From Wenjunlia vitaminophila DSM 41686 (GTDB taxonomy: Bacteria > Actinomycetota > Actinomycetes > Streptomycetales > Streptomycetaceae), in NCBI RefSeq assembly GCF_000380165.1, contig NZ_KB904658.1, positions 62,001-126,000 on the forward strand: a DNA stretch of 64,000 bases. Reading direction: 5' to 3'. The stretch's first letter is position 1, and the number at the start of each line of letters is the position of its first letter. Positions 1 through 64,000 of the stretch are shown here, one piece after another. Position numbers and translations under genes: made by a program. A model generated the notes under the pieces. That model worked only from the letters and a program-made list of their open reading frames with translations, was not told where the DNA came from and ran no database searches.

Positions 1-1
1 G

Positions 2-340
2 CAGGCACTCGCCGAGGCGGGCCTGCCCAACCTGCGGGTCCTGGACGGCGGGATGACGGCCTGGGAGTCGGCCGGTGCCCCCGTCAACCGGGGCGTGGCC
101 CGCTGGGACATGGAACGCCAGGTCCGCCTGGTGGCCGGTTCCATCGTGCTCACCACGGGACTCGCCGGACTGTTCGTCCCCGGCCTCCACCTGGTCGGGA
201 CCGCGATCGGCGCGGGCCTGACGTACGCGGCCGTGAAGAACACCTGCACCATGGGCGTCCTGCTGTCGAAGCTGCCCTACAACCGCGGCCCGCGCACCGA
301 CATCCGCGCCGTCGTCGCCTCCCTGCGGGACCGGTCGTGA
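2..340 (+). CDS. Rhodanese-like / DUF2892 membrane protein, C-terminal part
   Basis: The gene enters from the left edge: the frame is open from base 2, and an internal ATG at 53 lies inside the rhodanese domain, so it is not the true start. The first residues read like the end of a rhodanese domain (GGM then W then AG.PV). They are followed by two hydrophobic segments and the DUF2892 ending LPYNR. In this family the rhodanese part carries sulfane sulfur and the DUF2892 part anchors it to the membrane. The catalytic cysteine would lie outside the window. It overlaps the TauE-type exporter by 4 bases (GTGA), which suggests a thiosulfate/sulfite handling pair. Confidence 0.8.
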   Translation, partial: QALAEAGLPNLRVLDGGMTAWESAGAPVNRGVARWDMERQVRLVAGSIVLTTGLAGLFVPGLHLVGTAIGAGLTYAAVKNTCTMGVLLSKLPYNRGPRTDIRAVVASLRDRS

Positions 341-1281
341 TCACGCTCGTCCTCGCGGCGTCCCTGCTCATCGGCGTCAGCCTGGGCATCCTCGGTGGCG
401 GTGGCTCCATCCTGACCGTGCCGATCCTCGTCTACCTCGCGGGGCAGGACACCAAGGAGGCCATCGCCACCTCCCTGTTCGTCGTCGGCGTCACCAGCGC
501 CGTCGGCCTCCTCCCGCACGCCCGCGCGGGACGGGTGCGCTGGCGCACCGGCCTGCTGTTCGGCGCCGTCAGCATGGTCGGTGCCTACGGCGGCGGACGG
601 CTGGCCGAGTACCTGCCCGGCACCGTGCTGCTCGTCGCGTTCGCGCTGATGATGCTCGCCACCGCGGCGGCCATGCTCCGCGGGCCCCGCAGGACCGAGA
701 CCGCCGTGGACACGCACCGCGAGCTGCCCGCCAAGCACATCGTGGTCGAGGGTCTGGCCGTCGGCGCGGTCACCGGTCTGGTCGGCTCCGGCGGAGGGTT
801 CCTCGTCGTCCCCGCGCTCGCCCTGCTCGGCGGGCTGCCCATGAGCGTCGCCGTCGGCACCTCGCTCCTGGTCATCGCCATGAAGTCGTTCTCCGGGCTC
901 GCCGGCCACCTCGCCGGGGTCCAGATCGACTGGAACCTCGCGCTGGCCGTCACCGCGGTGGCCGTCGTCGGCAGCCTCGTCGGCAGCCGCTTCGCCGGGC
1001 GCATCCCCCAGGACGCACTCCGCAAGGCGTTCGGCTGGTTCGTCGTGGTCATGGGCGTCTTCGTCCTGGGACAACAGCTCGGCACCGGGGTCTGGACCAG
1101 CCCCCTGACCTGGATCGCGCTCGGCCTCACGGCCGTGGCCCTGACGTGGCGCGCCCGGCGGGCACGCCACCGCGGAACCACGACCGGACCACCGTCCGTG
1201 CCCTCACCCGAGCCCCCGGCCCCGTCGCCGGCGGAACCCGCCGGTGCCCCACCGCGGGCGAGCGGGGCACTGCCCCGGTGA
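337..1281 (+). CDS. Sulfite exporter TauE/SafE family permease
   Basis: A 314-residue polytopic membrane protein that starts at GTG 337 and overlaps the upstream stop codon. It has the two-fold TauE/SafE layout: a glycine-rich first helix (GILGGGG near residue 20) and a second copy (GLVGSGGGF near residue 150), each followed by hydrophobic helices. The last 35 residues are a proline-rich cytoplasmic tail. The family exports sulfoacetate, sulfite or related anions. The overlapping rhodanese gene supports a sulfur-anion role, but the substrate is inferred from that context only. Confidence 0.85.
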   Translation: MITLVLAASLLIGVSLGILGGGGSILTVPILVYLAGQDTKEAIATSLFVVGVTSAVGLLPHARAGRVRWRTGLLFGAVSMVGAYGGGRLAEYLPGTVLLVAFALMMLATAAAMLRGPRRTETAVDTHRELPAKHIVVEGLAVGAVTGLVGSGGGFLVVPALALLGGLPMSVAVGTSLLVIAMKSFSGLAGHLAGVQIDWNLALAVTAVAVVGSLVGSRFAGRIPQDALRKAFGWFVVVMGVFVLGQQLGTGVWTSPLTWIALGLTAVALTWRARRARHRGTTTGPPSVPSPEPPAPSPAEPAGAPPRASGALPR

Positions 1282-1552
1282 GCGGGCCGCACCGGCGCCC
1301 GCCCCGCGCCGAGTGCGGAAAAAACAGTGGCACGCCGGTCGGGCTCCCCGTAGGGTGAGCCCGCCACGGCGGTTCGCCATGGCGGCCTTCGGGCACAGGA
1401 CCGGGAGCACCAGGGGGTGAAGAGACGATGGCTGTCCCTGCGCTGTGCGCTGCCCGCACACCTCGACCCGTTCTCGTTCACCTCACGGCCGTCGGCTGAG
1501 CACCGCCCCTCTCGGCGGACCCGGCGGCTGTTCCCGAAGGGTTCTCACTGTC

Positions 1553-2689
1553 TTGTCTGGTTTTTCTGCCTCGGAACTCCCCGCAGCCGGTTCCCCCGTG
1601 TCACCACCCGCGCCGGGGGTCTGGTCAGACCCGCTGTCCGGCTACGGATGGGACGACGTCTGGGCGGCGGACTTCGCCCCGCACGCCGACGCCGGGCTGG
1701 TGCCCGCACGGATCGTCCGGGTGGACCGCGGGCGCTGCGACGTGGTGACCACCTCGTCGGACGGCCGCGTCGTCCCGTCGCACGCCGACATCTCCCGGGT
1801 GCGGGTGTCCGACCCCATGGAGTGGGCGTGCACCGGGGACTGGGTGGCGCTCGACCCGGACGCGCTCGCCGTGACCGCGGTGCTGCCCCGGCGGACCGCC
1901 ATGGTCCGGTCCACGTCGTCCAAGCGGTCCGAGGGGCAGGTGCTCGCCGCCAACGTCGACCACGTGGTGGTCGCCGTCTCGCTCGCCGTCGACCTGGACC
2001 TGGGCCGGCTCGAGCGGTTCCTCGCCCTGGCCTGGGAGAGCGGCGCCCAGCCCCTGGTCGTGCTCACCAAGGCGGACCTGGCGGCCGACGCCTCGTTCCT
2101 GCACGCGGACGCCGCGGCGGCGGCACCCGGGGTGCAGGTGGTGACGGTCAGCGCCACCACCGGGGAGGGCATCGACGTGCTGACCGCGTTGGTGAGCGGG
2201 GGCACCACCGTGCTCATCGGCTCCTCCGGCGCGGGCAAGTCCACCCTCGCCAACACGCTGCTCGGCACGGACGTCCAGGAGGTCAACCACACCCGGGCCG
2301 TGGACGGCAAGGGCCGGCACACCACGGTCACCCGGGACCTGCTGCCCCTGCCGTTCGGCGGGGTCCTCATCGACACGCCCGGGCTGCGCGGCGTCGGCCT
2401 GTGGGACGCCGAGTCCGGGCTCCACCAGGTCTTCGCCGAGATCGAGGAACTCGCGCGGGACTGCCGCTTCCAGGACTGCGCGCACACCGCCGAGCCGGGC
2501 TGCGCGGTGCTCGACGCGGTGGCGACCGGGGACCTGCCCCAGCGCCGCCTGGACAGCTACCGCAAGCTGCTCAGGGAGAACGAGTGGATCGCCTCCCGCA
2601 GCGACGCCCGGCTGCGCGCCGAGCGCCAACGGCAGCGGAAGGTGATCCAGAAGTCGGTGCGCGACTCCGGGGTCACCCGGCGCCGCTGA
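1553..2689 (+). CDS. rsgA: Ribosome small-subunit-dependent GTPase A
   Basis: A circularly permuted GTPase that assists late 30S subunit maturation. The motif order is G4 (TKAD, residues 172-175), then the P-loop (GSSGAGKS from residue 223), then G3 (DTPG), then the C-terminal zinc site C-x5-C-x-H-x5-C; this order is diagnostic of RsgA/YjeQ. An OB-fold precedes the GTPase. The frame is open further upstream (ATG 1445), but residues before 1553 look like untranslated sequence. TTG 1553 has GAAGGG 11 bases upstream and gives 378 residues, nearer the usual family length. The gene stands alone; 1282-1552 upstream holds no convincing gene. Confidence 0.85.
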   Translation: MSGFSASELPAAGSPVSPPAPGVWSDPLSGYGWDDVWAADFAPHADAGLVPARIVRVDRGRCDVVTTSSDGRVVPSHADISRVRVSDPMEWACTGDWVALDPDALAVTAVLPRRTAMVRSTSSKRSEGQVLAANVDHVVVAVSLAVDLDLGRLERFLALAWESGAQPLVVLTKADLAADASFLHADAAAAAPGVQVVTVSATTGEGIDVLTALVSGGTTVLIGSSGAGKSTLANTLLGTDVQEVNHTRAVDGKGRHTTVTRDLLPLPFGGVLIDTPGLRGVGLWDAESGLHQVFAEIEELARDCRFQDCAHTAEPGCAVLDAVATGDLPQRRLDSYRKLLRENEWIASRSDARLRAERQRQRKVIQKSVRDSGVTRRR

Positions 2690-2742
2690 CCACCGGCCGC
2701 ACGAACCGGCCGGCCGCCGTCCCGATCCGTGGGCGGCGGCCC

Positions 2743-2765
2743 GCCGGGGCCGACCAGGCCCCGGC
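2743..2765. terminator. Hairpin between convergent genes
   Basis: A 9-bp perfect stem (GCCGGGGCC / GGCCCCGGC) around the loop GACCA lies between the ends of rsgA and the small membrane protein gene. It could serve both strands. There is no T-run, as is usual for such GC-rich genomes. Confidence 0.45.
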
Positions 2766-2783
2766 CCGCCGAACGCCCAGGGG

Positions 2784-2942
2784 TCACCCCGCGTGCTGGT
2801 TCATCCCCCGGGCCGGCTCCTCCGGGGAGTGCGTGCGGCGCCGCGGCGGATGCAGCGGACTGCCCTCGTGCCAGAACGAGTAGACGACGGTTCCGGCGCC
2901 GAGCGCGACGATGACGATTCCGACGATGATCGTGGCGGCCAT
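2784..2942 (-). CDS. Small single-pass membrane protein (52 residues), unknown function
   Basis: ATG at 2942 is preceded by AGGAGG about 8 bases upstream on the minus strand, which fixes the start even though the frame continues further. Residues 4-23 form one hydrophobic helix. The remainder is a basic, histidine-containing tail with PPRRR near residue 33. I do not recognise the family. The good ribosome binding site and the clean separation of helix and tail argue that it is translated. Its 5' neighbour across about 260 bases is the divergent Ada-AlkA gene. Confidence 0.5.
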   Translation of the reverse strand: MAATIIVGIVIVALGAGTVVYSFWHEGSPLHPPRRRTHSPEEPARGMNQHAG

Positions 2943-3199
2943 GCCCTGTCCTCCTTGTGCGCACGGTGTGCTGTCCGGTGCGGGTGCCCGGCGGACGCCC
3001 GTACCTGGTGCCCGTGGTGCCTGTTCCCCGCTGTCACGCTCCTCGTGGTCACCGCTGGTGTACGTGCGGGATCTGCCCGTTACCCACCGCGTCCACACCT
3101 CGGGTGACCAATCTCTCCACATCCCGCCCAGACGGCTTGCGGTGACATGGTCCGAAATCCGCTAGTAGACAGCCCCGGCAGTGCCGCAGACTTGGCAAC

Positions 3200-4750
3200 G
3201 TGATCGATGAAGAGACCGCCTACCAGGCACTACGCAGCAGGGACGCGCGGTTCGACGGCGTCTTCTTCCTCGGTGTCTCCACCACCGGCATCTACTGCCG
3301 GCCGAGCTGTCCCGCCGTTACCCCCAAGCGACCCAACGTCCGCTTCTACTCCTCCTCCGCCGCCGCCCAGGCCGCCGGGTTCCGGGCCTGCCGCCGCTGC
3401 CGGCCGGACTCGGTTCCCGGCTCCCCCGAGTGGAACGCCCGCGCCGACCTCGTGGGCCGGGCCATGCGCCTGATCGGGGACGGCGTGGTGGACCGCGAGG
3501 GCGTCAGCGGCCTCGCCCAGCGGCTCGGGTACAGCGCCCGCCAGGTCCACCGCCAGCTCACCGCGGAGCTCGGCGCGGGCCCCGTCGCGCTCGCCCGTGC
3601 CCAGCGCGCCCACACCGCGCGGGTGCTGCTCCAGACGACGAAGCTGCCGGTGACCGAGACGGCGTTCGCGGCGGGCTTCGCCAGCGTGCGGCAGTTCAAC
3701 GACACCATCCGGGAGGTCTACGGCTACACCCCGAGCGAACTGCGCAACGCCGGCCGTCGGGCCGGGGACATGGCCGGGCCGGGGAACGCCTCCGCCGGGC
3801 TCGTCCCGCTGCGGCTGGCCCACCGCGGCCCCTACGACGTCGCCGGGATCTTCGACTTCCTGGCCGCGCGGGCGATCCCCGGCGTGGAGGAGGTCGTCGG
3901 CCCGCCCGGCGGTCGCACCTACCGGCGCACCCTGCGGCTTGACCGCGGTCCCGCGGTCGTCGAGGTGGACGAGGCCCGGCGCGCGACCTCCGGGCACTGG
4001 CTGGAGTGCCGGCTGCGCCTGGCGGGCCTGCGTGACCTGACCACGGCGGTGCGGCGGCTGAGGGCACTGTTCGACCTGGACGCCGATCCCCAGGCCGTCG
4101 CGGAACGCCTCGGCTCCGACCCGGTGCTCGGCGCGCTGGTGGCGGCCCGGCCCGGACTGAGGTCCCCCGGATCGCCCGACCCGCACGAACAGGCGGTGCG
4201 CGCGGTGCTCGGCCAGCAGATAACGGTGGCCGCGGCCCGCACCATCACGGCCCGGCTGACCCGGGAACTGGGCGAACGCCTCCCCGAGCCGGACGGCGGC
4301 CTCACCCACCTCTTCCCGGACGCGGCGACGCTGGCGGCTTCCGACCTGGACGTGCTGCCGATGCCGCACTCCAGGCGGCGGGCCCTGCGCGGCCTGGCCA
4401 CCGCCCTCGCCGACGGCACGGTGCGCCTGGACCCCGGGGCGGACCGGGACGAGGCCGCGCGGGCCCTGCTGGGGCTCCCCGGGATCGGGCCGTGGACGGT
4501 CGGTTACATCAGGATGCGGGCGCTGAGTGACCCGGACGTGTTCCTGCCCACCGACGCAGGTGTCCGGCACGGGCTGCTGCGGACCGGCCGGCCCGGCGAC
4601 CCCCGCTCGGCGGAGCTGGCCAGCCGCGCCTGGCGGCCCTGGCGCTCCTACGCCCTGCACCACCTGTGGGCGTGCGCGGCCCAGCGGCCCACCACACCGT
4701 CTGCCGGAGCACCATCCCCCACCACGGTCACGAGCGGAGAGGGACGTTGA
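3200..4750 (+). CDS. Ada metalloregulatory domain / AraC HTH / AlkA DNA-3-methyladenine glycosylase fusion
   Basis: A 516-residue alkylation-repair protein. Residues 1-75 are the Ada zinc domain with C33, C37, C64 and C67, spaced as C38/C42/C69/C72 of E. coli Ada; C33 matches the methyl-accepting cysteine. Residues about 85-190 are an AraC-type HTH. Residues about 200-500 are AlkA-like, with a helix-hairpin-helix (LPGIGPWT) and the catalytic aspartate in FLPTD (D452). The protein should sense methylphosphotriesters, activate transcription and excise alkylated bases. GTG 3200 is the start. It overlaps ogt by 4 bases, so the two adaptive-response activities are co-transcribed. Confidence 0.9.
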   Translation: MIDEETAYQALRSRDARFDGVFFLGVSTTGIYCRPSCPAVTPKRPNVRFYSSSAAAQAAGFRACRRCRPDSVPGSPEWNARADLVGRAMRLIGDGVVDREGVSGLAQRLGYSARQVHRQLTAELGAGPVALARAQRAHTARVLLQTTKLPVTETAFAAGFASVRQFNDTIREVYGYTPSELRNAGRRAGDMAGPGNASAGLVPLRLAHRGPYDVAGIFDFLAARAIPGVEEVVGPPGGRTYRRTLRLDRGPAVVEVDEARRATSGHWLECRLRLAGLRDLTTAVRRLRALFDLDADPQAVAERLGSDPVLGALVAARPGLRSPGSPDPHEQAVRAVLGQQITVAAARTITARLTRELGERLPEPDGGLTHLFPDAATLAASDLDVLPMPHSRRRALRGLATALADGTVRLDPGADRDEAARALLGLPGIGPWTVGYIRMRALSDPDVFLPTDAGVRHGLLRTGRPGDPRSAELASRAWRPWRSYALHHLWACAAQRPTTPSAGAPSPTTVTSGEGR

Positions 4751-5250
4751 CGTACCCGACGGTCTACTGCACCACGATGCCCAGTCCACTGGGGGAGCTG
4801 CTGCTGGTCGGCCGGGAGACCGCCGACGGGTTCGCGCTGACCTCCCTGACCATGCCCGGGCAACGCGGCGGGGACGTCGCCCAGCCACTGTGGAACCGGG
4901 ACGCCGCCCCGTTCACCGAGGCACGCAGGCAGCTCGACGCGTACTTCGCGGGGGAGGCCACGCGGTTCGACCTGCCGCTGGCGCCGAGGGGCACCCCGTT
5001 CCGGGAACAGGTGTGGCGGGCCCTGGACCGCATCCCCTACGGCGAGACCCTCACCTACCGCCAGCTCGCCGCGGCGGCCGGCGCCCCCGAGTCGGTCCGG
5101 GCCGTCGGCGGTGCGGTGGGTGCGAACCCCCTGTTGGTGATCAGGCCCTGTCACCGGGTGATCGGCTCCGACGGGGGCCTCACCGGGTACGCCGGCGGGC
5201 TGGACAACAAGCGCCGGCTGCTCGCCCTGGAAGGCGTCGCCCCGCACTGA
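4747..5250 (+). CDS. ogt: Methylated-DNA--[protein]-cysteine S-methyltransferase
   Basis: A suicide repair protein that takes the methyl group from O6-methylguanine. The active-site motif PCHRV is present (followed by GSDGGLTGYAGG), as is the DNA-binding helix region around YRQLA. TTG 4747 overlaps the upstream stop (TTGA) and has GGAG about 9 bases upstream, giving 167 residues, the normal Ogt size. ATG 4777 is an alternative start but would lose the first beta strand. It is translationally coupled to the Ada-AlkA fusion. Confidence 0.9.
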   Translation: MTYPTVYCTTMPSPLGELLLVGRETADGFALTSLTMPGQRGGDVAQPLWNRDAAPFTEARRQLDAYFAGEATRFDLPLAPRGTPFREQVWRALDRIPYGETLTYRQLAAAAGAPESVRAVGGAVGANPLLVIRPCHRVIGSDGGLTGYAGGLDNKRRLLALEGVAPH

Positions 5251-5253
5251 GGG

Positions 5254-5285
5254 CCGGCCCGGTCCGGCCGACCGGACCGGGCCGG
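5254..5285. terminator. Bidirectional terminator hairpin
   Basis: A 14-bp perfect stem (5254-5267 with 5272-5285) with a 4-base loop CCGA fills the 39-base gap between the convergent ogt and DUF305 genes. Confidence 0.7.
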
Positions 5286-5289
5286 GCCC

Positions 5290-5982
5290 TCACGTCACCG
5301 GGTCGGAGCCCCGCTCCCGCAGCATGCCGTTCATCAGGTCGATCTCGGTCTTCTGCCCGTTGACCATGGTGCCCGCCAACCGGTCGATCTGCTTGTTGTC
5401 GGAGAGGTCCACCGCGCCCTGGGCCATGCTGACCCCGCCCTGGTGGTGCTTGATCATCAGTTGCAGGTACAACACCTCGGCGGCCCGGCCCTTCGCCGCG
5501 CGGAGCCGGTCCAGTTCGGTGTTGGTGGCCATCCCCGGCATCAACGAGCCGTCGTGCGGCTCGTACCCGGCGTGTGCCCCGTCGTGCTCACCGGCCATCC
5601 ACGCCATCGGGGCGTTCCCGGAGGAGGGCCGCAGGCCCCACATGTCCAGCCAGCCCAGCATCATGCCGCGCTGGTTGGCCTGGGTGTTGGCGATGTCGTA
5701 GGCGAGCGCGCGCACGTCCTCGTCGTCCGTGCGGTCCCGGACGATGAAGGACATCTCCACCGCCTGCTGGTGGTGGACCGCCATGTCACGGCAGAACCCG
5801 GCCTCCACCGAACTGCTCCCCGGCGCGGCCCCGGCCTCGTCGCTGGAGTAGACGAGCACCGCCCCGACCGCCAGGCACAGCGCCAGCACGGCGCCGGCCA
5901 CGGCGGGCCACCACACCCGTCGCCGGGGCGTCGTCACGTCGTCCCGGTCCTCGTCGTTCCGTGCCGCTGTCCCCCCGCTCAC
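5290..5982 (-). CDS. DUF305 family exported protein
   Basis: A 230-residue protein with a cytoplasmic N-terminus, one membrane helix at about residues 27-47, and an extracytoplasmic four-helix DUF305 domain. The domain shows the repeated signature HHQQAVEMS and HHQGGVSMA, plus many methionines. DUF305 proteins often appear near metal (copper) handling genes, but the biochemical role is unsettled. GTG 5982 overlaps the stop of the DUF3105 gene by 4 bases, so the two are one operon and probably act together at the cell surface. Confidence 0.85.
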   Translation of the reverse strand: MSGGTAARNDEDRDDVTTPRRRVWWPAVAGAVLALCLAVGAVLVYSSDEAGAAPGSSSVEAGFCRDMAVHHQQAVEMSFIVRDRTDDEDVRALAYDIANTQANQRGMMLGWLDMWGLRPSSGNAPMAWMAGEHDGAHAGYEPHDGSLMPGMATNTELDRLRAAKGRAAEVLYLQLMIKHHQGGVSMAQGAVDLSDNKQIDRLAGTMVNGQKTEIDLMNGMLRERGSDPVT

Positions 5983-6644
5983 GGGGTCGGCTTCCCACCG
6001 GTGCAGGCCGCGCCGGGCTCCGGGGTCTGCTCACCCTGCACGTAGGTGTCGAGGAACTGCTGTATCCGCTTGTCCTTGGAGTTCTCCACGGTGAGCTGGT
6101 GCCCCCAGGCGGTCAGCATGATCGGGCCGGGCTGGTCCGGGTAGGGGCTCATGTAGGTGTACGGCGTCTTCTCCACCTTGGAGCTGAGCGCCTTGACGTC
6201 GGCGTCCGCCGCCTTGTCGTTGTAGGTGATCCACACCGCGCCGTGCTCCAGGCCGTGCACCGCGTTCTCGTTGCGCAGCGGCTTGTCGTAGACGATGGCG
6301 TCGCAGTTCTGCCACCGTGCGTCGTGCTTCCCACCGACCGGCGGCTTCATCGGGTAGTCCACGCTGTCCTTGACGTGGTCCCGGGCCAGGCCGCCCCAGG
6401 TCTTCTCCCCCGTGACCTGGACCTTCGGCTTGGCCGTGGATGTCGGTGAGGACTGCGGGTCGTCGTCGCCCGATGCGGAGGCGATGATCGCCCAGCCTCC
6501 GCCCACCATGCCCCCGACGACGACGACACTGGCGACGATGGCGACTATTCGGTTGCGGCGCTCGCGGGCCTGCTCGGCGCGGCGCATCTCCTCAGCTCGG
6601 GCCCTGCGGGCGGCGCTGTTGCCCTGCTTCTTGGCGGAACCCAT
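5979..6644 (-). CDS. DUF3105 family membrane-anchored protein
   Basis: 221 residues. A very basic N-terminus (KKQGNSAARRARAEE) is followed by one membrane helix (about residues 33-55) and an extracytoplasmic domain with the DUF3105 core YDKPLRNENAVHGLEHGAVW, which contains conserved histidines. The function of DUF3105 is unknown. The gene is first in a two-gene operon with a DUF305 protein; this pairing recurs in actinomycetes and suggests a joint envelope role. ATG 6644 is the only sensible start. Confidence 0.85.
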   Translation of the reverse strand: MGSAKKQGNSAARRARAEEMRRAEQARERRNRIVAIVASVVVVGGMVGGGWAIIASASGDDDPQSSPTSTAKPKVQVTGEKTWGGLARDHVKDSVDYPMKPPVGGKHDARWQNCDAIVYDKPLRNENAVHGLEHGAVWITYNDKAADADVKALSSKVEKTPYTYMSPYPDQPGPIMLTAWGHQLTVENSKDKRIQQFLDTYVQGEQTPEPGAACTGGKPTP

Positions 6645-6741
6645 GGGTACGTCCTTGTCCCCGCCGCGGGTCGGCGCGGCGGTACGGAGAGGGGTGGGGG
6701 GCGGATGCTGCGCGGGCGGGCGGGGCCGCCCGCGCGATCGG

Positions 6742-7284
6742 CTAGGTCCGCATCACCTGGAGCAGATGCAGATCGGGAGCGAGATCGGCGTCGGACAGGG
6801 GTCCGTCCGGGCCCGGCGCCGCGCCGGCCGGGGCCAGCGGGAGCCGTGGGGGAGAGGCCGGCGCCGGCTGGGGCGGGGGGCCGGGCAGCGTCGCGTCCGC
6901 GAGGTGCTCGGTGGGGCCGCTGCAGCCACTGCCGTGTCCGGCGCCGCGTTCGAACGGGGAGCACACCAGGGCGGGCCCGTACGCCCGGCCCGCCTCCGCC
7001 TCCGGCGCCGCGCCGGCCCCGTCCCTGCCCCCGTGCCCGGTGGCCCGTTGCCCGGTGACCGGGGTGACCGGACGGGCGGAGCGCTGCGGGTCCGCGGACA
7101 CCGGGGGTGCCGCGGTGCTCGTTCCGGACAGCAGCCACGGGCGGGCCGCCGGGGTGGGAGGAGCCACCGCGCTGGTCCCCGAGCACACCGCCAGCGTCGC
7201 CAGCAGCGCGGCGAGCGCGAAGCCGAACACGACCACCCGGTGACGGGGGTCGGCGGTGCGGCGGTGGGGTCGGGTAGCGGTCAT
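6742..7284 (-). CDS. Hypothetical secreted or membrane-anchored protein, Pro/Ala-rich
   Basis: A 180-residue protein whose only clear feature is a hydrophobic helix near residues 14-33, followed by a low-complexity proline, alanine and glycine-rich segment. I do not recognise a domain. ATG 7284 lacks a Shine-Dalgarno, but TACCAT lies 8 bases before it, so the message may be leaderless. Bases 7285-7503 hold the divergent promoter region with the PP2C-like gene and nothing else I can support. Confidence 0.55.
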   Translation of the reverse strand: MTATRPHRRTADPRHRVVVFGFALAALLATLAVCSGTSAVAPPTPAARPWLLSGTSTAAPPVSADPQRSARPVTPVTGQRATGHGGRDGAGAAPEAEAGRAYGPALVCSPFERGAGHGSGCSGPTEHLADATLPGPPPQPAPASPPRLPLAPAGAAPGPDGPLSDADLAPDLHLLQVMRT

Positions 7285-7503
7285 CGCGACAGATGGTAGC
7301 CAGCGGACACGGGGGATCGACCAGGGGTCAGCCCTCATCGGTACCCTCTCCCGCCCTCGTCCGTGGGTGAATGCCTCGAGTGCGCACCCCTCCCCCTCAA
7401 CGAGGTCGCGCATTCCAGGGTGCCCGATGTCACGGAGTTCCGGGGCGGGTGGGTTTTCGCGTTCACCGCCCTCGGATGCCGTGCGGATGTGGACAATGGG
7501 GCC

Positions 7504-9009
7504 ATGAGCACGCAGGGGGAACCGGGCCACCGAGACGAGGACGAGTGGTGGCAGCAGCTCTACGGCGCGCCGACCGGCGACACCGCGCCAGCGGACGGCG
7601 CCGACACCGTGGACGACCGCTTCGACGGCGTCCACACGATGATCAGTCCGCCTCGCCGGGAGACGGCGGAAGGACCGGCTACCGCCCGCGTCCCCTCCGC
7701 CGAGGGCACGGGCGCGCCGGCACAGCAGGCACCCCCCGCTGCCGGGGGAGCGTTCGGCCCGGCCCCCACGGTCGGCCCGGCGCCCGAGCCGACCCCCGAG
7801 CCGACCCCGGTCCACAGGCCCCAGCCCCCGGCGCCCCAGCCCCCGGCGCCCGCGCCCGGGGACCCGCACCCCGCGGGCCAGGGGGCCCACGATCCGGCCC
7901 CGCCGCCGGCGCAGCCGCCGGTCGAGCAGCCTCCCGCGCCGGAACCTCCCGCCGCGGAACCCCACGTCGTCGAGCCCGCCGCCGTGGCAACCCCCGCGCC
8001 GGCGGTGCCGCAGCCCAGGGACCCCCGGCTGTCGTCGTCCTTCCGGCTCGGCCCGGTCGCCCCGCCCGAGCCGCTGGCGCCGGCCGTCCACCCCGCCGGG
8101 GAACCGCCCTCCCACGTCGGTGACCGCCCGCCCACCTACGACCCGGAGCCCACGGCCTGGCCCACCGCCGACCCCGAGGACCTGGAGTCCCTGACCCCGG
8201 ACACCGTCCTGGACGGCGCCCGGTACGGCCGGCTCACCGTGCGGATCGCCTCGGTCCGCGGTGACTCCGCCCGCTACCGGGGCGAGCCCCGCCGCGACGC
8301 GGTGCTCGCTGCCAGGTTCGGCGAGGCGGACGACGCGCTGGTGCTGCTCGCCGTCGCCTCCGGTTCCCGGTCCGCGGAGGGCTCGCACCGCGCGGCCCGG
8401 GAGGCGTGTCGGTGGATCGCCTCCGCCGTGGGCCGGCACAGCGAACGCCTGGCCCTGGACATCCGGTCGGCCAGGCGCGGCGCCCTGAAGTCCGGGCTGC
8501 ACCGCCTCACCGACCGCTGCCTCGGCCAGCTCCGCCTGCACGCCCAGGAGGCGGGGCAGGATCCGGACGGCTCCCCGGCGTCGCTGCGCTGCCTCCTGCT
8601 CCCCGCAGATCCGCACTGCAACGTCCGGGTTTTTTTCGGGGTGGGGCCCGGCGGCCTGTTCCGGCTCCGGGAGGACCAGTGGCAGGACCTCGAGCCGCTG
8701 GCCCCCGGTGCCCGGGTCGTGCCGGGCACCGCCGGGGAGGTGCCCCCGGAGCCGGGCGCGGCTGGTGAGGTCGCCCCGCCGGCCTTCCGCTTCCGCGCCT
8801 CGGTGGCCCGGCCGGGCGACGCGCTGATGCTCTGCTCGGAGGGCATGGCCGCCCCGTTGCGCGGCGAGCCGGCCCTGGCCGCCGCCCTCGCCGAGCGCTG
8901 GGCGGCGCCCCACCCACCCCCCGGCCTCGCCGGCTTCCTCGGCGACGTGCAGATCCGGGTCAAGGGCTTCGCCGACGACCGCACCGCCTGCGTCGTCTGG
9001 GAGAGCTGA
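7504..9009 (+). CDS. PP2C-like protein with proline-rich N-terminus, probable pseudophosphatase
   Basis: 501 residues. Residues 1-220 are low-complexity, with tandem PEPTPEPTP and PPAPQPPAPAP type repeats. Residues about 235-500 resemble the PP2C (PPM) Ser/Thr phosphatase fold: a SVRGDSARYRGEPRRDA segment, a strand reading LLAVAS, and a C-terminal DDRTA. The metal-binding aspartate expected in the VADG motif is replaced (AVASG), so catalysis is doubtful. It may bind phosphoproteins or act as a scaffold. ATG 7504 is the start chosen; the upstream frame has no family similarity and no Shine-Dalgarno. Confidence 0.65.
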   Translation: MSTQGEPGHRDEDEWWQQLYGAPTGDTAPADGADTVDDRFDGVHTMISPPRRETAEGPATARVPSAEGTGAPAQQAPPAAGGAFGPAPTVGPAPEPTPEPTPVHRPQPPAPQPPAPAPGDPHPAGQGAHDPAPPPAQPPVEQPPAPEPPAAEPHVVEPAAVATPAPAVPQPRDPRLSSSFRLGPVAPPEPLAPAVHPAGEPPSHVGDRPPTYDPEPTAWPTADPEDLESLTPDTVLDGARYGRLTVRIASVRGDSARYRGEPRRDAVLAARFGEADDALVLLAVASGSRSAEGSHRAAREACRWIASAVGRHSERLALDIRSARRGALKSGLHRLTDRCLGQLRLHAQEAGQDPDGSPASLRCLLLPADPHCNVRVFFGVGPGGLFRLREDQWQDLEPLAPGARVVPGTAGEVPPEPGAAGEVAPPAFRFRASVARPGDALMLCSEGMAAPLRGEPALAAALAERWAAPHPPPGLAGFLGDVQIRVKGFADDRTACVVWES

Positions 9010-9073
9010 CCGGGGGCCGGCTGATGGGCCGCCGAGCCGCCGGTGCACCCGGGCGGAGCGGCTCGAGGTGCCG

Positions 9074-9098
9074 GACCCGGGGCTGCCGGCCCCGGGTC
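9074..9098. terminator. Hairpin between convergent genes
   Basis: A 10-bp perfect stem (GACCCGGGGC / GCCCCGGGTC) with loop TGCCG lies between the ends of the PP2C-like and methyltransferase genes. Confidence 0.55.
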
Positions 9099-9105
9099 GG
9101 AACGG

Positions 9106-10245
9106 TCAGGCGCCGGTCAGGCGCCAGAGCGACGTGACCTCCGCGGCGCGGGCGGCGTGGAGGGGAGCAGAGGGGTCCTTGGCGCGCGGGTGCCGCGGCG
9201 TGGTGTCGGTCCTGCCCACCACCCGCAGGCCCGCTGACTCGATCACGGCCAGGAGCTCGCGACGCGTCCTGAGCCCGAGGTGCTCGGCCAGGTCCGACAG
9301 GACGAGCCAGCCCTCACCTCCCGGTTCGAGGTGGCCGGCGAGCCCGTGCAGGAAGCCGTGGAGCATGGCGCCACCCGGGTCGTAGACGCCCCGCTCCACC
9401 TCGGAGCAGGGCCGGGCGGGAACCCAGGGCGGGTTGCAGACGACGAGGTCCGCGCGCCCGTCGGGGAAGAGGGCGGGGCCGACCACCTCGGCGCGCCCGG
9501 TGAGCCGCAACCGGCGCATGTTCTCGTGTGCGCAGGCCAGGGCACGCGGGCTGATGTCGGTGGCCACGACGTGGTCGAGTCCCCGGCGGGCCAGGACGGC
9601 CGCGAGCACCCCGGTCCCCGTGCCGACATCGAAAGCAACGGTTCGGCGAGCGGCGCGACGACCTGCCGGAGCGGGGAGCGGTGCCTGCGCGACGAGGTCG
9701 ACGTACTCGCCCCTGACCGGGGAGAACACGCCGTAGTGCGGGTGGATGTGGGCACCGAGGGCCGGTACCCACACGCCCTTCCTGCGCCACTGGTGCGCTC
9801 CGAGCACGCCCAGCAACTCCGTGAGGGACACCGCCATGGGTGTGGACGGTGGACCGTACGCCTCGGTGCACGCGGCACGTACGTCGGGGGTCCTGCGCAG
9901 GGCCAGGGAGTGGTCGGCCTCCAGCAGCACCAGGAGCCTGCCCAGTACGCGGGCCCGGTGACTGCGGGCCCGGCGGTGCAGGTGGAAGGAACCTGCCGGC
10001 CCGTCACCCCGCCCAGGAGGCTTCCGGTCGATGCGGCGGCCCATGGCCCGCAGGAGTTGGCGTGCGTGGTGGAAGTCGCCCCGCCACAGCAGGGCCGTGC
10101 CTTCGCAGGCCTGGCGGTAGGCGGTGTCGGCCTTCACACGGTCATCGGCACTGATGACCCGGTGGGGAGGGGGAGTCGCGTTCTCGGAGTGCCAGCGGGC
10201 GGAACGGGGGGCGTTGCTCTCGGTCCAGTGGATCGTGGACACCAC
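9106..10245 (-). CDS. Class I SAM-dependent methyltransferase (NPPW type)
   Basis: 379 residues. The N-terminal 170 residues have no recognisable fold. The C-terminal half is a Rossmann methyltransferase: motif I DVGTGTGVLAAVL, motif II VATDIS, and catalytic motif IV NPPW. An NPPW/NPPY motif marks enzymes that methylate planar nitrogens, such as glutamine amides (HemK/PrmC) or nucleobase amino groups (RsmC, RlmG). The substrate cannot be decided from sequence. It is a single gene; 10246-10508 upstream carries no gene. Confidence 0.75.
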   Translation of the reverse strand: MVSTIHWTESNAPRSARWHSENATPPPHRVISADDRVKADTAYRQACEGTALLWRGDFHHARQLLRAMGRRIDRKPPGRGDGPAGSFHLHRRARSHRARVLGRLLVLLEADHSLALRRTPDVRAACTEAYGPPSTPMAVSLTELLGVLGAHQWRRKGVWVPALGAHIHPHYGVFSPVRGEYVDLVAQAPLPAPAGRRAARRTVAFDVGTGTGVLAAVLARRGLDHVVATDISPRALACAHENMRRLRLTGRAEVVGPALFPDGRADLVVCNPPWVPARPCSEVERGVYDPGGAMLHGFLHGLAGHLEPGGEGWLVLSDLAEHLGLRTRRELLAVIESAGLRVVGRTDTTPRHPRAKDPSAPLHAARAAEVTSLWRLTGA

Positions 10246-10455
10246 GTGCTCCTGGTGGTCGAACGTGCGGGGGCACAGGAGGAGCAGTTCGACGAGGAGC
10301 AGGCGGGCACCCGTGCCACTACGGCACGGGCACGAGCGTCGGGGTGGGCAGGGCTACCGCTCCCGCGTCGAAGCGCAGGAGGGGGAATCGCCGAGCACCA
10401 TGCCGAGCGTCACGACCGGTCCTTTCCGGAGGACGAGGTCAAGAGACTCGCACAA

Positions 10456-10469
10456 CCCGCCCCGGCGGG
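10456..10469 (-). terminator. Short hairpin downstream of the tetR gene
   Basis: A 5-bp GC stem (CCCGC / GCGGG, tetraloop CCCG) about 40 bases past the tetR stop, read leftwards. It is short, so this is tentative. Confidence 0.3.
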
Positions 10470-10508
10470 CAAAACGCGGCTCGGGGGGTGTCCCGGTCGT
10501 GGTTCCCC

Positions 10509-11138
10509 TCAGCCAGTGGTCGGAACGCCCGGGGGTGGGGTGCTCCCCGCGGGCGGTGCGCCCAACAGCGCGGCGGTGCACTCCTCGGCGAGGTCCTCGG
10601 CGTGGGCCGGCAGCGGTGTGCCGGCGCGCAGGTGGCGACGGACCAGCGACAGGGGGAGGTCCACCAGGGCGAGGGCGATCCGCTCGGTGGCCCGGGGGCC
10701 TTCGGCGCCCAGGCCCGTGGCGAGGGAGGTCACCGCGGCGCGGACGCGCTCGTTCCCGCGCTGGGCGCGGTGGACGTGCTCCGCGGACCAGTCGGCGCGC
10801 CCGAACTCGTCGGCGCCGTGCAGGAGGAGGGCCGCCTCCTGCGGGTGCGCGCGGCTCCAGCCGACGACGTGGCGCGCCGCGGCGCACCCCGCCCGCACCG
10901 GGTTGGCGGCGGAGTCCAGGGCCCCCAGGTAGCCGTCCTGGAACCGTTCCACGGTCCGCAGCCACACCTCGGCGAGCAGCGCGTTCCTTCCGGGGAAGCG
11001 GTGGTAGACCGAACCGCTCGGGGCCCCGACGGTCTTGGCGACCGCGGACATGGTCACCCCGGCGGGGCCGTGGGCCGCGGCCAGGCACACGGCGGCGTCG
11101 AGCAGCCGCGCGGTGTCGAAACGGGGTGGCCGGGCCAT
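10509..11138 (-). CDS. TetR/AcrR family transcriptional regulator
   Basis: 209 residues. An N-terminal HTH (residues about 8-55, with APSGSVYHRFPGR as the recognition helix and following turn) is followed by an all-helical ligand-binding domain. ATG 11138 is the start; the frame continues upstream without family features. It is divergent from an SRPBCC-fold gene with a 66-base gap that contains a perfect dyad (11166-11181), so it probably represses itself and its neighbour. The ligand is unknown. Confidence 0.85.
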   Translation of the reverse strand: MARPPRFDTARLLDAAVCLAAAHGPAGVTMSAVAKTVGAPSGSVYHRFPGRNALLAEVWLRTVERFQDGYLGALDSAANPVRAGCAAARHVVGWSRAHPQEAALLLHGADEFGRADWSAEHVHRAQRGNERVRAAVTSLATGLGAEGPRATERIALALVDLPLSLVRRHLRAGTPLPAHAEDLAEECTAALLGAPPAGSTPPPGVPTTG

Positions 11139-11165
11139 GGGCTGGAGGGTACTCTCCACAACAAA

Positions 11166-11181
11166 TAGAGAGTGGTCTCTA
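11166..11181. promoter_or_regulatory. Candidate TetR operator
   Basis: TAGAGAGTGGTCTCTA has perfect 6-bp arms and a 4-base centre. It lies between the divergent tetR and SRPBCC genes. A second half-site, ACTCTC at 11151-11156, pairs with GAGAGT at 11168-11173. Length and placement suit a TetR operator. Confidence 0.55.
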
Positions 11182-11204
11182 GAAAGAAGCTGGGAGGGGT
11201 CAAC

Positions 11205-11726
11205 GTGGCCGTCTACAACGTGCACGACCGCGTCCTGTCCGCGGGGGAGGACGCGGTGGGGGCACTGATCGACACGCTGTCCTCCGACGCGGACGTGCTG
11301 TGGCCGCACCACCGGTGGCCGGCGATGGAGTTCGACCGCCCCCTGGCGCCCGGGGCCGTCGGGGGCCACGGGCCGGTGCGTTACACGGTCGCCGCCCACG
11401 TCCCCTCGAGGTGGGTGCGGTTCACCTTCAGCGGTCCGCGTGGCTTCCACGGCTTCCACGAGTTCACCGTCCTGCCCGTGGACCCGGACCACACGTTGCT
11501 GCGCCACACCCTGGCAATGGACGCCCGTGGACCCGCCCGCCTCACCTGGCCCCTGGTCTGGCGCCCGCTGCACGACGCGTGCCTCGAGGACGGCCTGGAC
11601 CGGGCGGAACTGGCCTGCACCGGCGCGGTGGCGCATCCGGCGCGCTGGGGCCGCCGCGTGCGTCTGCTGCGCCGACTGGCGCGCCGGGCGCACAGGGGCC
11701 GGCCGCGCGGGCCGTTGGGGTCCTGA
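11205..11726 (+). CDS. SRPBCC-fold protein (polyketide cyclase/START-like)
   Basis: 173 residues from GTG 11205, which has GGGAGGGG 5 bases upstream. The sequence has a VRYTVAAHVPSRWVRFTF strand pair and a GFHGFHEFTV segment typical of SRPBCC hydrophobic-pocket proteins that bind lipids or polyketides. The C-terminus is a basic tail. It is divergent from and probably repressed by the adjacent TetR. The ligand cannot be predicted. Confidence 0.6.
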   Translation: MAVYNVHDRVLSAGEDAVGALIDTLSSDADVLWPHHRWPAMEFDRPLAPGAVGGHGPVRYTVAAHVPSRWVRFTFSGPRGFHGFHEFTVLPVDPDHTLLRHTLAMDARGPARLTWPLVWRPLHDACLEDGLDRAELACTGAVAHPARWGRRVRLLRRLARRAHRGRPRGPLGS

Positions 11727-11747
11727 GCCGTGCCCTTCCCAACAGGC

Positions 11748-11785
11748 TGAGGGCGGGTGCCGGCGACTGCCGACACCCGCCCTCA
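11748..11785. terminator. Bidirectional terminator hairpin
   Basis: A 12-bp perfect stem (TGAGGGCGGGTG / CACCCGCCCTCA) whose loop contains a further short stem. It sits between the convergent SRPBCC and DUF2637 genes. Confidence 0.7.
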
Positions 11786-11796
11786 TGCCGGCGGTA

Positions 11797-12876
11797 TCAC
11801 CCGAACTGCTGCTCGAGGTCCTTGAGTTTGCGTTCCAGGGAGTCCAGGCGGGGGAGGGTCAGCGTGTCGTCCTCTGCCGTCAGGTCGATGGAGTGCTCGC
11901 CCGAGGGGGACGGGTCCTTCTGCTGGACGGGGCGCAGGGCGCGGTGGCTGCCGGGCGACGGCTCCGCGGTCGTGGCGTGGGCGGGCTCGGGGAGCGCCGG
12001 GACCGGGGCGCCGCCAGCCGAGGTCGCCAGCGCCGCCTCCGGGCCGGCGACGGCCGGGAGCTGACGTCCTCCGGGCCGGGGCGGCCAGCGGCGGTGCTGA
12101 CGGTTGAACGCCCGGATTCTGGCGCGCTCTGCCTTGTCCGCGGCGCGGCGCCGGAGCTGTTCCTGTTCCTTGCGGCGTTTGTCCTCGCGGACCTCCTCCA
12201 CCGCCTCGTCCAGGCTGCGGACGTTCTCCAGCAGCATCAGGGACCAGGCGCGGAACGTCTCCCGGGGCGCGCGCAGCCAGCGGACGATCCTGATCTGGGG
12301 GAGGGGGCGCGGCACCAGGCCCTGTTCGCGCAGCGCGGCACGGCGGGTCTGCTTCAGCGCGCGGTCGAACAGGATGGCCGCGGAGAGGGACATCCCGGCG
12401 AAGAAGTGCGGGGCGCCCGCGTGGTCCACCCCGCGGGGGGCGTGCACCCAGTTGAACCAGGCAGCGGCCCCGGCGAAGAGCCACACCAGCATCCTCGAAC
12501 CCAGTGCAGCGTCACCGTGGCTGGCCTCGCGCACCGCCAGCACGGAGCAGAACATCGCCGCCCCGTCGAGGCCGAACGGCACCAGGTACTCCCAGCCCCC
12601 GGAGAGCTTGAGGTTCTGCCGGCCGAAGCCGACCAGGCCGTGGAAGGAGAGCGCGGCGGCGACCGCGGCGCAGCAGAACAGCAGGACGTAGGACGCGATG
12701 CCGTACACCGTTTCCTTGCGCCGGCGGCGCTCCTCGCTTCTCTCCCAGGAGTCGGCGGGAGCCTCCTCATCGGCGTTGCGGCGCCGACTGCGCAGGAAGA
12801 CCGCGAGTAAGGCGGCGAACGCCAGCGTGGTGCATCCGGTGAGGCCCCAGGCCAGCGGTGCGTCCGAGATGGTCAT
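11797..12876 (-). CDS. DUF2637 domain membrane protein
   Basis: 359 residues with an N-terminal helix (residues 8-28), three more hydrophobic segments between about 60 and 170 (including LSFHGLVGFG and VPFGLDGAAMFCSVLAVREA, the DUF2637 core), then a long charged, coiled-coil-like cytoplasmic region (EEVREDKRRKEQEQLRRR near residue 230). DUF2637 resembles Spd spreading proteins of Streptomyces conjugative elements but also occurs as a stand-alone chromosomal protein. No tra, rep or integrase gene is visible here, so it is probably the latter. Bases 12877-13101 contain no gene. Confidence 0.75.
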   Translation of the reverse strand: MTISDAPLAWGLTGCTTLAFAALLAVFLRSRRRNADEEAPADSWERSEERRRRKETVYGIASYVLLFCCAAVAAALSFHGLVGFGRQNLKLSGGWEYLVPFGLDGAAMFCSVLAVREASHGDAALGSRMLVWLFAGAAAWFNWVHAPRGVDHAGAPHFFAGMSLSAAILFDRALKQTRRAALREQGLVPRPLPQIRIVRWLRAPRETFRAWSLMLLENVRSLDEAVEEVREDKRRKEQEQLRRRAADKAERARIRAFNRQHRRWPPRPGGRQLPAVAGPEAALATSAGGAPVPALPEPAHATTAEPSPGSHRALRPVQQKDPSPSGEHSIDLTAEDDTLTLPRLDSLERKLKDLEQQFG

Positions 12877-13101
12877 GAGAGGTTCCAGCCTCGCATTCCT
12901 TGAGGGCGTCGGGCGCGCACCATCTTGGCGGACAAGAGACTGGGCATAGAGCGTTTCGAGCTAGGGGACGGGAACGGGACGCCGCCGTTCTCGGCGTGGT
13001 CGACCGCGTGTTCGCCGTCGCTCGAACGGCCGGACGGGGTTTCCGGACAGGTGGGCAGCGGGGTGGTCCGGGGTGGTGGCGCGGGCGTCGGTGGCGTCGC
13101 G

Positions 13102-13902
13102 TCAGCTCGCGACCAACCGTTCGGAACGCTGGCTCTCGCAGCTCCTCGGGCAGGTCGCGCAGACCTCTTCGGGCCGCAGCGTGTAGTACAAGCAGCAGCT
13201 CAGACGGGTGCGGGCGTGCTGGGGGTAGGCCCCGGAGGGCGTGGGTGCCGGCTGTAGGTCGGCGTTCCCGACGAACGGGGGGGTGCGTCCGGGGAGCAGC
13301 GCGGCCAACGCTGCCGCGGCGCGATCCTCCTCGTTGAAAAGATGGCCGAGATACCACAGGCTCTCGATCAGCTCGTCGGTCGCCATCCCCCACAACGCTC
13401 GTGGGCCGCGGCGCATCCGTGGCCGAAAAGCGGCCAACAACGGCTCCAGGTGCTCGGCCACCGCTGCCCGGAGGGCCCCGCGCAGGGCCTCCTCGTCGGG
13501 AACGACCCTGGCCCCGGGCAGTCGGGCGGCCGGGTCGCCGGGCAGGCAGGAGAACTCCCTGATCTCCACGGTCATCCGGTGCTCGCTCCGGTTCACCGAG
13601 ACCCGCTCCGGGGGCAGCCGCGGCACGCGCCGGTCCAGGAACCAGGGCACCGACATCAACAGGCAGGCCGGCCAGGCGTAGCGGTGCAGCGCGAAGCTCG
13701 CCGCCACGTCCGGCCGCAGGGGCGTCCCGTAGAGCCGTTCCCCGTCGGCGGCCTCCAGCGCGATCAGGGCGTCGAGCGCCCCCGCGTCCTCGGCGAGCGC
13801 GGTGGACGGCGTCCAGCCGCCCCCGGAGCGCGGCGGACCCTGATGGACGCGCAGCCCGGGGAACGCCGAACTGAGTCGGGCGTAGCAGTCCACGAATGGC
13901 AT
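13102..13902 (-). CDS. FhuF-like (2Fe-2S) siderophore-iron reductase
   Basis: 266 residues. The C-terminal cysteine cluster CC-x10-C-x2-C is the FhuF-type [2Fe-2S] site. FhuF proteins reduce ferric siderophores in the cytoplasm to release iron. An iron-box palindrome lies about 40 bases upstream of ATG 13902, so iron-dependent repression by an IdeR/DmdR-type regulator is likely. No siderophore biosynthesis or uptake gene is adjacent. Confidence 0.8.
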   Translation of the reverse strand: MPFVDCYARLSSAFPGLRVHQGPPRSGGGWTPSTALAEDAGALDALIALEAADGERLYGTPLRPDVAASFALHRYAWPACLLMSVPWFLDRRVPRLPPERVSVNRSEHRMTVEIREFSCLPGDPAARLPGARVVPDEEALRGALRAAVAEHLEPLLAAFRPRMRRGPRALWGMATDELIESLWYLGHLFNEEDRAAAALAALLPGRTPPFVGNADLQPAPTPSGAYPQHARTRLSCCLYYTLRPEEVCATCPRSCESQRSERLVAS

Positions 13903-13942
13903 CGTTCGATCACCCGCTGAAGGCCGTACGGTGTTCGAGTGA

Positions 13943-13961
13943 ACAGGTAAGGCTTACCTTA
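13943..13961. promoter_or_regulatory. Iron box (IdeR/DmdR-type operator)
   Basis: The core AGGTAAGGCTTACCT (13945-13959) is a perfect 15-bp palindrome and matches most of the actinobacterial iron-box consensus (TTAGGTTAGGCTAACCTAA). It is about 40 bases upstream of the FhuF-like gene and about 80 bases upstream of the divergent gntR gene. Confidence 0.75.
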
Positions 13962-14042
13962 ACGGATCACCGTTGAACGCGCCTTCCCGGACGCTGGTGA
14001 CATTCTGGGGCGGCAACGGGGGACGGCTGGAAGGAGACCGGG

Positions 14043-14681
14043 GTGGACTCGGCGGAACGGCCAGGGCGACCGCGTCGCCACTCGGTGCGGGGACAGGTGC
14101 TGAGCGCCCTGCGGGACGCGCTGGCCTGCGGGGAACTGGAGGCGGGGCGGGTGTACTCCGCCCGCGCGCTGGCCGTGGGGTTCGGGGTGTCGGCGACCCC
14201 GGTGCGCGAGGCGATGGGCGAGCTCGCCCGCGAGGGCGCGGTGCGGACCGTGCCCAACCGGGGGTTCCTCGTGGTGGGGCGCAGCGACCGGGAGCTGGCC
14301 GAGCTGGCGGAGGTGCGGGCGCTGCTCGAGGTGCCGGTGGTGCTGCGCCTCGCCCGCAGCGTCCCTCCCGAGCGGTGGGCCGGTCTGCGCCCCCTCGCCG
14401 ACGCCACGGTGGAGGCGGCGGCGTCCGGGGACCGGGCCGCCTACGCCGACGCCGACCGCCGCTTCCACGGCGCGCTGCTGGCCCTGTCCGGCAACGGCCA
14501 ACTGGTCGCTGTCGCCTCGGACCTGCACCGGCGTTCCCGCCTCCCGGACCGCGCCGCCGACCTGGTGGCCGACGCGACGGAACACGCGGTGCTGCTCGAG
14601 GCGTTGGTCGCCGGGGAGCTCCAGACCGTGGAGGCGCTGGTCCGGGAGCACTTCGCGGGCGCGGTGCCCCCGGCGTGGTGA
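14043..14681 (+). CDS. GntR family regulator, FCD-type effector domain
   Basis: 212 residues from GTG 14043 with GGAAGGAGA upstream. Residues about 10-75 are a winged HTH (VSATPVREAMGELAREGAVRTVPNRGF is the typical core). Residues 80-205 are the helical FCD domain with conserved D and H residues (DADRRFH), which usually binds carboxylate ligands through a metal. Its targets are unknown. The iron box lies upstream in the shared region with fhuF. Convergent with the next gene. Confidence 0.8.
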   Translation: MDSAERPGRPRRHSVRGQVLSALRDALACGELEAGRVYSARALAVGFGVSATPVREAMGELAREGAVRTVPNRGFLVVGRSDRELAELAEVRALLEVPVVLRLARSVPPERWAGLRPLADATVEAAASGDRAAYADADRRFHGALLALSGNGQLVAVASDLHRRSRLPDRAADLVADATEHAVLLEALVAGELQTVEALVREHFAGAVPPAW

Positions 14682-14702
14682 CAGGCCGCCGGGCGGGCTG
14701 GT

Positions 14703-15437
14703 TCAGGCCGCGAGTTGGGCGGAGAGCCAGACGGGGATTCCACCGAGGAGCTGGACCAGGCGACTGGCCTCGGCCCTGAGGCGGGAGGCGTCCGGTTCCG
14801 GATGGGCGTCGGCGAGGGCGCTCAGCGCCGGGGCCACACCCACCAGGTACCCGAGGGACTCCCGCAGCCGCAGGGACTCGGTGAAGCCGTGGCGGGCCTC
14901 GTCCAGGTTGCCGTCCTGGAGGGCGAGGCCGGCGAGGTGACGCCAGGTGAACGAGGTCAGCAGCGCGTCGCCGCGGGCGGTGGCGCCGGCGTGGGCACGG
15001 CGGTAGGCGGCGCGGGCGGCCGGGGCGTTGCGGGCCAGGTGTTCGGCCATCAGTCCGCGGCGGAAGTCCAGCAGCGGGCGGCCCGGGGAGTCCGGCTCCA
15101 GCAGGGCGGCGCTGCGGCCCAACGCGGCCCGCGCCTCGTCCGCCCGGTCGCGGACCCCGAGGACGGTGGACGCGTAGGCCAGGTAGCCGCGTTCACAGGC
15201 GGCTTCCCCCCGCTCGGCGTCGGTGCGGGCCACCGCCTCCGCGAGTCGCAGGGCGTCCTCCGCCTCGCTCCACCCCGCCGAGGTGAACATGCACTGCTCC
15301 ACGAGCAGCGCGGTGCGTTGCAGGGCGACACGCGGCTCCGGCGCGCCGTCCATCGAGTCCTTCAGCAGCCGGGCGGCCTCGGCCCAGCACCCACGCGACC
15401 TCAGCCGCCATACGTCCGCCTCGGCGGTCTCCCCCAC
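14703..15437 (-). CDS. TPR-like helical repeat protein, unknown function
   Basis: 244 residues of alanine- and arginine-rich amphipathic helices arranged like tetratricopeptide repeats (for example ARHGFTESLRLRESLGYLVG near the C-terminus). GTG 15437 is chosen because GGGAGGGG lies 6 bases upstream; an in-frame ATG at 15497 lacks one. No catalytic motif is visible. Such repeats usually mediate protein contacts. Bases 15438-15647 upstream hold no gene. Confidence 0.5.
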   Translation of the reverse strand: MGETAEADVWRLRSRGCWAEAARLLKDSMDGAPEPRVALQRTALLVEQCMFTSAGWSEAEDALRLAEAVARTDAERGEAACERGYLAYASTVLGVRDRADEARAALGRSAALLEPDSPGRPLLDFRRGLMAEHLARNAPAARAAYRRAHAGATARGDALLTSFTWRHLAGLALQDGNLDEARHGFTESLRLRESLGYLVGVAPALSALADAHPEPDASRLRAEASRLVQLLGGIPVWLSAQLAA

Positions 15438-15647
15438 AGCCAGCCCCTCCCGGTACGAGCAACGCCGGTGTTGTCCGCAATGTGCGAAGTGCAGCACGCT
15501 CCCGGCCCGAAGCCAAGAGGGTGCCGACCCCGTAGCTGATCAAATATGACATGGGTCACGTGTTCGCGTCGTCGGGGGGTGGCCGCGGCGCATTCGGACC
15601 ACCGGTTCGGGGGAGGGCGCCGGTCCCAGGGCGCCGGCGACTTACGT

Positions 15648-17366
15648 TCAGCGCATCCGCAGCGCCAGGTAGAAATCCAGCCGATCCTCGAGACGGGACA
15701 GATCCCGGCCAGTGAGCTGCTCGATCCGGCCAATCCGGTAGCGCAGGGTGTTGACGTGCACGTGCAGCCGGTCGGCGCAGCGGGTCCAGGACCCGTCGCA
15801 CGCCAGGTACGCCTCCAGGGTGGGCACCAGACCCGACCGGTGCCGGCGGTCGTAGGAGGCGAGCGGCTCCAGCAGGCGTGCGGTGAACGCCCGTCGCACG
15901 TCGTCCGGCACGAACGGCAGCAACAGCACGTGGGACGCCAGCTCCTCGTGGCCCGCCGCGCAGACCGCCCCCGGACGGGCCGCGGCCACCCGCCGGGCGT
16001 GCCTCGCCTCCTCGAGCGCCCCCCGCAGCCCCTCCGCGGAGTGCACCACTGCGCTGACCCCCAGGGTCAACCGGCCCTCGTCGGCCAGCCCGCGGGTGAG
16101 GGGGGCCTCCAGCGCCGCCAGCAGGTCGGCGGCGCGCAACCCGGCCCCGCCCCCCGGGACCGGGGCCGCCCCGTGGTTCCCCCGGACCGGGGTGGAGGAC
16201 GGCGGCACCTGGGGCGTCGGCGCCGACGGCAACGGGATCAGGGCGACGGCCTCCACCGCGTCATGGGCCACCGCGATGCGCTCGGCGAGGTCCTGGCCGC
16301 GTCGACCGGGTTCGGCGAGCGCCTCCTCGAGTAGCGGTTGGGCCAGGGCCCCGGCCGAACCCGGCGGGACGCCGCGCCACTCGACGGCGGCCACCACCAC
16401 CTGCCAGTGCGGCACCGCCGCCACGCCGGGCAGCAGCACCGGGGCGGCCACCCGCAGCCGGGCGGCGATGTCGGTGGGGGCGGCCCCGTCCCGCACCAGA
16501 CCGAGGACCTGCTGGGCGAGGCGGCGGCGCACGGTGCGGGACGCCTCGCGCCGGTCCCTTTCCGCCGCGACCAGACGTGCCACCTCGTGCACCAGGTCCA
16601 GGCGCTCCCTGGGCCAGTCGGCGCTGTCCGCGGCCACCGCGAGCAGCCAGTCGGAGAGCACGGGGGCCCGCCGCGGGTCCCCGTGCTCCTGCCCCCCGCG
16701 GTCGCCGGTGACCGGGAACAACGAGTACCCCTTCCCGTCCGCCCGTGCGCGGTGCGGCACCGGCCGGCCCCGCCGCCGGGCGGAGAGCAACTCGCCGGCG
16801 AGTTGGGTGGCGACCTGGTCGGGCAGCGCGGGCCGCACCCCGGCGATCCTGCGACCGATCGGGGACAGCACGTGCACGTGCAGGTCCAGGTCGGTGCGGA
16901 GCAGCCCGAGGACGGCGTCGAGCCCTCCGTCCTCGGCGCCGGAGGAGACCAGCCGGCGGTGCCGCACCACCACCCCGGCGAGGTCTCCGGCGCGCTCCGC
17001 GGAGATGCGCCGGGCCACGTGCTCGGTGATGACCGCGAACGCCACCTTCTCGTCCACGGCGAACAGCGGGAGCCGGTGCTGGTCGCAGGCGCGCACCAGG
17101 TCCCCGGGGATGCCGGCCTGCTCGGCCTCGCCGGCGGCGAGACCGGCCACCCCCGCGGCGACCAGGATGCGGACGAACCGTTCGGAGTCCTCCGGCTCCT
17201 GACGCCAGGCCAGGCCCGTGAGGACCAGTTCGCCACCGCTGAGGTAACGGGAGGGGTCGCGCAGGTCAGTGGTCATCACCCCGCGGACCGTGCGGTCCAG
17301 TTCCGTCTCGCCGGCCAGCAGGCGCAGACCCAGGAGGTCGGTGTCCAGCAGTGCCCGCAGCCGCAT
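15648..17366 (-). CDS. PucR family transcriptional regulator
   Basis: 572 residues from ATG 17366, with GGGGAG just upstream. Residues 1-125 are the PucR N-terminal purine-catabolism domain (it includes LSGGELVLTGLAW). The middle is a GGDEF-like/CdaR region. The end is the PucR C-terminal HTH (HVHVNTLRYRIGRIEQLTGR then LEDRLDFYLALRMR). In Bacillus PucR activates purine degradation. Here it is divergent from the xanthine dehydrogenase genes across about 400 bases, so it probably controls them. Confidence 0.85.
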   Translation of the reverse strand: MRLRALLDTDLLGLRLLAGETELDRTVRGVMTTDLRDPSRYLSGGELVLTGLAWRQEPEDSERFVRILVAAGVAGLAAGEAEQAGIPGDLVRACDQHRLPLFAVDEKVAFAVITEHVARRISAERAGDLAGVVVRHRRLVSSGAEDGGLDAVLGLLRTDLDLHVHVLSPIGRRIAGVRPALPDQVATQLAGELLSARRRGRPVPHRARADGKGYSLFPVTGDRGGQEHGDPRRAPVLSDWLLAVAADSADWPRERLDLVHEVARLVAAERDRREASRTVRRRLAQQVLGLVRDGAAPTDIAARLRVAAPVLLPGVAAVPHWQVVVAAVEWRGVPPGSAGALAQPLLEEALAEPGRRGQDLAERIAVAHDAVEAVALIPLPSAPTPQVPPSSTPVRGNHGAAPVPGGGAGLRAADLLAALEAPLTRGLADEGRLTLGVSAVVHSAEGLRGALEEARHARRVAAARPGAVCAAGHEELASHVLLLPFVPDDVRRAFTARLLEPLASYDRRHRSGLVPTLEAYLACDGSWTRCADRLHVHVNTLRYRIGRIEQLTGRDLSRLEDRLDFYLALRMR

Positions 17367-17764
17367 CGTCTCCCCGTCCCGGCCCCGCCAGGGGTGCCCG
17401 TTGGTGCTGTCCGCGGTCACCGTCGTCCACCGGCGTCCGTGGCCCCCGCGCCGGGTCGGCCGGGTTCGGACCGGCGCGGTTGACCCGTCGCCCGTAGACG
17501 GTGCCATCCCGCGCGCCCACCTGGGTCCGTTCGGTACCGCCAGCTTTCCGTCCCGGTGGATTGGGAGGAACCTACAAGGAGACGCGTCGGGTTCCGTGGG
17601 CGCTTCATGGCTTCGGTGACTGCACCCGAACGGCCCCGGCCCTGTGTACTGGCAGCACCCCCCAGGAAACACAGTCCCCACCCGACCGCGGCGGCCACCG
17701 GCGGAAGACCGCCCGGCGGCCACGGCGGCCCCCAGTCACCGACCACCGCACCGGGAGGGCGGCC
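17367..17764. other. 398-base intergenic region between pucR-type gene and xdh genes
   Basis: The open frame that enters from 17501 shows no family similarity before ATG 17765. A 6-bp inverted repeat, CTGTGT (17642-17647) and ACACAG (17669-17674), is the only dyad I noted; it could be a regulator site. I found no convincing -35/-10 pair. Confidence 0.3.
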
Positions 17765-18652
17765 ATGGAGTTCCTGCGTCCCGCGGACTGGACGGAAGCG
17801 CTCGCCGCCAAGGCGGCGCACCCGTCGGCCGTGCCCATCGCCGGAGGCACCGACGTCATGGTCGAGATCAACTTCGGCCTGCGCCGTCCGGATGCCCTGA
17901 TCGACCTCAACCGGATCGTCGAACTGCGGGAGTGGGAGGTCGGCGCGGACACGGTGCGGCTGGGCGCCGCCGTCCCGTACTCCCGGATCATCGACGAGCT
18001 CCCCACCGAACTGCCGGGCCTCGCCCTGGCCGCCCACACCGTGGGGTCCCCGCAGATCCGCAACCGGGGCGGTGTGGGCGGCAACCTCGGCGCGGCCTCA
18101 CCGGCCGGGGACTCCCACCCGCCGCTGCTGGCCGCGGGCGCCGAGGTCGAGGTGGCCTCGGTGCGCGGCACCCGCCGCATCCCGGTGGAGGAGTTCTACA
18201 CCGGCGTCAAGCGCAACGCCCTCGCGCCGGACGAACTCATCCGCTGCGTGCACATCAAACGGGCCGACGGGCCGCAGCAGTTCTCCAAGGTCGGCACCCG
18301 CAACGCCATGGTCATCGCCGTGTGCGCGTTCGGTCTCGCGCTGCACCCCGCCACCCGGACGGTCGGCACCGGCCTGGGTTCCGTGGCGCCCACCCCCGTG
18401 CGGGCCGGCGCCGCGGAGCGCTTCCTGGAACAGGCCCTGGACGAGGCCGGGCTGTGGGACAGCGGCGGGGTGGTGCCGCCCGCGGTCGCGGGGAAGTTCG
18501 CCGACCTGGTCGTGGCCGCGGCGAACCCCATCGACGACGTGCGGGGCACCGCGGGGTACCGGCGGCACGCGCTGGCCGTGCTGGCCCGCAGGACCCTGGA
18601 CTGGGTCTGGGACGAGTACCGGGGTAAGGAGTGGGGACGGGCATGCGCGTGA
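17765..18652 (+). CDS. Xanthine dehydrogenase FAD-binding subunit
   Basis: 295 residues. The N-terminus has the FAD-binding motif IAGGTDVM (residues about 23-30), and QIRNRGGVGGNL is the second FAD contact typical of CO dehydrogenase/xanthine dehydrogenase medium subunits. ATG 17765 begins the conserved EFLRP. It overlaps the iron-sulfur subunit by 10 bases. The complex oxidises hypoxanthine and xanthine to urate in the cytoplasm; the downstream uricase pathway supports this over CO or nicotinate dehydrogenase. Confidence 0.85.
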   Translation: MEFLRPADWTEALAAKAAHPSAVPIAGGTDVMVEINFGLRRPDALIDLNRIVELREWEVGADTVRLGAAVPYSRIIDELPTELPGLALAAHTVGSPQIRNRGGVGGNLGAASPAGDSHPPLLAAGAEVEVASVRGTRRIPVEEFYTGVKRNALAPDELIRCVHIKRADGPQQFSKVGTRNAMVIAVCAFGLALHPATRTVGTGLGSVAPTPVRAGAAERFLEQALDEAGLWDSGGVVPPAVAGKFADLVVAAANPIDDVRGTAGYRRHALAVLARRTLDWVWDEYRGKEWGRACA

Positions 18653-19191
18653 GCTTCACCGTCAACGGACGCCGGCACGAGGCCGACGACGTGTGGGAGG
18701 GCGAGAGCCTGCTGTTCGTGCTGCGCGAACGGCTCGGTCTGCCCGGCTCCAAGAACGCCTGCGAGCAGGGCGAGTGCGGCTCCTGCACGGTGCGCCTCGA
18801 CGGCGAGGTGGTGTGCGCCTGCCTGGTGGCCGCCGGCCAGGCGCAGGGCCGCGAGGTGCGCACGGTGGAGGGGCTCGCCGACGGGGCCGGTCCCCCGGGC
18901 GGGCTGGCCCCGATCCAGCAGGCGTTCGTCGACGCGGGCGCCGTCCAGTGCGGTTTCTGCACCCCGGGACTGCTGGTCACGGCGGACGCCCTGCTGGAGC
19001 GGCAGCCGTCCCCGTCGGACGCGGACATCAGGGAGGCCCTCTCCGGGAACCTGTGTCGGTGCACCGGCTACGAGAAGATCCTGGACGCGGTCCGGCTGGC
19101 CGCGGCCCGGTCCGCCGCCGGGGCGGCCCCGACGGCCCCGGGGCCCGAAGCCCCGCCCGCGCCCCGGTCCGAGCCGGAACCGGGGGAGTGA
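18643..19191 (+). CDS. Xanthine dehydrogenase [2Fe-2S] subunit
   Basis: 182 residues. The N-terminal plant-type ferredoxin motif CEQGECGSC and the C-terminal helical CGFCTPG plus CRCTGY motifs bind the two [2Fe-2S] clusters that carry electrons from the molybdenum site to FAD. ATG 18643 has AAGGAG 12 bases upstream; GTG 18649 (GTGA overlap) is an alternative. The tail after residue 150 is a proline-rich extension. It is the middle gene of a three-gene operon. Confidence 0.9.
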   Translation: MRVSFTVNGRRHEADDVWEGESLLFVLRERLGLPGSKNACEQGECGSCTVRLDGEVVCACLVAAGQAQGREVRTVEGLADGAGPPGGLAPIQQAFVDAGAVQCGFCTPGLLVTADALLERQPSPSDADIREALSGNLCRCTGYEKILDAVRLAAARSAAGAAPTAPGPEAPPAPRSEPEPGE

Positions 19192-19194
19192 CCC

Positions 19195-21576
19195 GTGGAC
19201 ATCCTGCGCACCCCCACTGACCTGGCCCAGCGGGGCCACGGCGGCGTCGGCGAGAGCGCCTCGCGCCCGGACGGCGTCCTCAAGGTGACCGGCGAGTTCG
19301 CCTACGCCTCCGACCTGTGGGCCAGGGACATGCTGTGGGGCCACACCCTGCGGAGCCCACACGCGCACGCCGAGATCGTCTCCGTGGACACCACCGAGGC
19401 CCTGTCCGTCCCCGGGGTGCACGCGGTGCTGACCCACGCCGACCTGCCCGCGGCCACGCACTACGGACTGGAGATCCCCGACCAGCCGGTGCTCGCCGGG
19501 GACGTGGTGCGGTACCACGGCGAGCCGGTGGCGCTGGTCGCCGCCGACCACCCGGAGACCGCCCGGCGGGCCGCGGCCAGGATCAGGGTCGAGTACGCGG
19601 AACTGCCGCTGGTGACCGACGAGTCCACGGCCACCGCCCCCGGGGCGCCGGTGCTGCACCCGAACCGGAGCGACCACTACGCGGACCGGGTTCCGCACCC
19701 CAACGTGGTGCACCACCAGCCGGTGCGGCGGGGCGACCTGGCCGCCGCCAAGGCCCGGGCCGAGGTGGTGGTCACCGGCGAGTACGAACTCGGCATGCAG
19801 GACCAGGCGCCGCTGGGCCCGGAGTCCGGACTGGCCGTGCCCGCCGAGGACGGCGGGGTGGACCTCTACGTCGCCACCCAGTGGCTGCACGTGGACCGCG
19901 AGCAACTCGCGCCGGTGCTCGGGCTGCCCAGGGAACTCGTGCGGCTGACCCTGTCCGGGGTGGGCGGTGCCTTCGGCGCCCGCGAGGACCTGTCCATGCA
20001 GGCCCACGCCTGCCTGCTGGCGCTGCGCACCGGGCGGCCGGTGAAGATGGTGTACAGCAGGGACGAGTCGTTCGTGGGCCACGTCCACCGGCACCCGGCG
20101 CGGCTGCGGTACGAGCACGGGGCGACCAGGGACGGCCGGTTGGTGTACGTCCGGGGCCGGATCGTGCTGGACGGAGGGGCCTACGCGTCGTCCTCCCCGG
20201 CCGTGGTCGGCAACGCGGCCTCGCTCGGCCTCGGACCGTACGTCTGCGACACCGTGGACATCGAGGCACTGGCGCTCTACACCAACAACCCGCCCTGCGG
20301 CGCGATGCGCGGGTTCGGGGCCGTCCAGGCGTGCTTCGCCTACGAGTCCCAGATGGACCGGCTCGCCGCGGAGCTGGGCATGGACCCGGTCAGCCTGCGG
20401 CAGCTCAACGCCATGTCCCAGGGCGCGACCATGCCCACCGGGCAGCCGGTGGACGCGCCGGCCCCGGTCGCCGAACTGCTGCGCCTGGTCCGCGACCGGC
20501 CGTTGCCGCCACCCCGGCAGTGGGAGACGGCGGTGGGGACCGGCACCGGCTTCGACCTGCGGGCGCTGCCCGGGGGACTGTCCAACACCACCCGGGGCGA
20601 GGGGGTGGTCCGCGGCGTCGGCTACGCGGTGGGGATCAAGAACGTCGGCTTCTCCGAGGGGTACGACGACTACTCCACCGCCCGGGTGCGGCTGGAGGTG
20701 GTGAACGGCGAGCCCGTGGTGCTGGTGCACACCGCGATGGCCGAGGTGGGCCAGGGCGGGGTCACCGTGCAGGCGCAGATCGCCAGGACCGAGCTCGGTG
20801 TCGCCAAGGTGGTGCTCCACCCCGCGGACACCCGGGTGGGCTCGGCCGGCTCCACCTCGGCGTCCCGCCAGACGTACATGACCGGCGGCGCGGTGCGGAA
20901 CACCTGCCTGCTGGTGCGCGAGGAGGTGCTGCGGCTCGGCCGGGAGCGGCTCGGCGACACCCACCCGGGGTGGCGGGGCGACGGGCTGTGGCTGCGCGAC
21001 GGGGCGGTCGTCACCGCTGGGGGTGAGGTCCTCGCCGACCTGGCCCAGGTGTTGGGCGACGACGTGATCGATCTCGAGCGGGAGTTCCGACACCGCCCCA
21101 CCGAACCGTTGGACCCCGAGAACGGTCAGGGCTTCGGACACGTGCAGTACTCGTTCTGCGCGCACCGGGCGGTGGTCGAGGTGGACGCCGAACTGGGCCT
21201 GGTCAAGGTCGTCGAGCTGGCCGCGGCGCAGGACGTGGGCCGGGCCATGAACCCGCAGGCGGTGGTGGGCCAGATCCACGGGGGGAGTGTGCAGGGACTG
21301 GGGCTCGCGGTGATGGAGGAGATCGTCGTCGCGGACGGCGCCCGGGTGCGGAACCCGTCGTTCACCGACTACCTGATCCCCACCATCCTGGACACGCCCA
21401 CCATGCCGGTGGACGTCCTGGAGCTGGCCGACGAGCACGCCCCGTACGGGTTGCGCGGGATCGGTGAGGCCCCGACGCTCTCCTCCACCCCCGCGGTGGT
21501 CGCCGCGATCCGGGCGGCGACAGGTCTGGCCCTGCGTCGGGTGCCGGTCCGGCCGGAACACCTGACGGGTACCTGA
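19195..21576 (+). CDS. Xanthine dehydrogenase molybdenum-binding subunit
   Basis: 793 residues, the usual size of a large molybdopterin subunit. The N-terminal domain holds DVVRYHGEPVALVAAD. The molybdenum domain has GGAFGAREDLSMQ, AMRGFGAVQACFAYE, and the C-terminal GIGEAPTLSSTP with the catalytic glutamate. GTG 19195 starts 3 bases after the previous stop. The flanking FAD and FeS subunits and nearby uricase genes identify it as xanthine dehydrogenase. A MocA-type enzyme at 36.2 kb could supply its cofactor; no XdhC chaperone is in the window. Confidence 0.85.
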   Translation: MDILRTPTDLAQRGHGGVGESASRPDGVLKVTGEFAYASDLWARDMLWGHTLRSPHAHAEIVSVDTTEALSVPGVHAVLTHADLPAATHYGLEIPDQPVLAGDVVRYHGEPVALVAADHPETARRAAARIRVEYAELPLVTDESTATAPGAPVLHPNRSDHYADRVPHPNVVHHQPVRRGDLAAAKARAEVVVTGEYELGMQDQAPLGPESGLAVPAEDGGVDLYVATQWLHVDREQLAPVLGLPRELVRLTLSGVGGAFGAREDLSMQAHACLLALRTGRPVKMVYSRDESFVGHVHRHPARLRYEHGATRDGRLVYVRGRIVLDGGAYASSSPAVVGNAASLGLGPYVCDTVDIEALALYTNNPPCGAMRGFGAVQACFAYESQMDRLAAELGMDPVSLRQLNAMSQGATMPTGQPVDAPAPVAELLRLVRDRPLPPPRQWETAVGTGTGFDLRALPGGLSNTTRGEGVVRGVGYAVGIKNVGFSEGYDDYSTARVRLEVVNGEPVVLVHTAMAEVGQGGVTVQAQIARTELGVAKVVLHPADTRVGSAGSTSASRQTYMTGGAVRNTCLLVREEVLRLGRERLGDTHPGWRGDGLWLRDGAVVTAGGEVLADLAQVLGDDVIDLEREFRHRPTEPLDPENGQGFGHVQYSFCAHRAVVEVDAELGLVKVVELAAAQDVGRAMNPQAVVGQIHGGSVQGLGLAVMEEIVVADGARVRNPSFTDYLIPTILDTPTMPVDVLELADEHAPYGLRGIGEAPTLSSTPAVVAAIRAATGLALRRVPVRPEHLTGT

Positions 21577-21618
21577 GGCGGTCCTTCGGCGGCGCTCCCA
21601 GCGCGGTCGCCGGTGCCG

Positions 21619-21656
21619 GGTGCCGTCGCGGTCAACGTGCCGACCGCGACGGCACC
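21619..21656. terminator. Bidirectional terminator hairpin
   Basis: A 14-bp perfect stem (21619-21632 with 21643-21656) with a 10-base loop lies between the convergent xdh and STAS genes. It overlaps the last codons of the STAS gene. Confidence 0.65.
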
Positions 21657-22000
21657 GGCTCCATCGAGGCCAGGGCGGTGGCCACGTCCGGGTAGATCGA
21701 GAACGAGTCCAGCAGGTCCACCAGCCGCAGGATGCGCAGCAGGAAGGGACTGGTGATCACCAGGCCGAGCTGGCCGTCCGACTCCAGGGCCCGGACCCTC
21801 GCCCGGACCAGGGCGGTCACCCCGCGGCAGTCCATGAACGTGACCCCCCTGAGGTCCACCACCACCCGGGGGCGCGGCCCCTGGGTCGCCGCGTCCAGGG
21901 AGCGGGTCGCCTCGGGCGCCGTGGACAGGTCGATCTCCCCGGACAGCTCCACCACCGTGGTGCCGTCCGGACTGACCCTCACCACCGGATACCGCACCAT
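21632..22000 (-). CDS. STAS domain protein (anti-sigma factor antagonist-like)
   Basis: 122 residues forming one STAS domain: ELSGEIDLSTAPE at the start and VVDLRGVTFMDCRGVTALV in the middle. In SpoIIAA/BldG-type antagonists the DSSG motif carries the phosphorylated serine; here it reads DCRG, so kinase control of the classic kind is unlikely. It may bind an anti-sigma factor constitutively or serve another STAS role. ATG 22000 is the start. It follows the purine operon by about 230 bases and may have its own promoter in the A/T-richer stretch 22001-22234. Confidence 0.8.
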   Translation of the reverse strand: MVRYPVVRVSPDGTTVVELSGEIDLSTAPEATRSLDAATQGPRPRVVVDLRGVTFMDCRGVTALVRARVRALESDGQLGLVITSPFLLRILRLVDLLDSFSIYPDVATALASMEPVPSRSAR

Positions 22001-22234
22001 GGGGCCGCTCCCTCCAGTCGCCGCCCCTGTGCTCCAGACACTTCATTCTCGCCTCTTCGCGCAAGAAATCAAGTGATAAGCGGAGCAATCGGGCGATAAC
22101 GGGAAAATGCCTCGACTGTCCAGGGGGTGTCCGCCTCCCGCGGGGGCGGTCCCACGGCCGGGCCAGTGGGCGCGGCTCCGCCGCGAGCGGCCCGTTCGGT
22201 ACCGTCCGGCGCCCCCGGCCGCGTCCGTGGTCGC

Positions 22235-23602
22235 TCAGCCGGCCAGCTCGGCCAGCCGTGTCGCCTCCCGCCGGGCCCGCCCGGCCACCGTCTCCTCGTC
22301 CACCGTGGTCAGCCGCCCGTCCCGCACCACAGGACGTCCGTTGACCAACACCAGCGTCAACGGGGCCGGGGCCCCGAACACCAGAGCGGCTACCGGGTCG
22401 TCGATGGTGGAGTGCCCCAGGCCGTCCAGCCGCCACAGCGCCAGGTCCGCGAGCTTCCCCGGCTCCAGGGAGCCGAGTTCCTCCTGCCGGCCCAGCACCC
22501 GGGCCCCGCCGATGGTGCCGAGCCGCAGTGCCTGCCGGGCCGACATCGCCCTGGCGCCCCCGGCCAACCGGTGCACCAGCAACGCGGTGCGCAACTCGGT
22601 GTGGAGCTCCCCGGCCTCGTTGGACGCGGTGCCGTCCACCCCGAGGCCGACCGGGACGCCGGCGGCCAGCATCGCCGGCACCCGGGCCGTACCCGCGCCC
22701 AGCCGGGCGTTGGAGGACGGGCAGTGCGCCACCCCGGTACCCGTCCGGGCGAAGGCCGCGATGTCCGCGTCGCTCATGTGGACGCAGTGCGCCATCCACA
22801 CGTCGTCACCGAGCCATCCGGTGTCCTCGAAGTGCTCGGTCAGCCCCACGCCGAACAGCCGCCTGCAGAACTCGCCGTCCTGCTCGTGCTCCGAGCCGTG
22901 GGTGTGCAGGCGAACGCCCCTGCGCCGGGCAAGCGCCGCTGCTTCGCGCAACAGTTCGGAGGAGACGGAGAACGGTGAGCAGGGAGCCACGGCCACCCGC
23001 ACCATCGAGTCCGGGGACGGGTCGTGGTGCGCGTCGATGGCCGCCTCGGTGGCGCGCAGCGCCTGCTCGGTGGACTCCACCGCGAAGTCCGGCGGCAGCC
23101 CGCCCGAGGAGGCGCCGAGGTCCATCGAGCCGCGGGCGGGGTGGAACCGCACCCCGAGCTCCGCGGCGGCCCGCACCTGCGCGCCGAACAGGTCGCCCGA
23201 GCCCTCGGGGAACACGTAGTGGTGGTCGGCGGCGGTGGTCACCCCACCGCGGACCATCATCGCCAGGGAGGCCTGTGCCGCGGTGTGCACCATGGGCTCG
23301 TCTATCCGCGCCCAGACCGGGTACAGGGCCACCAGCCACTCCAGGAGGTCGGCGTCCTGGGCGAGTCCGCGGGTGAGCCACTGGTAGTTGTGGTGGTGGG
23401 TGTTGACGAGGCCGGGGGTGGCCAGGTGCCCGGAGCCGTCCACCCGCTGCGCCGCCCCGTCCACGGCCGGCGCGGGACCGGGGCCGACCGACTCGATCCG
23501 GTTGCCGGCGACCACCACGTGGCCGCTGGCGTACTCGGTGTCGTCGGCGTCGACGGTGGCGACGGCGCAGTTCTCTATGACGATCCGCTCGGGCGCGGCC
23601 AT
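22235..23602 (-). CDS. 8-oxoguanine deaminase-type amidohydrolase
   Basis: 455 residues, amidohydrolase superfamily. Metal ligands are visible: NTHHHNYQWL near residue 64, HTHGSEHEQD, AHCVHMSD and the aspartate in GLGVDGTASNE. This set matches the 8-oxoguanine deaminase/atrazine chlorohydrolase-like group that converts 8-oxoguanine to urate. Position directly after uricase in the same orientation fits: its product would be the uricase substrate. ATG 23602 has GGAG about 8 bases upstream. A guanine or other purine deaminase role is the main alternative. Confidence 0.75.
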   Translation of the reverse strand: MAAPERIVIENCAVATVDADDTEYASGHVVVAGNRIESVGPGPAPAVDGAAQRVDGSGHLATPGLVNTHHHNYQWLTRGLAQDADLLEWLVALYPVWARIDEPMVHTAAQASLAMMVRGGVTTAADHHYVFPEGSGDLFGAQVRAAAELGVRFHPARGSMDLGASSGGLPPDFAVESTEQALRATEAAIDAHHDPSPDSMVRVAVAPCSPFSVSSELLREAAALARRRGVRLHTHGSEHEQDGEFCRRLFGVGLTEHFEDTGWLGDDVWMAHCVHMSDADIAAFARTGTGVAHCPSSNARLGAGTARVPAMLAAGVPVGLGVDGTASNEAGELHTELRTALLVHRLAGGARAMSARQALRLGTIGGARVLGRQEELGSLEPGKLADLALWRLDGLGHSTIDDPVAALVFGAPAPLTLVLVNGRPVVRDGRLTTVDEETVAGRARREATRLAELAG

Positions 23603-23671
23603 GGCCGGTCTCCGCTCTCTCACAGGGGCTGGGACGTGCGACGGGTCGGGGGCCGGGCTGCCGCCAGGGGC

Positions 23672-24577
23672 CTACTCCTCGGGTATCCCCGCCTCGGCGC
23701 CCTCCCGCAGCACGGTGCCCTCTATCAGGCCGTACGGCCGGTCCGCGGCGAAGTAGACCTCGTTGTCGTTCTTGAGCCCGAACGGCTCGAGGTCCACCAG
23801 GAAGTGGTGTTTGTTGGGCAGCGAGAGCCGCACCTCGTCCACGGACGGGTTGTTCTCGATCACCTGGGCCCCCATCCGGTACAGCGTCTGCTGGAGGGAG
23901 TGGCTGTAGGTCTCCGCGAACGCCTCCAGGAGGTCCTGCGTGGCCCGGGCGTGCACGGCGTCCCAGGCCGGCTCGGGCCCGTCCCCCTCCCCGGTCCAGC
24001 CGTACCTCCACAGGGCGTTGACCTCGGTGGCCAGCACCCGGTCCGACGCCTCGGCCAAGGTCGTGTACCGGTCCCTGGGGTAGCCGCGGAACTCCGAGTC
24101 GGTGGAGTTCAGCACGGTCAGCCCGGAGAGTCCGGACAGCACCTGGTACCGCTGTCCGTCGTCGGTCACCCGGCAGACCCGCACCTGCCGGCCCTGGCGG
24201 ACGAACGAGTGCCCCGCGCCCCCCCGGGCGGCGCTGCGCGAGTCCGCGGTGATCCGCTCCCAGGCGTACTCCTCGACCCGCACGCTGGCCCGCCGCACCG
24301 AGGGCTGGCTGGTCACGAAGTGGCGGGCGAGGCGCAGCGCGAACGCCTCGGCCGAGGGTATGCCGTGTTCCTTGGCGAACGCGTACACGGTGTTCTTCAT
24401 CGTGTCGGTGGGCAGGACCCCGGTGTTGTCCCCGGTGAGGTACGTCTGCTCCAGGTCCCCGGCCAGCGCGATCGAGACGTTGAGGTCCTTCAGGTGGTGG
24501 GTGGCGCCGTCCCTGGTGACGCGGACGACGCGGGTCTCCGCCTTGCCGTGACCGGCGGGCCCCAGAACGGTGGCCAT
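23672..24577 (-). CDS. Factor-independent urate hydroxylase (uricase)
   Basis: 301 residues, the normal uricase length. It carries VLPTDTMKNTVYAFAKEHG with the catalytic Thr and Lys region, and LPNKHHFLVDL near the C-terminus. It oxidises urate to 5-hydroxyisourate. ATG 24577 has GGGAG 7 bases upstream and starts 3 bases after the stop of the hydroxyisourate hydrolase gene, so the two enzymes acting in sequence are tightly linked. Confidence 0.95.
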   Translation of the reverse strand: MATVLGPAGHGKAETRVVRVTRDGATHHLKDLNVSIALAGDLEQTYLTGDNTGVLPTDTMKNTVYAFAKEHGIPSAEAFALRLARHFVTSQPSVRRASVRVEEYAWERITADSRSAARGGAGHSFVRQGRQVRVCRVTDDGQRYQVLSGLSGLTVLNSTDSEFRGYPRDRYTTLAEASDRVLATEVNALWRYGWTGEGDGPEPAWDAVHARATQDLLEAFAETYSHSLQQTLYRMGAQVIENNPSVDEVRLSLPNKHHFLVDLEPFGLKNDNEVYFAADRPYGLIEGTVLREGAEAGIPEE

Positions 24578-24580
24578 GGA

Positions 24581-24931
24581 TCAGCTCCCTCGGTAGGTGG
24601 AGTAGCCGAACGGGTTGAGCAGCAGCGGAACGTGGTGGTGTTCCCCGGTGGCCAGGGCGAACTCCACGGTCACTTGGGGGAAGAAGCTCCGCCCCCGGGT
24701 CTGGGCGAGGTAGGGCGCCACCGCGAAGCGCAGCCTGGCGAGACGGGCGTCGGGGCTCACCGCGGGGAAGTCCGCGCACCTGCCGTCCTGGTCGGTGGCG
24801 GAGGTCGCGTACCAGGACCACGCCTCGTCGCCGGACCGGACGGACAGTTCCACGGTGATCCCGGCCGCGGGGTGGCCGGCGCTGGTGTCCAGCACGTGGG
24901 TGGAGACCGTGGTGTCGCGCTGCGGGGTCAT
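24581..24931 (-). CDS. 5-hydroxyisourate hydrolase
   Basis: 116 residues, transthyretin-like. It has the N-terminal STHVLDTSAGHPA (catalytic His) and the diagnostic C-terminal YRGS. It hydrolyses 5-hydroxyisourate to OHCU. ATG 24931 overlaps the OHCU decarboxylase stop by 4 bases. Confidence 0.95.
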   Translation of the reverse strand: MTPQRDTTVSTHVLDTSAGHPAAGITVELSVRSGDEAWSWYATSATDQDGRCADFPAVSPDARLARLRFAVAPYLAQTRGRSFFPQVTVEFALATGEHHHVPLLLNPFGYSTYRGS

Positions 24932-25443
24932 CGGGCACCTTCCTGCTGTGCGGCTTCCTGCCGTGCGGCGAGCCGGACGAGCCGGAGCCGGTTGATCCTG
25001 CCGAGTTCGGCGCGGGCGATCTCCCGTTCCCGCTCCGCGGGGTTGCCGAGGCGCTCCCGGAGGGCGGCGAGCATCTCCTCGCCGCCGCGGCCGGTGGCGC
25101 AGATCAGGAACACGTGGCCGAAGCGTTGCCGGTACTCCTCGTTGAGCCGGAGGAACTCGGCGCGCTGGGCGTCGGCGACCCCCCCTTGCTCCGCCGCGGA
25201 CACCGGGTCCCCGGGCCGGGGCCGACCGATCGGGGGGTGGCCGGCGAACGCCTCGTCCAGGTCCGCGCCCACCAGCTCCGCCGTGGCCAGGTCGGACGCG
25301 GCGAGCAGCGCCGCGAGGTCCGGGTAGGGACGCGCGGTCAGCACGGCTCGCGCCCAGGCCCGGCTGGCGCACACCTCGCGCAGCAGCCCGGCCGCCCTGT
25401 CGTCGCCGGCGTCGTTCAGCCAGGCGGTGGTACCGCCGGACAC
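24928..25443 (-). CDS. 2-oxo-4-hydroxy-4-carboxy-5-ureidoimidazoline (OHCU) decarboxylase
   Basis: 171 residues. The motif GHPPIGRP contains the catalytic histidine, and AAEQGG carries the conserved glutamate. It converts OHCU to (S)-allantoin. GTG 25443 is decided by AGGAGG 5 bases upstream; the frame is open far beyond it without similarity. It is the first gene of the operon OHCU decarboxylase, hydroxyisourate hydrolase, uricase, 8-oxoguanine deaminase. Confidence 0.9.
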   Translation of the reverse strand: MSGGTTAWLNDAGDDRAAGLLREVCASRAWARAVLTARPYPDLAALLAASDLATAELVGADLDEAFAGHPPIGRPRPGDPVSAAEQGGVADAQRAEFLRLNEEYRQRFGHVFLICATGRGGEEMLAALRERLGNPAEREREIARAELGRINRLRLVRLAARQEAAQQEGAR

Positions 25444-25812
25444 CCGCACCTCCTCAGCCCCGGGGCAAGTCGTCGAGGAAGCCGCCCGGGGCCGGGCGTC
25501 GAGGTCGAACGGCCCGGTCCAGTCCCGATCACGATGCTTCGCTGCCGTCAACGTAACCCGTTCGCCCGCTGATGAAACGTCACCTCCACGCGCGCTCGAG
25601 CGTGTACCCGTCGGAGCCCGCCGCTCCGGGTCCGCAGCCGGGGCGAGCGCCACCCGGCGCCCGGCACCGCCCCGGGAACCGGGGGGGCGGACCCATGGCA
25701 GATGTGGGTGGTGCCGACGGCACAGGTTGACCGACCCCGTTCCCTTCAACCCCGTGGTCAGGGAGCATGGGGGCCACACCGCCGAAGCCGAGCGACACCC
25801 AGGAGTCCAGCC
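25444..25812. other. 369-base divergent intergenic region
   Basis: It separates the uricase operon from the zinc-ribbon gene and must hold both promoters. A 10-bp palindrome CGCTCGAGCG (25593-25602), nested in CACGC-N8-GCGTG (25587-25604), is a possible regulator site. I see no gene and no clear -35/-10 pair. Confidence 0.3.
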
Positions 25813-26538
25813 ATGGCAGAGAGCGTTCCGGTGCGCTGCCCGGCCTGCCGCCGCGAGCACTCGTTCACGCCCGCCACGTTCCCCTGTGCCTGTGGGGCGC
25901 CGCTCACGGTGCCGCTGCTGCGCGGCGGGATACCGGTCCAGGTGCGGCACCGGACCTGGGAGGACTCGTGGGTGACGATGCGCTGCCCGACCTGCGGACG
26001 TGCCGACCAGTGGCCCCAGCCCGAGTTCGGCTGCGCCTGCGGGGCGACGGTCCGGCTTCCCGTGGACACCTCGAGTCGTGGCCGGCGGCCGGCGCCGGGA
26101 CCTGCCGGGCCGCGCCGCCCCGCCGCCGCGCCCCTGCCCGCGCTGCGCCCGCCGTTCCACCCGGTGACCATCCGCACCGCGGCCGACACGATCACCGCCG
26201 CCGTGCAGTACCTGAAGTGGCTGGGGTTCGCCGAGGTGCGGCCGAACGAGGACCGGACCCGCAGCGGCATCGACGTGCGGGGCAAGGGCATCGTCGCCCA
26301 GGTGGACGGCGACATCAGGCCGGCGGCGCTGCGGGACATCGAATGCCTCTGGCTGAACAGTCTCAACGAGGACGTCGCCGGCGCCTTCTTCGCGCTCGCC
26401 GGGTACTCCAGGGACGCCAGGATCCGCGCCGAGCAACTCTCCATCCCGCTGTTCGTCCTCGACCTCACGGGCACCCCGCAACCGGTCAACGAGGCCGCGG
26501 AGCACCTGATCCGCGCGGGTGCCCCGACCACCCCGTGA
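25813..26538 (+). CDS. Double zinc-ribbon protein with Mrr-like restriction endonuclease fold
   Basis: 241 residues from ATG 25813, with AGGAG 7 bases upstream. The N-terminal 90 residues contain two repeats of the form CPxC...C.CG (CPACRREH and CPTCGRAD, each followed by a CACGA pair), which would bind zinc. The C-terminal 110 residues resemble an Mrr/PD-(D/E)xK core: an alpha helix, GIDVRGKGIVAQV, and a following helix. The expected QxK reads QVD, so catalysis is uncertain. It might recognise modified DNA or RNA. No methyltransferase partner is nearby. Confidence 0.55.
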   Translation: MAESVPVRCPACRREHSFTPATFPCACGAPLTVPLLRGGIPVQVRHRTWEDSWVTMRCPTCGRADQWPQPEFGCACGATVRLPVDTSSRGRRPAPGPAGPRRPAAAPLPALRPPFHPVTIRTAADTITAAVQYLKWLGFAEVRPNEDRTRSGIDVRGKGIVAQVDGDIRPAALRDIECLWLNSLNEDVAGAFFALAGYSRDARIRAEQLSIPLFVLDLTGTPQPVNEAAEHLIRAGAPTTP

Positions 26539-26540
26539 GG

Positions 26541-26562
26541 GGCGCCGGTGCCGCGCGGCGCC
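26541..26562. terminator. Hairpin between convergent genes
   Basis: A 7-bp stem (GGCGCCG / CGGCGCC) with an 8-base loop fills the short gap between the zinc-ribbon gene and the acyl-CoA ligase gene. Confidence 0.4.
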
Positions 26563-26567
26563 GCGGT

Positions 26568-28199
26568 TCAGCCGAGCAAACCGAGTTCCCGGCTGGCCCA
26601 CGCGCGTAGATCCACCGTGCGGACCTTCCCGCTGGACGTCATCGGGAAGGCGTCCACGATCCGCACGTAGCGCGGCACCGCCTCGCCGGCGCCCCGCTGC
26701 TCGCAGAAGGCGCCCAGTTCCTCGGCGGTCAGGGTGCCGCGGTCGTCCCGCAGTACCACACAGGCCAGCACCTCCTGCCCGTACTTGCGGTCCGGGACGC
26801 CGACCACCTTCACATCAGCGATCTTGGGGTGACCGAACAGCAACTCCTCGACCTCCCGCGGGTACACCCGCCGCCCGCCCCGGACGATGACGTCGCCCAT
26901 CCGGCCGACGACGGTGAGCAGGCCGTCTCCGCCCAGCACCGCGAGGTCCCCGGTGTGCAGCCAGCCCGCCTCGTCCACCACCTCGGCGGTGCGCTCCGGC
27001 TCCCCCCAGTACCCGAGCATCACCGAGTGGCCGCGGACGCACAGCTCACCGACCTCCCCGCGGGAGGCGGTGACCCCGGTGGCCGGGTCCACCACCTTGA
27101 CCTCCAGGTGCGGCAGCACCTTCCCCACCGAGCCGGTGCCACGCCGGGTGCGGCCCGGGAGGCCCACCGACACCAGCGACGTCTCGGTCGTTCCGTAGCA
27201 GACCGACACCTGCGGCACCCGCATCTCGGTGACCACCCGGTCGACCACCTCGTCGGGACAGACGGCACCGCCCACCACGCAGGTGCGCAGCGAGGACAGG
27301 TCGTGCGCCGCGGTGTCGAGCGCGTCCAGCTCGGCGACGAACATCGAGGGCACCCCGTACAGCGAGGTGGCCCGCTCCCGGGCGACCGCCCGCAGCGTCG
27401 TGTCCGCGTCGAACCGCGGGCCGGGCAGCACCAGGCACGCGCCGTGGCTGGTGGCGGCGAGACTGCCCAGCACCATCCCGAGGCAGTGGTGCAGCGGCAC
27501 CGGCAGGCAGATCCGGTCCCGGTCGGTGTACCCGAGCAGCGTCCCGACGACGTGGGCGCTGTTCAGGACGCTGTGGTGGGACAGCACCGCCGCCTTGGGG
27601 AACCCGGTGGTGCCCGAGGTGTGCTGGATGGCCACCGGGTCGTGACAGGACAGCGCCGCCTCGCGGTCGGCGAGGTCCCGCGCGGCCACGCCGGTGCCGG
27701 CGGCCAGGAACCGCTGCCAGGACGGCGCGCCGACGCACACCACGTCGCGCAGCCCCGGGCAGTCGGCGCGGACCCGCTCGACCGCCGCCGGGTGGTCCCG
27801 GCCGTCCAGCGGCAGGTGGGTGACCAGGAGCCGCACCCCGGTCCTGTTGAGCACCTGGCGCAACTCCGCGACCCCGTGCAGCGGGTCCACGTTGACCAGG
27901 ACGGCCCCGACCCGGGCGGCGGCGTGCTGGGTCAGCGTCCACTCGGCGCAGTTGGGCGCCCACACACCGATCCGGTCCCCCCTGGCGATCCCGGTGGCCA
28001 GCAGCCCGCGCGCCACCTCGGTGACTGCCCGGTCGAACTCCGCGTAGGTCCAGCGGCGGCCGGTGGCGCACTCGACCAGCGCCTCACGGGACGGTAATGC
28101 CTCCACCGTGCGCCGCAGGCGCTGGCCCACCGTCTCGGTGGTCAGGGCGACGTCACACCCACCGAAGGCGTAGGCGGGGTCCGCGGAGAGGGTCCTCAT
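26568..28199 (-). CDS. AMP-binding acyl-CoA ligase
   Basis: 543 residues, ANL superfamily. The phosphate loop HTSGTTGFPKA, the YGTTETS adenine motif, GWLHTGDLA and the C-terminal SSGKVR catalytic lysine are all present. It should activate a carboxylic acid, most like medium or long-chain acyl-CoA ligases; the substrate is unknown. ATG 28199 overlaps the upstream ligase gene by 4 bases, so the two ligases form one operon. Confidence 0.85.
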   Translation of the reverse strand: MRTLSADPAYAFGGCDVALTTETVGQRLRRTVEALPSREALVECATGRRWTYAEFDRAVTEVARGLLATGIARGDRIGVWAPNCAEWTLTQHAAARVGAVLVNVDPLHGVAELRQVLNRTGVRLLVTHLPLDGRDHPAAVERVRADCPGLRDVVCVGAPSWQRFLAAGTGVAARDLADREAALSCHDPVAIQHTSGTTGFPKAAVLSHHSVLNSAHVVGTLLGYTDRDRICLPVPLHHCLGMVLGSLAATSHGACLVLPGPRFDADTTLRAVARERATSLYGVPSMFVAELDALDTAAHDLSSLRTCVVGGAVCPDEVVDRVVTEMRVPQVSVCYGTTETSLVSVGLPGRTRRGTGSVGKVLPHLEVKVVDPATGVTASRGEVGELCVRGHSVMLGYWGEPERTAEVVDEAGWLHTGDLAVLGGDGLLTVVGRMGDVIVRGGRRVYPREVEELLFGHPKIADVKVVGVPDRKYGQEVLACVVLRDDRGTLTAEELGAFCEQRGAGEAVPRYVRIVDAFPMTSSGKVRTVDLRAWASRELGLLG

Positions 28200-29875
28200 C
28201 GGCCGTCCTCCCGGTACTCGGTGGCGGGCGTGTCGGGCCGGTCCGCCTCCCTGGCGCGCAGCTCGGCGCGCCTGATCTTGCCGGATATCGTCTTCGGCAG
28301 CTCCTGGAACTCCAGGCGGCGGATGCGCTGGTAGGGCGCCAGGTGCTGACGGGAGTGGGCGAACACGGCGCGCGCCGTCTCGGCGGTGGGCTCCCATCCC
28401 TCGGCGAGCGCGACGAACGCCTTGGGCACCGCGAGCCGCAGCGGGTCGGGGGAGGGGACCACGGCCGCCTCGGCCACCGCCGGGTGGGTCAGCAGCACGC
28501 TCTCCAGCTCGAACGGGGAGATCTTGTAGTCGGACGCCTTGAACACGTCGTCGGCGCGCCCGATGTAGGTCAGGGCGCCGTCCTCGCCGCGCGAGGCGAT
28601 GTCGCCGGTGTGGTAATAGCCGCCGGCCATCGCCTCGGCGTTGCGCTCCGGGTCCCCGTGGTAGCCGGTCATCAGCCCCATCGGCCGGTGGGCCAGGTCC
28701 AGGCAGATCTCACCCTCGTCGGCGGGCTCCCCGGTGACCGGGTCGAGCAGGACCACCCGGTAGCCGGGGCAGGGCACCCCCATGGTGCCGGGGGTGAACG
28801 GCCTTCCGGGCGGGTTGGCGACCTGCAGGGTGGTCTCGGTCTGGCCGTAGCCGTCCCGGACCGTCACCCCCCAGGCCCGCCTGACCTGCTCGATCACCTC
28901 CGGGTTGAGCGGCTCCCCGGCGGCCACCGCCTTCTTCGGAGGGGTGGCGAGGCGCCCCAGATCGGCCTGGATCATCATCCGCCACACCGTGGGCGGGGCG
29001 CAGATGCTGGTGACGCCGCCCCGTTCCATGTGTTCCAGGAGCCGTTCGGCGTCGAACCGGGCGTAGTTGACCACGAAGACCGTCGCCTCGGCGTTCCACG
29101 GGGCGAACAGGGAGCTGTAGGCGTGCTTCGCCCAGCCCGGGGAGGAGATGTTCAGGTGGACGTCGCCCGGCTCGAGACCGATCCAGAACATGGTGGACAG
29201 GTGCCCGACCGGGTACGAGGCGTGGGTGTGCTCCACCAGCTTGGGCTGGGCGGTCGTGCCCGAGGTGAAGTACCGCAGCAGCGGGTCCCCGGACCAGGTG
29301 GGACCGGTCGGCTCGAAGGTGGTGGAGCTGTCGTGGCTCGCCCGGTAGTCCAGCCACCCCGGCACCGGCTCACCGACCGCGACCCGGGTGCACCCCCCGG
29401 TGGCCCCGGTCAGTTGGGGGGCGACCTGCGAGGTGGCGATCACGTGGCGGGCCCGGCCGCGTTCGATCCGGTCCGCGAGGTCGGCGGGGCCCAGCAGGGT
29501 GGTCGCCGGGATGACCACGGCCCGCAGCTTCATCGCCGCCAGCATGGTCTCCCACAGCTCGACCTGGTTGCCGAGCATCACCACCACCGGGTCCCCCGGG
29601 CCCACCCCCTGGGCGGCGAGCCAGTTGGCCACCTGCGCGGAGCGCTCCGAGAGGGCGGCGAAACCGTAGCTCTCCTGGGAGCCGTCCTCCTGGGCGATGC
29701 ACAGCGCGGTGCGGTGGTTGTCCCGGGCCAGCCCGTCGAACCAGTCCAGGGCCCAGTTGAACTCGCCCAGCTCCGGCCAGGTGAACTCGCGGTAGGCCGT
29801 GGCGTGGTCGCAGCGGTGGGTCAGCAGGAGGTCGCGGGCCTCACGGAAGGCACCCACTCCCGTCGCGTCGGCCAT
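28196..29875 (-). CDS. AMP-binding acyl-CoA ligase (medium-chain/aromatic type)
   Basis: 559 residues, ANL superfamily, related to acyl-CoA synthetases of the ACSM/benzoate-CoA ligase branch. Motifs: FTSGTTAQPKL, DGYGQTETT, GYYHTGDIA and TISGKIRR. ATG 29875 is fixed by AGGAGG 4-5 bases upstream; the frame extends 17 codons further without a signal. It is transcribed away from a GAF-LuxR regulator at 29983 and is the first gene of a two-ligase operon. Two ligases of different branches suggest two acid substrates or sequential steps. Confidence 0.85.
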   Translation of the reverse strand: MADATGVGAFREARDLLLTHRCDHATAYREFTWPELGEFNWALDWFDGLARDNHRTALCIAQEDGSQESYGFAALSERSAQVANWLAAQGVGPGDPVVVMLGNQVELWETMLAAMKLRAVVIPATTLLGPADLADRIERGRARHVIATSQVAPQLTGATGGCTRVAVGEPVPGWLDYRASHDSSTTFEPTGPTWSGDPLLRYFTSGTTAQPKLVEHTHASYPVGHLSTMFWIGLEPGDVHLNISSPGWAKHAYSSLFAPWNAEATVFVVNYARFDAERLLEHMERGGVTSICAPPTVWRMMIQADLGRLATPPKKAVAAGEPLNPEVIEQVRRAWGVTVRDGYGQTETTLQVANPPGRPFTPGTMGVPCPGYRVVLLDPVTGEPADEGEICLDLAHRPMGLMTGYHGDPERNAEAMAGGYYHTGDIASRGEDGALTYIGRADDVFKASDYKISPFELESVLLTHPAVAEAAVVPSPDPLRLAVPKAFVALAEGWEPTAETARAVFAHSRQHLAPYQRIRRLEFQELPKTISGKIRRAELRAREADRPDTPATEYREDGR

Positions 29876-29982
29876 GTTTCCTCCTGGTGGTCGCGCCGAT
29901 AGATTCTCACCTGTGGATGAGTTCAATCGTGGGTGACTGATCCGACTCCCACTACCCCCGAACGAGGGGAGGAGGAGGCCGA

Positions 29983-30813
29983 GTGGGCGATGAGACGGGG
30001 GACATCCGGTCCGCCCTGTTGACCCTGCGCCGGGTCAGCGGGCTACCGGTCGCCTTCGGGGGCTTCTTCACCGCGCAGGACCACGTCCGGATCAGCGAGC
30101 TCACCGGGAACGTCGGCAACTCGCTGCGCGGTCTCGCGGTGGCCGCCGGCAACGGCCTGGGCGGGAAGGCCGCGGCGCTGGCCCGTCCCGTCTCGGTCGC
30201 GGACTACCCCTCAGCCCGGACGATCAGCCACGAGTACGACGGCGCGGTGGCCGCCGAGGGGATGCGGGCCCTGGTCGCGGTGCCGGTCATCGTCCGGCGC
30301 ACGGTCCGGGCCGTCCTGTACGGGGGGCTGCGGCAGCCACAGGTGCTCGGTGACCGCACCCTGACCGCGGTGGTCTCCGCCGCCAGGGAGCTCGAGCAGC
30401 GCCTGGTCGCCCGGGAGGAGGCCCAGCGCATGCTGTCCCACCTGGGTGCTCCGGGCACCGACCCCGCCTGGGAGGAGGTCCGCCAGGTGCACGCGGAGCT
30501 GCGGGCGCTGGCGGTCCGGGTGGGCGACGAGACGCTGCGCGCCCGGCTCCACGACGCCAGCGCCAGGTTGGCCGCCGCGGCGGCCCCCGCCGGGGAGCGG
30601 CCCGCGGGGCCGACCACCCCCGGGCTCTCCCCGCGGGAGATCGACGTCCTGGCGATGGTGGCCAGGGGCCGCACCAACGCGGACACCGCGGAGCAACTCG
30701 GGCTGCGCACCGAGACGGTCAAGAGCTACCTGCGTTCGGCGATGCGCAAGCTCGGCGCGCACACCCGCCTGGAGGCGGTGGTCACCGCCCGGCGCACGGG
30801 CCAACTCCCCTGA
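29983..30813 (+). CDS. GAF domain LuxR-type transcriptional regulator
   Basis: 276 residues from GTG 29983, with GGGGAGGAGGAGG upstream. Residues about 5-140 form a GAF-like sensor. Residues about 150-200 are helical linker. Residues about 210-265 are the LuxR HTH (LSPREIDVLAMVARGRTN then LGLRTETVKSYLRS). Divergent from the acyl-CoA ligase operon and likely its activator; the ligand may be the acid or its CoA ester. Confidence 0.8.
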   Translation: MGDETGDIRSALLTLRRVSGLPVAFGGFFTAQDHVRISELTGNVGNSLRGLAVAAGNGLGGKAAALARPVSVADYPSARTISHEYDGAVAAEGMRALVAVPVIVRRTVRAVLYGGLRQPQVLGDRTLTAVVSAARELEQRLVAREEAQRMLSHLGAPGTDPAWEEVRQVHAELRALAVRVGDETLRARLHDASARLAAAAAPAGERPAGPTTPGLSPREIDVLAMVARGRTNADTAEQLGLRTETVKSYLRSAMRKLGAHTRLEAVVTARRTGQLP

Positions 30814-30871
30814 GCCGTGCGCACCGCCGGTGCCCGCCCGACGGGTGGCGCCGTCCGCCCCGGCGGGGGCG

Positions 30872-31663
30872 TCACAGGTGCGGGCGCAGCCGGTGCCGGA
30901 CCCAGACGTTGGGTTCCACGTAGACGGCGTGGTCGTGCGTGGTGTCACAGTGCACGGGCGCCAGGGCGCCCGGCACCTCCACGTCGCCGTCGCGGTCGAA
31001 GGGCAGACCGGTCCACCGCCGCCAGTCCTCCAGGGAACCGCTGATCGTCCTCGACGCCGGGGCGACCCCCTCGATGGTGCCACCGGCCCTGACGTGCACC
31101 CGCAGCCACGGGTCGGTCGGGAGCCCGTCGTCGCGCCGCTGGAGGACGTACTCGGCCGTGGACAGCCGAGGCTGCTGGTGCTTGGCGGTGGGGCGGGTCG
31201 GGGCCACCAGCACGTCGTGGCCCTGTCGGCCCGCCGCGGCCGCCAGGGCCACGAGCATCCGGCGGGAGAGCCCCCGACCGAGGTGGCCGGCGTCGACGGT
31301 GATGTCCAGGGCGCTGACCGCGGTCGCGGGGCGGCCCCGCCGGTGGTCGGCGAACGCCCACACCAGTACCCGGTCCCAGCCCTGGTCCGGGGTCTCGGTG
31401 CGGCCGGGACGCCCCGCGTCGAACGGCGCGCTGCGCCCCCGGGCGACGACCCGGCCCGCGGCGGTCGCCACCACGCAGTACCACGGGAACTCCTCGATGA
31501 CCCGGTGGAACAGGGCGTTGCCCACCGGGTCGTGGAGCATGAACGCCGGCCACTCGTCGTTGATCTCGTAGACCCTGGGGATCAGCTCGGGCCGCTCGGC
31601 GCAGGTGGTGATGGTGATGCCGTCGATGTCCGTCACACGCCCGTAGCGTGCCAGAACGACCAC
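30872..31663 (-). CDS. GNAT family N-acetyltransferase
   Basis: 263 residues. The acetyl-CoA pyrophosphate loop is GHLGRGLSRRM near residue 130, preceded by the beta strand VSALDITVDA. The C-terminal third is a beta-rich extension of unknown role. GTG 31663 is the longest start; GTG 31636, nine codons in, is equally possible because neither has a clear Shine-Dalgarno. The substrate is unknown. Confidence 0.65.
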   Translation of the reverse strand: MVVLARYGRVTDIDGITITTCAERPELIPRVYEINDEWPAFMLHDPVGNALFHRVIEEFPWYCVVATAAGRVVARGRSAPFDAGRPGRTETPDQGWDRVLVWAFADHRRGRPATAVSALDITVDAGHLGRGLSRRMLVALAAAAGRQGHDVLVAPTRPTAKHQQPRLSTAEYVLQRRDDGLPTDPWLRVHVRAGGTIEGVAPASRTISGSLEDWRRWTGLPFDRDGDVEVPGALAPVHCDTTHDHAVYVEPNVWVRHRLRPHL

Positions 31664-31693
31664 GGTACGTGACGGGTTTCGGCGGCGTGTCGG

Positions 31694-32539
31694 TCAGGCG
31701 CGCAGGCCGTAGACGCGGACCGCGGTCCCACCGAACACCGCCGCGCGTTCCCCCGCGGTCAGCCCGTCGGTCAGCTCCCGCGCCGCGCCGAGCACCCGCG
31801 GGTAGGGGGCGGCGAGCAGACAGACCGGCCAGTCGGAGCCGAACATCAACCGGTGCGGGCCGAACGCGTCGAGCGCGGTGTCGGCGAACGGGCGCAGGTC
31901 GGCGACGGTCCAGTCGGCCCAGTCCGCCTCGGTGACCACGCCGGAGAGCTTGCCCACCGTGTTGGGCAGCGCGGCCAGCGCCCTGATCCGGTCCGCCCAC
32001 GGCTGTCGGGCGCCGTCGGCGATCGGCGGCTTCCCCAGGTGGTCGAGGACGAACGTGAGCTCGGGGACGGCCCTGGCCGCCTCGATCACCATCGGGAGCT
32101 GGTCCGCCGTGACCAGCGCGTCGTAGACGAGACCGGCCCGGGCCACCGCCGTCAACCCGCGCAGCACCTCCGCCCGGAGCAACCACCGCGGGTCCGCCTC
32201 GGCCTGCACGGGGTGGCGGATCCCCACCAGCCGGTCCCCGCCGGGGAGTTCCCGCAGGCGCCGCAGCTCGTCCTCGACGCCGGGCGCGGTGAGGTCCGTC
32301 CAGCCCACCACCCCGGCAACCAGGTCGTCGTCGTGGGCCAGGGCCAGGAACTCCGGGGTCTCCTCGGGGACCGGGATCGTCTGGACCAGCACCGTGCCGT
32401 CCAGTCCCGCTCCGGCGGCCTGCTCGCGCAGGTCGTCGAGGCCGAACGTCCGGCGGATCGGCGCCATCCGCGTGCCGCGGATCCAGTCCTGGTCCCGCAC
32501 GGACAGGTCCCACACGTGGTGGTGGGCGTCGATGATCAC
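31694..32539 (-). CDS. Amidohydrolase family lactonase (L-fuconolactonase-like)
   Basis: 281 residues, amidohydrolase_2 fold. DAHHHVWD at the N-terminus, KPPIADG and FGSDWPVC near the C-terminus are typical of COG3618 sugar-acid lactonases such as L-fuconolactonase. GTG 32539 overlaps the mutarotase stop by 4 bases. It is the last of a three-gene set (SDR, mutarotase, lactonase) that fits the oxidative, non-phosphorylating branch of L-fucose or L-rhamnose breakdown. Confidence 0.8.
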   Translation of the reverse strand: MIIDAHHHVWDLSVRDQDWIRGTRMAPIRRTFGLDDLREQAAGAGLDGTVLVQTIPVPEETPEFLALAHDDDLVAGVVGWTDLTAPGVEDELRRLRELPGGDRLVGIRHPVQAEADPRWLLRAEVLRGLTAVARAGLVYDALVTADQLPMVIEAARAVPELTFVLDHLGKPPIADGARQPWADRIRALAALPNTVGKLSGVVTEADWADWTVADLRPFADTALDAFGPHRLMFGSDWPVCLLAAPYPRVLGAARELTDGLTAGERAAVFGGTAVRVYGLRA

Positions 32540-32847
32540 AGTTCCCACACCACCGGCAGCGACGCGTCCGCCCCCTGCGCCGAGTAGTCGTGGACCACCT
32601 CGAGCAGGTCGGACATCCGGGCCTGCCAGGCGATGTTGGCCGGCAACTCGGACAGCTCCGCCAGCAGCCGGGCGTAGTCCTCGCACTCGATGACGTGGAA
32701 CAGGTGGGTCCCGCTGCGCCAGATCGTCCACGAGGTGGCCCCGGCGGCCCGGATGGCCGCGGTCAGCTCCGCGGGGACCCGGCGGTGGGCGGCCTCGTAG
32801 TCCTTGATCCGATCGGCTCGGACCTGGGTGTGCAGGGCGACTCTCAC
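32536..32847 (-). CDS. L-rhamnose mutarotase family protein
   Basis: 103 residues, the full length of the RhaM family. It begins MRVALHTQVRADRIKDYEAAH and ends PVVWEL, with the conserved LFHVIECEDY strand. Family members interconvert anomers of L-rhamnose or L-fucose. It sits between an SDR dehydrogenase and a lactonase, which would use one anomer and open the resulting lactone. Confidence 0.85.
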   Translation of the reverse strand: MRVALHTQVRADRIKDYEAAHRRVPAELTAAIRAAGATSWTIWRSGTHLFHVIECEDYARLLAELSELPANIAWQARMSDLLEVVHDYSAQGADASLPVVWEL

Positions 32848-32881
32848 GTGTCGTACCTCCCTCTTCCTCGACCCGCGGCGG

Positions 32882-33637
32882 TCACGTGGTGGCCGGGCGC
32901 AGCCGCAGGCCCTGCATGCCCCCGTCCACCGCGAGCGCGGTCCCGGTGACCGAGGCCGCTGCCGGGCTGGCCAGGTAGGCGATGGCGGCGGCGACCTCGT
33001 CCGCGGTGACCAGCCGGCCCATAGGCTGGCGGGCGTTGAGGGCGGCGCGCTCCTCGCCGGGATCCTCCGCGGCGTCCAACAGACGGCCTACCCAGGGGGT
33101 GTCCGCGGTACCGGGGTTGACGCAGTTGACCCGGATGCCCTCGCGGACGTGGTCGGCGGCCATCGCCAGGGTGAGCGAGAGCACGGCGCCCTTGGTGGCG
33201 GAGTACAGCGCCCGCTGGGGCAGTCCCGCGGTGGCGGCGATGGAGCAGGTGTTGACGATCGCGGCGTGTGGCGAGTTCCGCAGGTGCGGCAGGGCGGCCC
33301 TGGTGGTGCGCACCATGCCGACGACGTTCACGTCCCACAGCCGGTGCCACTGGTCGTCGTCGTTGTCCTCCACGGTGCCGGCCGCACCGATCCCCGCGTT
33401 GTTCACCAGCACGTCCAGGCCGCCGAGTTCGTCCACCGCCCGGGCCGTCGCCGCACGGACCGAGGCGTCGTCGGAGACGTCGGCGCGGTACGGGCGCAGC
33501 GGCGGGGCCACGGTGTCGGGGGCCAGGTCAAGCACCGCGACGTCCGCTCCGCGTGCGGCCAGCAGCCGAGCCGTGGCCTCCCCGATGCCGGATGCGCCGC
33601 CAGTGACGATGGCCTTGAGCCCTTGGAAGTCGGTCAT
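32882..33637 (-). CDS. SDR family oxidoreductase, probable deoxysugar dehydrogenase
   Basis: 251 residues. TGGASGIGEATA is the dinucleotide-binding loop, NNAGIG follows, and YSATKGAVLSLT carries the catalytic Tyr and Lys. It ends with VDGGMQG, the classical SDR end. Neighbouring mutarotase and lactonase genes suggest oxidation of L-fucose, L-rhamnose or a keto-deoxy acid derived from them. Sequence alone cannot choose between the sugar dehydrogenase and the 2-keto-3-deoxy-fuconate dehydrogenase role. Confidence 0.8.
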   Translation of the reverse strand: MTDFQGLKAIVTGGASGIGEATARLLAARGADVAVLDLAPDTVAPPLRPYRADVSDDASVRAATARAVDELGGLDVLVNNAGIGAAGTVEDNDDDQWHRLWDVNVVGMVRTTRAALPHLRNSPHAAIVNTCSIAATAGLPQRALYSATKGAVLSLTLAMAADHVREGIRVNCVNPGTADTPWVGRLLDAAEDPGEERAALNARQPMGRLVTADEVAAAIAYLASPAAASVTGTALAVDGGMQGLRLRPATT

Positions 33638-33647
33638 GTCCGCCGAC

Positions 33648-33675
33648 TCTATGGACCAGTACGGTGAGATGACAA
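33648..33675 (-). promoter_or_regulatory. Candidate promoter of the deoxysugar operon
   Basis: On the minus strand TTGTCA (33675-33670) and CATAGA (33653-33648) are separated by 16 bases, about 10 bases before ATG 33637. The leader would be very short. Confidence 0.35.
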
Positions 33676-33797
33676 GAAGTGCTCATACCACCTGGAGAAG
33701 AAGGCGCAGGTTTATGTAGCGAATGCCCCGATATGCCGAGGGGTCCTGTGTCCTTCGATGAGCGATTGATCGGATGACTTCGGGTGTGAGTGGCCGG

Positions 33798-34412
33798 CTA
33801 CCTCCGAGGTGCGTCCTGCGTCGCACCCGCTGCCCCGGGGGAGTCGCGCCCGGCCCCCCGGCGTCCCCAGTCATCGACGAGCAGGCCGTAGAGGAGGTCG
33901 TCGGTCCACTCGCCCTTGATCCACGTGTGTTGGCGGCGCAGCCCCTCCCGCTGGAAGCCCACCCGCTGGAGGAGCCGGGCCGACCTGGTGTTGCGCGCGT
34001 CGCACTCGGCGGAGACGCGGCGCAGGCCCCGTCGCTCGAACAGCTCCCGCAGGACCGCGCACACCGCCTCGGTGGCGTGTCCCCGGCCCTGCCACCGGGT
34101 GGCGAAGGTGAAGCCGAGGTCCGCCTGCATCCGGTTCTCGTGGAGGTTCACCCCCACGTCGCCGATCAGACACCCCTCGGCCCTGTGCTGGACCGCGTAC
34201 TGGAACCACCCGGGACGCTCGGGGTCGCCCGCGGTGAAACGGCGGACGAGCGACGCGGCGGCCTCCGCGGACACCGGCACGGTCCAGCTCTGGTAGCGCG
34301 CGACCTCCGGGTCCGAACGGTAGGACGCCAACGTCGGGACGTCCTCGGTCCTGAAGCGGCGCAGGTACAGCCGCGGTGTCTCCAGCAGCGCCCGGGGGTG
34401 CTCGGGACGCAC
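33798..34412 (-). CDS. GNAT family N-acetyltransferase (RimJ/RimL type)
   Basis: 204 residues. TPRLYLRRFRTEDVPTLA is the typical RimJ-type start, WQGRGHATEAV is the acetyl-CoA loop, and NTRSARLLQRVGFQREG is the C-terminal signature. Start GTG 34412 directly abuts the malate synthase stop, so it is in the same transcription unit. The substrate, perhaps a protein N-terminus or small amine, is unknown. Confidence 0.8.
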   Translation of the reverse strand: MRPEHPRALLETPRLYLRRFRTEDVPTLASYRSDPEVARYQSWTVPVSAEAAASLVRRFTAGDPERPGWFQYAVQHRAEGCLIGDVGVNLHENRMQADLGFTFATRWQGRGHATEAVCAVLRELFERRGLRRVSAECDARNTRSARLLQRVGFQREGLRRQHTWIKGEWTDDLLYGLLVDDWGRRGAGRDSPGAAGATQDAPRR

Positions 34413-36029
34413 CTACCCGAGCAGTTCGTACGCGGGCAGGGTGAGGAAGTCCACGTACTCGTCGTCGAGCGCCACCTTCAGCAGCAGGTCGTGGGCCTGC
34501 TGCCAGCGACCCGCGGCGAACGCCGACTCGCCGAGCTCGGCGCGCAGGGCCTCCAGCTCCTGCGCGGCCACCGTGCGGACCGCCTCGGCGTCCACCATCT
34601 CCCCGGTGTCCAGCACCACCGCGTTGTGCACCCACTGCCAGATCTGCGAGCGGGAGATCTCCGCGGTGGCGGCGTCCTCCATCAGGTTGAAGATGGCCAC
34701 CGCGCCCAGGCCGCGCAGCCACGCCTCGATGTAACGGATGCCGACCTGCACGGCGTTGCGCAGACCGTCCGCGGTGGGCTTGGCGCCGGCCGACGCCACG
34801 TCGAGCAACTGCGCCGCGGTCACCCGCACCTCCTCGCGCAGCCGCTCCTTCTGGTGCGGCCGGTCACCGAGGACCGCGTCGAACGAGGCCCGGGCGACCG
34901 GCACCAGGTCCGGGTGGGCCACCCAGGAGCCGTCGAAGCCGTCCGCGGCCTCCCGGTCCTTGTCCGCCCTGACCTTCTCGAACGCCCGGGCGTTGGCCTC
35001 CGGGTCACGACGGGACGGGATGAACGCGGCCATGCCCCCGATGGCGTGCGCACCCCGCCGGTGGCAGGTACGCACCAGCAGCTCGGTGTAGGCACGCATG
35101 AACGGCGCGGTCATCGTCACCGCGTTGCGGTCGGGCAGCACGAACGCCTCGCCGGCGTCCCGGAAGTTCTTCACGATGGAGAACAGGTAGTCCCACCGTC
35201 CCGCGTTCAGCCCGGCCGCGTGCTCCCGCAGTTCGTACAGGATCTCGTCCATCTCGAACGCCGCGGTGATCGTCTCGATCAGCACCGTGGCGCGGACCGA
35301 GCCCTGGGGGACGCCCAACGCGTCCTGGGCGAAGCAGAAGACGTCGTTCCAGAGCCGGGCCTCGAGGTGGCTCTCGGTCTTCGCCAGGTAGAAGTAGGGG
35401 CCAAGACCCCGGTCGAGGAGCCGCTTGGCGTTGTGGAAGAAGTAGAGACCGAAGTCGACCAGTGCTCCCGGCACCGCCCGGCCCTCGACCGTCAGGTGCC
35501 GCTCGTCCAGGTGCCAGCCACGGGGCCGCACCACCACGGTGGCCAGCTCCTCGTCAGGGCGCAGGGCGTAGCTCTTGCCCCCGGGGGCGGTGAAGTCGAT
35601 CCGCCGGGCGAAGGCGTCCATCAGGTTGAGCTGCCCCAGGACGACGTTCTCCCAGGTGGGTGCGGAGGCGTCCTCGAAGTCCGCGAGCCAGACCCGGGCC
35701 CCGGAGTTGAGGGCGTTGATCGTCATCTTGCGGTCGGTGGGGCCGGTGATCTCCACACGGCGGTCGTTGAGCGCGGGCGGGGTGGGCGCCACCCGCCAGT
35801 CGCCGGCGCGGACCGGTGCGGTCTCGGGCAGGAAGTCGAGGGTGCCGGTCCTGGCGATCTGGGCGCGGCGCTCCCGGCGGCGGCGCAGCAGTTCGTCGCG
35901 GCGGGCGACGAACTGCTGGTGCAGCGCGGCGACGAAGGCCAGTGCCTCCGGGGTGAGCACCTCCTCCGCGCGCTCCACGGGGCCGGGGGCGTCCACGACG
36001 GCCTGTGGGGGCGGCGCGGTTGCGGGCAT
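34413..36029 (-). CDS. aceB: Malate synthase A
   Basis: 538 residues, the length of the A isoform. The signature [13 protein letters not shown] is present with upstream [22 protein letters not shown], here quoted only in part as FYLAKTE, and the C-terminal catalytic region [19 protein letters not shown]. It condenses glyoxylate with acetyl-CoA. ATG 36029 has AAGGAG 9 bases upstream and a good promoter at 36086-36114. In this region its likely job is to drain glyoxylate released from allantoin via ureidoglycolate, rather than the glyoxylate shunt; no isocitrate lyase gene is nearby. Confidence 0.95.
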
Positions 36030-36085
36030 GGGCGGTCACTCCTTCCGCGGGCGCCGGACCCGGCCAGGCGCCGACTAGTGATCGG

Positions 36086-36114
36086 ATAGTAGTTTCTGCA
36101 TTGTGGAAGGACAA
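36086..36114 (-). promoter_or_regulatory. aceB promoter with embedded dyad
   Basis: TTGTCC (36114-36109) and TACTAT (36091-36086) on the minus strand are spaced by exactly 17 bases. The spacer contains the imperfect dyad TTCCACAATGCAGAA (TTC-nn-CA-n-TG-nn-GAA), which could bind an IclR-type regulator such as the AllR-like protein at 38.6 kb; that link is inference. Confidence 0.6.
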
Positions 36115-36180
36115 GGAGGGCGGCGCGGCGCGGAACCGGCGCGCCGTCGGACCACCTGAAACCGCCTCAGCCGGTACGGC

Positions 36181-36906
36181 TCACCTGGGAACGGACCCGT
36201 CGTCCCCGCCACCGCCCCAACTGGGGGACTCCAACAACAGCAGGTCACCGGGGGTGTCGATGTCGTTGGGCGTCGCGACGTCCGCGCACTCCACCAGCGT
36301 GAGCCGGTCCTGGTGGGAACGCAGGAACTCCCGGGCACCCCGGTCGCCGCGCGCACCCGCGGCGACATCCGCCCAGTGACCCGCGGCGATCAGCACGGGG
36401 TGACCCCGCCGGCCGCGGTAGGCGGCGGCGGCCAGCTCGGCCCCGGCCCGGTGCGCGGCGAGCAGCCTCGCCACCGCCGGCGCCCCGATCCCCGGCTGGT
36501 CGACCAGGGACACCAGCACAGCCGTCGCCCCGGTGCCCTCCAGCGAGGCCAGGCCCACCCGCAGCGAGGAGCCCATCCCCGTCTCCCAGTCGGGGTTCGG
36601 TACCACCGCGCACTCCAGGAGCCGGGCGCGGGCCCCCACCTCCTCGGCGGCGGCCCCCACCACCACGTGGACCCGGGCGCACCCGCCGGCGTGCAGCGCC
36701 TCCACCGCGTGCTCCACCAGCGACCGCCCCCGGAAACCGAGCAGCGCCTTGGGCCTGCCGCCCAGGCGCCGCCCACCGCCCGCGGCGAGCACCAGCCCGG
36801 CCACCGGCCCGGTTCGCTCCGGCGCGACGACGCCGGGGTCCGGCGCTCTGGGCCCGGTTCGCTCCGGCCGGTCCTCCCGGGGTCGCCCCGGTCGTTCGTC
36901 CCTCAC
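36181..36906 (-). CDS. MocA-type molybdenum cofactor cytidylyltransferase
   Basis: About 241 residues; the conserved domain begins at VAGLVLAAGGGRRLGG. Motifs: the nucleotide loop LAAGGGRRLGGRPKALL, PNPDWETGMGSSLRVGL, LVDQPGIG and GRRGHPVL, all typical of MocA/MobA-like enzymes that attach CMP (or GMP) to molybdopterin. The start is uncertain: GTG 36906 is used, GTG 36804 (207 residues) would also keep the whole domain. Presence in a purine region suggests that it serves xanthine dehydrogenase. Confidence 0.75.
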   Translation of the reverse strand: MRDERPGRPREDRPERTGPRAPDPGVVAPERTGPVAGLVLAAGGGRRLGGRPKALLGFRGRSLVEHAVEALHAGGCARVHVVVGAAAEEVGARARLLECAVVPNPDWETGMGSSLRVGLASLEGTGATAVLVSLVDQPGIGAPAVARLLAAHRAGAELAAAAYRGRRGHPVLIAAGHWADVAAGARGDRGAREFLRSHQDRLTLVECADVATPNDIDTPGDLLLLESPSWGGGGDDGSVPR

Positions 36907-36986
36907 GGGACCACTACACCACTGCCGTGCCCGGTGCGCCGGCTGACCCGGCCGGCTGCCCGTGCCCCGGGTCGCCCCGGCCCGGG

Positions 36987-38465
36987 TCAGCGCGTCGGGT
37001 ACGCCCCCAGGGCGCCGGAACGCAGGAACAACCCCGCCTCGGACGAGACGAACACCGGAAGCGCGGTGTCCTCGTCCAACCCCTCGGGGGCCTTGCCGGA
37101 GGTCAGCGAGGTCTCGACCGCGAAGGCCGACACCGGTGCCTCCTTCGACCCGAAGTCGTGGGGGAAGGTGCCGTAGGTGATCCCCTGGTCGTTCTCGTAG
37201 GTCACCCCGAACGCCCGCCCGTCGTCGTCCACCGCGGTGAGGGTGACGGCCTTGTTGGTGTGGGTGCCGGTGAAGCACCTGCCCTTCCGCTCGTCCAGGT
37301 CGAACCCGACCTGACCGGAGACCAGGAAACGACCGTTGGGGGAGAGCTGGGTGAGTGCCTGTGCGGACAGCGGCCGCACGGAGGAGGTGCCGAACTCGAT
37401 GGAGGTCAGGTCGCAGTCCACCGAGGTGACCAACCGGCCGTCCTTCAGGTCGTGCACGGCGACGACGTCCCGCTTGGCCTCCTCGTCGCTCTCCGCCCCG
37501 GGGAACATGGTCCAGTCCACGACCAGGTAGTCATCGACCACGGCCAGCGGAGTGGCGTCCGCCGCGCCCCGGGGCGCCACCTCGGTGCTGTTCCAGGCCG
37601 TGCCCACGGTGAAGCCGTCGACGCAGGGGACGAAGTCCGGCCCCCTCCTGCGGTAGTCGCAGTAGCTCTGCTGGGAGTACAGCGAGACGACCCCGGCGCG
37701 GGTGGTGAACTCCGGGGTGGCGTGGGCCGAGCAGACCGCGCTCGGCGGCATGTCGTCCGTGCGGCAGGTGGTCAGCTCCTCCTCGCTGGTGGCGGGAACC
37801 TCCCGTTCCGCACCGGTCGCCGGGTCCACCGCGACCAGCTTCCCACCGGACCTGGCGGTCACCAGCAGCCCGTCGGTGACCGCACCGACCTCGCTGTCCT
37901 CGAACTCGAAGTGCCGTTGCGCGGTGGCCTTCCCGGTGGCTGTCATCGGCACCGTGTCCACGGTCACCAGGGGACGTGCCCTGGAGACGGCGTTCGTCGG
38001 AGTGGTGCCCTCCCGGATGATCACCGCCAGCTCGCCGCCCTCGCCGTCGGCGGTCACCAGGACGTCGGTCCGCACGTCCTCCAGGGCGGTCGGCGTGGTG
38101 AAGGTCCACGCCTCCTCACCGCCGTCCAACCGCCGCGCGTGCACCCTGCCCTCGTTGTTCATGACCTGGACGAACAGTCCGCTGGCCGGTGCCACCGCCC
38201 AGGAGCCGTGGGACTTCGAGTCGGGCTCGGTGACCGCCTCGGTCCAGCCGCGGGCGTTGTCGAAGCCGGCCGGCACCGGGAAGCGGCTCTCCGGCGGCAG
38301 ACCGGAACTGGCGCTGTTCGAGGGGGCAGAGGTGCGGGACGGCCGTGCGGACTCGGACCTCTCCTGCGCGCGGCGGTCGTGCTCCTTGCGGGCCGGCGGG
38401 TCCGAACTGCACGCGGTGACCCCCAGCAGGGCGGTGCACACGGCCAGGATCAGGGTCTTCTTCAT
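36987..38465 (-). CDS. Lipoprotein, probable beta-propeller, unknown function
   Basis: 492 residues. A lipoprotein signal peptide ends in GVTAC (C19 is the lipidated residue), followed by a charged, serine-rich linker to about residue 55. The rest shows repeated short beta segments ([27 protein letters not shown]), resembling PQQ-like propeller blades, and paired cysteines that may form disulfides. It lies outside the membrane. No link to purine breakdown is visible despite the location. Confidence 0.6.
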
Positions 38466-38571
38466 CGCTCGCGTCGGTCCCGCCTCCTCGGTCCGGCGCC
38501 GACCCTATAGCACCCGGGTGCCCGTCGTCCCACGGCAACGGCCGTATCCGGTCCGGACGTTGGGGAACGGA

Positions 38572-39372
38572 TCAGCCCACGGTCGCGCCGGCGGCGGTGA
38601 GCTCCCGGGACAGCCGGCGGGCCGCCTCCCGGAGCACCGGGACGATCCGCTCCGTGGCGGCCTCGCTGACCCGGCCGGCCGGTCCCGAAATGGAGATCGC
38701 CGCGGCGGTGGGGGAGTCCGGGATGCGCACGGCCAGGCAGCGCACCCCCAGCTCCTGCTCGTTGTCGTCCATCGCGAAACCACGCTCCCGCACCTGACGC
38801 AGCTCCCCGAGGAAGACCTCCGGGTCGGTGATGGTGTGCCCGGTCGCCGCCGGCATCCCGGTGCGCGAGAGCAGCGCCCGCACGTCCTGGTCCGGCAGGC
38901 CGGCGAGCAGCGCCTTGCCCACCCCGGTGGCGTGCGGCAGCACCCGCCGGCCGACCTCGGTGAACATCCGCACCGAGTGGTGCGAGGGCACCTGGGCGAC
39001 GTACACCACGTCGTCCCCGTCGAGCAGCGCCATGTTCGCGGTCTCCCCGGTCTTCTCCACCAACTCCACCAGGCACGGCCGCGCCCAGGCACCGAGCAGC
39101 CTGCTTGCGCTCTCCCCGAGCCGGATCAGCCGCGGACCGAGCGCGTAACGGCGGTTGGCCTGCTGGCGCACGTAGCCGCAGGCGACCAGGGTCCGCACCA
39201 GCCGGTGGATGGTGGGCAACGGCAGCCCGGTGCTGGCCGAGAGCTCGCTGAGCCCCACCTCGCCCCCGGCGTCCGCCATCTGCTCCAGCAGGCCGAACGC
39301 GCGCTCCAGGGACTGCACCCCACCCGAGGAGGAACGGCCGTCGGAGGGACTGCTGGGGCTGACAGACGGCAC
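38572..39372 (-). CDS. IclR family regulator, AllR-like
   Basis: 266 residues. Residues about 15-80 are the IclR winged HTH ([15 protein letters not shown] then [13 protein letters not shown]). Residues 90-260 are the IclR effector domain with [12 protein letters not shown] and GEVGEL-like elements; the family binds small acids such as glyoxylate or allantoate. GTG 39372 has AAAGGA about 9 bases upstream. It is divergent from allantoinase across 141 bases with a 20-bp dyad, which is the arrangement of the allantoin repressor AllR of actinomycetes. Confidence 0.85.
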
Positions 39373-39422
39373 GAGATGGTCCTTTCCGGGCCGCTTGGCT
39401 GGTCCCCGCAGCTTACCCTTCG

Positions 39423-39442
39423 GACGAAACGGGGTTTTCGTC
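39423..39442. promoter_or_regulatory. Candidate AllR-type operator
   Basis: GACGAAACGGGGTTTTCGTC has perfect 7-bp arms. It overlaps a second dyad, TTTCG-tcaag-CGAAA (39436-39450). Both lie between the iclR-type gene and allantoinase. Confidence 0.5.
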
Positions 39443-39513
39443 AAGCGAAAGAAGGACAGCCTGCCGTCAGGCATTGGCCCTGGGTTCCCCCAGGGCCCTG
39501 GAGGGAGGCACGG

Positions 39514-40860
39514 GTGCCCGTCGATCTCGTACTCCGGTCCACCCGGACCGTCACCCCGGAAGGCGAGCGCCCCGCGACGGTGGTCGTCAGCGACGGCCGG
39601 ATCGCGGCGGTGCTCGCCCACTCCGCCGAGGTCCCCGACCCGGCCGCGGTGGTGGACCTCGGCGACGACGCGCTGCTGCCCGGCCTGGTGGACACCCACG
39701 TGCACGTCAACGAGCCGGGACGCACCGCCTGGGAGGGGTTCGCGACCGCCACCCGGGCCGCCGCCGCGGGCGGCGTCACCACGCTGGTGGACATGCCGCT
39801 GAACAGCGTCCCGCCCACCATCGACGTCCCCGCCCTGACCGCGAAGCGGGCCGCCGCCCGCGGTCAGGTCCACGTGGACGTCGGGTTCTGGGGAGGGGCG
39901 GTCCCGGGGAACGCGGTCGAGTTCGGCCCCCTGCACCGGGACGGGGTGTTCGGCTTCAAGTGCTTCCTGCTCCACTCCGGAGTGGACGAGTTCCCCCCGC
40001 TCACCCCCGGGGAACTGGACACGGCGGCGCGCGAACTCGCCCGGCTGGGCGCCCTGCTGGTGGTGCACGCCGAGGACCCCGACGCGATCGCGTCGGCGCC
40101 CCGCAGGGCCGGTCCGGTCTACGCCGACTTCCTCCGCTCCCGCCCCGGGGCCGCGGAGAACACCGCGGTGGCCGGACTCGTGGAGCTGGCCAGGCGCACC
40201 GGCGCCCGGGTCCACGTCCTGCACCTGTCCTCGGCCGGGGCGCTGCCGCGGCTCGCCTCCGCCCGGGCCGACGGGGTCCGCATCACCGCGGAGACCTGCC
40301 CGCACTACCTGACCCTGGCCGCGGAGGAGGTGCCGGACGGGGCCACCGCGTTCAAGTGCTGCCCGCCGATCCGCCACCGGGACAACCAGGACGCGCTGTG
40401 GCGCGGCCTGGCCGCGGGCACCATCGACTGCGTGGTCTCCGACCACTCGCCGTGCACCCCCGAGTTGAAGTGCCAGGACAGTGGCGACTTCGCCGCGGCG
40501 TGGGGCGGGGTGGCCTCGGTGCAGCTCGGGCTGCCCGCGGTGTGGACCGAGGCGGCCCGGCGGGGACACGGCCTCGGCGACGTGGTCCGGTGGATGAGCG
40601 CGGCCCCCGCCCGCCTCGCCGGGCTGCACCGCAAGGGCGCCATCGCCCCCGGCCGGGACGCCGACCTGGTGGCGCTCGCCCCGGACGAGGAGTTCACCGT
40701 GGACCCGGCGGCGCTGCACCACCGCAACCCGGTCACCCCCTACGCCGGTCGCACCCTGCGCGGCGTGGTGCGCTCCACCTGGCTGCGCGGCCAACTCGTC
40801 CACGACCGGGGGACCTTCAGCCAACCCGTGGGACAGCTCATCGAGCGAGGTGCGGCATGA
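39514..40860 (+). CDS. allB: Allantoinase
   Basis: 448 residues, cyclic amidohydrolase. Metal ligands: [11 protein letters not shown], the carboxylated lysine in [16 protein letters not shown], and VSDHSPC. It opens allantoin to allantoate. GTG 39514 is set by GAGGGAGG 6 bases upstream; the open frame before it is long but unrelated. It overlaps allantoicase by 4 bases. Confidence 0.95.
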
Positions 40861-42008
40861 ACCAGCAGACCGGTACCGACGACGACGCCCACCACGCGCG
40901 GCCCTACACCGGCGGTGACCCCTACGCCGACTACCGGGCGGGCCACTTCCCGTTCACCGCGCACACCGACCTGGCGGACCGCCGACTCGGCGGTGGCGTC
41001 CTCGCGGCGAGCGACGAGTTCTTCGCCGAGCGGGAGAACCTGCTCTCCGTGGGCCCCGCACGGTTCGACCCGGCGGCGTTCGGTCCCAAGGGGAAGGTGA
41101 TGGACGGCTGGGAGACCCGGCGCCGCCGGGGACGGGACGCCGAGCACCCGCACCCGGACGACGACGCACACGACTGGGCACTGGTCCGGCTCGGCGCCCC
41201 CGGGGTGGTGCACGGCGTCGTCGTGGACACCGCGCACTTCCGCGGGAACCACCCCCGGGAGGTCAGCGTGGAGGGCACCGCGCTCACCGGGACGCCGGGC
41301 CCCGAGGACCTGCTCGCCGCGGACACGCGGTGGACCGAGCTGGTGCCCCGCAGCCGGGTGGCCGGGCACGCCGCCAACGGCTTCCCGGTGTCGGCCCCGC
41401 GCCTGACCACACACCTGCGGCTGCGGCAGTACCCGGACGGGGGCGTAGCCCGGCTGCGGGTGCACGGGGAAGTGGTGCCCGACCCGCGGTGGTTGGCCGC
41501 CCTGGGCACGTTCGACCTGCTCGCCCTGGAGCACGGCGGCACGGTGGAGGCCGCGTCCGACCTCTTCTACTCCCCGCCGGGCAACCTGCTGCTGCCCGGT
41601 CGGGCCACCGGTATGGACGACGGGTGGGAGAACCGCCGCCGGCGCGACCGGGGCCACGACTGGGTGCGCTTCCGCACCGCCGGCCACGGCGTCGTCCGGG
41701 CCGTGGAGCTGGACACCGCGCACTTCCGGGGCAACGCCCCCGGCTGGGCCGCGCTGCACGGCTGCGACACCACCACCAGCGCCGACCCCGCCGACCCCGA
41801 CTCGTGGTTCGAACTGCTCGGCCGCACCGCGCTGCGGCCCGACACCCAGCACCGGTTCCGTGACCTGCCGGCCCGCCCGTGCACCCTGGTGCGCCTCGAG
41901 GTGCTCCCGGACGGGGGCCTGGCCCGGCTGAGGCTCCACGGCACCCTCACCAGCACCGGCCAGCGCACCCTCACCGAACGCTGGGCCACGCTCACCGCAC
42001 CGCACTGA
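40857..42008 (+). CDS. alc: Allantoicase
   Basis: 383 residues with two allantoicase repeats: [13 protein letters not shown]...VDTAHFRGN and the second copy [14 protein letters not shown]...LDTAHFRGN. It hydrolyses allantoate to ureidoglycolate and urea. ATG 40857 overlaps the allB stop (ATGA). No ureidoglycolate lyase or urease gene is in the window, so those steps are encoded elsewhere. Confidence 0.95.
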
Positions 42009-42167
42009 GCCCCCGCGGGCCCGGCCCGGTGGACGCCCACGGCGGCGGGGCCGGCATTCGGCTGCCACGTGGGCACGCGGCCGATACGCGCGGGCACCAC
42101 GGACTGCGCGTCGGGCGAGAATGCTGCTGCTGGCCGACATCATCACCCCCAAGGGAGGCACCTCCCC

Positions 42168-42680
42168 ATGAGGCCGACGCCCGCCGACCCGGAGGCCTGG
42201 AATGCCTATCTCGCCGAAGGGAACGCCACGCAGGCACGCAAACGTGTCGCGGCCGACGTGCTGCTGCGTGACGGGGCTGGACGCGTGCTCCTGGTGAACC
42301 CCACGTACAAACCGGGCTGGGACCTCCCGGGGGGAATGGCCGAAGCGAACGAGGCACCTGAGGCAGCGGTGACCCGGGAGCTGGGCGAGGAGCTGGGACT
42401 GGACATCACCCTGCGAGGCCTCTTGGTGGTCGACTGGGTTCCTCCGCATGGGCCGTGGGACGACCACATAGCCTTCATCTTCGACGCAGGGACCCTCGAC
42501 GCACGTCAGACGCGGGAGATGCGGCCCCGGGACGACGAGCTGTCGGAGGCGGTGTTCGTCCCCTTGAACGAGGCGCGGGAGCTGCTGGAGGAACGGCTCC
42601 GGAACCGGCTCGACGCCGCGGTCCAGTCCCTTGAGAGACGAACACCGACATATCTGCACGATGGCCAACCGGCGTGGTAG
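42168..42680 (+). CDS. NUDIX hydrolase
   Basis: 170 residues from ATG 42168 with AAGGGAGG upstream. The Nudix box is complete (GGMAEANE, then REL.EELGL). The family hydrolyses nucleoside diphosphate derivatives; the substrate here is unknown. Bases 42009-42167 upstream carry no gene. Confidence 0.85.
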   Translation: MRPTPADPEAWNAYLAEGNATQARKRVAADVLLRDGAGRVLLVNPTYKPGWDLPGGMAEANEAPEAAVTRELGEELGLDITLRGLLVVDWVPPHGPWDDHIAFIFDAGTLDARQTREMRPRDDELSEAVFVPLNEARELLEERLRNRLDAAVQSLERRTPTYLHDGQPAW

Positions 42681-42750
42681 GGGAGTCCGTGCTTGTTGTC
42701 AGGTTGCCCTGGTGAACTCCGGCCACCGCAGTCAAGGAACGCGCCCGTAT

Positions 42751-42796
42751 CCGCGGCGAGGAAGGCATCCGCTGGGGGGTCGTCCCCTCGCCGCGG
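42751..42796. terminator. Hairpin between convergent genes
   Basis: An 11-bp perfect stem (CCGCGGCGAGG / CCTCGCCGCGG) with a 24-base loop in the gap between the NUDIX and GNAT genes. Confidence 0.5.
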
Positions 42797-42862
42797 CGGG
42801 TTGACCCGTGCCCGGGACCTCAACCACCGGGCCGCGGGGCGGTGTTGCCACGGGTCATGCCG

Positions 42863-43429
42863 TCAGGTGAGCGGGCCCTGGCCGGCGGGGACTTCGAAGA
42901 CGAGTTCCAGACCGTCCTCTTCGTCCCACTGTTCCCCGACCTCCACGAAGCCGAAGCCGGAGATCGTGGCCAGGGACGCCGCGTTGTCGGGACTGATCGT
43001 CGCCCGCACGGTGGTGACCGCCGGCTCGGCGGCGGCCCGGCGCAGCAACTCGGTCAGCGTGGCCCGCGCATACCCCTGCCGGCGGAACTCGGGAGCGACC
43101 GAGTAGCCGATCTCCACCATGCCCGCCTCGTCCGGGGGTCCGTGGAACCCCGCGTGTCCCACGACGAGACCCTCGTCCCCGACGACCGCCTGCCGCGCCA
43201 TCCACCGGGCGTGGTCGGGAGCCGCGGCCATCTGACCGAGGCGGAACCTCCACAGCCACCGCGCCTGGTCGCTCACGAAGTACTCGGTCAGCGCCACCCC
43301 GGCGGTCCTGCTGGCCGCGGGCAGGTCTCCGTCGAGCAGAGCGGACATCACCCCGCCGGACAGCTCGACGAAGCGCACGCGCTTCGCGCTGCCGGGGAAC
43401 GGTCCTGGGCGATCGGCTTCATCGGTCAC
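42863..43429 (-). CDS. GNAT family N-acetyltransferase
   Basis: 188 residues. MVEIGYSVAPEFRRQGYARATL is cited here as GYSVAPEFRRQGYA, the strand and acetyl-CoA loop, and SPDNAASLATISGFGF is the C-terminal RimJ-like signature. GTG 43429 lacks a clear Shine-Dalgarno; an internal GTG at RFVELS is possible. Substrate unknown. Confidence 0.75.
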   Translation of the reverse strand: MTDEADRPGPFPGSAKRVRFVELSGGVMSALLDGDLPAASRTAGVALTEYFVSDQARWLWRFRLGQMAAAPDHARWMARQAVVGDEGLVVGHAGFHGPPDEAGMVEIGYSVAPEFRRQGYARATLTELLRRAAAEPAVTTVRATISPDNAASLATISGFGFVEVGEQWDEEDGLELVFEVPAGQGPLT

Positions 43430-43553
43430 CGCGCAATGATCGTGAGGTTCCCGGAAGGCGTCCAGCGGATTTCGGAGTGACTGATCGCCCGGGACGTTCC
43501 GGCACCAACCGCGACCGCACACTCCGACCCGGCGAACGTTCCCGGCCAGAGCA

Positions 43554-44507
43554 CTAGAGGCAGTACGTCAGCCGTACCGTGCTCCCATCCGGCCGGAGGC
43601 GGACCTGAAGCAGGTCGCAGAGTTGTCGCACCGCCCACAGGCCGTGGCCGCTGCGGGTGGTCGGGTCGGCGGGCAGGTGGCCGGGGAACGGGGCGCCGCG
43701 GGCGCCGCTCCCCTCGTCGGTGACCTGGAGCACGAGCGTGTCGTCGGTTCGCCAGCTCAGGAGCTTGCCCCGGCCGCCGCCGTGGCTGAGGGCGTTGGTC
43801 GCCACCTCGTTGGTGGCGAAGACCAGGTCCAGGCCGCGGGCCGGGCCGAGGGCGGCGTGCCGGGCGCAGACCTCCGCGAAGGCCCGCACCATCGCGAGGT
43901 CGCCGTGGCCGAAGTCCAGCTCCCTGGCGTGCGGCGGGGCCGGGCTCAGCGGCCGGGCGTCGCACTGGGCGGTGAACGTCTCGGGGTCGGTGTACCTCTC
44001 GCTGTCGGTGGGGTCTCCCGCGTCCAGGGCCATCTCGGGGTGGGTGCGCGCGGCGGCGTCCAGCACCCAGGGGTCCAGGTCAACGGCGTTGTAGGGACAG
44101 AGCAGTCGCGCTCCGGTGTCCGCCAGCGCCACGTTGACCAGCGACTCGTACCGGGTCCACTCGCAGAGCTGGACGGAGGAGCGCCCGGGCCACAGCGGCT
44201 CCCCGACCACCCGCACCCGGCGCGGCGGGCAGGTGCGGTCGCCGACGTACCGGTGGTACGCGGCCAGGGTGCGGGCCGGCGAGTCGTACCAGGTCTCGGC
44301 GTCGGCGAACTCCACCGCCGCGGCGTCGCCGCCGAGCGCGCCGCACAGCAGGTCCCGGTTCTGCGGGGTGGTCACCACCAGCAGGCAGTCGCCCTCGCGC
44401 AGGCCCTCGCGCAGGTACGGCACGGTGCCGCCGAGGAACCCGGCGGCACTGGTGTACCGCAGGGCCCGGTGCTCGAACGCCGCTGTCGGTAGCGCCACCC
44501 CACTCAC
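43554..44507 (-). CDS. MEDS-domain sensor with HATPase (anti-sigma kinase-like)
   Basis: 317 residues. Residues about 1-180 resemble the MEDS/DcmR sensory domain (FLGGTVPYLREGLREGD). Residues about 200-317 are a GHKL ATPase: N-box VFATNEVATNALSHGG, G1 DEGSGARG, G2 GHGLWAVRQL. There is no phospho-accepting His, so it is an RsbW-type switch protein rather than a two-component kinase. GTG 44507 overlaps the STAS gene stop by 4 bases, so the two proteins are likely binding partners. The target sigma factor is not in the window. Confidence 0.8.
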   Translation of the reverse strand: MSGVALPTAAFEHRALRYTSAAGFLGGTVPYLREGLREGDCLLVVTTPQNRDLLCGALGGDAAAVEFADAETWYDSPARTLAAYHRYVGDRTCPPRRVRVVGEPLWPGRSSVQLCEWTRYESLVNVALADTGARLLCPYNAVDLDPWVLDAAARTHPEMALDAGDPTDSERYTDPETFTAQCDARPLSPAPPHARELDFGHGDLAMVRAFAEVCARHAALGPARGLDLVFATNEVATNALSHGGGRGKLLSWRTDDTLVLQVTDEGSGARGAPFPGHLPADPTTRSGHGLWAVRQLCDLLQVRLRPDGSTVRLTYCL

Positions 44508-44833
44508 TCCTCGACGAATCCCAAGCCAGGGGTGCGGTCCCAGCCGACCAGCTCCATCACCTTCCGCAGGTGCGGTGACAGGGCATGCAGGTAGAGCCGC
44601 CTGCCGTCCGTCAGGTCCCGCGCCGTGGAGACCACGAGTTCCAGGCCGGCCACGTCCATGAACTGCAGTTCCGACAGCTCCAGATGGATGTCACCCCCGT
44701 CGTGGAGGAGCGTGCGCAACGCGCTGTGCAGGACGGGGACGGTGAACGCGTCCACGTCCCCCACCACGCGCAGACCCGAAGGTTCATAGGTTCGAGCGAC
44801 CCTCAACAAGCCGCTCTGGTACAGCACGTCCAC
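44504..44833 (-). CDS. STAS domain anti-sigma factor antagonist
   Basis: 109 residues, one STAS domain (GDVDAFTVPVLHSALRTLL, LELSELQFMDVAGLELVV). The DSSG serine motif reads DVAG, so the phosphorylation site is missing. GTG 44833 has GGGAGGGGG upstream. It is coupled to the MEDS-HATPase gene and probably controls it. Confidence 0.8.
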   Translation of the reverse strand: MDVLYQSGLLRVARTYEPSGLRVVGDVDAFTVPVLHSALRTLLHDGGDIHLELSELQFMDVAGLELVVSTARDLTDGRRLYLHALSPHLRKVMELVGWDRTPGLGFVEE

Positions 44834-45141
44834 GCGGCGCCCCCTCCCGATGAGGTGCGACGGGCCCAGCGTAAGTTCGGCCCCACTGCCCTGTCACCAA
44901 TGCCCGCGGCGGTCGTCCGCCGTGGGCACCGGGGCACCCTGTCCCGTGGCCACCGGCCGGGCGGGACCGGAGAGTCCCTGTTCACTCCGGTTGGTCCCGC
45001 ATGGCTGCTGCGTTTCCCGTACTTGAGTGCGAAGCAGAGCGTAACCATCCGACGACGGTCGCGGAACTACCGAACTCGTGACTCGACGGAGACGCGAGTT
45101 CGATCCCAGCGGGATCTTCTCCCGGGGCTCGCGCACGGCGG
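44834..45141. other. 308-base intergenic region between iolD and the STAS gene
   Basis: It holds two tandem hairpins near 45071-45116 that probably end the iol operon, and the STAS gene promoter, which I could not define. A GTTCGATCCC string resembles a tRNA T-loop but no arms pair around it. No gene is supported. Confidence 0.4.
45071..45116 (-). terminator. Tandem hairpins after iolD
   Basis: Read leftwards from the iolD stop: GATCCC-AGC-GGGATC (45102-45116), then CGAACTCG (45071-45078) pairing with CGAGTTCG (45095-45102). No T-run follows. Confidence 0.45.
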
Positions 45142-47010
45142 TCACGGAGTGCGCAAGTGGTGCCGTTGGGCGGTCCTGGCCGTGACGTAGGCCGCATGCG
45201 CTGATCGGGTGGACTCCCGGGTGGACACCTCGGCCACCGGCACGTCCCACCACGCCTCGGCGGGCGGCCCTGGGACGTCCGGGTCGGTCTCCACGTGGAC
45301 GGCGGTCGGCCGCGTCGCCTCCCGGGAACGGAGCAGGGCCTGCCGCAGTTCGGCCGCGGTGCCCGCCCGGAACACCTGGAGGCCCAGGCTGGCCGCGTTG
45401 GCGGCCAGGTCCACCGGCAGCGGCTCCCCGGTGAGGCGGCCGTCGGCCCCCGGGAACCGGTACGCGGTGCCGAACCGCTCCGCGCCCACCGACTCGGACA
45501 GGCCGCCGATCGAGGCGTAGCCGTGGTTCTGCACGATCACCAGGTTGATCTTGACGCCCTCCTGGACCGCCGTCACCACCTCGGTCGGCAGCATCAGGTA
45601 GCTGCCGTCGCCCACCAGCACGAAGACCTCCCGGTCCGGGGCGGCGAGCTTCACCCCGATCCCGCCGGGGATCTCGTAACCCATGCAGGAGAAGCCGTAC
45701 TCCACGTGGTACTGCTTGGGGTCCCTGGGCCGCCACAGCTTGTGCAGGTCGCCGGGGAGCGACCCGGCCGCGTTCACCACCACGTCCCGGTCGTGGAGCA
45801 CCGCGTCGAGCGCCCCCAGCACCTGTGTCTGGCTCGGCCGGCCGGTTCCCGAGGCGGCGAACGCCCGCCGGGTGACCTCCCGCCAGCGGTCCGCTGCCAC
45901 CGTGCCGGCGCGGGTCCACTCCGGGTCGGCACGGTGCCCCCGCAGCGCCGCGGCCAGTGCCTCGAGACCGGCCCTGGCGTCGCCGACCAGGGCGGCCCCG
46001 GCCATCTTGTGGGCGTCGAACGCGGCGACGTTCAGGTTGACGAAGCGCACCCCGGGGTCGGCGAAGAGGCTGTGCGAGGCGGTGGTGAAGTCCGAGTAGC
46101 GGGTGCCCACGCCGATCACCAGGTCGGCGTCCCGCGCCGCGGCGTTGGCCGCCGCCGTGCCGGTGTGTCCCACGGCGCCCAGCGCCTGCGGGTGGTCGTG
46201 CCGCAGCGAACCCCTGCCGGCCTGGGTCTCGGCCACGGGAACCCCCGACGCCTCCGCGAACGCGGCCAGCGCCGCCGTGGCCTCGCTGTAGATGGTGCCG
46301 CCCCCGGAGACCACCAGCGGACGCCTGGCCGAGCGCACCAGGTCGGCGGCGCGTGCCACGTCCTCCGCGTCCGGCACCGGGCGGCGGACCCGCCACACCC
46401 TGGGCTCGAACAGCTCCCGCGGCCAGTCGGCCGCCTCGGCCTGCACGTCCTGGGGCAGCGCCAGCGTCACCGCGCCGGTCTCCGCCGGGTCGGTGAGCAC
46501 CCGCATCGCCTGGAGCAGCGACGGCACCAGCATCTCCGGGCGCCAGATCCGGTCGAAGTAGCGGGAGACCGGGCGCAGCGCGTCGTTCACCGAGACGTCG
46601 TACGCGTGCGGCACCTCGAGCTGCTGGAGCACCGGGTCGGCCCGGCGGGTGGCGAACACGTCACCGGGCAGCAGCAGCACCGGGACGCGGTTGACGGTGG
46701 CCAGCGCGGCCCCGGTGACCAGGTTGGTGGCGCCCGGGCCGATGGAGGTGGTGCACGCCATGGTGGACAGGCGGTTGTGCATCCGGGCGTAGCCGACGCA
46801 GGCGTGCACCATGGCCTGCTCGTTGCGGCCCTGGTGGAACGGCATGTCGGCTTCCTGGAGCAGCGCCTGGCCCACCCCGGCGACGTTGCCGTGGCCGAAG
46901 ATGGCCCAGGTGCCGGCGATCAGCCGGCGGCGGACCCCATCGCGTTCGGTGTGCTGGTGGGCGAGGAAGCGGACCAGTGCCTGGGCGACGGTCAGACGGA
47001 CGGTGGACAC
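45142..47010 (-). CDS. iolD: 3D-(3,5/4)-trihydroxycyclohexane-1,2-dione acylhydrolase
   Basis: 622 residues, thiamine diphosphate enzyme of inositol breakdown. The ThDP glutamate lies in GRNEQAMVHA, and the ThDP/Mg motif is GDGSYLML...VQNHG. GTG 47010 (beginning STVRLTVAQAL, the usual IolD start) is preferred because GAAGGGA is 10 bases upstream; GTG 47019, which overlaps the iolB stop, would put that site only 1 base away. It opens the cyclohexane ring to 5-deoxyglucuronate. Last gene of the iol operon. Confidence 0.95.
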   Translation of the reverse strand: MSTVRLTVAQALVRFLAHQHTERDGVRRRLIAGTWAIFGHGNVAGVGQALLQEADMPFHQGRNEQAMVHACVGYARMHNRLSTMACTTSIGPGATNLVTGAALATVNRVPVLLLPGDVFATRRADPVLQQLEVPHAYDVSVNDALRPVSRYFDRIWRPEMLVPSLLQAMRVLTDPAETGAVTLALPQDVQAEAADWPRELFEPRVWRVRRPVPDAEDVARAADLVRSARRPLVVSGGGTIYSEATAALAAFAEASGVPVAETQAGRGSLRHDHPQALGAVGHTGTAAANAAARDADLVIGVGTRYSDFTTASHSLFADPGVRFVNLNVAAFDAHKMAGAALVGDARAGLEALAAALRGHRADPEWTRAGTVAADRWREVTRRAFAASGTGRPSQTQVLGALDAVLHDRDVVVNAAGSLPGDLHKLWRPRDPKQYHVEYGFSCMGYEIPGGIGVKLAAPDREVFVLVGDGSYLMLPTEVVTAVQEGVKINLVIVQNHGYASIGGLSESVGAERFGTAYRFPGADGRLTGEPLPVDLAANAASLGLQVFRAGTAAELRQALLRSREATRPTAVHVETDPDVPGPPAEAWWDVPVAEVSTRESTRSAHAAYVTARTAQRHHLRTP

Positions 47011-47015
47011 GGCGT

Positions 47016-47891
47016 TCACGTCCCTTCGGGCGCGCGGTACAGCGGGAGCCGGGGGTCGATCCGCTGGTCGGGCCAGGTGTCGCGGATCCAGGCGTGGTCC
47101 GGGTCGTCGCGGATGCGCCAGGCCCGGGTGGGGTCGGGACCCGCCATCACGTTGAGGTAGTACATGTCGTAGCCAGGCACCGCCATGCTCGGGCCGTGCC
47201 ATCCGTGCGGGATCAGCACGCAGTCGCCGCTGCGCACCTCGGCGAGGAGGTCCCCGCCCCGGCCGGGCGAGGAGGCGGAGACCCGCTGGTACCCGATGGC
47301 GGACGGGCCACCGGCGAATTCGTAGTAGTAGATCTCCTCGAGCCGGGACTCGTCCGGTCGCGTCTCGTCGTGCTTGTGCGGGGGGTAGGACGACCAGTTG
47401 CCGCCGGGGGTGAGCACCTCCACCGCGATCAGCCGGTCGGCTTCGAAGACGTCGGCCGCGGCGAAGTTGTTGACCTGCCGGCTGGCGCTGCCGGCGCCGC
47501 GCAGCTCCACCGGGACACCGCCCGCCGGCCCGTACCGCGCGGGCAGTCTGCGCTCGCAGCGGGCCCCGGCCAGGGCGAACCGTCCCGGTGCGGAGCAGGC
47601 GACGGTGACCAGGGCGTCCCTCGGGGCGTACACGAAGTCGCTGACCGCGTCGAACACCCCGCTGCGCCCCTCCAGTTCGAAGGTCTCGTGGTCCACCCGC
47701 ACCACGCAGCCGCCGGACAGCGGGAGCACGATCCATTCGCTGGAGCCGGTGGAGAAGGTGTGGGTGCCGTCGCGGGGCAGTTCGAGCACCCGCAGCGAGC
47801 AGTAGTCCCAGCCGGCCGTGTCGGGGTCCACGGCCAGGGCGTAGCCGTCCTCGCCGCCGGTGGTGGCGGCCGGCAGGTGCCGTGTCGTCAA
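47016..47891 (-). CDS. iolB: 5-deoxy-glucuronate isomerase
   Basis: 291 residues with the bicupin pattern: SSEWIVLPLSGGC, and the metal-binding PPHKHD...EEIYYYEF. It isomerises 5-deoxyglucuronate to 2-deoxy-5-keto-gluconate. TTG 47891 is chosen because GAAGGGAGA lies 8 bases upstream; the frame extends further without similarity. It lies between the aldolase-like gene (96 bases) and iolD (overlap). Confidence 0.9.
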   Translation of the reverse strand: MTTRHLPAATTGGEDGYALAVDPDTAGWDYCSLRVLELPRDGTHTFSTGSSEWIVLPLSGGCVVRVDHETFELEGRSGVFDAVSDFVYAPRDALVTVACSAPGRFALAGARCERRLPARYGPAGGVPVELRGAGSASRQVNNFAAADVFEADRLIAVEVLTPGGNWSSYPPHKHDETRPDESRLEEIYYYEFAGGPSAIGYQRVSASSPGRGGDLLAEVRSGDCVLIPHGWHGPSMAVPGYDMYYLNVMAGPDPTRAWRIRDDPDHAWIRDTWPDQRIDPRLPLYRAPEGT

Positions 47892-47987
47892 CGTGCGGGT
47901 CTCCCTTCTGCGCGCGGGCCCGGGGGCCCGCGGGTCGTCACCCGTGGCGGCGTGCCCCACGGGGCCCGGGGGTCGGTGCCGGCGGTC

Positions 47988-48977
47988 TCAGGGGTGCAGC
48001 AGTCCGACCGCGGTGTCCACGGCGGTCGCCACGTCCCCGTCCGCCGGGAACAACATGGTCCTCCCCACGGTCAGGCCGCGGACCTGCTCGATCCGCAACG
48101 CGTTCCGCCAGGACGCGTACATCGCCTCCGGGTCCTGGCTGCCGTCGCCGCCGAGCAGCAGGGTGGGCAGGGTGGTGGAGGCCATCATCCGCTCCATGTC
48201 GTCCACCACCGGGACCTTGAGCCAGGTGTGGGCGGAGGTGCGGCCCAGGCCCTGGGCTATGCCGTTGGCCAGGATCTGCGCGTCCGCGGTGAGCACGTTG
48301 CGCGCCCTGCCGGCGTGCCGCCGCGAGGTGAACGGTTCCACCAGGGCGAGCAGCCGGCGTTCGGCCAGTTCGTCCACGGCCCTGGCGCAGCCGGCGAGGG
48401 TCCTGCTGGTGCCGTGGTCCGTGGGGTCCACCCGCAGCAGCATCTTCCCGCCGTCCAGGCCGCCGGCGGCGATCCCCTCGGCGTCGTAGCCGGTGAACCG
48501 GTCGTCGAGCTCGAACGACGCGCCGGGCAGCCCTCCCCGGTTCATCGAGCCCAGCACCAGCTTGCCCTCCAGCGCGCCGAGCAGGGCCAGGTCCTCCACG
48601 AGGTCGGCGGTGCCCAGGAAGCCGTTCACCCCCGGCCGGGACAGGGCGACGAGGCAGCGCGCGAGCAGCTCGTGCCGGTCGCCCATGGCCACCGGGTCGC
48701 CGTTGGCGGCCACCGCGCCGCGGGCCGGGTGGTCGGCGGCCAGCACGAACAGCGGTTCGGCGAACCCCGCGGGGGCGAACCGCCGCCGGTCCCGCAGCGC
48801 CCGCCGGACGGCGTCGGGGTCGGTGGCGCGCAGCCGGGTCAGCTCGGAGACCCGGTCGCGCACGGCGTCGGCGTACCCGGCCGCCGGGGTTCTTCGCCCG
48901 GCCGGTCGCGGGACCGGCGGTGCGGTCACCGGTGCGCGGGTGACGGGCGTGGGGCCCAGGGGCGCCGGGTCAGCCAT
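47988..48977 (-). CDS. Cgl0159-type (beta/alpha)8 aldolase of the inositol operon
   Basis: 329 residues. FVLAADHPARG, GLDGGKMLLRVDPTD and LLALVEPF are strands of a class I aldolase-like barrel annotated in actinobacterial iol clusters as deoxyribose-phosphate-aldolase-like. It probably cleaves 2-deoxy-5-keto-gluconate-6-phosphate to DHAP and malonate semialdehyde, replacing IolJ. ATG 48977 has GGAGGG 5 bases upstream and overlaps the iolC stop. Confidence 0.75.
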   Translation of the reverse strand: MADPAPLGPTPVTRAPVTAPPVPRPAGRRTPAAGYADAVRDRVSELTRLRATDPDAVRRALRDRRRFAPAGFAEPLFVLAADHPARGAVAANGDPVAMGDRHELLARCLVALSRPGVNGFLGTADLVEDLALLGALEGKLVLGSMNRGGLPGASFELDDRFTGYDAEGIAAGGLDGGKMLLRVDPTDHGTSRTLAGCARAVDELAERRLLALVEPFTSRRHAGRARNVLTADAQILANGIAQGLGRTSAHTWLKVPVVDDMERMMASTTLPTLLLGGDGSQDPEAMYASWRNALRIEQVRGLTVGRTMLFPADGDVATAVDTAVGLLHP

Positions 48978-49971
48978 GTCCACCCTCCGCGGTCGGCACC
49001 GGCAGCGGGCACCGCGGATCGTCCGCCGCGGCGTGCCGGGCCAGCAGGTCGTCCACCTCGGCCAGCGTCGGCATGTCGTCGGCGCAGGCGTGCCGTCCGG
49101 CGACCAGTGCCCCGGCGGCGTTGGCCACCTCCAGTACCCGGCGCAGTGGCCAGCCGGCGAGCAGCCCGTGGCAGAGCGCGCCGCCGAACGCGTCGCCCGC
49201 GCCGAGCCCGTTCACCACCCGCACCGGCACCGGGCGCAGCCGCACCTCGGCGTCGGCGGTCCTGGCCAGCACCCCGTCCGGGCCGAGCTTGACCACGGCC
49301 AGCCGCACCCCCCGGGCCAGCAGCAGGTCCGCGGCCCGGTCCGGGTCCCGGGTGCCCACCGCCACCTCGACCTCGTCCACGTTGCCCACGGCCACCGTCG
49401 CGTGCTCCAGCGCCCGGGCGTACCAGGGGCCCGCCTCGGCGGGGTCGGACCAGAAGACCGGCCGGAAGTCCAGGTCGAAGACGACGTCCCGGCCGGGCCG
49501 CACCGCGCAGGCGGTGAGCAGCGTGGAGCGGGTGGGCTCCACCGCGAGCGCGCTGCCGGTGATCCACAGGATGCGCGCCCCGGACACCGCCGTCCGGTCC
49601 AGGTGGTCGCCGGTCAGGCACTGGTCGGGTGCCTTGGGCCGACGGTAGAAGTAGAGGGGGAAGCGGTCCGGGGGGAAGATCTCGCAGAACACCACCGGCG
49701 TCTGGTGGTCCGGCACGGTGACCACCAGGGCGTCGTCCACCCCGAACCCCCGCAGCGCCTCCCGGACGTAGTCGCCGAACGGATCGGCGCCGACCCCGGT
49801 GAGGACGGCGGTGTGCCGGCCGTACCGGGCGGCGGCCACCGCGACGTTGGTGGCGGTGCCGCCCAGGTACTTGGCGAAGGTGCTCACCTGGGCCAGCCCC
49901 ACCCCGCTCTGCAACGGGTACAGGTCCACGCCCACCCGGCCGAGGGTGACCACGTCGTGCGGGGGGCTCAC
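48970..49971 (-). CDS. iolC: 5-dehydro-2-deoxygluconokinase
   Basis: 333 residues, PfkB family. KYLGGTATNVAVAAARYG is the substrate loop and NGLGAGDAFGGAL the catalytic anion-hole and aspartate motif. Phosphorylates 2-deoxy-5-keto-gluconate. GTG 49971 overlaps the iolE stop (GTGA). Confidence 0.9.
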   Translation of the reverse strand: MSPPHDVVTLGRVGVDLYPLQSGVGLAQVSTFAKYLGGTATNVAVAAARYGRHTAVLTGVGADPFGDYVREALRGFGVDDALVVTVPDHQTPVVFCEIFPPDRFPLYFYRRPKAPDQCLTGDHLDRTAVSGARILWITGSALAVEPTRSTLLTACAVRPGRDVVFDLDFRPVFWSDPAEAGPWYARALEHATVAVGNVDEVEVAVGTRDPDRAADLLLARGVRLAVVKLGPDGVLARTADAEVRLRPVPVRVVNGLGAGDAFGGALCHGLLAGWPLRRVLEVANAAGALVAGRHACADDMPTLAEVDDLLARHAAADDPRCPLPVPTAEGGHG

Positions 49972-50897
49972 CGGGCCCTCCCCGCCCGTTCGCGCCCGAT
50001 CAGCTCCAGGTGCTCGAGCGAGGCCCGGACCTCCGCGACCGGCCCGGCGCCCGGGGCCGGCTCGGTGCGCAGCACGGTGTCCTGCTCGAGCACGTACCAG
50101 CCCCGGTAGCCGTGGTCCTCGAGGGCGGTGACGACGGCCCGCACGTCCACCGCCCCCCGGCCGAGCGGCAGGTACATCCCGGCGGCCACCGCGTCGGCGT
50201 ACCCCACGCGCCCGTCCCTGACCTCGCCGGCGGTGGCGGCGTCCACGTCCTTGAGGTGCACGTGGGCGACGCGCTCCGGGGCGCGTCGGGCCAGCTCCAC
50301 CGGGTCGCCGCCGCCGACCAGCAGGTGCCCGGTGTCCAGGCAGAGCCCGATGCCGCTGCCGTCGAGCACCCGGCCGACCTCGAGGGGGGCCTGGACCATG
50401 GTGCCGACGTGCGGGTGCAGCACGGCGGTGACGCCGGCGTCCGCCGCCGCGGCTGCCGCCAGGTCGAGGTTGCGCAGCAGGGTGTCCCAGCCCTCCGGGT
50501 CCAACGCCGGCCGGTCGTCGTATCCGTGCTCGCCGGTGGCGGCGGCCAGCACCAGGGTGCCGGCCGCGGCGGCGACGGAGCGGGCCAGGGCGGAGCGGAC
50601 CTCCGGCAGCGGGTCGTGGTCCGGTCGGTGCAGTACCAGGGGCACGAAGCCGCCCACCGCGGTCAGACCGTGCTCGGCGAGGACCGCTGAGCGCCGTTCC
50701 GGGTCGTCGGGCAGGAACCCGTCGGGGCCGAACTCGGTGGCGCGCACCCCGAGCGCCGCCATCTCCGCCAGCACCCGCTTCGCGGGGAGTTGGTGGCCCC
50801 ACCCGGGCACCTCGCACACCCCCCAGGAGATGGGGGCCGCGGCGATCCGGTGGATCAGTCCGGGCCCGGCGCTCTCGATCCCGCCGCACCCGGTCAC
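49968..50897 (-). CDS. iolE: Inosose dehydratase-type TIM-barrel protein
   Basis: 309 residues, xylose-isomerase-like barrel. APISWGVCEVPGWG at the start, LDTGHLLVGGGDP and HVHLKDVD are typical of IolE. It dehydrates scyllo-inosose. GTG 50897 overlaps the iolG stop by 4 bases. Confidence 0.85.
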   Translation of the reverse strand: MTGCGGIESAGPGLIHRIAAAPISWGVCEVPGWGHQLPAKRVLAEMAALGVRATEFGPDGFLPDDPERRSAVLAEHGLTAVGGFVPLVLHRPDHDPLPEVRSALARSVAAAAGTLVLAAATGEHGYDDRPALDPEGWDTLLRNLDLAAAAAADAGVTAVLHPHVGTMVQAPLEVGRVLDGSGIGLCLDTGHLLVGGGDPVELARRAPERVAHVHLKDVDAATAGEVRDGRVGYADAVAAGMYLPLGRGAVDVRAVVTALEDHGYRGWYVLEQDTVLRTEPAPGAGPVAEVRASLEHLELIGRERAGRAR

Positions 50898-51928
50898 GCC
50901 GGTACCGCCGTCCCGGCGAGGCGGGTGTGGTCCTCGATCTCGCTGAGCGCCACGGGGCGGCGTTCGCGCCGGGACAGTTCGCAGGCCTCGGCCACCTGTA
51001 GCGCGCGCAGCGCCTCCACCCCGGGGCAGGGGTTCTCGGCCTCGCCGGCGACGACCCGGACGAAGGTGGCCAACTCGGCCCGGTACGCGGCGTCGAACCG
51101 GTCGAGGAAGCCGGCCCACGGCTGCCGTCCCGGTGGCCCGGCGTCCGGCTCCACCGAGGTGAGCGGGGTGCGGGTGCCGACGCCGACGGCGATCTGGTCG
51201 GCGGACCCGGCGAGTTCCATCCGCACGTCGTAGCCCGCGCCGTGGTACCGGGTGGCGGTGGTGGTGGCCAGGGTGCCGTCGTCCAGGGTGAGCACCGCCG
51301 CCGCGGTGTCCACGTCGCCCGACGCCCGGAAGAAGTCCTCGCCGCCGGCCGTGCCCATGGCGTACACCTCGGTCACCTCGCGTCCGGTCAACCAGCGGAT
51401 GACGTCGAAGTCGTGGACCAGGCAGTCCCGGTAGAGGCCGCCGGAGAGCGGGACGTAGGAGGCGGGTGGCGGCGCGGCGTCCGAGGTCACCGCCCGGATG
51501 GTGTGCAGCCGTCCGAGCCGGCCGGAGCGCACGGCGTCCCTGGCCGCCAGGTACCCGGCGTCGAACCGGCGTTGGAAGCCCATCTGGAGCACCGTGCCGG
51601 CGGCCTCCACCTCGCGCAGTGCGGCGACGGTGCCGGCGAGGTCCACCGACACCGGTTTCTCGCAGTACACCGGCAGCCCGGCCCGGGCCGCGCGGACGAT
51701 CAGTTCGGGGTGGGAGGCGGTGGCCGTGGCGATCACCACGGCGTCCACTCCGGCCCGGAACACCGCGTCCACCCCGTCCAGCGCGCGGGCGCCGGCCTCG
51801 GCGGCCACCCCCGCCGCCCGGCCGTGGTCGACGTCGGCGACCAACAACTCGCTCACTCCAGGGGTCCCGGTCAACGCCGCCGCGTGGAAGGCGCCGATCC
51901 GTCCCGCGCCGAGCAGTCCGATGCGCAT
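50894..51928 (-). CDS. iolG: Inositol 2-dehydrogenase
   Basis: 344 residues, Gfo/Idh/MocA family. Rossmann loop GLLGAGRIGAFH, the lysine motif CEKPVS, and the catalytic DCLVHDFDVIRW are present. It oxidises myo-inositol to scyllo-inosose. ATG 51928 is the clear start. First gene of the operon iolG-iolE-iolC-aldolase-iolB-iolD; about 170 bases upstream lies the IolR-type element shared with the importer at 62.5 kb. Confidence 0.9.
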   Translation of the reverse strand: MRIGLLGAGRIGAFHAAALTGTPGVSELLVADVDHGRAAGVAAEAGARALDGVDAVFRAGVDAVVIATATASHPELIVRAARAGLPVYCEKPVSVDLAGTVAALREVEAAGTVLQMGFQRRFDAGYLAARDAVRSGRLGRLHTIRAVTSDAAPPPASYVPLSGGLYRDCLVHDFDVIRWLTGREVTEVYAMGTAGGEDFFRASGDVDTAAAVLTLDDGTLATTTATRYHGAGYDVRMELAGSADQIAVGVGTRTPLTSVEPDAGPPGRQPWAGFLDRFDAAYRAELATFVRVVAGEAENPCPGVEALRALQVAEACELSRRERRPVALSEIEDHTRLAGTAVPA

Positions 51929-52097
51929 GGAAGTCCCGTACTTTCGTGTCCGGGGGCCGCCGTCGCGCCTGCCCGTCCCCGGCCGAGCGTGCGCCGTGGA
52001 CGGGCAGGGCAGGAAGCCCGAGGCCAACTCGGTCGCGGCGCAGCGCCCTGCGCCCCGCGTTCCCAAGCTCTCCCGTCACCGGCGACGACGTCAAGTG

Positions 52098-52116
52098 TTT
52101 GTCCTGACATTATGAC
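52098..52116. promoter_or_regulatory. IolR-type operator in the iolG-iolR intergenic region
   Basis: It contains TGTCCTGACA (52100-52109), which fits every position of KGWCHTRACA, the motif I recall for the GntR-type IolR of Corynebacterium glutamicum. On the minus strand the 19 bases match 62412-62430 at 17 positions. CATAAT within it may be a -10 element for iolG. Confidence 0.65.
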
Positions 52117-52158
52117 CTTTGGCTTCCGGTCATTTCTTCATCTCGATAGGCTCCCTCT

Positions 52159-52911
52159 GTGTCCACGACTCCGGTACACCTGGCGCTGTCCGTCGATCGC
52201 ACCAGTCCGGTTCCGCTCTACTTCCAGCTCGCGCTCCAGCTCGAGCAGGCCATCGAGACCGGCAGGCTCGAGCCGGGGAGCCTGTTGGGCAACGAGATCG
52301 AGCTGGCCGCGCGGCTCGGGCTGTCCCGACCGACGGTGCGCCAGGCCATCGGGTCCCTGGTGGACAAGGGACTGCTGGTGCGCAGGCGCGGAGTGGGCAC
52401 ACAGGTGGTGCACAGCCAGGTCAAGCGCCCTCTGGAGCTGACCAGTCTCTACGACGACCTGCTCGCCGCCGGCCAACAGCCGGCCACCCGGGTGCTGTCC
52501 AGCGCCACCGGAACCGCTCCCGCCGCGGTCGCCGCCGCACTCGGCGTCGCCCCGCAGGCCGAGGTGGTGACCGTGGTGCGGCTGCGGTCCGCCCACGCCG
52601 AGCCGATCGCCCGGATGGTCAACCACCTGCCCGTCGGGCTGCTCGACCTGCCCGCCGACGCGCTCGAGGCCACCGGCCTCTACCGGTTGATGCGCGCGGC
52701 CGGGATCACCCTGCACAGCGCCCGGCAGTCGGTGGGCGCCAGGGCGGCCACCGCGGCGGAGGCGGAACTGCTCGGCGAGGCGGTCGGCGCGCCGCTGCTC
52801 ACCATGGAACGGGTGACCTTCGACGACCGGGGACGGGCCGTGGAGTACGGCAGCCACGTCTACCGGGCCTCGCGCTACTCCTTCGCGTTCCAGCTCCTGG
52901 TGCGGCCCTGA
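52159..52911 (+). CDS. GntR family regulator with UTRA domain, probable IolR
   Basis: 250 residues. Residues about 15-80 are the winged HTH (LSRPTVRQAIGSLVDKGLL). Residues 90-248 are a UTRA ligand domain ending YGSHVYRASRYSFAFQLLV. GTG 52159 is the start. Divergent from iolG, with an IolR-type dyad between them, so it is probably the inositol operon repressor and represses itself. Confidence 0.8.
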   Translation: MSTTPVHLALSVDRTSPVPLYFQLALQLEQAIETGRLEPGSLLGNEIELAARLGLSRPTVRQAIGSLVDKGLLVRRRGVGTQVVHSQVKRPLELTSLYDDLLAAGQQPATRVLSSATGTAPAAVAAALGVAPQAEVVTVVRLRSAHAEPIARMVNHLPVGLLDLPADALEATGLYRLMRAAGITLHSARQSVGARAATAAEAELLGEAVGAPLLTMERVTFDDRGRAVEYGSHVYRASRYSFAFQLLVRP

Positions 52912-52976
52912 GGCGCACGGGCCCCACACCTGGCCTTCCTGCCCCGATCTGTCCACCGTGTGCCGGGTGGGGACAG

Positions 52977-53005
52977 TTGACCTGGGAAGCTCCCCCCTCT
53001 ATGTT
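52977..53005 (+). promoter_or_regulatory. Promoter of the aldolase/SDR gene
   Basis: TTGACC (52977-52982) and TATGTT (53000-53005) are 17 bases apart. The -10 overlaps the start of the palindromic operator at 53004, so a bound repressor would block polymerase. Confidence 0.65.
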
Positions 53006-53014
53006 GTCTGACAA
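53004..53014. promoter_or_regulatory. Palindromic operator TTGTCTGACAA, copy 1
   Basis: A perfect 11-bp palindrome immediately after the -10 of the aldolase/SDR gene. The identical sequence recurs at 55827-55837 between the gntR gene and the mtnA-type operon, so the GntR-UTRA protein at 55.1 kb is the obvious candidate to bind both. Confidence 0.7.
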
Positions 53015-53053
53015 ATTATTGGTCAGGTCAGACGAGTATGAAGGCAGCGGCCC

Positions 53054-55018
53054 ATGCGGAATCGATGGAACGACGCGGAGTCCGGTACCAGCCCGCTCCA
53101 GGAGTGCGCCTACGGCTCACGGCTCATCGGCGGTGAGCCCACCCTCGTGCTGCACGGGGGCGGCAACACGTCGGTGAAGACCACCGTGCGGGACGTCACC
53201 GGCGCCGAGACCGAGGTCCTCTACGTCAAGGGCAGCGGCCACGACCTGGCCTCCATCCAGCCCGCGGGCTTCGCCCCGCTGCGGCTCGCCCGGCTGCGCG
53301 AACTGCTCACCCTGGACGCGCTCAGCGACGAGCAGATGGTCAACGAGCTGCGGTGCGCGCTGCTCGACGCCTCCGCCCCCGACCCCTCGGTGGAGACCCT
53401 GCTGCACGCCGTGCTGCCGCACCCCGCGGTGCAGCACAGCCACGCCGACGCGATCCTGTCCCTGACCAACCTGCCCAACGGCGAGGACGTCGTCCGCGAG
53501 GTGTTCGGCGACGACGTCGTGGTGTTCCCCTACGTCATGCCGGGCTTCGACCTCGCCGCGCTCGGCGCCCGGCTCTGGGCGGAGCAGGGCCGGCCCGACA
53601 CCCTCGGCCTGGTGCTGCTCAACCACGGCCTGTTCAGCTTCGGCGCGGACACCCGTGAGGCCTACGCCCGGCACATCGACCTGATCACCCGCGCCGAGCG
53701 CTACCTCGAGGCGCGGGTCACCCCGGTGGACACCTCGGCGGCACCCGCGCTGCCGCCGGTGCCGCGCACCGAACTCGCCGAGCTGCGGCGCCGGATCAGC
53801 GAGGCCGCGGGCGCGCCCGTGATCGTCAGCCGGCAGACCGACGCGGCCACCGCCGCCTTCGTCTCCCGCCCCGACCTCGCCGAGGTCAGCACCCGTGGCC
53901 CGCTCACGCCCGACCACGTCATCCGCACCAAGCTGGCCCCGATGGTCGGCAGCGACGTGGCCGGGTACGCGGACGCGTACCGGGAGTACTTCGGCCGGCA
54001 CCACCAGCGGCGGGGCACCGAGCTCACCCAGCTCGACCCGGCCCCCCGGGTGGTGCTCGACCCGCGCCTGGGCATGCTGACGGTCGGGCGCCGGGCCAAG
54101 GACGCCGACATCGCCCGCGACATCTACCAGCACACGATGCAGGTCATCGCGGCGGCGGAGCAGCTCGGCGGCTACCAGCCCGCGTCCGAGGAGCACATAT
54201 TCGACCTCGAGTACTGGGACCTGGAACAGGCGAAGCTGCGCCGGGCCGGCTCGCCCCCGCCGTTCGCCGGTGAGGTCGCCCTGGTCACCGGTGCCGCCTC
54301 GGGCATCGGCAGGGCCTGCGTCAAGGCGCTGCTGGACGCCGGGGCCAGCGTCGTGGGCTGGGACGTGGCCGACGCGGTCACCGACGCCTTCTCCGGCCCC
54401 GAGTACCTCGGTCAGCGCCTCGACGTCACCGACGAGGACGCGGTCAGCGCCGCCCTGGACGCGGTCGTGGAGCGGTTCGGCGGCCTGGACATGGTGGTGC
54501 CGTGCGCCGGGGTGTTCCGGTCCGGCATGCCGGTCGCCGAGCTCGACCCCGCGGCCTGGCGGCAGTCCATGGCGATCAACGCCGACTCGGTGGCCACCCT
54601 GTACCGGCTGGCGCACCCGCTGCTCGCCGCCTCCCCGCGCGGCGGCCGGGTGGTGCTGATCGCGTCGAAGAACGTCCCCGCTCCGGGGCCGGGCGCCGCC
54701 GCCTACTCGGCGTCCAAGGCCGCCGTCACCCAACTCTCCCGGGTGGCCGCGCTGGAGTGGGCGCAGGACGGGATCAGGGTCAACGTGGTCCACCCGGACG
54801 CGGTGTTCGACACCGGCCTGTGGACGCCGGAGATCATCGCTCAGCGGGCGGCCAGCTACGGGATGGACGTGGACGCGTACAAGCGCCGCAACCTGCTGCA
54901 CACCGAGGTCAGCAGCGCCACCGTGGGCGCGGTGGTGGCCCGTCTGTGCTCCCCGGAGTTCGCGGCGACCACCGGTGCGCAGATCCCGGTGGACGGGGGC
55001 AGTGACCGGGTGATCTGA
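53054..55018 (+). CDS. Class II aldolase / short-chain dehydrogenase fusion
   Basis: 654 residues. Residues about 10-390 are a zinc class II aldolase (GGGNTSVK at 35-42, metal ligands HSH at 128-130, NHG at 190-192). Residues about 405-654 are an SDR with TGAASGIG (412-419), YSASK (Y551, K555) and a C-terminal VDGGSD. The architecture equals RhaEW/YuxG rhamnulose-1-phosphate aldolase-lactaldehyde dehydrogenase. Here the partners are an MtnA-type isomerase and MtnK-type kinase, so the substrate is more likely 5-methylthioribulose-1-phosphate or 5-deoxyribulose-1-phosphate, cut to DHAP plus an aldehyde that the SDR half oxidises or reduces. ATG 53054 is the start. Confidence 0.85.
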   Translation: MRNRWNDAESGTSPLQECAYGSRLIGGEPTLVLHGGGNTSVKTTVRDVTGAETEVLYVKGSGHDLASIQPAGFAPLRLARLRELLTLDALSDEQMVNELRCALLDASAPDPSVETLLHAVLPHPAVQHSHADAILSLTNLPNGEDVVREVFGDDVVVFPYVMPGFDLAALGARLWAEQGRPDTLGLVLLNHGLFSFGADTREAYARHIDLITRAERYLEARVTPVDTSAAPALPPVPRTELAELRRRISEAAGAPVIVSRQTDAATAAFVSRPDLAEVSTRGPLTPDHVIRTKLAPMVGSDVAGYADAYREYFGRHHQRRGTELTQLDPAPRVVLDPRLGMLTVGRRAKDADIARDIYQHTMQVIAAAEQLGGYQPASEEHIFDLEYWDLEQAKLRRAGSPPPFAGEVALVTGAASGIGRACVKALLDAGASVVGWDVADAVTDAFSGPEYLGQRLDVTDEDAVSAALDAVVERFGGLDMVVPCAGVFRSGMPVAELDPAAWRQSMAINADSVATLYRLAHPLLAASPRGGRVVLIASKNVPAPGPGAAAYSASKAAVTQLSRVAALEWAQDGIRVNVVHPDAVFDTGLWTPEIIAQRAASYGMDVDAYKRRNLLHTEVSSATVGAVVARLCSPEFAATTGAQIPVDGGSDRVI

Positions 55019-55036
55019 TCCCGGTGCGAACACCGC

Positions 55037-55068
55037 GGCGGCGCGCCCCCGTCCGGGGGCGCGCCGCC
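55037..55068. terminator. Bidirectional terminator hairpin
   Basis: A 14-bp perfect GC stem (55037-55050 with 55055-55068) and loop GTCC between the convergent aldolase/SDR and gntR genes. Confidence 0.75.
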
Positions 55069-55075
55069 CGCGCCG

Positions 55076-55810
55076 TCACTTGCTGGTGCGGACCAGCTCG
55101 AACTCGTAGGCACCCTCGACGAAGTAGGTCTTGGAGTACGCCAGCAACCGGTGCGTCTGGTCGTAGTGGAGCTGGTCGAGCAGTATGAACAGCCGGTGCT
55201 TGGCGGCGTCCGGCCCCCAGGCGATGTGTGACGACGTCACCGCGTGCACCTTGGCGAGGCCGAGCGTCGGGCGCAGGCCGAGGGCGTTCTCGAAGTAGGC
55301 GAAGATCGAACCGCTCAGCTCGTCGGGGTCGAACCGCGGGGGGAAGAGGCTGAGCGGGATCAGGTCGTAGGAGTAGGCGACGACGTCGCCGTCCGCCGTG
55401 ATGCGCCGGCGCAGCTCTATGACCTCGGTGTCGGTGGGCGCCTCCATGCGCTCCGCCTCGTCCGGCAGCACCTGGCGCAGGGTGCGGCGCCCGTACTCGT
55501 GGCCCGGCTCCTTGCCGCTCGACCGGATCGAGTCCGTGATCGAGCCCATGCGCTCCAGGCCGTCGTGCACGGTCGGGCGCGGGGTGACGAACGTTCCCGC
55601 GCCCTGTTGGGTGCGCACGAGACCGAGGACGTGGAGCTCCTTCAGGGCGCTGCGCACGGTGGCGCGGGAGACGCCGAAGCGCTCGCACAGGGCGGCTTCC
55701 GTCGGAAGGCGGGAGCCCGCCGGGTAGTGCCCGTCGGCAACCTCCTTCTTCAGGGTCATTACGATGTCGTCCGCCAGTCGCCGCCCAGCCTGCTTCGCCA
55801 TGGCGAACAT
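55076..55810 (-). CDS. GntR family regulator with UTRA domain
   Basis: 244 residues. Residues about 10-75 are the winged HTH (LPTEAALCERFGVSRATVRSAL, quoted here as SRATVRSAL). Residues 90-240 are a UTRA sugar-phosphate-type sensor ending YFVEGAYEFELVRT. ATG 55810 is used; ATG 55801 is also possible. It lies between the aldolase gene and the mtnA-type operon, both preceded by the same palindrome, so it is the likely repressor; the inducer may be a 5-substituted ribose or its phosphate. Confidence 0.85.
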   Translation of the reverse strand: MFAMAKQAGRRLADDIVMTLKKEVADGHYPAGSRLPTEAALCERFGVSRATVRSALKELHVLGLVRTQQGAGTFVTPRPTVHDGLERMGSITDSIRSSGKEPGHEYGRRTLRQVLPDEAERMEAPTDTEVIELRRRITADGDVVAYSYDLIPLSLFPPRFDPDELSGSIFAYFENALGLRPTLGLAKVHAVTSSHIAWGPDAAKHRLFILLDQLHYDQTHRLLAYSKTYFVEGAYEFELVRTSK

Positions 55811-55825
55811 CTTGACAGACCCCTA

Positions 55826-55838
55826 GTTGTCTGACAAC
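55826..55838. promoter_or_regulatory. Palindromic operator GTTGTCTGACAAC, copy 2
   Basis: A perfect 13-bp palindrome in the 105-base divergent region between gntR and the mtnA-type gene; its core is identical to the site at 53004. TTGACA at 55812-55817 precedes it on the plus strand, but I found no matching -10. Confidence 0.7.
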
Positions 55839-55915
55839 GTCTGCGAAAACTTGACCATACGGGTGGTCACGCGCCGACGCGGACCGCCGTAACGCAGTGG
55901 TGGAAGAGGCGGCAG

Positions 55916-56947
55916 ATGCGCACGATCGACTGGGTGCCCGCGGAGGGGCAGAGCCCGGGACATATCCGACTTGTGGACCAAAAACTCCTGCCTGGGACCC
56001 TCTCAGAGGTCGATGTCCACTCGGTCGAGCAACTCATCGACGCCATCCAGGACTTGTCGGTCCGCGGTGCTCCCGCCCTCGGTGTGGCCGGTGCCCTCGG
56101 TGTCGCGCTCGCCGCGCAGAATTTGTCTGCTGACTCGGCGCGGGAGGTCATAGCGAAGCTGCGGGCCGCCCGGCCGACCGCGGTGAACCTGGCCTGGGGC
56201 GTGGACGCGGCCCTGGCGGCGTTCGACGAGGGGGGTCCGGAAGCGGCCCTGGTGGCGGCGCTGAAGGTGCGCGACGATGACATCGCGGCCTGCGAGGCGA
56301 TGGCCGAGCGGGGCACCGAGCTGCTGTCCCGGCTGCTCCCCGACCGGCCCCGGCTGAACGTGATGACCATCTGCAACACCGGCGCGCTCGCCGCCATCGA
56401 GCACGGCACCGCCCTGGGCGTGGTGGAGAAGCTGCACCACGACGGGAGGCTGGCGCTCGCGGTGGCCTGCGAGACCAGGCCGCTGCTCCAGGGGGCCCGG
56501 CTGACCGCCTGGGAACTGAAGCGGATGGGCGCCGACTACCGCGTCATCGTGGACTCGGCCGCGGCCTCCGTCCTGGCCAGGGGCGGTGCGGACGTGGTCA
56601 TGGTCGGAGCCGACCGGATCGCCGCCAACGGGGACACCGCCAACAAGATCGGAACCTTCGCCCTGGCACTGGCCGCGGCTCACGCGGGGGTGCCGTTCCT
56701 CGTGGTTGCTCCGGAGTCCACCATTGACCCGGACACCGCGGATGGGGGGGCCATCGAGATCGAGGACCGGGGCAGTGAGGAGGTCTGTTCCTTCGCGGGC
56801 GTGCGTACCACCCCCGAGGGCACCGCCGCCCTGAACCCGGCCTTCGATGTGACACCGGCCGGGCTCATTACGGCTATCGTCACCGACACACGGGTCATCG
56901 ATCTTGGCGCCAGCCAGGTCCCTGCCCACCCAACAGAGGCGGCGTAG
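55916..56947 (+). CDS. mtnA: S-methyl-5-thioribose-1-phosphate isomerase family protein
   Basis: 343 residues, full length for MtnA. Substrate loop SVRGAPALG (residues 48-56), catalytic cysteine C153 in TICNTGALA, catalytic aspartate D233 in GADRIAANGD, and NK at 243-244. It converts 5-methylthioribose-1-phosphate (or 5-deoxyribose-1-phosphate in DrdI-type relatives) to the ribulose form. ATG 55916 is the start. First gene of an operon with a ribose-type ABC importer and an MtnK kinase; gap to the next gene is 24 bases. Confidence 0.9.
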   Translation: MRTIDWVPAEGQSPGHIRLVDQKLLPGTLSEVDVHSVEQLIDAIQDLSVRGAPALGVAGALGVALAAQNLSADSAREVIAKLRAARPTAVNLAWGVDAALAAFDEGGPEAALVAALKVRDDDIAACEAMAERGTELLSRLLPDRPRLNVMTICNTGALAAIEHGTALGVVEKLHHDGRLALAVACETRPLLQGARLTAWELKRMGADYRVIVDSAAASVLARGGADVVMVGADRIAANGDTANKIGTFALALAAAHAGVPFLVVAPESTIDPDTADGGAIEIEDRGSEEVCSFAGVRTTPEGTAALNPAFDVTPAGLITAIVTDTRVIDLGASQVPAHPTEAA

Positions 56948-56971
56948 CCGCAGCGTTACCTGGAGATCACC

Positions 56972-58108
56972 ATGAAGCCAAAGAAGTCCATGTTCGCGAT
57001 CAGCACGGTCCTCATCGCCGCCACGGCGCTGGGTGCCTGCTCGCAGGACACGGATAACGACTCGGACACGGCCAAGAAGGGCTCCGAGAAGAAGAGCCAG
57101 TCCTGCGACCGCATCCTGAACAACGACTACATGCTGCCGCAGGCGAAGCCGGCCGAGTTCAAGAAGGGCTTCACGGTGGCCCTGGTCCGGCAGTCCGGGG
57201 TCGGTGACTACTTCGAGCAGTGGGGCAACGGCGCCACCAAGCAGATCGAGGCGGCCGGCGGGAAGGTCAAGGTCTACGACGCCCGCGGCAACAACTCCAC
57301 CCAGGTCAGCCAGTTCGGCCAGGCGATCAGCTCCAAGCCGGACGTGATCATCGTTGACCACGGTCTTGCCGACTCCGTGAACCCCAAGATCGACGAGGCC
57401 ATCGACAAGGGCATCCCGGTCGTCGTCTACGACGTGGACATCGCCAACTGTGACGCGACGTACATCTCGCAGAACGACGAGTCGATCGCCGAGGAGATCC
57501 TCGGGTACCTGAAGAAGGAGAACCCGGACGGAGGCAAGATCGCCTACGTCAACGTCTCCGGCATCGCGCCGCTGGACAGCCGGAACAAGGTCTACCAGGA
57601 GTTCCTGAAGGGCAACCCGGAGTTCAAGCAGGTCGCCCACTTCGGCAAGTACACCGAGTCGGTGGCCGCGGACACCGCGACCGAGGGCGCCGCGGCCCTG
57701 TCCGCCGCGAAGGACACCACGATCGCGTTCGCCGCCTACGACGAGCTGGCCAAGGGCACCCTCATCGCGCTGCGCCAGCAGGGCCTGAGCGACAAGGTCA
57801 AGGTCTACGGCGTGGACATCTCCACCGCCGACATCCAGCTCATGATCAAGTCTGGGAGCCCGTGGCGCGCCACCGCCGCGACCGACCCGGCGAACGTGGG
57901 CGCCGTCGTCGCGCGGGCCGCGATCGGCAAGGCCGCCGGTGCCGACCTGCCGGACAAGATGACGATCCCGGCGACCCTGATCACCCAGGACCAGCTCGTC
58001 GACAAGAACGTCGAGAACATGGACGACCTGCGCAAGGCCCTCCCTGAGCTGTCCACCCCCGACTACCTCGGCGCTCCCTGGATCCCCGAGATCACGCCGG
58101 GCCAGTAG
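56972..58108 (+). CDS. Sugar ABC transporter substrate-binding lipoprotein
   Basis: 378 residues. The signal peptide ends in LGAC (lipidated C23). The mature part is a periplasmic-binding-protein type 1 (ribose family): VALVRQSGVGDYFEQW, strands reading KPDVIIVDHG, and IPVVVYDVDIAN. It has an acidic, lysine-rich linker after the lipobox. In this operon it probably captures 5-methylthioribose, 5-deoxyribose or a related pentose at the cell surface. Ten bases separate it from the ATPase gene. Confidence 0.85.
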   Translation: MKPKKSMFAISTVLIAATALGACSQDTDNDSDTAKKGSEKKSQSCDRILNNDYMLPQAKPAEFKKGFTVALVRQSGVGDYFEQWGNGATKQIEAAGGKVKVYDARGNNSTQVSQFGQAISSKPDVIIVDHGLADSVNPKIDEAIDKGIPVVVYDVDIANCDATYISQNDESIAEEILGYLKKENPDGGKIAYVNVSGIAPLDSRNKVYQEFLKGNPEFKQVAHFGKYTESVAADTATEGAAALSAAKDTTIAFAAYDELAKGTLIALRQQGLSDKVKVYGVDISTADIQLMIKSGSPWRATAATDPANVGAVVARAAIGKAAGADLPDKMTIPATLITQDQLVDKNVENMDDLRKALPELSTPDYLGAPWIPEITPGQ

Positions 58109-58118
58109 CGAGGACGAT

Positions 58119-59705
58119 ATGTCAAGAAAATCCGGTACGTCGGCAACGCCCGACACGCTGAGAACATTGGGGGAAGAAACGGTTCTTCAGGTTCGGGACA
58201 TCTCGAAGAGCTACGGTCCCAACCAGGTTCTGCGCGGAGTCAGCTTCGGCGTCGAGAAGGGCACCATCTACGGGCTGATGGGCGCCAACGGGGCCGGAAA
58301 GTCCACGCTCATCAAGGTGCTGTCGGGCGCTGAGGCGCCCGACAGCGGGGAGATACGGCGCGGTGGTGAGGTCGTGGTCTTCCCGGACCCGCTCGCCGCC
58401 CAGCGCATGGGCGTGGGCACGGTGCACCAGAACCCGAACGACGGCGTGATCCTTGACATGACCGTCGCGGAGAACCTCGCCCTCGACTGGCTGAGCGACA
58501 CCCACTCGCCGCTCGGCTTCAACCGCAAGCGCGTCGAGGCGCAGGCCGTGAAGGTGGCCGAAACGCTGGGCATGCGGCCCGACCGCCGCATGCTGCGCTC
58601 GCCGGTGCGCGAGCTCGGGGTCTCGGAGCGGCAGCTCCTGGTCCTGGCTCGCGCCCTCTCCCGCAAGCCCGACATCCTCATCCTGGACGAGCCGACCTCG
58701 GCTCTCTCCCGGGAGGAGGCCGCGCGCCTGTTCGACATGGTCAGGGCGTTGGCCGCGGACGGGGTGACCGTGCTCTTCGTCACCCACAAGCTGGCCGAGA
58801 TCGACCAGCTCTGCGACCGGGTCGGGGTGCTGCGGGACGGGGTGATGCTCGACGAGTTCACCCCCGAGCCGGGCAAGGGCTTCGACTGGTCCGCCGTCCT
58901 GACCGTGCTGTTCGACCGGACCCCGGCGGAGATGCAGCGCGAGGGGTTGCCCGGCGGGAACGTGGTGCTGAGCGCCGACGGCGTCCAGCTCTTCGACGAC
59001 ACCCCGCCGTTCGGCCTCGACGTGCGGCAGGGACAGGTCACGGTGGTCCTGGGCCTGCTCGGCAGCGGCAAGACCGAACTGCTGGAGTGGCTGTTCGGAG
59101 CGGAGTCCGTGATCGCCGGGAACCGGACGCTCGACGGGCGCGCCTTCGCCCCGTCACACCCGGCGGACGCGATCAAACGTGGGGTCTACCTCCTGCCCGA
59201 GTCCCGGCACGAACAGGCGATCATCCCCGGGTGGTCCATCTCCTCGCAGATGACGCTGCCCTTCGCCGGCGCGTACACCTCCGGCGGGCTGATGCAGGCC
59301 GGCCGGGAGCGGCGGGCGGCCGAGGCCGTGATGCGGGACATCGGAGTGGTGGCGTCGGGACCCTCGGCGCCGATCGAGACCCTCTCCGGCGGCAACCAGC
59401 AGAAGGTGGTCATCGGCCGCTGGCTGCTCGGCGACCCGCGGGTGCTCCTGCTCGACGAGCCGTTCCGCGGCGTGGACATCAACGCCCGCCACGACATCGG
59501 CAGCACGGTGCGCAAGCTGGCCTCCTCGGCGGCGGTGCTGGTGGCGACCTCGGACCTGGACGAGGCCCTCGAGGTGGGCGACCGCATCGTGGTGCTCAAC
59601 CGGGGACGGATCACCGCCGACATGTCGCTCGGCGAGGCGTCGCGGGACCGTCTCATCGACGCGATGAGCGCGCGGCCGTCCCACCTCCTCGACCAGGCGG
59701 GGTGA
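58119..59705 (+). CDS. Sugar ABC transporter ATP-binding protein (RbsA type)
   Basis: 528 residues with two fused ABC domains. First: Walker A GANGAGKST (residues 55-63), Walker B ILILDEPTSALS. Second: loop GLLGSGKTE near residue 313, signature LSGGNQQK near 423, and LLLDEPFRGVD. Drives import with the adjacent permease. ATG 58119 follows GAGGA. Part of the mtnA-mtnK operon. Confidence 0.9.
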   Translation: MSRKSGTSATPDTLRTLGEETVLQVRDISKSYGPNQVLRGVSFGVEKGTIYGLMGANGAGKSTLIKVLSGAEAPDSGEIRRGGEVVVFPDPLAAQRMGVGTVHQNPNDGVILDMTVAENLALDWLSDTHSPLGFNRKRVEAQAVKVAETLGMRPDRRMLRSPVRELGVSERQLLVLARALSRKPDILILDEPTSALSREEAARLFDMVRALAADGVTVLFVTHKLAEIDQLCDRVGVLRDGVMLDEFTPEPGKGFDWSAVLTVLFDRTPAEMQREGLPGGNVVLSADGVQLFDDTPPFGLDVRQGQVTVVLGLLGSGKTELLEWLFGAESVIAGNRTLDGRAFAPSHPADAIKRGVYLLPESRHEQAIIPGWSISSQMTLPFAGAYTSGGLMQAGRERRAAEAVMRDIGVVASGPSAPIETLSGGNQQKVVIGRWLLGDPRVLLLDEPFRGVDINARHDIGSTVRKLASSAAVLVATSDLDEALEVGDRIVVLNRGRITADMSLGEASRDRLIDAMSARPSHLLDQAG

Positions 59706-59709
59706 GCGG

Positions 59710-59865
59710 ATGACACCCCCGAACCTCCCATCCGCCGCCCCGCCGCCCGCCGTGGCCCCCGGCCGCCAGACGGTCATCCCCGGGGCGTCGACCCCGGGGT
59801 CCCCGCCCGCCGTGGGCCCCATGACCGAGACAACCACCTCAGCACGAAAGGAGGAGGACTCGTGA
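59710..59865 (+). CDS. Possible 51-residue proline-rich small ORF
   Basis: ATG 59710 to TGA 59865 is an uninterrupted frame that fills the 156-base gap between the ATPase and permease genes and ends with a GTGA overlap on the permease start. The product would be proline and alanine-rich with a TETTTSARKEEDS tail; its last codons contain the permease Shine-Dalgarno (AAGGAGGAG). It could be a coupling leader or just non-coding. I do not recognise a family. Confidence 0.3.
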   Translation: MTPPNLPSAAPPPAVAPGRQTVIPGASTPGSPPAVGPMTETTTSARKEEDS

Positions 59866-60992
59866 GCCATCAGGCTTCGGTCCCGACCCCGGCCAGGGGA
59901 CGACCCGCCGTCAACCTCACCGAATTCGTCGTACGCTACGGGGTCATCCTCCTAGGCATCACCCTCTGCATCCTGTTCTCCCTCACCACCTCGGGTTTCG
60001 CCACCTGGGACTCGGCGGTGTCGATCCTCCAGATCCAGACGGTGGCCGCCATCGGGGCGCTGGGCATGATGCTCACCGCGATCGTCGGCGACCTAGACCT
60101 GTCCGTCGGAGCGGTCATCGGGCTCTCGGTCACCGTGGCCGCGATGATGATGATCCAGTACGAGTTCACCGGGCCGGTCGCCATCCTCGCCTGCCTGATC
60201 GCGGGCATGGTGGTGGGCGCCCTCAACGGCACCCTGATCGTCCTGCTTAAGGTTCCGCCCCTGCTGGCCACCCTGGGCATGATGTTCGCCATCCAGGGCC
60301 TCAAGCGGTGGCTCGTGGACGGGCAGACCCTGACCACCGGCATGACCCTGAGCGACGGCACCGTGGTCAAGGGCAACTTCACCGACGACTTCACCGCGAT
60401 CGACAGCAAGGAGATCATCGGTATCCCGCTCTCGGTGTACCTGCTCCTGCTGATCACCCTGCTGATGTGGGTCTTCCTGGAGCGGACGCGCTACGGCCGG
60501 GTCTTCCACGCGGTCGGTGGCAACCCCGAGGCGGCGCGGCTCGCCGGCACCCGGGTGTGGCGCTACAAGTTCGGCGCGTACGTGGTCTCCGGCATGCTCG
60601 CCGCGGTGGCCGGCATCGTCCTGGCCTCGCGGCTCCGCCAGGGAGACGTGACGGCCGGCGACTCCGCCCTGCTGGACGCGGTCGCGATGACGCTGGTCGG
60701 CTACGCGGTCCTCGGCGCCCGCAAGCCCAACACCCTGGGCACCTTCGTGGGAGCCCTGTTCATCGGGCTCATCCTCCAGGGCCTCACCCAGCGCGGCATG
60801 CCGTACTACACCCAGGACCTCATCAAGGGGCTTGTGCTGATCTTCGCCCTGCTGATGTCCTTCTCCCTGCACAAGAACCGCAAGAAGCGCCTCGGCCAGG
60901 CCAAGAAGATGCCGTCGGGTCCCCTCCCCGGGAAGCCGGCGGGCGGTGAGCCGGTGCCGGCGCGCGCATCCGTTGGAGAGAGGCATGGCTGA
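59862..60992 (+). CDS. Sugar ABC transporter permease (RbsC type)
   Basis: 376 residues with about 8-10 hydrophobic helices and the RbsC landmarks GDLDLSVGAVIGLS, PPLLATLGMMFAIQG and FHAVGGNPEAARLAG. A basic cytoplasmic tail (HKNRKKRLGQAKK) ends it. GTG 59862 has AAGGAGGAG about 6 bases upstream. It overlaps mtnK by 8 bases. Confidence 0.9.
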   Translation: MSHQASVPTPARGRPAVNLTEFVVRYGVILLGITLCILFSLTTSGFATWDSAVSILQIQTVAAIGALGMMLTAIVGDLDLSVGAVIGLSVTVAAMMMIQYEFTGPVAILACLIAGMVVGALNGTLIVLLKVPPLLATLGMMFAIQGLKRWLVDGQTLTTGMTLSDGTVVKGNFTDDFTAIDSKEIIGIPLSVYLLLLITLLMWVFLERTRYGRVFHAVGGNPEAARLAGTRVWRYKFGAYVVSGMLAAVAGIVLASRLRQGDVTAGDSALLDAVAMTLVGYAVLGARKPNTLGTFVGALFIGLILQGLTQRGMPYYTQDLIKGLVLIFALLMSFSLHKNRKKRLGQAKKMPSGPLPGKPAGGEPVPARASVGERHG

Positions 60993-62184
60993 CCAGGTGC
61001 TCACCATCGACACGGTGCCGGGGTACATCGCCGACCGGAAGGCCCTGCGCGACCTGGTCGACGTCGAGACGCTCAGCGTGTCGGAGATCGGGGACGGCAA
61101 CCTGAACCTGGTCTTCGTGTGCGCGGACCAGCAGGGGCGCCGCCTGGTGCTCAAGCAGGCCCTCCCCTACGTGCGTCTGGTCGGTCCGGACTGGCCGATG
61201 ACCGAGGCCCGGGCGGCCCGTGAGGCCGCCGCCATGCGGGTGCACGGTGCGCTCTCCCCGGACGTGTGCCAGCTCGTGGACTTCGACGAGGAGCGGCACG
61301 TGCTCGCCCTCGAGGACCTGTCGGACCACGAGGTGTTCCGCACCCGGCTGAACGCCGGCGGCCCGTACGAGGGGGTGGCGGAGCGGCTGGCGGCGTACCT
61401 GGCCGAGGTGGCCTTCGGCACCTCGTTCCTGGGCCTGCCCACCCAGGAGTTCCGCCGCCGTGCCGCCGCCGCGATCAACCCCGAGCTGTGCGAGCTGACC
61501 GAGGACCTGGTCTTCACCGAGCCCTACCTCGGTGCCGACCGGAACTCGGTCCGCCCGGTGCTCGAGCCGGTGGTGGCGCGGCTCCAGGCGGACCAGGAGT
61601 GGATCGCCGGAGCCCTGGCGATGAAGAGGTCGTTCCTCACCGTGCAGGAGATGCTGCTCCACGGCGACCTGCACAGCGGGAGCGTCTTCGTCCGGGGCGA
61701 CGGGGCGGACCTGTCGGTCAAGGCCTTCGACCCCGAGTTCGCCTGCTACGGACCGGTCGGCTTCGACCTCGGGATGATGTGGGCGAGCATGCTCTTCGCC
61801 GCTGCGCGCGCCGGCGCGCTCGGTGACCTGGCGCGCGCCGAGGGCCTGTTCCGCACCGTCTCGTCGAGCTGGGCGGTGTTCGAGGAGCGACTGCGCCAGC
61901 GGTGGCCGGACCGTGCGGCACCGGGCGGTCTGCCGGACTCCTTCCTCGAGGACTGGTTGCCGGCGGTCCTGCGGGACAGCTTCGGCTTCGCCGGCTGTGA
62001 GGCGGCCCGGCGGATCATCGGCCTGGCGAAGGTGAGCGACGTGGAGTCGTTGGACGACGACGCCTACGCGGTCGCCGCCACCGCGTGCCTGCGGCTGAGC
62101 CGGGTCCTGCTCGTCGAGCGGGAGACCCTGACCCTGGACCGGGTCGTCGAGGCCGGGCTGGCCGCCCTGGGGGACGGCGACTGA
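60985..62184 (+). CDS. mtnK: S-methyl-5-thioribose kinase family protein
   Basis: 399 residues, the MtnK length; aminoglycoside-phosphotransferase fold. GDGNLNLVF near residue 36 binds ATP, HGDLHS at 226-231 is the catalytic loop, and DPEFACYGPVGFDLG the metal-binding motif. It phosphorylates C1 of 5-methylthioribose, giving the substrate of MtnA; 5-deoxyribose is an alternative. ATG 60985 (GGAGAGAGG upstream) overlaps the permease by 8 bases. Last gene of the operon, followed by a strong hairpin. Confidence 0.9.
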   Translation: MADQVLTIDTVPGYIADRKALRDLVDVETLSVSEIGDGNLNLVFVCADQQGRRLVLKQALPYVRLVGPDWPMTEARAAREAAAMRVHGALSPDVCQLVDFDEERHVLALEDLSDHEVFRTRLNAGGPYEGVAERLAAYLAEVAFGTSFLGLPTQEFRRRAAAAINPELCELTEDLVFTEPYLGADRNSVRPVLEPVVARLQADQEWIAGALAMKRSFLTVQEMLLHGDLHSGSVFVRGDGADLSVKAFDPEFACYGPVGFDLGMMWASMLFAAARAGALGDLARAEGLFRTVSSSWAVFEERLRQRWPDRAAPGGLPDSFLEDWLPAVLRDSFGFAGCEAARRIIGLAKVSDVESLDDDAYAVAATACLRLSRVLLVERETLTLDRVVEAGLAALGDGD

Positions 62185-62193
62185 GTCACACCA

Positions 62194-62277
62194 GACGTAC
62201 GGCCCGAGGTCCCGGAGACGTCCGCGCCGGTCACCCCGACCGGCCCCGGAGGTGTTCCGGGCCGAGGGCCGTACGTC
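62194..62277 (+). terminator. Compound terminator after mtnK
   Basis: A 12-bp perfect outer stem (GACGTACGGCCC 62194-62205 with GGGCCGTACGTC 62266-62277) encloses an inner hairpin (CGGCCCCGGA with TCCGGGCCG, one bulge). It lies 10 bases after the mtnK stop. Confidence 0.65.
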
Positions 62278-62411
62278 GTCCCCGCACCGCCGCCGGTGGG
62301 GTGCGAGGTGGGGTGCCCCGGCCCTCGAGGCGACCTGGTTACGGTCCGACGGGGCCTGGGTTCCGGGCGAGTTGGAGCGCGGGAAGACCCTGTTCCCGCC
62401 GCTGACCATTC

Positions 62412-62430
62412 GTCATAATGTCTAGACAAA
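62412..62430. promoter_or_regulatory. IolR-type operator before the second importer
   Basis: GTCATAATGTC then TAGACAAA; it contains the perfect palindrome TGTCTAGACA (62419-62428). It matches the element upstream of iolG at 17 of 19 positions, in the same orientation relative to the downstream gene. TTGAC follows shortly in both copies. Confidence 0.6.
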
Positions 62431-62510
62431 ACTATTGACTCGATGGTGCCGTGGGGCATACAACTCACCCGACTCACTGCCAGGCACCGTCGGACGGAAG
62501 GCAGACCAGC

Positions 62511-63512
62511 ATGGCCCGCAGACGCGCTTTGGTCCACGCCGCGGCTCTCGCCGCGGCCCTCGCCCTCGCCGTCGCGGGGTGCAGCGACTCGGGCGGCAAG
62601 GACGCGGAGGAGAAGCCGGAGGGGAACAAGGGGACCAAGGCCGTCAACACCCCCCGGATGACCATCGCCATGGTCACCCACTCCGGACAGGGCGACACCT
62701 TCTGGGACATCGTGCAGAAGGGCGCCCAGCAGGCCGCCGCCAAGGACAACGTCAAGTTCCTGTACTCCAACGACAAGGAGGCCAAGGGACAGGCGCAGCT
62801 CGTGCAGGCCGCCATCGACCAGAAGGTGGACGGGCTGATCGTCACCCTGGCCAAGCCCGAGGCGATGAAGGACGTGCTGGCGGAGGCCCGCAGCGCCGGC
62901 ATCCCGGTGGTCACCATCAACTCCGGTGCCCAGTTCTCCGCGGAGTACGGGGCGATGTCGCACTTCGGGCAGGACGAGGCGGTGGCCGGTGAGGCGATCG
63001 GCACGGAGCTGACCAAGCGGGGCAAGAAGAAGGCGCTGTGCGTCCTGCACGAGCAGGGCAACGTCTCGCTCGAGGAGCGCTGCGACGGCGCCAAGAAGAC
63101 GTTCGACGGCAGGATGGACAAGCTGTACGTGGAGGGCACCAACATGCCCGACGTGCTGGCCTCCCTGACCTCCAAGCTCCAGTCGGACAAGTCCCTGGAC
63201 GCGGTGGTCACCCTCGGTGCGCCGTTCGCGGCCACCGCCGCCAAGGCGGCCAAGGACGTGGGCAGCGACGTGGAGATCGACACGTTCGACCTCAACGCCG
63301 AGGTGGTCAAACAGCTCAAGGCGAAGGAGATCGGCTTCGCCGTGGACCAGCAGCCCTACCTCCAGGGCTACCTGGCGGTGGACGCGCTCTGGCTCAACGC
63401 CACCAACGGCAACGTCCTGGGTGGTGGCAAGACCGTGCTGACCGGCCCGGCGATCGTCACCGACAAGGACGTGCCGGCGCTGGAGAAGTACACGGCCAAG
63501 GGCACCCGGTGA
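62511..63512 (+). CDS. ABC transporter substrate-binding lipoprotein, probable inositol-binding
   Basis: 333 residues. The signal peptide ends in VAGC (C24). The mature part is a ribose-type binding protein: MVTHSGQGDTFWDIVQKGA, IDQKVDGLIVTL, IPVVTINSG. ATG 62511 has GGAAGG about 9 bases upstream. The iol-type operator upstream suggests the ligand is myo-inositol. It differs clearly in sequence from the binding protein at 56.9 kb. Confidence 0.8.
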   Translation: MARRRALVHAAALAAALALAVAGCSDSGGKDAEEKPEGNKGTKAVNTPRMTIAMVTHSGQGDTFWDIVQKGAQQAAAKDNVKFLYSNDKEAKGQAQLVQAAIDQKVDGLIVTLAKPEAMKDVLAEARSAGIPVVTINSGAQFSAEYGAMSHFGQDEAVAGEAIGTELTKRGKKKALCVLHEQGNVSLEERCDGAKKTFDGRMDKLYVEGTNMPDVLASLTSKLQSDKSLDAVVTLGAPFAATAAKAAKDVGSDVEIDTFDLNAEVVKQLKAKEIGFAVDQQPYLQGYLAVDALWLNATNGNVLGGGKTVLTGPAIVTDKDVPALEKYTAKGTR

Positions 63513-63537
63513 CCGCGGCCCGCCCCTGGGAGAGCCG

Positions 63538-64000
63538 GTGACCAGCGCCAGCGCCGCGCCCGTGGGACCGGGGAAGACCCCGCCGGTCACCGGGGACGAA
63601 CGCCTGGTGCACCGCTCGCTGGCCCGCAGGTCGCTGGCCCGCCCGGAGTTCGGCGCGATCGTCGGTGCACTGGCCGTCTTCGTCTTCTTCAGCGTGGTGG
63701 CGGACAGCTTCCTGCAGACGTCCAGCATGAGCACGGTGCTCAACGCCTCGTCGACCATCGGGATCATGGCGGTGCCGGTGGCGCTGCTGATGATCGGCGG
63801 GGAGTTCGACCTGTCCGCGGGCGTGATGGTGACCAGCGCGGCCCTGGTCACCTCCATGTTCTCGTACCAGATGACGGCGAACGTCTGGCTGGGGATCACC
63901 GTCTCGCTGCTGGTCACCCTGGCGTTGGGCTTCTTCAACGGGTTCATGCTCACCCGCACCGGGCTGCCCAGCTTCATCATCACCCTCGGTACCTTCCTGA
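63538..64000 (+). CDS. ABC transporter permease (RbsC type), N-terminal part
   Basis: GTG 63538 with GGGAGA upstream opens a frame that runs off the window; 154 residues are visible. They include a 38-residue cytoplasmic lead, three to four helices and the RbsC landmarks IGGEFDLSAGVMVTSAAL and GLPSFIITLGTF. Its ATPase partner must lie beyond the edge. Confidence 0.85.
   Translation, partial: MTSASAAPVGPGKTPPVTGDERLVHRSLARRSLARPEFGAIVGALAVFVFFSVVADSFLQTSSMSTVLNASSTIGIMAVPVALLMIGGEFDLSAGVMVTSAALVTSMFSYQMTANVWLGITVSLLVTLALGFFNGFMLTRTGLPSFIITLGTFL

Follow-up and report, generated by a model that had tools for sequence, protein, structure and literature searches.

Nearly every cell produces waste sugars from SAM, and MtnA is carried by many bacteria that are without the classical methionine salvage enzymes. 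Disposal of 5-methylthioribose and 5-deoxyribose by a kinase, an isomerase and an aldolase is already published, with transporters present in some of the clusters (PMC6079011, PMC12632272), and so are a predicted methylthioribose importer accompanying mtnK (PMC3228920) and an aldolase/SDR fusion acting in rhamnose catabolism (PMC3870299). In the open-access literature, we found no paper that joins the disposal route, an importer and an aldolase/SDR fusion. Here we describe such a cluster from Wenjunlia vitaminophila DSM 41686, located in a window of 64,000 nucleotides (contig NZ_KB904658.1, positions 62,001 to 126,000). It is probably an inducible route for the uptake and disposal of 5-methylthioribose, 5-deoxyribose or both, organised as a DHAP shunt that ends in a fused aldolase/NAD-dependent dehydrogenase. 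What is new here is that the route probably ends in a fused enzyme, that its regulon is private and has two sites, and that a housekeeping mtnA appears to have been replaced.

The gene set and coordinates given in an earlier note on this DNA were all confirmed, from the start of the fusion gene at 53054 to the end of the kinase gene at 62184. The gene for the aldolase/SDR fusion (53054-55018, forward strand), a proposed 5-methylthio- or 5-deoxyribulose-1-phosphate aldolase with an NAD-dependent dehydrogenase, converges with that for a GntR-UTRA regulator (55076-55810, reverse strand; PF00392 and PF07702), the proposed repressor of both transcription units. Between them lies a perfect 15-bp inverted repeat (55037-55068), a candidate transcription stop that is without a T run and was not scored as an intrinsic terminator. 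The forward strand then carries genes for an MtnA-type isomerase (55916-56947), the substrate-binding lipoprotein (SBP) of an importer (56972-58108), its ATPase with two ABC domains (58119-59705; PF00005 in two stretches), its permease (59862-60992; PF02653) and an MtnK-type kinase (60985-62184). The kinase ORF is open from a GTG at 60946; the ATG at 60985 is the more likely start, as it agrees with the start of the homolog in G004, a genome from the host's family, and lies across the permease stop. Another GntR gene, at 52159-52911, was rejected as a cluster member: it sits by inositol-type genes, and it neighbours the fusion neither in G004 nor in G030, a second genome of the family.

In profile searches, MtnA and MtnK both scored 358 bits, against TIGR00512 (cut-off 279) and TIGR01767 (cut-off 275), respectively. 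Both pass the curated cut-offs for methionine-salvage equivalogs. MtnK also matches the Bacillus subtilis methylthioribose kinase 2olc (E 4e-63), and the residues C153 and D233 of MtnA and the HGDLHS loop of MtnK, earlier described as intact, are indeed present. The best PDB match of the SBP, at E 9e-62 over 317 residues (next best 5e-35), is 4ry8, an entry with the title 5-methylthioribose transporter solute binding protein; the SBP structure predicted from the single sequence was unusable (pLDDT 37). Two further genomes, G082 and G102, have a set of SBP-ABC-permease-MtnK related to that of the cluster beside complete mtnD-C-B and mtnA, as one would expect of a methylthioribose importer. The known MtnK/DrdK and MtnA/DrdI enzymes act on 5-methylthio and 5-deoxy sugars alike (PMC6079011, PMC10986504), and therefore both 5-methylthioribose and 5-deoxyribose stay candidates for the cluster substrate.

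The fusion protein comprises 654 aa, with the aldolase as its N-terminal half (PF00596) and the SDR as its second half (PF00106/PF13561). It scored 983 bits against NF006196 (cut-off 831), a family that NCBIfam names only as 'bifunctional aldolase/short-chain dehydrogenase', and 453 bits against TIGR02632 (RhaD_aldol-ADH), under the cut-off of 568. The class II aldolase residues E114, H128, H130 and H191 are kept, as are the SDR residues S538, Y551 and K555, with the NAD-type D437 after the second strand. The AlphaFold model (pLDDT 88) has two domains, and a fold search gave the types to be expected and no others, with 3m4r for the class II aldolase domain and an SDR besides; DrdA, FucA and RhaD structures were not among the matches listed, which excludes nothing. 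When the PDB was searched by sequence with the aldolase domain, 3m4r was the only match, and no DrdA structure was matched at E 0.01. The cluster's aldolase, being half of an SDR fusion, is not of the FucA-like single-domain Ald2/DrdA type.

The fusion can be aligned over its full length with the rhamnose fusions. In a tree of 28 fusion sequences, it falls outside the rhamnose clade, which holds 13 rows, including the host's own RhaEW, with support 100/100. The metal-binding loop reads HSHAD in the window fusion and HTHPD in the rhamnose clade. Rhamnose isomerase adjoins the fusion at six more widely read loci of that clade and at the host's own, which lies on contig C40, separate from the window, and encodes RhaI and RhaEW. 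To our knowledge, RhaEW is the only characterised aldolase/SDR fusion of this kind, and open-access papers yielded no activity of the non-rhamnose subfamily on 5-deoxypentulose phosphates.

An operator-like palindrome, TTGTCTGACAA, lies at 53004-53014, 40 bp before the fusion ATG, and overlaps the -10 hexamer of a sigma-70-like promoter (TTGACC-17-TATGTT, 52977-53005, forward strand, 9/12 matches). The second copy, TTGTCTGACAA, at 55827-55837, lies upstream of both GntR (17 bp from the start) and mtnA (79 bp). The palindrome came to light when the regions upstream of the genes were compared between the host, G004 and G030, and in all three TTGTCWGACAA precedes both the fusion and mtnA; a TTGACC-17-TAGGTT counterpart of the fusion promoter can be read in G004 and G030. 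G226, a genome from another family of the phylum, has one perfect copy before the fusion (L082:7897). Throughout the 6.43 Mb of the host genome, the 11-bp motif occurs twice, both times in the cluster, and the reversed control 0 times; shuffling of the window predicts 0.01 copies. In particular, the whole-genome search gave no copy at mtnD-C-B on contig C81. As both units carry the sole two host copies, the common palindrome ties the fusion to the importer, MtnK and MtnA and sets it apart from mtnB-C-D. The position over the fusion -10 hexamer suits a repressor. Judging by position and conservation, the putative binder is the GntR-UTRA protein, whose gene is kept in the clusters of G004, G030 and G226 and beside mtnA in Frigoribacterium; by binding TTGTCWGACAA, it may keep both units repressed as long as no sugar or sugar phosphate of the pathway builds up.

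According to the earlier note, mtnB, mtnC and mtnD are missing. This holds within the window and fails for the genome (a draft of 111 contigs with 99% completeness), where mtnD-mtnC-mtnB form an overlapping operon (C81:8241-10191) and MTA phosphorylase, mtnP, is found on contig C42 (447 bits, cut-off 306). The same note had counted a complete, co-regulated mtnB-C-D set as evidence against its reading; this applies by half, as the full set is there, on C81, but without an operator copy. The mtnD-C-B genes were rejected as part of the cluster's regulon by the operator criterion only, as no copy lies on C81 or elsewhere outside the cluster. The window MtnA is the only PF01008 protein in the host genome. 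In G008, a genome from the host's genus, mtnA directly precedes mtrA-mtrB-lpqB. On host contig C88, the gene order around mtrA-mtrB-lpqB is kept and the 428 bp between the neighbouring gene and mtrA contain no mtnA; therefore, the ancestral mtnA has been lost, a missed copy elsewhere in the draft being possible but unlikely. This leaves the window MtnA as the sole candidate to serve methionine salvage too, and it probably serves both routes: methylthioribose 1-phosphate derived from MtnP would pass through it to mtnB-C-D on C81.

The whole set is found in the same order, at 70-79% identity and in different surroundings, in G004 and G030, which belong to the host's family but to another genus and have a second MtnA near mtnB. 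Like the host, they possess mtnD as well, which means that in none of the three genomes is the fusion the sole outlet, an observation that weighs against the main reading. In G226, which is without MtnD, SBP-ABC-permease-MtnA-MtnK are divergent from GntR-fusion-LsrF, at 38-58% identity. The Frigoribacterium locus has GntR divergent from MtnA-SBP-ABC-permease-MtnK, in the order of the cluster, with the fusion at another locus. Among 396 genomes of the phylum, two have MtnK (E<1e-40), and these are also the two that have a close fusion (E<1e-200); as the host had been chosen beforehand, the probability of this coincidence is 1 in 395, ~0.0025. Outside the phylum, mtnA, the fusion and mtnP are consecutive genes in an alphaproteobacterial MAG. 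Three gammaproteobacterial MAGs of the non-rhamnose fusion set have mtnA next to a gene for a probable MTA deaminase, a name given by eye from the sequence. In the genomes with non-rhamnose fusions that were tested, MtnA is present in 12/12 (11 over the cut-off and one fragment at a contig end) and MtnD in 0/12, a count made on genomes selected for the fusion, mostly MAGs, and with no RhaEW-only genomes as a control. MtnA without MtnD also occurs in G008, whose fusion status stood outside this count. In the MtnA tree, the fusion-linked MtnAs are not all united (2 changes), so that inheritance through MtnA does not by itself account for the association with the fusion.

Taken in order, the proposed route would begin with the uptake of 5-methylthioribose and/or 5-deoxyribose by the importer. 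MtnK would phosphorylate the sugar to the 1-phosphate and MtnA would isomerise this to the ribulose 1-phosphate; like the uptake, these two steps follow from family membership. The aldolase half of the fusion would then probably cleave the ribulose 1-phosphate to DHAP and methylthioacetaldehyde or acetaldehyde, a step that we infer from its linkage to pathway genes and from an aldolase site that is intact. The likeliest role of the SDR half is an NAD-dependent oxidation of the aldehyde that yields (methylthio)acetate or acetate. Here the reasoning is by analogy, because the RhaEW of Chloroflexus, which forms DHAP and lactate from its sugar phosphate, requires NAD and has no reductase activity with NADH (PMC3870299). 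The substrate of RhaW is lactaldehyde, and oxidation of acetaldehyde or methylthioacetaldehyde in our case is putative, which weighs against the main reading. The sequence of import, phosphorylation, isomerisation and aldol cleavage put forward in the earlier note is well supported by the operator, the conserved gene set, the kinship of the SBP with 4ry8, and the co-occurrence, across genomes, of the fusion with MtnA without MtnD.

The presence of mtnD-C-B and mtnP in a host with a single MtnA, together with the gene arrangement in G082 and G102, would also agree with an import-kinase-isomerase unit that feeds methionine salvage through C81, the fusion being a side outlet or acting on another sugar phosphate. 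We consider this unlikely: the operator precedes the fusion and has no copy at mtnD-C-B, G004 and G030, which have a second mtnA, retain the layout that includes the fusion, and the gene set persists in G226 without MtnD. Still less can be said for a sugar of another kind, such as rhamnose or fucose. RhaEW does act in rhamnose catabolism (PMC3870299), and RhaI is the neighbour of several fusions with about 40% identity, but MtnA and MtnK both exceed their methionine-salvage cut-offs, the fusion remains under that of the rhamnulose aldolase family, and the cluster genes include neither a rhamnose isomerase nor an FGGY kinase. An unrelated deoxy sugar is thus very improbable, and rhamnose catabolism is ruled out by the family cut-offs, the fusion tree and the separate host locus for rhamnose.

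A different chemistry is suggested by true LsrF proteins (NF006081, 466-491 bits, cut-off 297), which adjoin the fusion or lie near it in G226, Frigoribacterium and G300, and in the latter two the fusion sits with LsrF and not with mtnA. The SDR half might oxidise the C4 hydroxyl of 5-deoxyribulose 1-phosphate, which, reasoning from structure, would give 3-hydroxy-5-phosphonooxypentane-2,4-dione, the compound LsrF is named for; the LsrF thiolase would then form acetyl-CoA and DHAP with CoA, these being its products (PMC8016206), with the aldolase half as a second outlet or an epimerase. However, the stretches read on either side of the cluster in the host, G004 and G030 contain no LsrF, the aldolase active-site residues are intact, and the RhaEW precedent is an aldolase step followed by aldehyde oxidation, so we give this chemistry only a slim chance. 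The broader idea that 5-deoxypentose salvage widely has a non-rhamnose fusion as its terminal enzyme, with the SDR half acting on the intact sugar phosphate and yielding the AI-2 breakdown intermediate that LsrF turns into acetyl-CoA and DHAP, is likewise doubtful; if true, salvage of SAM by-products and AI-2 degradation would meet at one intermediate. If instead uptake and aldol disposal is the right reading, it would provide a function for a fusion family seen here in actinobacteria, proteobacteria, planctomycetes and myxobacteria, and a case where a sugar-catabolic cluster appears to have taken over from the housekeeping mtnA.

Compared with described systems, the cluster works like the DHAP shunt (MtnK, MtnA and Ald2 in Rhodospirillum rubrum, R. 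palustris and E. coli ATCC 25922), but its enzyme set differs from the published one. Both place a class II aldolase after MtnA; the E. coli version has the MtnK and MtnA families in common with the cluster, the expected products are DHAP and an aldehyde, and in both the operon is inducible, or is predicted to be, and includes a transporter gene (PMC12632272). Unlike in the shunt, the aldolase here is longer, only distantly related and joined to an SDR, the importer is a binding-protein ABC system, and GntR-UTRA replaces the DeoR-type MtnR. The kinase-isomerase-aldolase logic is also common to 5-deoxyribose disposal (DrdK, DrdI and DrdA of Bacillus thuringiensis and related clusters), where DrdA is a stand-alone FucA-type aldolase, in contrast to the SDR fusion.

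A dedicated importer, which the earlier note had thought new, has precedents: four published 5-deoxyribose disposal clusters contain sugar transporters (PMC6079011, Fig. 1b), and the predicted methylthioribose transporter MtrACB of Bacillus cereus and Klebsiella is a sugar-type ABC importer that co-occurs with mtnK, as in our cluster (PMC3228920). MtrACB differs in going with complete methionine salvage under MetJ or S-box control. The fused aldehyde dehydrogenase stands as an SDR joined to the aldolase and not as a novelty, as the NAD-dependent RhaEW of L-rhamnose catabolism (B. subtilis YuxG, Chloroflexus) is a direct precedent with the same two-domain architecture and full-length homology (PMC3870299). 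Still, RhaEW belongs to the other clade, and the window fusion is linked to mtnA and mtnK rather than to rhamnose isomerase.

At the mtrA-mtrB-lpqB locus of the host (contig C88, L096:6603-7031), the ancestral upstream mtnA is cleanly absent and its neighbors are retained, as seen by comparison with the locus of a genome of the same genus, in which mtnA precedes these genes (L085:5998-7032). The host mtnD-C-B operon is located on contig C81, and about 100 bp before mtnD we found a palindrome with 11-bp arms, GTTTCTTCTCAATAGGTGAGAAGAAAC (L014:8113-8139), possibly a separate control site of this operon.

By visual inspection, one flank of the cluster in the window (47988-52911) carries inositol-catabolism-like genes, encoding an IolC-like kinase, a sugar isomerase-like protein, a Gfo/Idh oxidoreductase, and a GntR regulator, and the other (62451-64000) carries a rhizopine/inositol-type importer. 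With inositol-type genes on both sides, the cluster looks as if inserted into an iol locus.

Among solved structures, the aldolase domain (53054-53716) is closest to 3m4r, a Thermoplasma acidophilum protein with 45% identity to it; as this organism is an archaeon, the match suggests that archaea also have the fusion or its aldolase half. In three actinobacterial genomes, the gene encoding LsrF, the AI-2 thiolase, adjoins or lies close to aldolase/SDR fusions outside the rhamnose clade (L082:10012-10896, L053:5907-6776, and L088:793-1665); a ribulose-phosphate 3-epimerase-like gene separates the two in L088, and genes for an FGGY kinase and a GlpD-like protein accompany them in L053.

In three gammaproteobacterial MAGs (L115, L116, L100), mtnA adjoins a probable MTA deaminase gene; these genomes have the fusion at another locus and have no mtnD. 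In two further genomes, G082 (L091) and G102 (L092), complete mtnD-C-B and mtnA adjoin a related SBP-ABC-permease-MtnK set, likely serving methylthioribose uptake for methionine salvage in actinomycetes.
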